Under the pieces are notes generated by a model. It saw only the letters and a program-made list of their open reading frames with translations. It did not search any database and was not told the origin of the DNA. From Bacteroidota bacterium (GTDB lineage Bacteria > Bacteroidota > Bacteroidia > Flavobacteriales > Flavobacteriaceae), in contig CANINJ010000024.1 in assembly GCA_947468985.1 (NCBI GenBank), positions 1-12,262 on the forward strand: 12,262 bases of DNA, in the 5' to 3' direction. Made by a program: the position numbers and the translations under genes. Positions 1 through 12,262 of this stretch are shown piece after piece (the first letter of the stretch is position 1; every line of letters starts with the position of its first letter).

Positions 1-510
1 AATGGAGTAGTTCTTTATGAACCAATTCCGGAATCTCACGATGTATTGAATAAAGACATTGCATTTGCAGTTATAAAATTATTAGAAGGCGTTACCGAAG
101 AGGGCTCTGGATCTCGATTGAGAACTCAAGGCGGCGGCAATGGATACAACAGAGTTACCGGTTATCCTTATGTTTTCACCAATCCAATTGCAGGTAAAAC
201 CGGAACCACACAAAATCAATCCGACGGTTGGTTTATGGGAATGGTTCCCAACCTTGTCACGGGAATTTGGGTAGGTTGCGAAGACCGTTCGGCACGTTTC
301 AAAAGCATCACTTACGGTCAAGGAGCCGTTGCGGCACTACCAATTTGGGGGCTTTTAATGAAAAAATGCTACAACGATGAAACGCTAACCATCTCCAAAG
401 AAGACTTTGAAAGACCCGATAATCTTTCTATAAAAGTAGATTGTTGGTCGCCACCAGCAAAGAAAGATTCTACAGAAACCGACCAAAACACAGACGAATT
501 TAGTTTATAA
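1..510 (+). CDS. Class A penicillin-binding protein (PBP1A type), C-terminal end, 5' truncated by window
   Basis: The frame is open from base 1 to the TAA at 508-510, giving 169 residues of the end of a larger protein whose start lies left of the window. It contains the KTG box of penicillin-binding transpeptidases (GKTGTT, 193-210; the K-T-G codons are 196-204). The usual class A ending follows, with GWFMG, a GIWVG strand and an ALPIW segment. Full-length members are bifunctional glycosyltransferase/transpeptidases anchored in the inner membrane; they polymerise and crosslink peptidoglycan in the periplasm. The SxxK serine and SxN motifs and the glycosyltransferase domain are not in the window. 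The tail after ALPIW is polar and Asp/Thr-rich. An internal TTG at 46 is not a plausible start because homology-like sequence continues upstream of it. The family call is confident; the exact paralogue (PBP1A or another class A enzyme) is less so. Confidence 0.9.
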   Translation, partial: NGVVLYEPIPESHDVLNKDIAFAVIKLLEGVTEEGSGSRLRTQGGGNGYNRVTGYPYVFTNPIAGKTGTTQNQSDGWFMGMVPNLVTGIWVGCEDRSARFKSITYGQGAVAALPIWGLLMKKCYNDETLTISKEDFERPDNLSIKVDCWSPPAKKDSTETDQNTDEFSL

Positions 511-607
511 TTTTTTTTTGGAGCTATTTTCAGCTGTACGTTGCAATCCTAAAAATTGCTTGTGCCTCACAATTTTGCGGGATTTCCACTGCCATCTGGG
601 CTAGGGT
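511..607 (-). repeat. Dispersed Flavobacterium-type intergenic repeat (element A)
   Basis: Directly after the penicillin-binding protein stop codon comes a run of nine T, then a stretch less AT-rich than the surrounding spacer, ending near the GGGCTAGGG at 598-606. Read on the minus strand it goes from CCCTAGCCC through GTGGAAATCCC and GGATTGCAACG to AGCTGAAAATAGCTCC. A short inverted repeat GCAAT/ATTGC (543-547 and 555-559) is visible. From memory, many Flavobacterium intergenic regions carry elements of this kind, with a GATTGTAACGGA-like core and an AGCTCC end. I cannot verify copy number here. No credible protein is encoded. The rest of the spacer, 608-714, is plain AT-rich sequence. Confidence 0.5.
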
Positions 608-714
608 TTTAAGTAAAAATAAAAATTAGTATTCAAAATTACAATTTTTGATTTCGACACTGTTTTTATAAATTTCAATATTGAGAATAGTATAAAAAAT
701 ATAACAATTGTTAA

Positions 715-745
715 TTGATTTGTTACATTTCTTTATGTAAATTTG
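715..745 (+). promoter_or_regulatory. Bacteroidota-type promoter of the glutaryl-CoA dehydrogenase gene
   Basis: TAAATTTG at 738-745 fits the Bacteroidota -7 consensus TAnnTTTG exactly. A TTG at 715-717 lies 20 bp upstream, within the usual spacing for the -33 element. Transcription would begin around 750, leaving a leader of about 50 nt before the ATG at 801. The prediction rests on consensus match alone. Confidence 0.6.
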
Positions 746-800
746 CAGATGATTATTAAAATAGATTGCTATATAAAGTAACAATCGTAATAACAAAAAT

Positions 801-1979
801 ATGAAACCAGACTTATTTCAAGCTCCAGATTATTATAACCTTGACGAATTATTAACGGACGAACACAAATTAGTACGCGATGCAGCCAGAGAATGGGTAA
901 AACGTGAAGTTTCGCCAATTATCGAAGACTTTGCTCAAAGAGCCGCTTTCCCAACACAAATCATAAAAGGTTTGGCAGATATTGGTGCTTTTGGGCCTTA
1001 TATACCAGAAGAATATGGCGGTGCAGGTTTAGACCAAATTTCGTATGGCTTGATAATGCAAGAAATAGAAAGAGGAGATTCTGGCGTTCGTTCAACGGCT
1101 TCTGTTCAATCTTCATTAGTAATGTATCCTATTTGGAAATACGGAAACGAGGAACAACGAATGAAATATTTGCCAAAATTAGCTTCTGGAGAATTCATGG
1201 GTTGCTTTGGTTTGACCGAGCCAAATTATGGTTCTGATCCTGGAAGTATGATTACTAATTATAAAGATATGGGTGACCATTATCTTTTGAATGGTGCCAA
1301 AATGTGGATTTCTAACGCTCCATTTGCTGATATTGCAGTTGTTTGGGCAAAAGATGAAACAGGAAGAATACATGGTTTGATTGTAGAACGTGGAATGGAA
1401 GGATTTTCAACCCCAGAAACTCACAACAAATGGTCTCTTCGTGCGTCTTCAACTGGAGAATTGATTTTTGACAATGTGAAAGTTCCTAAAGAAAATTTAT
1501 TGCCAAATAAATCTGGTTTGGGAGCGCCACTTGGTTGTTTGGATTCTGCTCGTTATGGAATTGCTTGGGGCGCTATTGGTGCCGCAATGGATTGTTATGA
1601 CACGGCGCTACGTTATGCAAAAGAAAGAATTCAGTTTGACAAACCAATCGCTGGAACGCAATTACAACAAAAGAAATTAGCTGAAATGATAACTGAAATT
1701 ACCAAAGCACAGTTATTGACTTGGCGTTTGGGAGTTTTAAGAAATGAAGGAAAAGCAACTACTGCTCAAATTTCGATGGCAAAACGAAATAATGTTGATA
1801 TGGCAATTCATATTGCTCGTGAAGCACGTCAAATTCTCGGTGGAATGGGAATTACAGGCGAATATTCTATAATGCGCCATATGATGAATCTAGAATCTGT
1901 GATAACTTATGAAGGAACACACGACATCCATTTATTGATTACAGGGATGGATATTACAGGTATTCCGGCCTTTAAATAG
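801..1979 (+). CDS. gcdH: Glutaryl-CoA dehydrogenase (acyl-CoA dehydrogenase family)
   Basis: A 392-residue flavoprotein, normal length for the family. Glutaryl-CoA dehydrogenase oxidises and decarboxylates glutaryl-CoA to crotonyl-CoA in the cytoplasm, late in lysine and tryptophan breakdown, passing electrons to electron-transfer flavoprotein. The N-terminal helical domain contains VRSTASVQSS (96-105), where R97 matches the arginine that binds the glutaryl carboxylate. The beta domain carries CFGLTEPNYGSDP (135-147) and the WIS motif (169-171). The C-terminal domain ends with TYEGTHDIH (369-377), where E371 is the expected catalytic base. The conserved stretches SSLVM, FSLRAS-like WSLRAS and ARYGIAWG follow glutaryl-CoA dehydrogenase more closely than short-chain acyl-CoA dehydrogenases. 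The gene has its own promoter and terminator, so it appears monocistronic. No other lysine-degradation gene is adjacent. A related acyl-CoA dehydrogenase with different substrate is possible but less likely. Confidence 0.88.
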   Translation: MKPDLFQAPDYYNLDELLTDEHKLVRDAAREWVKREVSPIIEDFAQRAAFPTQIIKGLADIGAFGPYIPEEYGGAGLDQISYGLIMQEIERGDSGVRSTASVQSSLVMYPIWKYGNEEQRMKYLPKLASGEFMGCFGLTEPNYGSDPGSMITNYKDMGDHYLLNGAKMWISNAPFADIAVVWAKDETGRIHGLIVERGMEGFSTPETHNKWSLRASSTGELIFDNVKVPKENLLPNKSGLGAPLGCLDSARYGIAWGAIGAAMDCYDTALRYAKERIQFDKPIAGTQLQQKKLAEMITEITKAQLLTWRLGVLRNEGKATTAQISMAKRNNVDMAIHIAREARQILGGMGITGEYSIMRHMMNLESVITYEGTHDIHLLITGMDITGIPAFK

Positions 1980-2014
1980 TAAGAAACATTTATTAAAGTA
2001 TTGATAAAATTGAT

Positions 2015-2050
2015 AGTAAAAGCTTCTTGGAAACGAGAAGCTTTTTTACT
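2015..2050 (+). terminator. Rho-independent terminator after gcdH
   Basis: A perfect 10-bp stem, AAAAGCTTCT (2018-2027) with AGAAGCTTTT (2036-2045), closes an 8-nt loop and runs directly into further T residues. It sits about 40 bp after the gcdH stop codon. Flanking AGT and ACT can extend the pairing. The T-rich right arm also contains the next gene's likely -7 element. Confidence 0.8.
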
Positions 2051-2054
2051 TTTG
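2027..2054 (+). promoter_or_regulatory. Promoter of the DUF3050 gene, embedded in the gcdH terminator
   Basis: TACTTTTG at 2047-2054 matches TAnnTTTG. TTG at 2027-2029 lies 17 bp upstream, partly in the loop of the terminator hairpin. The ATG at 2071 would leave a leader of roughly 10 nt, which is short but not implausible in this phylum. No other consensus promoter fits between the two genes. Confidence 0.5.
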
Positions 2055-2070
2055 TATAAAAATTAGCACG

Positions 2071-2856
2071 ATGAATATTGAAACTATAAATAGGAGTATT
2101 CAAACTCAAAAAACAGCTTTGTTGGAACATACGTTGTATCAAAAAGTACAAACTCTTGAAGATTTACAATGCTTTGTTGAAAATCATGTTTTTGCAGTTT
2201 GGGATTTTATGTCTTTATTGAAAGCATTGCAATCTAAACTAACTTGTACAACTACGCCTTGGTTTGCTACGAAAAATCCTGAAACACGCTATTTAATAAA
2301 CGAAATTGTTTTAGCAGAAGAATCTGATTTGACATTGGACGGAATAAGACAAAGTCATTTTGAAATGTATCTTGAAGCAATGAAATCTTTTGAAGCTTCA
2401 ACCACTGAAATTGAAAATTTTATTGAACATGTAGTTGCTACACAAAATATATTTGTTTCGATAAAACAAAGCGCAATTCACCCAAATATTAAAGCGTTTT
2501 TAGATTTTACTTTTAGAGTAATTGAAGAAGGAAAATCGCACGAAATTGCAGCTGCTTTCACTTTTGGTAGGGAAGATTTAATTCCAGCGATGTTTACTGA
2601 AATATTAAGAAATTTTCAAGCTAATTTTCCTGAAATCGATTTGAGAAAATTGATTTATTATTTTGAAAGACACATCGAATTAGATGCTGATGATCACGGG
2701 CCAAAAGCATTACAAATGGTTACAGAGCTTTGTGGAAATGATGAAGTGAAATGGAAAGAAGTCGAAATAATTTCTATTTTAGCATTAGAAAAACGCATTG
2801 GTCTTTGGGACGCAATTGAAGAAAATATTCAAGTATTTACTGAGGAAATTGTTTAA
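2071..2856 (+). CDS. DUF3050 family protein, probable haem-oxygenase-like fold
   Basis: 261 residues, cytoplasmic by appearance (no signal peptide or membrane segment), mostly alpha-helical. The sequence matches my memory of DUF3050 along its length: ENHVFAVWDFMSLLK (37-51), NEIVLAEESD (77-86), SHFEMYLEAM (95-104), FGRED (165-169) and the signature RHIELDADDHGP (200-211). The family is uncharacterised. Its helices and scattered acidic and histidine residues (E78, E83/E84, H96, E168, H201, D205, H209) resemble haem-oxygenase-like diiron oxidases, where such residues bind two irons; the assignment of individual ligands here is inference. The start at the only nearby ATG follows a short leader. 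Its last 20 bp overlap the 3' end of the convergent DUF2490 gene. It is not part of either flanking transcription unit. Confidence 0.8.
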   Translation: MNIETINRSIQTQKTALLEHTLYQKVQTLEDLQCFVENHVFAVWDFMSLLKALQSKLTCTTTPWFATKNPETRYLINEIVLAEESDLTLDGIRQSHFEMYLEAMKSFEASTTEIENFIEHVVATQNIFVSIKQSAIHPNIKAFLDFTFRVIEEGKSHEIAAAFTFGREDLIPAMFTEILRNFQANFPEIDLRKLIYYFERHIELDADDHGPKALQMVTELCGNDEVKWKEVEIISILALEKRIGLWDAIEENIQVFTEEIV

Positions 2857-3574
2857 ACCTTTTTTTATTTGTTTTGGATTTGTCCTTTTTGAGTTTTTTT
2901 ATTAATGCATCAATTGATAGATTGTATTTTGTAGAAAACACTATTCTATCCGTTTTCTGAGGATTTATTTTATCGTCATAAAAAACAGAAATTCCGATCG
3001 TATTTCCATATTTTAATTTGTATTCACCGCCAATTTTATAGCGCATTCTGTTAAAATAAAAAGTTTCATTTTTGTATTTAAGAAATAGTTCTGGAGCTAA
3101 ATATAAAGCTACTTTAGAATGTGGAATATTATATTCAATACTAAATTTTTCACGAAACATATTGCTAGGATTTTTATAATATTGCATATAATCTTGATCA
3201 AAACTGCCTGTAGAAAATTGATATTTAGAAGCAAATGAAAGCGTGAAATCTTTTAGTTTATGACTGTATTTTACCCCTAAAAAAATTCTGTGACTGTCTT
3301 CAAAAAACGAAGTTGTAAACCGATAACCTGTTTCTACTTCAATTTTTTTAGTTATTTCATATTGCGTAGAAACTTCAAATAAATTGGATTTAAAAGCATC
3401 TAAATCTTTATACAAATCATATCGGTAATTAAATGCAACTTTCAGTTTTTTATTTATTTTATAATCTATTGAAGGTGCAAACCGATATTGAATATCAGTC
3501 ATATTTTGTCCGAATAAAATTACAGAGCAAAGCAAGAATGCTAATGGAATTATACGTTTAAATATTTTAGTCAT
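2837..3574 (-). CDS. DUF2490 family outer-membrane beta-barrel protein
   Basis: I chose the ATG at 3574 (245 residues) because it is followed by a clear signal peptide, MTKIFKRIIPLAFLLCSVIL, with probable cleavage near LFGQ-N (residues 22-23). The longer open frame to 3610 adds twelve residues that would bury the signal. The mature part is a series of amphipathic strands rich in Tyr and Phe (YRFAPSIDY, VAFNYRYDLY, ETGYRFTTSF, FASKYQF), with the RMRYKIGGEYKL segment typical of DUF2490. The tail is very basic (KKLKKDKSKTNKKRF). DUF2490 proteins are predicted small outer-membrane barrels of unknown function. The start overlaps the DUF4956 stop by 8 bp, implying coupled translation; it is the last gene of the five-gene unit. 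Its 3' end overlaps the convergent DUF3050 gene by 20 bp, with no terminator hairpin visible. Confidence 0.8.
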   Translation of the reverse strand: MTKIFKRIIPLAFLLCSVILFGQNMTDIQYRFAPSIDYKINKKLKVAFNYRYDLYKDLDAFKSNLFEVSTQYEITKKIEVETGYRFTTSFFEDSHRIFLGVKYSHKLKDFTLSFASKYQFSTGSFDQDYMQYYKNPSNMFREKFSIEYNIPHSKVALYLAPELFLKYKNETFYFNRMRYKIGGEYKLKYGNTIGISVFYDDKINPQKTDRIVFSTKYNLSIDALIKKLKKDKSKTNKKRFKQFPQ

Positions 3575-4205
3575 TATCAATTTCTGTTGGTAATAAATTT
3601 TCACTTTCAATGGAGTAATAATATGCTTTTAATAATGAAGTGTCTTTTAAATAATCTATAGAAATAATATCTACTTTATGAATTGGCAGGCCAGTTCTTG
3701 TTTTTAAATCTTGAATTAAAATCTCTCGATCTTCAGGTCTAATTAAGTCTACCCTATCGTAAACAATTATTTTAGCATTTTCATTTTTAATAAAATCTAA
3801 CTTTTCTAAGAAAAATGTTATCGTTATAATAATTACATTGCAAATAACTATTAAGGTATATCCTTCTGTAATTGAAGCCAATGAATTCAACATTCCAAGT
3901 GCAACACATACAAAAAAGTAGCCCATGTCTTTAATAGAAATAGCAATTGTTCGGTATCTAATTATAGAAAACATAGCAAACAAACCAAAGGCAAATCCTA
4001 TTTTTATTTTTGCAGCACCTAATAAACAGCAAATCATAAAATTCACGATATTAAATAATACAAATGTGAATAAAAAGTCTTTATTTTTATGTCTTGGATA
4101 GTATATTAAACCAACAAGAATGAAAATTGAAATAATATCGATTAGGGCACGCAAAGTAAAATCGATGTTGCTAAATGTTGCTAAAACTGCTTCTTCTTTT
4201 TCCAT
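3567..4205 (-). CDS. DUF4956 family inner-membrane protein
   Basis: 212 residues. The N-terminal two thirds hold about four or five hydrophobic segments (roughly 18-36, 44-64, 67-81, 94-112, 116-134). The soluble C-terminal part (about 140-212) alternates beta-like and helical stretches and is probably cytoplasmic. The family signature GFAFGLFAMFSIIRYRT (70-86) is intact, with the two arginines after a membrane segment. DUF4956 has no established biochemical role; from memory it is very often encoded beside VTC-domain polyphosphate polymerases and CotH proteins, as here. It starts 5 bp after the VTC gene stop, and its own stop overlaps the start of the DUF2490 gene (shared ATGACTAA), so the three are surely cotranscribed. 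A part in sensing, regulating or moving polyphosphate is inference only. Confidence 0.85.
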   Translation of the reverse strand: MEKEEAVLATFSNIDFTLRALIDIISIFILVGLIYYPRHKNKDFLFTFVLFNIVNFMICCLLGAAKIKIGFAFGLFAMFSIIRYRTIAISIKDMGYFFVCVALGMLNSLASITEGYTLIVICNVIIITITFFLEKLDFIKNENAKIIVYDRVDLIRPEDREILIQDLKTRTGLPIHKVDIISIDYLKDTSLLKAYYYSIESENLLPTEIDND

Positions 4206-4210
4206 TTATT

Positions 4211-4957
4211 TTATAAATTAGTAACGCTTTTGATTAGGGGTAAAAAATTATTTTTTTTAATTGATGGCATTAGAGAAATGATGCCAAAAATATATTTACT
4301 TATACTTTGCTCCCGAAAATTATTTTCTTTTAAAAAATTTCCAAGGGGCGATGAATGTGATGTTTTTGACTGCTTAATTTCTATTATTGCGACTTTATCA
4401 AGTTGAAAAGCTTCATTTTTATTTATAAAATGAATATTTAAATCAATGGTCACTCTTTCTGTAAAAAGCGAATCTACTAGAGTTATTCTATTGAAATTAT
4501 TTCTTAAAACGAGTTCAATTTCAGGTACATTTTTTCTTGTAAACGATTGGATTATTTCTTTTTGTTCTTCGCTAATTGTTGCAATTAATCCGGGTAAAAC
4601 ACTTCGATATTTTGATGTTCGGTTTGTTTTTTCTTTCTTTTTTATTTCAAAAAAGCAAAGGTTAGATTCAACATATTTTCTACTTCTAACTTTAATTCTA
4701 TTCAAATAACCGTTGTGGTGGTCTTTGTAAAATTGTAAATCTGGTGTGTCGAAATAATTGTTTTCATATCTAAAAATACTACAATCATTAATTTTAAGAA
4801 TGCTATAATTTTGTATCAAACAAGGTAATATTTTTTCTAAATTTTCTTCATTGAGTACAAATTTACAATCAATTCTATTCAATAAAGAAACAGAATCTAA
4901 ATCAGTTAGCGTAACCGAGTTTAATTTTGAAATAGAAGAAATAAAGTTTTGAAACAT
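4211..4957 (-). CDS. VTC-domain polyphosphate polymerase
   Basis: 248 residues from the ATG at 4957; an in-frame GTG two codons earlier (4963) abuts the upstream stop and is a less likely start. The VTC domain fills the protein. Numbered from the ATG, the basic tunnel motifs are R28-I-D-C-K32, YFDT (68-71), R87-I-K89-V-R91-S-R93, FEIKKK (103-108), NRITLV (156-161), ER-VTIDL around R168 and D172, IIEIKQS (191-197) and SKY (220-222). These match the residues that, in yeast Vtc4, bind phosphate and metal while ATP is used to extend polyphosphate; the fold is a triphosphate-tunnel barrel. No SPX or membrane domain is attached, so the enzyme is probably cytoplasmic and could be brought to the membrane by the adjacent DUF4956 protein. 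Polymerase activity is inferred from family and motifs. Confidence 0.87.
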   Translation of the reverse strand: MFQNFISSISKLNSVTLTDLDSVSLLNRIDCKFVLNEENLEKILPCLIQNYSILKINDCSIFRYENNYFDTPDLQFYKDHHNGYLNRIKVRSRKYVESNLCFFEIKKKEKTNRTSKYRSVLPGLIATISEEQKEIIQSFTRKNVPEIELVLRNNFNRITLVDSLFTERVTIDLNIHFINKNEAFQLDKVAIIEIKQSKTSHSSPLGNFLKENNFREQSISKYIFGIISLMPSIKKNNFLPLIKSVTNL

Positions 4958-4963
4958 TTGCAC

Positions 4964-5350
4964 TTAAAAGGTAATAATTATATCTTCCATTGAAACATCG
5001 GCTTTTCGGGATGTTATTTCTACCGTTTTCACAACATAGTTTTGACTCCAAGTACAAGAATCACAATCTCCAAAAGCCCAAATATCATAGGTGCCCTCTT
5101 GAAGAAATTTAAATCGGAAAGAGCCATCATACGATGTTCTTATGTCATCAAATGAAGATGCATCTCCGTGTTTGCTAATATAAACACGTGCTTCGCCTAG
5201 ATAACCTTCACTTACTAAATACCCGCTTGAATTATAATTTTTAGCGTATATTTTCCCTCGAATTGAAGCCAATCCACCGTATCCCTCATCTTTGGAACAA
5301 GACGTCAGAAGCATAGAAACCAATATCAATAGTAACAGTTTTATTTTCAT
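4964..5350 (-). CDS. Small surface-exposed lipoprotein with beta-sandwich domain
   Basis: 128 residues. The N-terminus is a lipoprotein signal peptide with lipobox LLTSC (14-18); C18 would be lipidated. The next residues, S-K-D-E (19-22), fit the acidic lipoprotein export signal, K-(D/E)2, described for Capnocytophaga and related Bacteroidota, so the protein is predicted on the outer face of the outer membrane. The remaining ~105 residues look like a single beta-sandwich of the carboxypeptidase regulatory-like or transthyretin-like type: RGKIYAKN, EARVYIS, TSYDGSFRFKFLQEGTYDIWAFGD. A CDSC motif (96-99) could form a disulfide. It sits 7 bp after the CotH gene and 6 bp before the VTC ATG. I do not recognise a named family. 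A substrate or anchor for the secreted CotH kinase is one hypothesis. Confidence 0.75.
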   Translation of the reverse strand: MKIKLLLLILVSMLLTSCSKDEGYGGLASIRGKIYAKNYNSSGYLVSEGYLGEARVYISKHGDASSFDDIRTSYDGSFRFKFLQEGTYDIWAFGDCDSCTWSQNYVVKTVEITSRKADVSMEDIIITF

Positions 5351-5357
5351 TATAGAT

Positions 5358-7625
5358 TTATTTAGTAAGAATTATTATTTTTTTAGACAGTTGGTTATAT
5401 GACAAAATATAAGTTCCAGAAGTTAGAGATGATACATTAATTGCATTCTCATTTGCAGGTATTTTTTCTAAGACCAATTGCCCTAATTGATTATAAATTT
5501 TAATATTTTCGTTCGGTATCAAATCTGTAATTACTACATTAATTTGATTACTAGCAGGATTTGGATAAAGTGTTATTGAATTTTTTAATGCTTCAAATGT
5601 AATGGTTGATAAATTTTCATTATTGGCATTAAAAGTTGGCAATTGAATTACAAAACTCCCAGTTCCATTAGGATTCCTAGCAAATCCCATGTCAGATGTT
5701 TGAATTCCAAAATTTATAGAATCTACAATAATTCCGTTGGGATAGGATAATACACAACTTTCGCCACCAGCAGAAAATTTAAAATCTGCGTGAATACCAG
5801 TTTGCGTTAAATCTTGGTCTGCCCAAACGATAAGATAACTATTTGGCGCCATCGTGACGCCTGATGGGAACGCCCATTTCAATAAATTAGAAGTAGTATC
5901 TGTTGCATATAAATTATCTAAACTGATTGTATTTAGACTATTATTATACAATTCAATCCAATCACTATAATCTCCATTTGGATCGGTAATTGTATTTGTG
6001 TTTTGAGCCATTAATTCATTAATTACCAACGTCCCAGGGGCAATTGTAGGATACGTCCCATTTATGGTATAAAATTCATGTTCCGCTCGAACTGGCGAGA
6101 ATGCTCCAATGTTATTATTTTCAGCATAAATATAATATTGGGTTGATACTGTTTCAATTGGCAGAGTAATTCCATAGACATTATTTCCTGAAGCCCCGTC
6201 ATTATGTGCTCCATCATCGTACATTAACACTTTTGTAAATGGTAAAAAAGTGGACGAACGGTAACCTAAAAATACTGCACCTGAATTGGTATTTGTAACA
6301 TTTGCAGTAATTGAAATAGTAGTTCCAACTGAAGGAGAAGTGGATGATGGTGTGATGTTTGTAATGACAGGTTTTGTATTTGTGAAATCAGATTGTGCAA
6401 GTAAATATGTGTTTCTGCTACTCATTAGTCCTGTTAGTCCTGAGGCGATATTCATACCAAGATTAACATCCGTAGTTCCTAAATTGCTTGTAAACTGTGC
6501 TGTTGTGTAAAATTTATTAGTGTCCGCCGCAACTGCTGTCCCTATTAGTGATTGATAGGTTTGTGCGGTTGTTAAATAACTAGGCGTTGTTATATTCTCC
6601 GAAAGCATTGTTGCATAATGCGCTAAGTACATTTTTTTATATCTAGGCACCGCCAATAATTTTTGAACTAATGGCCATGCAGTATCCGCCGAGTGGTAGG
6701 TGTGCGAAAATGTTTTTTTAGTAGCAGTTGTTAATTGACTTCCAGTGCCAGGGTCTCCAAAAGTTCCAAAGCTCATATTTAAATCCCAAACAATTGGGTT
6801 GAAGCGACCATTATTATCTTTGTATAAATAATAATTTTGTTTGAATTTACCTATATAACTATCTAAATTCACAAATAAGTTGTCATAAACTAACATCCAA
6901 AGAGCCCTGTCAACATCTAAAATGGTTTCAATATTTGCAATATTATTAGACAATGTATTGGTAAGATTAATCAAATCGTCCCAGCCAGTGAGTGATTTCA
7001 TGCCGTAAGCAGATTCATAACTTGTACTTAATGCTCCTAAATAGGATAAATTTGGAAGATTGGTTGTTTGTGGCCCGGCACCTGCTGGTGGACTACAGTC
7101 AAAGAAAGCATTGTCATTTGATCCAAAATGATTGCTTACAAACTTCTTAGAAATAGATTCTATATTAGAGTACAATCCTATTAAAGCTCCATTCACATAT
7201 ACATTTGCATAATTTGACAATGGTGCATGCATGTATTTTCGTAAAACACTATAAGAAACTGTTTCTCTAACAAAAGTTGGATCAAAAATAACATTACTTA
7301 GTTTAATATCAGTATAGCCTTGGTAATTTTGATCTACAACATATGTGTCTAATTCAATGTGAAACGGATTTTTTACCTGACTAGGGTTATAGGAGCTATT
7401 TCCTTTATATTTTACGCCAACATTATTGTACATAACGCCATTGATAGTGACAGATTGAGCTGAAATATAAGAGTCAGTTTGTTCTGCGGTGTCTAAAAGA
7501 GCATCCCAGTTGGATTGAGAAAATACAATTCTAATGTCTTGAATATTGTTTTCGTTGTAAAAAGTTTGTGAATAGGTTTCAAATGAAATTATCATTAATA
7601 ATGATATTATGGAAAGTTTCTTCAT
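5358..7625 (-). CDS. Secreted CotH-family protein kinase with lamin-tail domain and T9SS sorting tail
   Basis: 755 residues. A signal peptide (1-20, ending TYSQ) is followed by the CotH kinase domain (about 25-415). Recognisable CotH motifs are VGVKYKGNSSY (69-79), VYVNGALIGLYSNIESISKKF (142-162), NLDSYIGKF (253-261) and the metal-site stretch PIVWDLNMSFG (277-287); K72 or K74, E156, D255 and D281 are candidate catalytic residues. About 419-520 is an Ig-like beta-sandwich with an acidic loop DDGAHNDG (470-477). About 530-640 is a lamin-tail domain (VINELMA, DWIELYN). Residues about 684-755 form a T9SS type A sorting domain (LYPNP to the end). CotH of Bacillus phosphorylates spore-coat proteins; Bacteroidota members are secreted and mostly unstudied. 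Export by T9SS to the surface or medium is a confident inference. It is the first gene of the five-gene unit. Confidence 0.9.
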   Translation of the reverse strand: MKKLSIISLLMIISFETYSQTFYNENNIQDIRIVFSQSNWDALLDTAEQTDSYISAQSVTINGVMYNNVGVKYKGNSSYNPSQVKNPFHIELDTYVVDQNYQGYTDIKLSNVIFDPTFVRETVSYSVLRKYMHAPLSNYANVYVNGALIGLYSNIESISKKFVSNHFGSNDNAFFDCSPPAGAGPQTTNLPNLSYLGALSTSYESAYGMKSLTGWDDLINLTNTLSNNIANIETILDVDRALWMLVYDNLFVNLDSYIGKFKQNYYLYKDNNGRFNPIVWDLNMSFGTFGDPGTGSQLTTATKKTFSHTYHSADTAWPLVQKLLAVPRYKKMYLAHYATMLSENITTPSYLTTAQTYQSLIGTAVAADTNKFYTTAQFTSNLGTTDVNLGMNIASGLTGLMSSRNTYLLAQSDFTNTKPVITNITPSSTSPSVGTTISITANVTNTNSGAVFLGYRSSTFLPFTKVLMYDDGAHNDGASGNNVYGITLPIETVSTQYYIYAENNNIGAFSPVRAEHEFYTINGTYPTIAPGTLVINELMAQNTNTITDPNGDYSDWIELYNNSLNTISLDNLYATDTTSNLLKWAFPSGVTMAPNSYLIVWADQDLTQTGIHADFKFSAGGESCVLSYPNGIIVDSINFGIQTSDMGFARNPNGTGSFVIQLPTFNANNENLSTITFEALKNSITLYPNPASNQINVVITDLIPNENIKIYNQLGQLVLEKIPANENAINVSSLTSGTYILSYNQLSKKIIILTK

Positions 7626-7727
7626 AACAGATATGATTTTTGATTTAGGTTTATAGTTTTTAGACGATAGTAAATCAAATTTCTTGTGTAAAAATAATAA
7701 AAAAATAACAATAATTTAACAATTCAG

Positions 7728-7735
7728 CAAAATTA
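7728..7735 (-). promoter_or_regulatory. Possible -7 element for the CotH five-gene unit
   Basis: The minus-strand TAATTTTG fits TAnnTTTG and is the only such match upstream of the CotH start. No TTG is found 17-23 bp further upstream, so the element is incomplete and the call is weak; an activator-dependent promoter would look like this. Confidence 0.3.
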
Positions 7736-7933
7736 GACAACATAAATAATTTTATATAAATGACTATCAGATGTTTGTGAAAAATTATTGTATAAATATT
7801 ACTAATATCCAGAATGTTTTTTAATTAATTTAATTCATAATTTGTTTTTAATTTCTATCTCAATAATCAATACATTGAAAAACAAAAACAACATTCTTGG
7901 TTTTAAGTTATCGTTTTTTCATCCTTTTTTCTC

Positions 7934-7941
7934 TATATTTG
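7934..7941 (+). promoter_or_regulatory. Promoter -7 element for the small membrane protein gene
   Basis: TATATTTG matches TAnnTTTG and lies 25 bp before the ATG at 7967, leaving a leader of under 20 nt. The expected TTG at -33 is replaced by TCG at 7911-7913 (20 bp spacing), so only the -7 half is convincing. Confidence 0.45.
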
Positions 7942-7966
7942 TTGAAATAAAAATAATTTATAAACT

Positions 7967-8395
7967 ATGAATTTTTACTCTTTTCTACAAAAATTCCACT
8001 CGGGTTGGGCTTATTTAGCACTTTTATTACTTCTTATTGCAGTTGTTAATTCACTTTTTGGATATTTTTCCAAAAAAGAATTCACCGCCAAAGACAGAAA
8101 AATTGCGATTTTTGGATTGATAGGAACACACACACAATTATTAGTAGGATTGATTTTGTATTTTGTATCGCCATTCGGATCTAAAGTTTTTGGAGATATG
8201 CTTGATAAAGCAAACCGATTGACTTCGTTAGAACATCCGCTAATCAATTTAATTGCAATTGCATTGATTACAATTGGTTGGGTAAAACATAAAAAATTAA
8301 CCACCAGCGAATCAAAATTCAAAACATTTTCAATCTATTATACGCTGGGTTTACTACTAATATTAAGTAGAATCCCTTGGAATTTATGGTTCTAA
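7967..8395 (+). CDS. Small four-helix membrane protein, cytochrome b-like in Bacteroidota annotations
   Basis: 142 residues with four hydrophobic helices (about 13-33, 46-67, 90-107, 121-141) and short loops, so an integral inner-membrane protein with no signal peptide. Histidines near or within the helices, H11 (FHSGWAY), H55 (GTHTQLLVG), H90 (LEHPLINL) and H108, could ligate haem, and comparable Flavobacterium proteins are, from memory, annotated as cytochrome b or simply hypothetical. No quinone-site PEWY motif or other cytochrome bc1 signature is present, so this is not a respiratory cytochrome b subunit. Haem binding is conjecture. It has its own promoter-like element and is followed within 10 bp by a strong terminator, so it looks monocistronic. 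It is transcribed divergently from the CotH unit; a functional link is not indicated. Confidence 0.6.
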   Translation: MNFYSFLQKFHSGWAYLALLLLLIAVVNSLFGYFSKKEFTAKDRKIAIFGLIGTHTQLLVGLILYFVSPFGSKVFGDMLDKANRLTSLEHPLINLIAIALITIGWVKHKKLTTSESKFKTFSIYYTLGLLLILSRIPWNLWF

Positions 8396-8403
8396 AAATT
8401 AAA

Positions 8404-8434
8404 ATTAAAGCCCTAGATTAGGGCTTTAATTCTT
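8404..8434 (+). terminator. Rho-independent terminator after the small membrane protein gene
   Basis: A perfect 12-bp stem, ATTAAAGCCCTA (8404-8415) with TAGGGCTTTAAT (8419-8430), has a 3-nt loop and is followed by TCTTTATATT. The A and T flanks of the stem make it workable in both directions, but only the plus-strand gene needs it. Confidence 0.8.
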
Positions 8435-8476
8435 TATATTATCAATGAAAATTGAAAACTATTTAAATAATTAATT

Positions 8477-8959
8477 ATGGTTCAACATAAATTAAAATTT
8501 TACTATATTATTTTAAGCACCTTTTTTTTATTAATTGGAACTTCAGTACAAGCACAAAAAAAATCTAAAATCACGAATCCAAAAGCAGTTGTTGACACCG
8601 TTAAAACCAAAATTGTAGTTGCGGATACAGTAAAACCAAAACCTATTTTAAAATTAAAAGCTTTCAAAACAAAGGCACACGCTTCTTATTATGCTAATAA
8701 ATTCAATGGAAAAAAAACCTCAAGTGGCATTCGATTTGATAATAATAAATATACTGCGGCACATCGGAAATTACCTTTTGGAACTAAGCTTAAAATCACT
8801 AACGAGGAAAATGAAAAATTTGTTATTGTTGAGGTAATTGATAGAGGGCCATTTTCGAGAGGGCGCGAAATTGATTTAACAAAACGGGCGTTTATGGAAA
8901 TTGCATCCAATAAAAATAGTGGCATTTTATTAGTTAAGATTGAAGTAATAGAAAAATAA
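8477..8959 (+). CDS. RlpA-like septal ring lytic transglycosylase family protein
   Basis: 160 residues: a signal peptide (about 1-26, ending VQAQ), a Lys/Val/Thr-rich linker with two similar VVxDTVK stretches (about 27-66), and an RlpA-like double-psi beta-barrel (about 67-158). The barrel shows ASYYANKFNGKKTSSG (69-84), AAHRKLPFGT (94-103) and VEVIDRGPFSRGREIDL (118-134). H96 and D122 match the histidine and aspartate that are required in Pseudomonas RlpA, which cleaves glycan strands stripped of peptide stems at the septum. There is no lipobox cysteine and no SPOR domain, so it is probably a soluble periplasmic protein that is not targeted to the septum by a SPOR domain. It lies 42 bp after a terminator and has no clear promoter. 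Its stop is one base from the stop of the convergent CYTH gene. Enzyme activity is inferred. Confidence 0.85.
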   Translation: MVQHKLKFYYIILSTFFLLIGTSVQAQKKSKITNPKAVVDTVKTKIVVADTVKPKPILKLKAFKTKAHASYYANKFNGKKTSSGIRFDNNKYTAAHRKLPFGTKLKITNEENEKFVIVEVIDRGPFSRGREIDLTKRAFMEIASNKNSGILLVKIEVIEK

Positions 8960-8960
8960 A

Positions 8961-9440
8961 TTAGTTTTTTCTCCAATTTTTAAAAGGGTTTTTACTCAAA
9001 TACGCATTATAATACCGTTGGTCGTTGGTAACTTCAGCTCCTAACCAATTTGGTTTTTCAAAAGATTCTGTTTCCGATCGCAATTCTATTTCGGCAACAA
9101 CTAAACCCTCATTTTCTCCAAAGAATTCATCCACTTCAAAAACATGGTTTCCAACTTTAATTTCGTAACGAGTTTTCATAATTACGCCACTTTCACACAA
9201 TTCCAAAAGTGATTTTGCATCCGATAATGCAATTTCTTTTTCCCATTCAAAGCGTGACATTCCCGAAGCATTTCCCTTCCCTTTAACCGTAATAAATCCC
9301 GAATTCCCTTTAATCCGAACACGAACAGTTCGCTCTGGCGTTGAGTTTAAATAGCCTTGAGCAATTTCATTTTTTGCAAAAGCCACCGTTTTAAAAACAT
9401 CCGAAGTAACTAAAAATTTGCGCTCGATTTCAATCATCAT
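8961..9440 (-). CDS. CYTH domain protein, probable inorganic triphosphatase
   Basis: 159 residues, cytoplasmic, consisting of one CYTH domain of usual length. It opens with the defining ExExK motif (E4-I-E6-R-K8, followed by FL) and continues with TVRVRIKG (38-45), ITVKGKG (50-56), FEWEKEI (64-70), KTRYEI (89-94), FEVDEFFGENEGLVVAEIEL (101-120) and the C-terminal WLGAEVTNDQRYYN (132-145). These charged residues line the triphosphate tunnel in this superfamily. Small CYTH proteins of this form that have been studied cleave inorganic triphosphate with Mg or Mn; adenylate cyclase or thiamine triphosphatase activity is possible but not indicated. Two ATG codons open the frame (9440 and 9437); either may be used. 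It overlaps no promoter of RlpA and ends one base from it, tail to tail. The VTC enzyme 4 kb away belongs to the same fold superfamily. Confidence 0.88.
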   Translation of the reverse strand: MMIEIERKFLVTSDVFKTVAFAKNEIAQGYLNSTPERTVRVRIKGNSGFITVKGKGNASGMSRFEWEKEIALSDAKSLLELCESGVIMKTRYEIKVGNHVFEVDEFFGENEGLVVAEIELRSETESFEKPNWLGAEVTNDQRYYNAYLSKNPFKNWRKN

Positions 9441-9475
9441 AAAAAGAAATTATTTTTGACCAAGTTAATAAAAAA

Positions 9476-9483
9476 CAAACGTA
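9476..9483 (-). promoter_or_regulatory. Promoter -7 element for the CYTH gene
   Basis: On the minus strand this is TACGTTTG, an exact TAnnTTTG match, 36 bp before the start codon, giving a leader of about 30 nt. No TTG with 17-23 bp spacing is seen, so the call is moderate. Confidence 0.4.
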
Positions 9484-9553
9484 GTCCAATTTAAAATGAT
9501 TTCTAATTTCTTTTTCTTTTTTGGAAATTTTAAATCACAATTCTTAAATCTGT

Positions 9554-9676
9554 TCCCTGCATTAGGGATTATAGCGAAAAGCCCACAGACAAGTGGAGCG
9601 AAGCGGAACTTGGCGAGGACTTGTAGCGGGAAGCCCGACCGCCACTGTAACGCCAGTGGAAGTGGGGGTAATGCCC
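9554..9676 (+). repeat. Structured GC-richer intergenic repeat (element B)
   Basis: Within a 337-bp gene-free stretch (9441-9777), about 120 bp stands out as GC-rich and hairpin-rich. Visible inverted repeats are TCCCT/AGGGA (9554-9558, 9564-9568), CCAC/GTGG (9583-9586, 9593-9596), CGGG/CCCG (9627-9630, 9634-9637), CCACTG/CAGTGG (9642-9647, 9654-9659) and GGG/CCC (9666-9668, 9674-9676). Phrases such as GGGATTATAGCGAAAAGCCC and GTAGCGGGAAGCCCGACC resemble intergenic elements I remember from Flavobacterium genomes. The GATTATAGCG phrase echoes GATTGCAACG in element A, and both elements lie downstream of a gene in the same relative orientation. A 68-codon plus-strand ORF through it has no protein character. 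Function unknown. Confidence 0.5.
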
Positions 9677-9707
9677 AAATAATGAAGCTATTTATTCTTT
9701 GATTTTC

Positions 9708-9794
9708 TTAGGGAAGTTTTATTATTGAGGAGCTGAAATTTCCGCCTCCGATGATTTGAATTTTAATCTTTTGAACGCTATAATAATTTGCCAT
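9708..9794 (-). CDS. Possible 28-residue ORF overlapping the mgtE 3' end (doubtful)
   Basis: In the +1 frame relative to mgtE, an ATG at 9794 opens 28 codons to a TAA at 9708-9710, overlapping the last 17 bp of mgtE. The predicted peptide has a hydrophobic Gly- and Ser-rich second half (IIGGGNFSSSIIKLP). The arrangement would suit translational coupling, but there is no homology I recognise, and the DNA (AGCTCC-like end) may instead be decayed repeat tail. Treat as a candidate only. Confidence 0.15.
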   Translation of the reverse strand: MANYYSVQKIKIQIIGGGNFSSSIIKLP

Positions 9795-11184
9795 TCAAGA
9801 ATAGCATCGCTATTGAAAAGTAAATAATTAATCCTGTTACATCTACTAAAGTTGCCACAAAAGGAGCCGATGATGTTGCGGGATCTAATTTAAGTTTTTT
9901 CAATAAAAAAGGAATCATAGAGCCCGAAAGTGTTCCCCATAAAACTATAAAAACTAGAGAAACGGCAACTGTCATTGCAATAAAAAGCCAATATACCCCA
10001 TAATCATGAATTCCTAAATTCTGCCATATTAGAATTCTAATAAATCCAACAATTCCAAGTATAGAGCCTAATAAAAATCCAGATGCGATTTCTTTTTTCA
10101 TTACATACCACCAATCTTTCAAATCTAATTCTTTTAACGCCATAGCACGAATAATCAACGTTGCGGCCTGCGAACCTGAGTTACCACCGCTGGAAATAAT
10201 TAATGGAATGAACATGGTAAGAACAATTGCTTTGTTGATTTCTCCTTCAAAAAAGCCCATTGCTGAAGCGGTAAATAATTCGCCAAGAAAGAGTACGACA
10301 AGCCAAGTGGCTCGTTTTTTCACCATTTCAAAAAGTCGTGTTTGCACATAAGGCAAATCAAGTGCCTCCAAACCCCCAAACTTTTGAATGTCTTCGGTAT
10401 CTCTTTTTTCTATTTCTTCTTTTATAACATCAATAATATCGTCAATGGTAATGCGTCCAACTAATCGCCCTAATTCATCTACAACAGGAATGGCTTCCAA
10501 GTCATATTTATCCATTATTCGGGCAACTTCTTCTTCTGGGGTTTCTACATCTACAAAGTGTAATTTGCTAATATAAAACTCTTTAATAGGTGTTTTTGTT
10601 GAAGCTGTTAGCAAATCTTTTAAAGACAAACGTCCTTTAAGTTTGTTTTCATCATCGACTACATAAATAGAATGTACTCTGGAAATGTTTTCGGCTTGAA
10701 TTCGCATTTCCTTTACACAAGTTAGAACATTCCAATTTTCATTGACTTTCACCAACTCTTTGTGCATAATTCCACCCGCAGTATCTTCATGATACCGAAG
10801 CAAATCGACAATGCTTTTTGCATGTTCAATATCCTGAAGCTCAGAGATTACTTCCGCTTTTCTATCTTTGGAAAGTTCCCCAATAATATCTGCAGCATCA
10901 TTAGTCTCTAATTCATCTAATTCCTCCGCAATTTCTTTGGAAGAAAGTCGACTTAATATTTTTTCCCGTAAATCATCATCAAGTTCAAGAAGAATTTCAG
11001 CGGTTTTTTCACTGTCTAAAACCTGAAAGATATAGGTTGCCTCATCAATTCCAACTTCATCAAGAATTTCAGCAAAATCAGCATGGTGCATGTCATTCAA
11101 TAAAATCTCCAGTTGCTGGTTATTTTTGGATTGAATGAGTTGTACTATTTGTTGAATTAAATCTTTGCTGATTTTAAACTGCAT
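9778..11184 (-). CDS. mgtE: Magnesium transporter MgtE
   Basis: 468 residues, full length. Domains in order: cytoplasmic MgtE N domain of helical repeats (about 1-130, rich in [20 protein letters not shown] acidic helices), two CBS domains (about 135-195 and 200-258, with [15 protein letters not shown] and [14 protein letters not shown]), a plug-like linker helix (about 260-290), and five membrane helices (about 292-465). The pore signatures [16 protein letters not shown] (325-340) and [19 protein letters not shown] (433-451) are intact, with D448 at the position of the Mg-selective aspartate. The protein is a Mg channel/transporter in the inner membrane, gated by Mg binding to the cytoplasmic domains, so its main control is at protein level. 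Its ATG overlaps the end of rsmA by 11 bp, implying coupled translation in a DUF4286-rsmA-mgtE unit. No Mg-sensing leader is possible at such an overlap. Confidence 0.96.
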
Positions 11185-11953
11185 CGGCTTCTATTTTTTG
11201 AGTGAGTTCGATAAATTGTTGCACGTTCAACTGTTCTGGACGAAGGTCAAAGATAGTGTCTTCTCGCAAATTATCCGACAAATTTAGTGTTTTTAAACTA
11301 TTCCGCAATGTTTTTCGACGTTGTTGAAAAGCAGTTTTTACTACGGTAAAGAATAATTTTTCGCCACAAGGCAAACTATAATCTGCTTTTCGACGTAATC
11401 GAAGCACTCCAGATTTTACTTTTGGCGGAGGAATAAAAACGTGCTCATCTACGGTGAATAGGTATTCTGCATCGTAAAAAGCCTGAACTAAGACCGATAA
11501 AATCCCATACGCTTTAGTGCCTTTTTTCTCACAAATTCTTTCGGCAACTTCTTTTTGAAACATTCCTGCAAATTCTGGAATTTGATGGCGGTATTCTAAA
11601 GTTCGGAAAACGATTTGTGTAGAAATATTGTAGGGAAAATTCCCAATTATACCAAATTGCTTGCCTTCAAAAGTTTCATTTATATTGTATCTCAAGAAAT
11701 CTTTTGAAATTATTTTATCTTTTAATTTTGGAAAATTTTCGTCTAAATACGTCACCGATTCCGTGTCAATTTCAATCACATAAGTAGTTATTGGCTTTTC
11801 CAATAGATACTTTGTTAAAACTCCCATTCCTGGTCCGATTTCCAACACGTCTTGATAGCCCTCAAAATTTAAAGTATTTGCAATTGCTGCTGCGATACTT
11901 TCATCTTTTAAGAAATGCTGTCCAAGGTGTTTTTTTGCTTTTACTTTTTCCAT
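11174..11953 (-). CDS. rsmA: 16S rRNA (adenine1518-N6/adenine1519-N6)-dimethyltransferase RsmA (KsgA)
   Basis: 259 residues, usual length. The N-terminus [13 protein letters not shown] (5-17) is the family opening, motif I is [11 protein letters not shown] (37-47; S-adenosylmethionine binding), E61/D63 fit the acidic residue at the end of strand 2, and motif IV is NFPYNIST (105-112), the NxPY target-adenine site with Phe in place of the more common Leu. [16 protein letters not shown] (171-186) and the C-terminal helical domain with [12 protein letters not shown] (209-220) complete it. The enzyme dimethylates two adjacent adenosines near the 3' end of 16S rRNA late in small-subunit assembly; its loss gives kasugamycin resistance. 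It lies 54 bp after the DUF4286 gene with no consensus promoter between, and overlaps mgtE by 11 bp. Confidence 0.97.
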
Positions 11954-11975
11954 AATAGGGTTTTAAGTTTATAGA

Positions 11976-12000
11976 TTTTAGTTAGATACCCCAACTAAAA
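11976..12000 (-). other. Intercistronic hairpin between the DUF4286 gene and rsmA
   Basis: An 8-bp perfect inverted repeat, TTTTAGTT (11976-11983) and AACTAAAA (11993-12000), encloses a 9-nt loop. On the transcribed minus strand it is not followed by a T-run, so it is unlikely to be a full terminator; it may be an attenuator, a processing site or chance in AT-rich DNA. Confidence 0.3.
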
Positions 12001-12007
12001 CCAGAAA

Positions 12008-12262
12008 CTAATGTTCTGAAATCAATTCTAATTCCGTTCTAAATGCCAACATTTTATCGCCAAATAACGCCAAAGCTTCCTCTCTTAATCGAGGCGCATC
12101 TTCATCGTAATAACGTTGCAATGTTTCTTTATTTTCCGTTGTATATTGAATAGAATAGGTAACTCCACCCATTTCTTCTTCAATTAAAACTTTGACCATT
12201 CGTGCCGATGAAAATTTTCCTGTTGCAAGAACATCATTAATGTGTTTTTCTTGCATCCAAGT
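12008..12262 (-). CDS. DUF4286 family protein, start lies beyond the window
   Basis: The minus-strand frame is open to the window edge and ends at 12008. An ATG at 12256 is the first Met in view, but the two codons before it (Thr-Trp) continue the DUF4286 pattern (WMQEKHI), so the true start is outside, probably about 20 residues further on. The visible 84 residues include KFSSARMVKVL, GGVTYSIQYTT and a C-terminal AFRTELELI. DUF4286 proteins are small, probably alpha/beta ferredoxin-like soluble proteins of about 100 residues, common in Bacteroidota, with no known function. From memory the gene is often found near rsmA in this phylum, as here. It appears to be the upstream cistron of the rsmA-mgtE unit. 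Confidence 0.85.
   Translation of the reverse strand, partial: TWMQEKHINDVLATGKFSSARMVKVLIEEEMGGVTYSIQYTTENKETLQRYYDEDAPRLREEALALFGDKMLAFRTELELISEH

Follow-up and report, generated by a model that had tools for sequence, protein, structure and literature searches.

What could five adjacent genes do together when they encode a kinase-like surface protein, a lipoprotein, a polyphosphate polymerase and two membrane proteins? The genes lie on the minus strand of a 12,262-nucleotide window that is one entire contig of a 66% complete, Flavobacterium-like assembly. The unit probably makes intracellular polyphosphate and, across the inner and outer membranes, connects it with the kinase-like protein at the cell surface.

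Gene layout and predicted products

In transcription order, the genes encode a CotH protein (7625–5358, 755 aa), a lipoprotein (5350–4964, 128 aa), a VTC polymerase (4957–4211, 248 aa), a DUF4956 membrane protein (4205–3567, 212 aa) and a DUF2490 barrel (3574–2837, 245 aa). Re-derived spacing agreed with an earlier note on this DNA: gaps of 7, 6 and 5 bp and one 8-bp overlap. The VTC gene has an alternative GTG start at 4963, six bases upstream. For DUF2490, the mechanical ORF list has TTG 3610, and ATG 3574 opens a signal-peptide-like stretch. The 341-bp, A+T-rich gap 5′ of the CotH gene (7626..7966) is flanked by divergent genes and, from its position, is likely the unit's candidate promoter region. 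A CYTH gene (8961–9440) was set aside as a member of the unit; two opposite-strand genes intervene. No NCBIfam family was above cut-off for the lipoprotein, VTC, DUF4956 or DUF2490.

The CotH domain (PF08757, residues 71–376) matches at 2.8e-44 and 152.4 bits against a curated cut-off of 23.8. The same protein carries a Lamin Tail Domain (1.2e-14, residues 529–638) and a Por_Secre_tail (3.1e-12, 47.1 bits, residues 686–752), and its C-terminus also matches TIGR04183 (43.4 bits). With this sorting domain and an N-terminus judged by eye to be signal-peptide-like, it is a predicted type IX cargo. In the match to structure 5jd9 (2.1e-7), D255 (NLD) and D281 (WDLN) correspond to the Asp residues of its NFD and WD motifs, which we take to be the active-site Asp pair of CotH. 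By alignment, the protein is a kinase-like family member that keeps both candidate active-site Asp.

The lipoprotein matches no Pfam family over its cut-off. Its lipobox Cys18, located by eye, is invariant in 32 relatives and is followed by S-K-D-E, so that K stands at +3 and the two acidic residues at +4 and +5. The surface-export signal of Capnocytophaga canimorsus lipoproteins is K-(D/E)2 at +3 to +5, and the Flavobacterium johnsoniae export consensus is SDDFE (PMC5080379); C-S-K-D-E fits only the former.

The VTC domain (PF09359) was found at 5.4e-25 and 88.8 bits, against a cut-off of 23. R87, K89, R91, R93, E104, K106, K116, R157, D172, E193, K195 and K221 are invariant in 28 relatives, and R28, K32, R118 and R168 nearly so; these charged residues presumably line the catalytic tunnel. 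Below E 1e-6, the VTC profile matched Vtc2/3/4 chains exclusively in the PDB. These features suggest that the enzyme quite likely makes polyphosphate. By profile, it shares the polymerase domain of the eukaryotic VTC complex (Vtc4/Vtc3/Vtc1) but has neither an SPX nor a DUF202 domain, and its membrane partner would be DUF4956. In the eukaryotic complex, polyphosphate synthesis is coupled to translocation across the membrane (PMC9911596).

The DUF4956 protein (PF16316, 3.7e-51) is modeled with five long helices, taken as transmembrane, and a C-terminal beta-alpha-beta-beta domain. R83 and R85 of its RYRT motif are invariant across 31 diverse members. By profile comparison, DUF4956 is related to MgtC: hhalign of a seven-sequence MgtC profile with the more diverse DUF4956 set gave 96.3% probability (E 1.6e-9) over 188 columns, spanning the transmembrane region and the C-terminal domain. 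Within an E threshold of 1, Pfam MgtC was matched by 15 of the 31 members, the lowest value being 1.2e-6. The window protein alone gave no Pfam MgtC match, nor did a single Escherichia coli YhiD sequence match DUF4956. Fold searches with Foldseek returned nothing at E 0.001 or better, and the VIA list held mostly the small C-terminal domain and no convincing relative. DUF4956 differs from the MgtC/SapB family in its conserved motif (GLFAxFSIIRFRT) and its fixed VTC partnership. MgtC proteins are known more for regulatory roles than for acting as channels.

The DUF2490 protein (PF10677, 6.3e-18) has a predicted KdgM-like barrel fold, closest to the KdgM/NanC acidic-oligosaccharide porins in a tie with the NalP autotransporter translocator barrel (15.9). 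Its model has 11 annotated strands, and KdgM/NanC barrels have 12. Scanned alone against Pfam at E 1, the protein matched DUF2490 and, weakly, MtrB, Porin_4 and OMP_b-brl, with no match to KdgM. A Lys-rich C-terminal tail, present here and in 17 of 81 unit barrels versus 0 of 20 other DUF2490 barrels, was dropped as a clue as too patchy. A basic lumen was rejected as a mark of polyphosphate passage; with lumen faces assigned by hydrophobicity rather than coordinates, unit barrels had a net charge of +5.6 (n = 81) versus +7.0 (n = 20, p 0.009) for the comparison barrels, which are top-scoring Pfam hits and probably one subfamily. In the open-licence literature, no paper establishing a function for DUF4956 or DUF2490 was found.

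The compartments earlier assigned to the products are supported by the type IX tail, the lipoprotein export signal, the five-long-helix model and the barrel model.

Recurrence of the gene set

In a Bacteroidota-level draw of 345 genomes, VTC was found in 51 and DUF4956 in 81 (79 over cut-off). All 51 VTC genomes also carry DUF4956 (Fisher 4e-40), where the two genome draws are taken as identical from their equal genome number and shared genome identifiers. DUF4956 lies within 4 kb on the same strand in 60 of the 61 VTC matches examined (of 80 listed), and the sole exception is part of a gene split across two contigs. Of the 118 non-redundant loci surveyed in this DUF4956 branch, 97 have VTC nearby, 76 DUF2490, 33 the lipoprotein and 31 CotH. 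CotH calls used a core-domain model, with 26 proteins checked by Pfam. A full-length CotH model was discarded; in genomes without a Pfam CotH, it caught Lamin Tail Domains and type IX tails at Flavobacterium loci.

DUF2490 is present in 28 of the 32 CotH-VTC-DUF4956 loci, the lipoprotein in 15 and both in 14. The other four comprise one truncated contig and three loci from Chloroflexota, a phylum not known to have an outer membrane. Among more distant, lower-scoring DUF4956 loci, DUF2490 occurs in 1 of 41. Of 49 high-scoring loci, at least 16 have CotH within six kb and 13 have no VTC nearby; six of those 13 have DUF2490, so DUF4956 and DUF2490 can pair without VTC. A DUF4956-DUF2490 pair in Bacteroides thetaiotaomicron, BT3498-BT3499, is listed in PMC10434189. 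HlyD-type, TolC-type or barrel genes recur beside DUF4956 in Bacteroidota.

The lipoprotein looks dedicated to the VTC unit. Strong matches occur in 9 of 249 genomes of the genus sample, every one adjoining VTC, and no case without VTC occurs among the 118 loci. In CotH-containing loci it accompanies a type IX-tailed CotH in 15 of 19 and a lipoprotein CotH in 0 of 10. CotH is missing within five genes from 21 of the 33 non-redundant lipoprotein loci (by subtraction, contig ends included) and from 4 of 9 Flavobacterium lipoprotein loci, which weakens the idea that the lipoprotein anchors CotH. Some Flavobacterium genomes with the lipoprotein-VTC-DUF4956-DUF2490 genes have their CotH genes elsewhere.

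The five genes almost certainly form one functional unit. The earlier note had proposed this, with the lipoprotein and DUF2490 as recurrent partners, and had called for a neighbourhood survey; within this DUF4956 branch both proposals hold, and the survey did not find the two partners absent from nearly all other loci. Chance adjacency of unrelated genes is hardly credible. A quick DUF4956 tree leaves some room for it, with fewest state changes of 15 for the lipoprotein, 16 for DUF2490 and 21 for CotH, but the tight spacing, the constant company of lipoprotein and VTC, and recurrence across Flavobacteriales, Bacteroidales, Chitinophagales and Kapaibacterium records all stand against it.

Relation to Pel accessory genes

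CotH, polyphosphate polymerase and DUF4956 genes are accessory genes of Gram-positive pel clusters in streptococci, clostridia and bifidobacteria (PMC7112168). In Streptococcus intermedius the core set is SIR_1594-1592; there, deletion of the TM/ACT protein raises Pel and lowers aggregation, deletion of CotH lowers both, and deletion of the polymerase gene has no reported effect on aggregation (PMC12345266). The same paper reports that a search for the core outside Pel did not find it. Common to the Gram-positive set and the unit here are the three adjoining core families, secretion of CotH and a membrane protein that combines TM and ACT domains. The unit here differs in lacking pel genes, in having a surface lipoprotein and an outer-membrane barrel, and in a CotH that ends in a type IX tail.

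No pel gene was present among the Pfam-scanned window genes, no PelG match was found in the 66% complete source assembly, and PelG was above cut-off in 1 of 79 genomes. The survey contradicts PMC12345266: the core is widespread without Pel. The unit had also been put forward as an undescribed system; the five-gene module is indeed largely undescribed, but its core was already in print. Until now, that core has been regarded as an accessory to the Pel polysaccharide. Its occurrence apart from Pel, together with additional outer-membrane and surface components that vary with the cell envelope, points to a general envelope function.

A possible polyphosphate route and its rivals

The gene set, its conservation, the domain identities and the motifs are directly established. 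On these, we tentatively propose that VTC polyphosphate moves outward via DUF4956 and DUF2490 and serves CotH at the surface, with both transport and phosphorylation inferred. VTC would form polyphosphate from ATP in the cytoplasm, as its family and conserved charged residues suggest. The MgtC-like DUF4956 protein would be its inner-membrane partner, passing or controlling the polymer, a role suggested by the strict VTC pairing and by the adaptor and outer-membrane genes found next to it. The KdgM/NanC-like DUF2490 barrel may be the outer-membrane exit, and the exported lipoprotein, from its co-occurrence, may hold or serve the type IX-secreted CotH. CotH could then bind the polymer as a ligand, draw phosphoryl groups from it, or act on surface molecules alongside; this is the weakest step. 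That the VTC product crosses the envelope has slightly less than an even chance, and use of the polymer by CotH is doubtful. The S. intermedius polymerase mutant, with its unchanged aggregation as reported, counts against this route. So do the DUF4956-DUF2490 pairs that lack VTC, the modest share of high-scoring loci with CotH nearby (at least 16 of 49), the lipoprotein loci without CotH, the tie with the NalP barrel, a basic lumen shared with other DUF2490 barrels, and the mainly regulatory reputation of MgtC proteins.

The unit may instead be a regulatory module, a less likely reading that keeps polyphosphate inside the cell. DUF4956, acting like MgtC, would use its TM and ACT-like regions to sense or adjust ATP, phosphate or cytoplasmic polyphosphate and would tune an envelope polymer or surface proteins, and CotH would phosphorylate surface proteins from another donor. 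The MgtC relation favours this reading, as do the S. intermedius mutants, in which TM/ACT protein and CotH, rather than polymerase, affect aggregation. It leaves unexplained the barrel, HlyD-type or TolC-type genes near Bacteroidota DUF4956 and the absence of DUF2490 in the three Chloroflexota, and, judging from the single PelG genome, the usual target here is something other than Pel. Phosphorylation of a surface glycan is improbable. CotH, or elsewhere a secreted PPDK/glucan-water-dikinase-like protein, would modify polysaccharide while the other genes supply phosphate or phosphoryl groups. A secreted PPDK_N protein does adjoin DUF4956 (same strand in loci L059 and L061, opposite in L098 and L102-L108) and sits just before VTC in L134, two of three PPDK_N copies scanned have a weak GWD phosphohistidine match, and the Gram-positive core lies in Pel clusters. 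However, no glycosyltransferase was prominent among the neighbours in a non-systematic scan, and the known CotH substrate is protein (PMC7821199).

The tunnel-enzyme superfamily has several activities, and no assay of this VTC branch was found in print. A product other than polyphosphate, for instance a cyclic signal or a small nucleotide, is nevertheless very unlikely given the conserved charged columns and the exclusive Vtc2/3/4 matches.

The strongest form of the proposed polyphosphate route is itself unlikely: a dedicated diderm exporter, in which VTC, an MgtC-type translocator and a KdgM-like barrel feed a surface-held CotH with polyphosphate as extracellular phosphoryl donor. If true, such an exporter would explain how kinases secreted by bacteria can act in places with little ATP, and by what route polyphosphate arrives at cell surfaces. 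DUF2490 and the lipoprotein are named partners through which polyphosphate export and extracellular phosphorylation can be studied.

Gene content of the unit and its partners

The five minus-strand genes lie where the earlier note placed them, with ORF coordinates giving gaps of 7, 6 and 5 bp and one 8-bp overlap: CotH (7625–5358), a lipoprotein (5350–4964), VTC polyphosphate polymerase (4957–4211), DUF4956 (4205–3567) and DUF2490 (3574–2837). Its gene identities (CotH with a type IX tail, VTC, DUF4956 and DUF2490) were all confirmed by Pfam. CotH also carries a Lamin Tail Domain, and the 128-aa lipoprotein has no Pfam family above cut-off. The contig is complete at 12,262 bp; its parent assembly, 66% complete, yielded one VTC and one DUF4956, both inside the window. 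Close relatives of this DUF4956 carry the name Flavobacterium. A DUF3050 gene (2071–2856) converges on the unit and overlaps the DUF2490 gene by 20 bp. A CYTH-domain protein (8961–9440; PF01928, 3.7e-18), which belongs with VTC to the tunnel-enzyme superfamily, is encoded on the unit's strand 1.3 kb upstream, with two opposite-strand genes between. A strong, symmetrical terminator-like hairpin (8403–8431), read on both strands, separates two plus-strand genes.

DUF4956 was present in 28/199 family, 52/249 genus and 81/345 phylum genomes (79 of the 81 above cut-off). Its scores form one high group (≥100 bits), which includes the window, and lower ones. VTC was found in 51/345 phylum genomes, all 51 with DUF4956. 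Eighty loci were taken from sampled genomes and 80 from public records picked by similarity to the window's DUF4956 branch; the DUF4956 ORF was missed in three and four, respectively. Neighboring genes were labelled using home-built profiles, and key ones were verified by Pfam. By Pfam positions, 49 high-scoring loci include VTC in 36, DUF2490 in 36 and CotH in at least 16, and 41 lower-scoring loci include them in 24, 1 and at least 8. Of 124 loci, 118 remained after redundancy was removed at 95%; in these, home profiles placed VTC in 97, DUF2490 in 76, the lipoprotein in 33 and CotH in 31, counted on the same strand within 2, 3, 4 and 5 genes, respectively. Contig edges end many of these loci; the 82 whose sequence covers 4.5 kb on the upstream side and 2 kb on the downstream side gave 68, 55, 20 and 28. 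VTC, DUF4956 and DUF2490 occur together in 67/118 loci, 29 of which have the lipoprotein, and 11/118 hold the complete five-gene set. No lipoprotein was found without VTC in the 118. Partners were repeatedly gained or lost, since a quick DUF4956 tree requires at least 9 changes for VTC, 16 for DUF2490, 15 for the lipoprotein and 21 for CotH (too-short loci excluded).

Variation in the outer part

Absence of the lipoprotein and DUF2490 from nearly all other CotH-VTC-DUF4956 loci, named by the earlier note as evidence against an envelope-spanning unit, was not seen. Among 32 such loci of the window's branch (near-duplicates included), 28 have DUF2490, 15 the lipoprotein and 14 both. The four without DUF2490 are locus L140, whose contig stops 36 bp past DUF4956, and three from Chloroflexota (L177, L178 and L207; labelled Anaerolineae), ordered VTC-DUF4956-CotH. 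Chloroflexota are not known to have an outer membrane. Lower-scoring DUF4956 loci have a different outer part. An HlyD-type protein is encoded in 12/20 loci of one batch, immediately 5′ of VTC in ten. L123 and L126 contain DUF4956-HlyD-TolC blocks, with no adjoining ABC or RND pump seen by eye; in L126 the HlyD-type (28.2 bits) and TolC-type (18.5 bits) matches are below cut-offs and a biotin-lipoyl match is above. In L127, an OEP protein above cut-off follows DUF4956. L109 encodes DUF4956, a Porin_O_P protein and CotH (Pfam), and the phosphate-selective porin family protein (9185–10171) lies between the other two, in DUF2490's place.

Cys18, G23, G25, G26 and other lipoprotein residues are invariant in 32 members. 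The C-S-K-D-E start fits K-(D/E)2, the surface-export signal of Capnocytophaga lipoproteins (PMC5080379). Matches at E ≤0.001 occur in 32/249 genus genomes; nine are strong (159–175 bits), each directly 5′ of VTC. None of the remaining 23 scores above 35.5 bits. CotH is 5′ of the lipoprotein in five of the nine strong loci (the window and genomes G353, G430, G240 and G381) and not in the other four. Of the 32 CotH-VTC-DUF4956 loci, the 29 outside Chloroflexota encode two forms of CotH: 19 have a type IX tail, and 10 have a lipobox but no tail, where the forms in L142, L157 and L196 were taken from scanned sister loci and that of L149 (cut) from L154, the L087 tail is slightly below cut-off, and the L053 and L202 lipoboxes were identified by eye. 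The lipoprotein accompanies 15/19 tailed and 0/10 lipobox CotH proteins (Fisher 5e-5, or 4.6e-4 with four near-duplicates removed; kinship ignored in both). From this we infer that it may anchor or serve a CotH lacking its own lipid. However, 21/33 lipoprotein loci, about two thirds, have no CotH within five genes.

A second accessory family (132–236 aa), whose members, judged by eye, begin with a signal-peptide-like stretch and carry YD-like repeats, lies immediately 5′ of VTC in L136, L141–L143, L145, L147, L155, L167, L168, L170, L173, L190, L195, L202, L204 and L205; the L168 copy has no Pfam match. L167 also encodes a free-standing, lipoprotein-like Lamin Tail Domain protein (7220–7726) upstream of VTC, the domain found within the window CotH.

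Predicted protein functions

Charged columns of VTC are invariant or nearly so across 28 relatives (20–61% identity), and its profile matches Vtc4, Vtc2 and Vtc3 structures. PPK1 is already present in 15/17 genomes tested, including all nine lipoprotein genomes, so VTC is probably a second, specialised polyphosphate source. A secreted PPDK_N protein adjoins DUF4956 on the same strand in L059 and L061 and on the opposite strand in L098 and L102–L108, and in L134 lies immediately 5′ of VTC, the slot of CotH elsewhere. Two of three scanned copies have a weak glucan-water-dikinase phosphohistidine match.

The DUF4956 model (pLDDT 76.7) shows five long helices together with a beta-alpha-beta-beta domain. 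Judged by sequence, DUF4956 is related to MgtC/SapB, in agreement with PMC12345266, where SIR_1592 is read as MgtC and ACT. DUF2490 is modelled as a barrel with 11 annotated strands (pLDDT 92.4), whose first five structural neighbours are KdgM, NanC and VhGalP entries, with NalP tied.

Proposed export and the Pel literature

One cytoplasmic polymerase would act with one fixed inner-membrane partner, the periplasmic or outer-membrane part would be exchangeable, and a kinase-like protein would be secreted. This set of parts fits phosphate-polymer export better than a purely cytoplasmic role. Export across the envelope is tentatively proposed, at slightly under even chances; use of the polymer by CotH is unlikely. 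The strongest points against export are DUF4956 loci without VTC and the silent polymerase mutant of S. intermedius: in PMC12345266 no aggregation change is reported on deletion of SIR_1593 (polymerase), whereas deletion of SIR_1592 (TM and ACT) or SIR_1594 (CotH) reduced aggregation and altered Pel. SIR_1592 is equated with DUF4956 from the gene order shared between that paper and PMC7112168, where CotH, polyphosphate polymerase and DUF4956 are Pel accessory genes.

No description of the Bacteroidota form was found in the open-licence literature searched. PMC12345266 states that the three-gene set was not seen outside Pel, but by this survey it is widespread there. PelG was above cut-off in 1/79 genomes (37.5 bits against a cut-off of 29).
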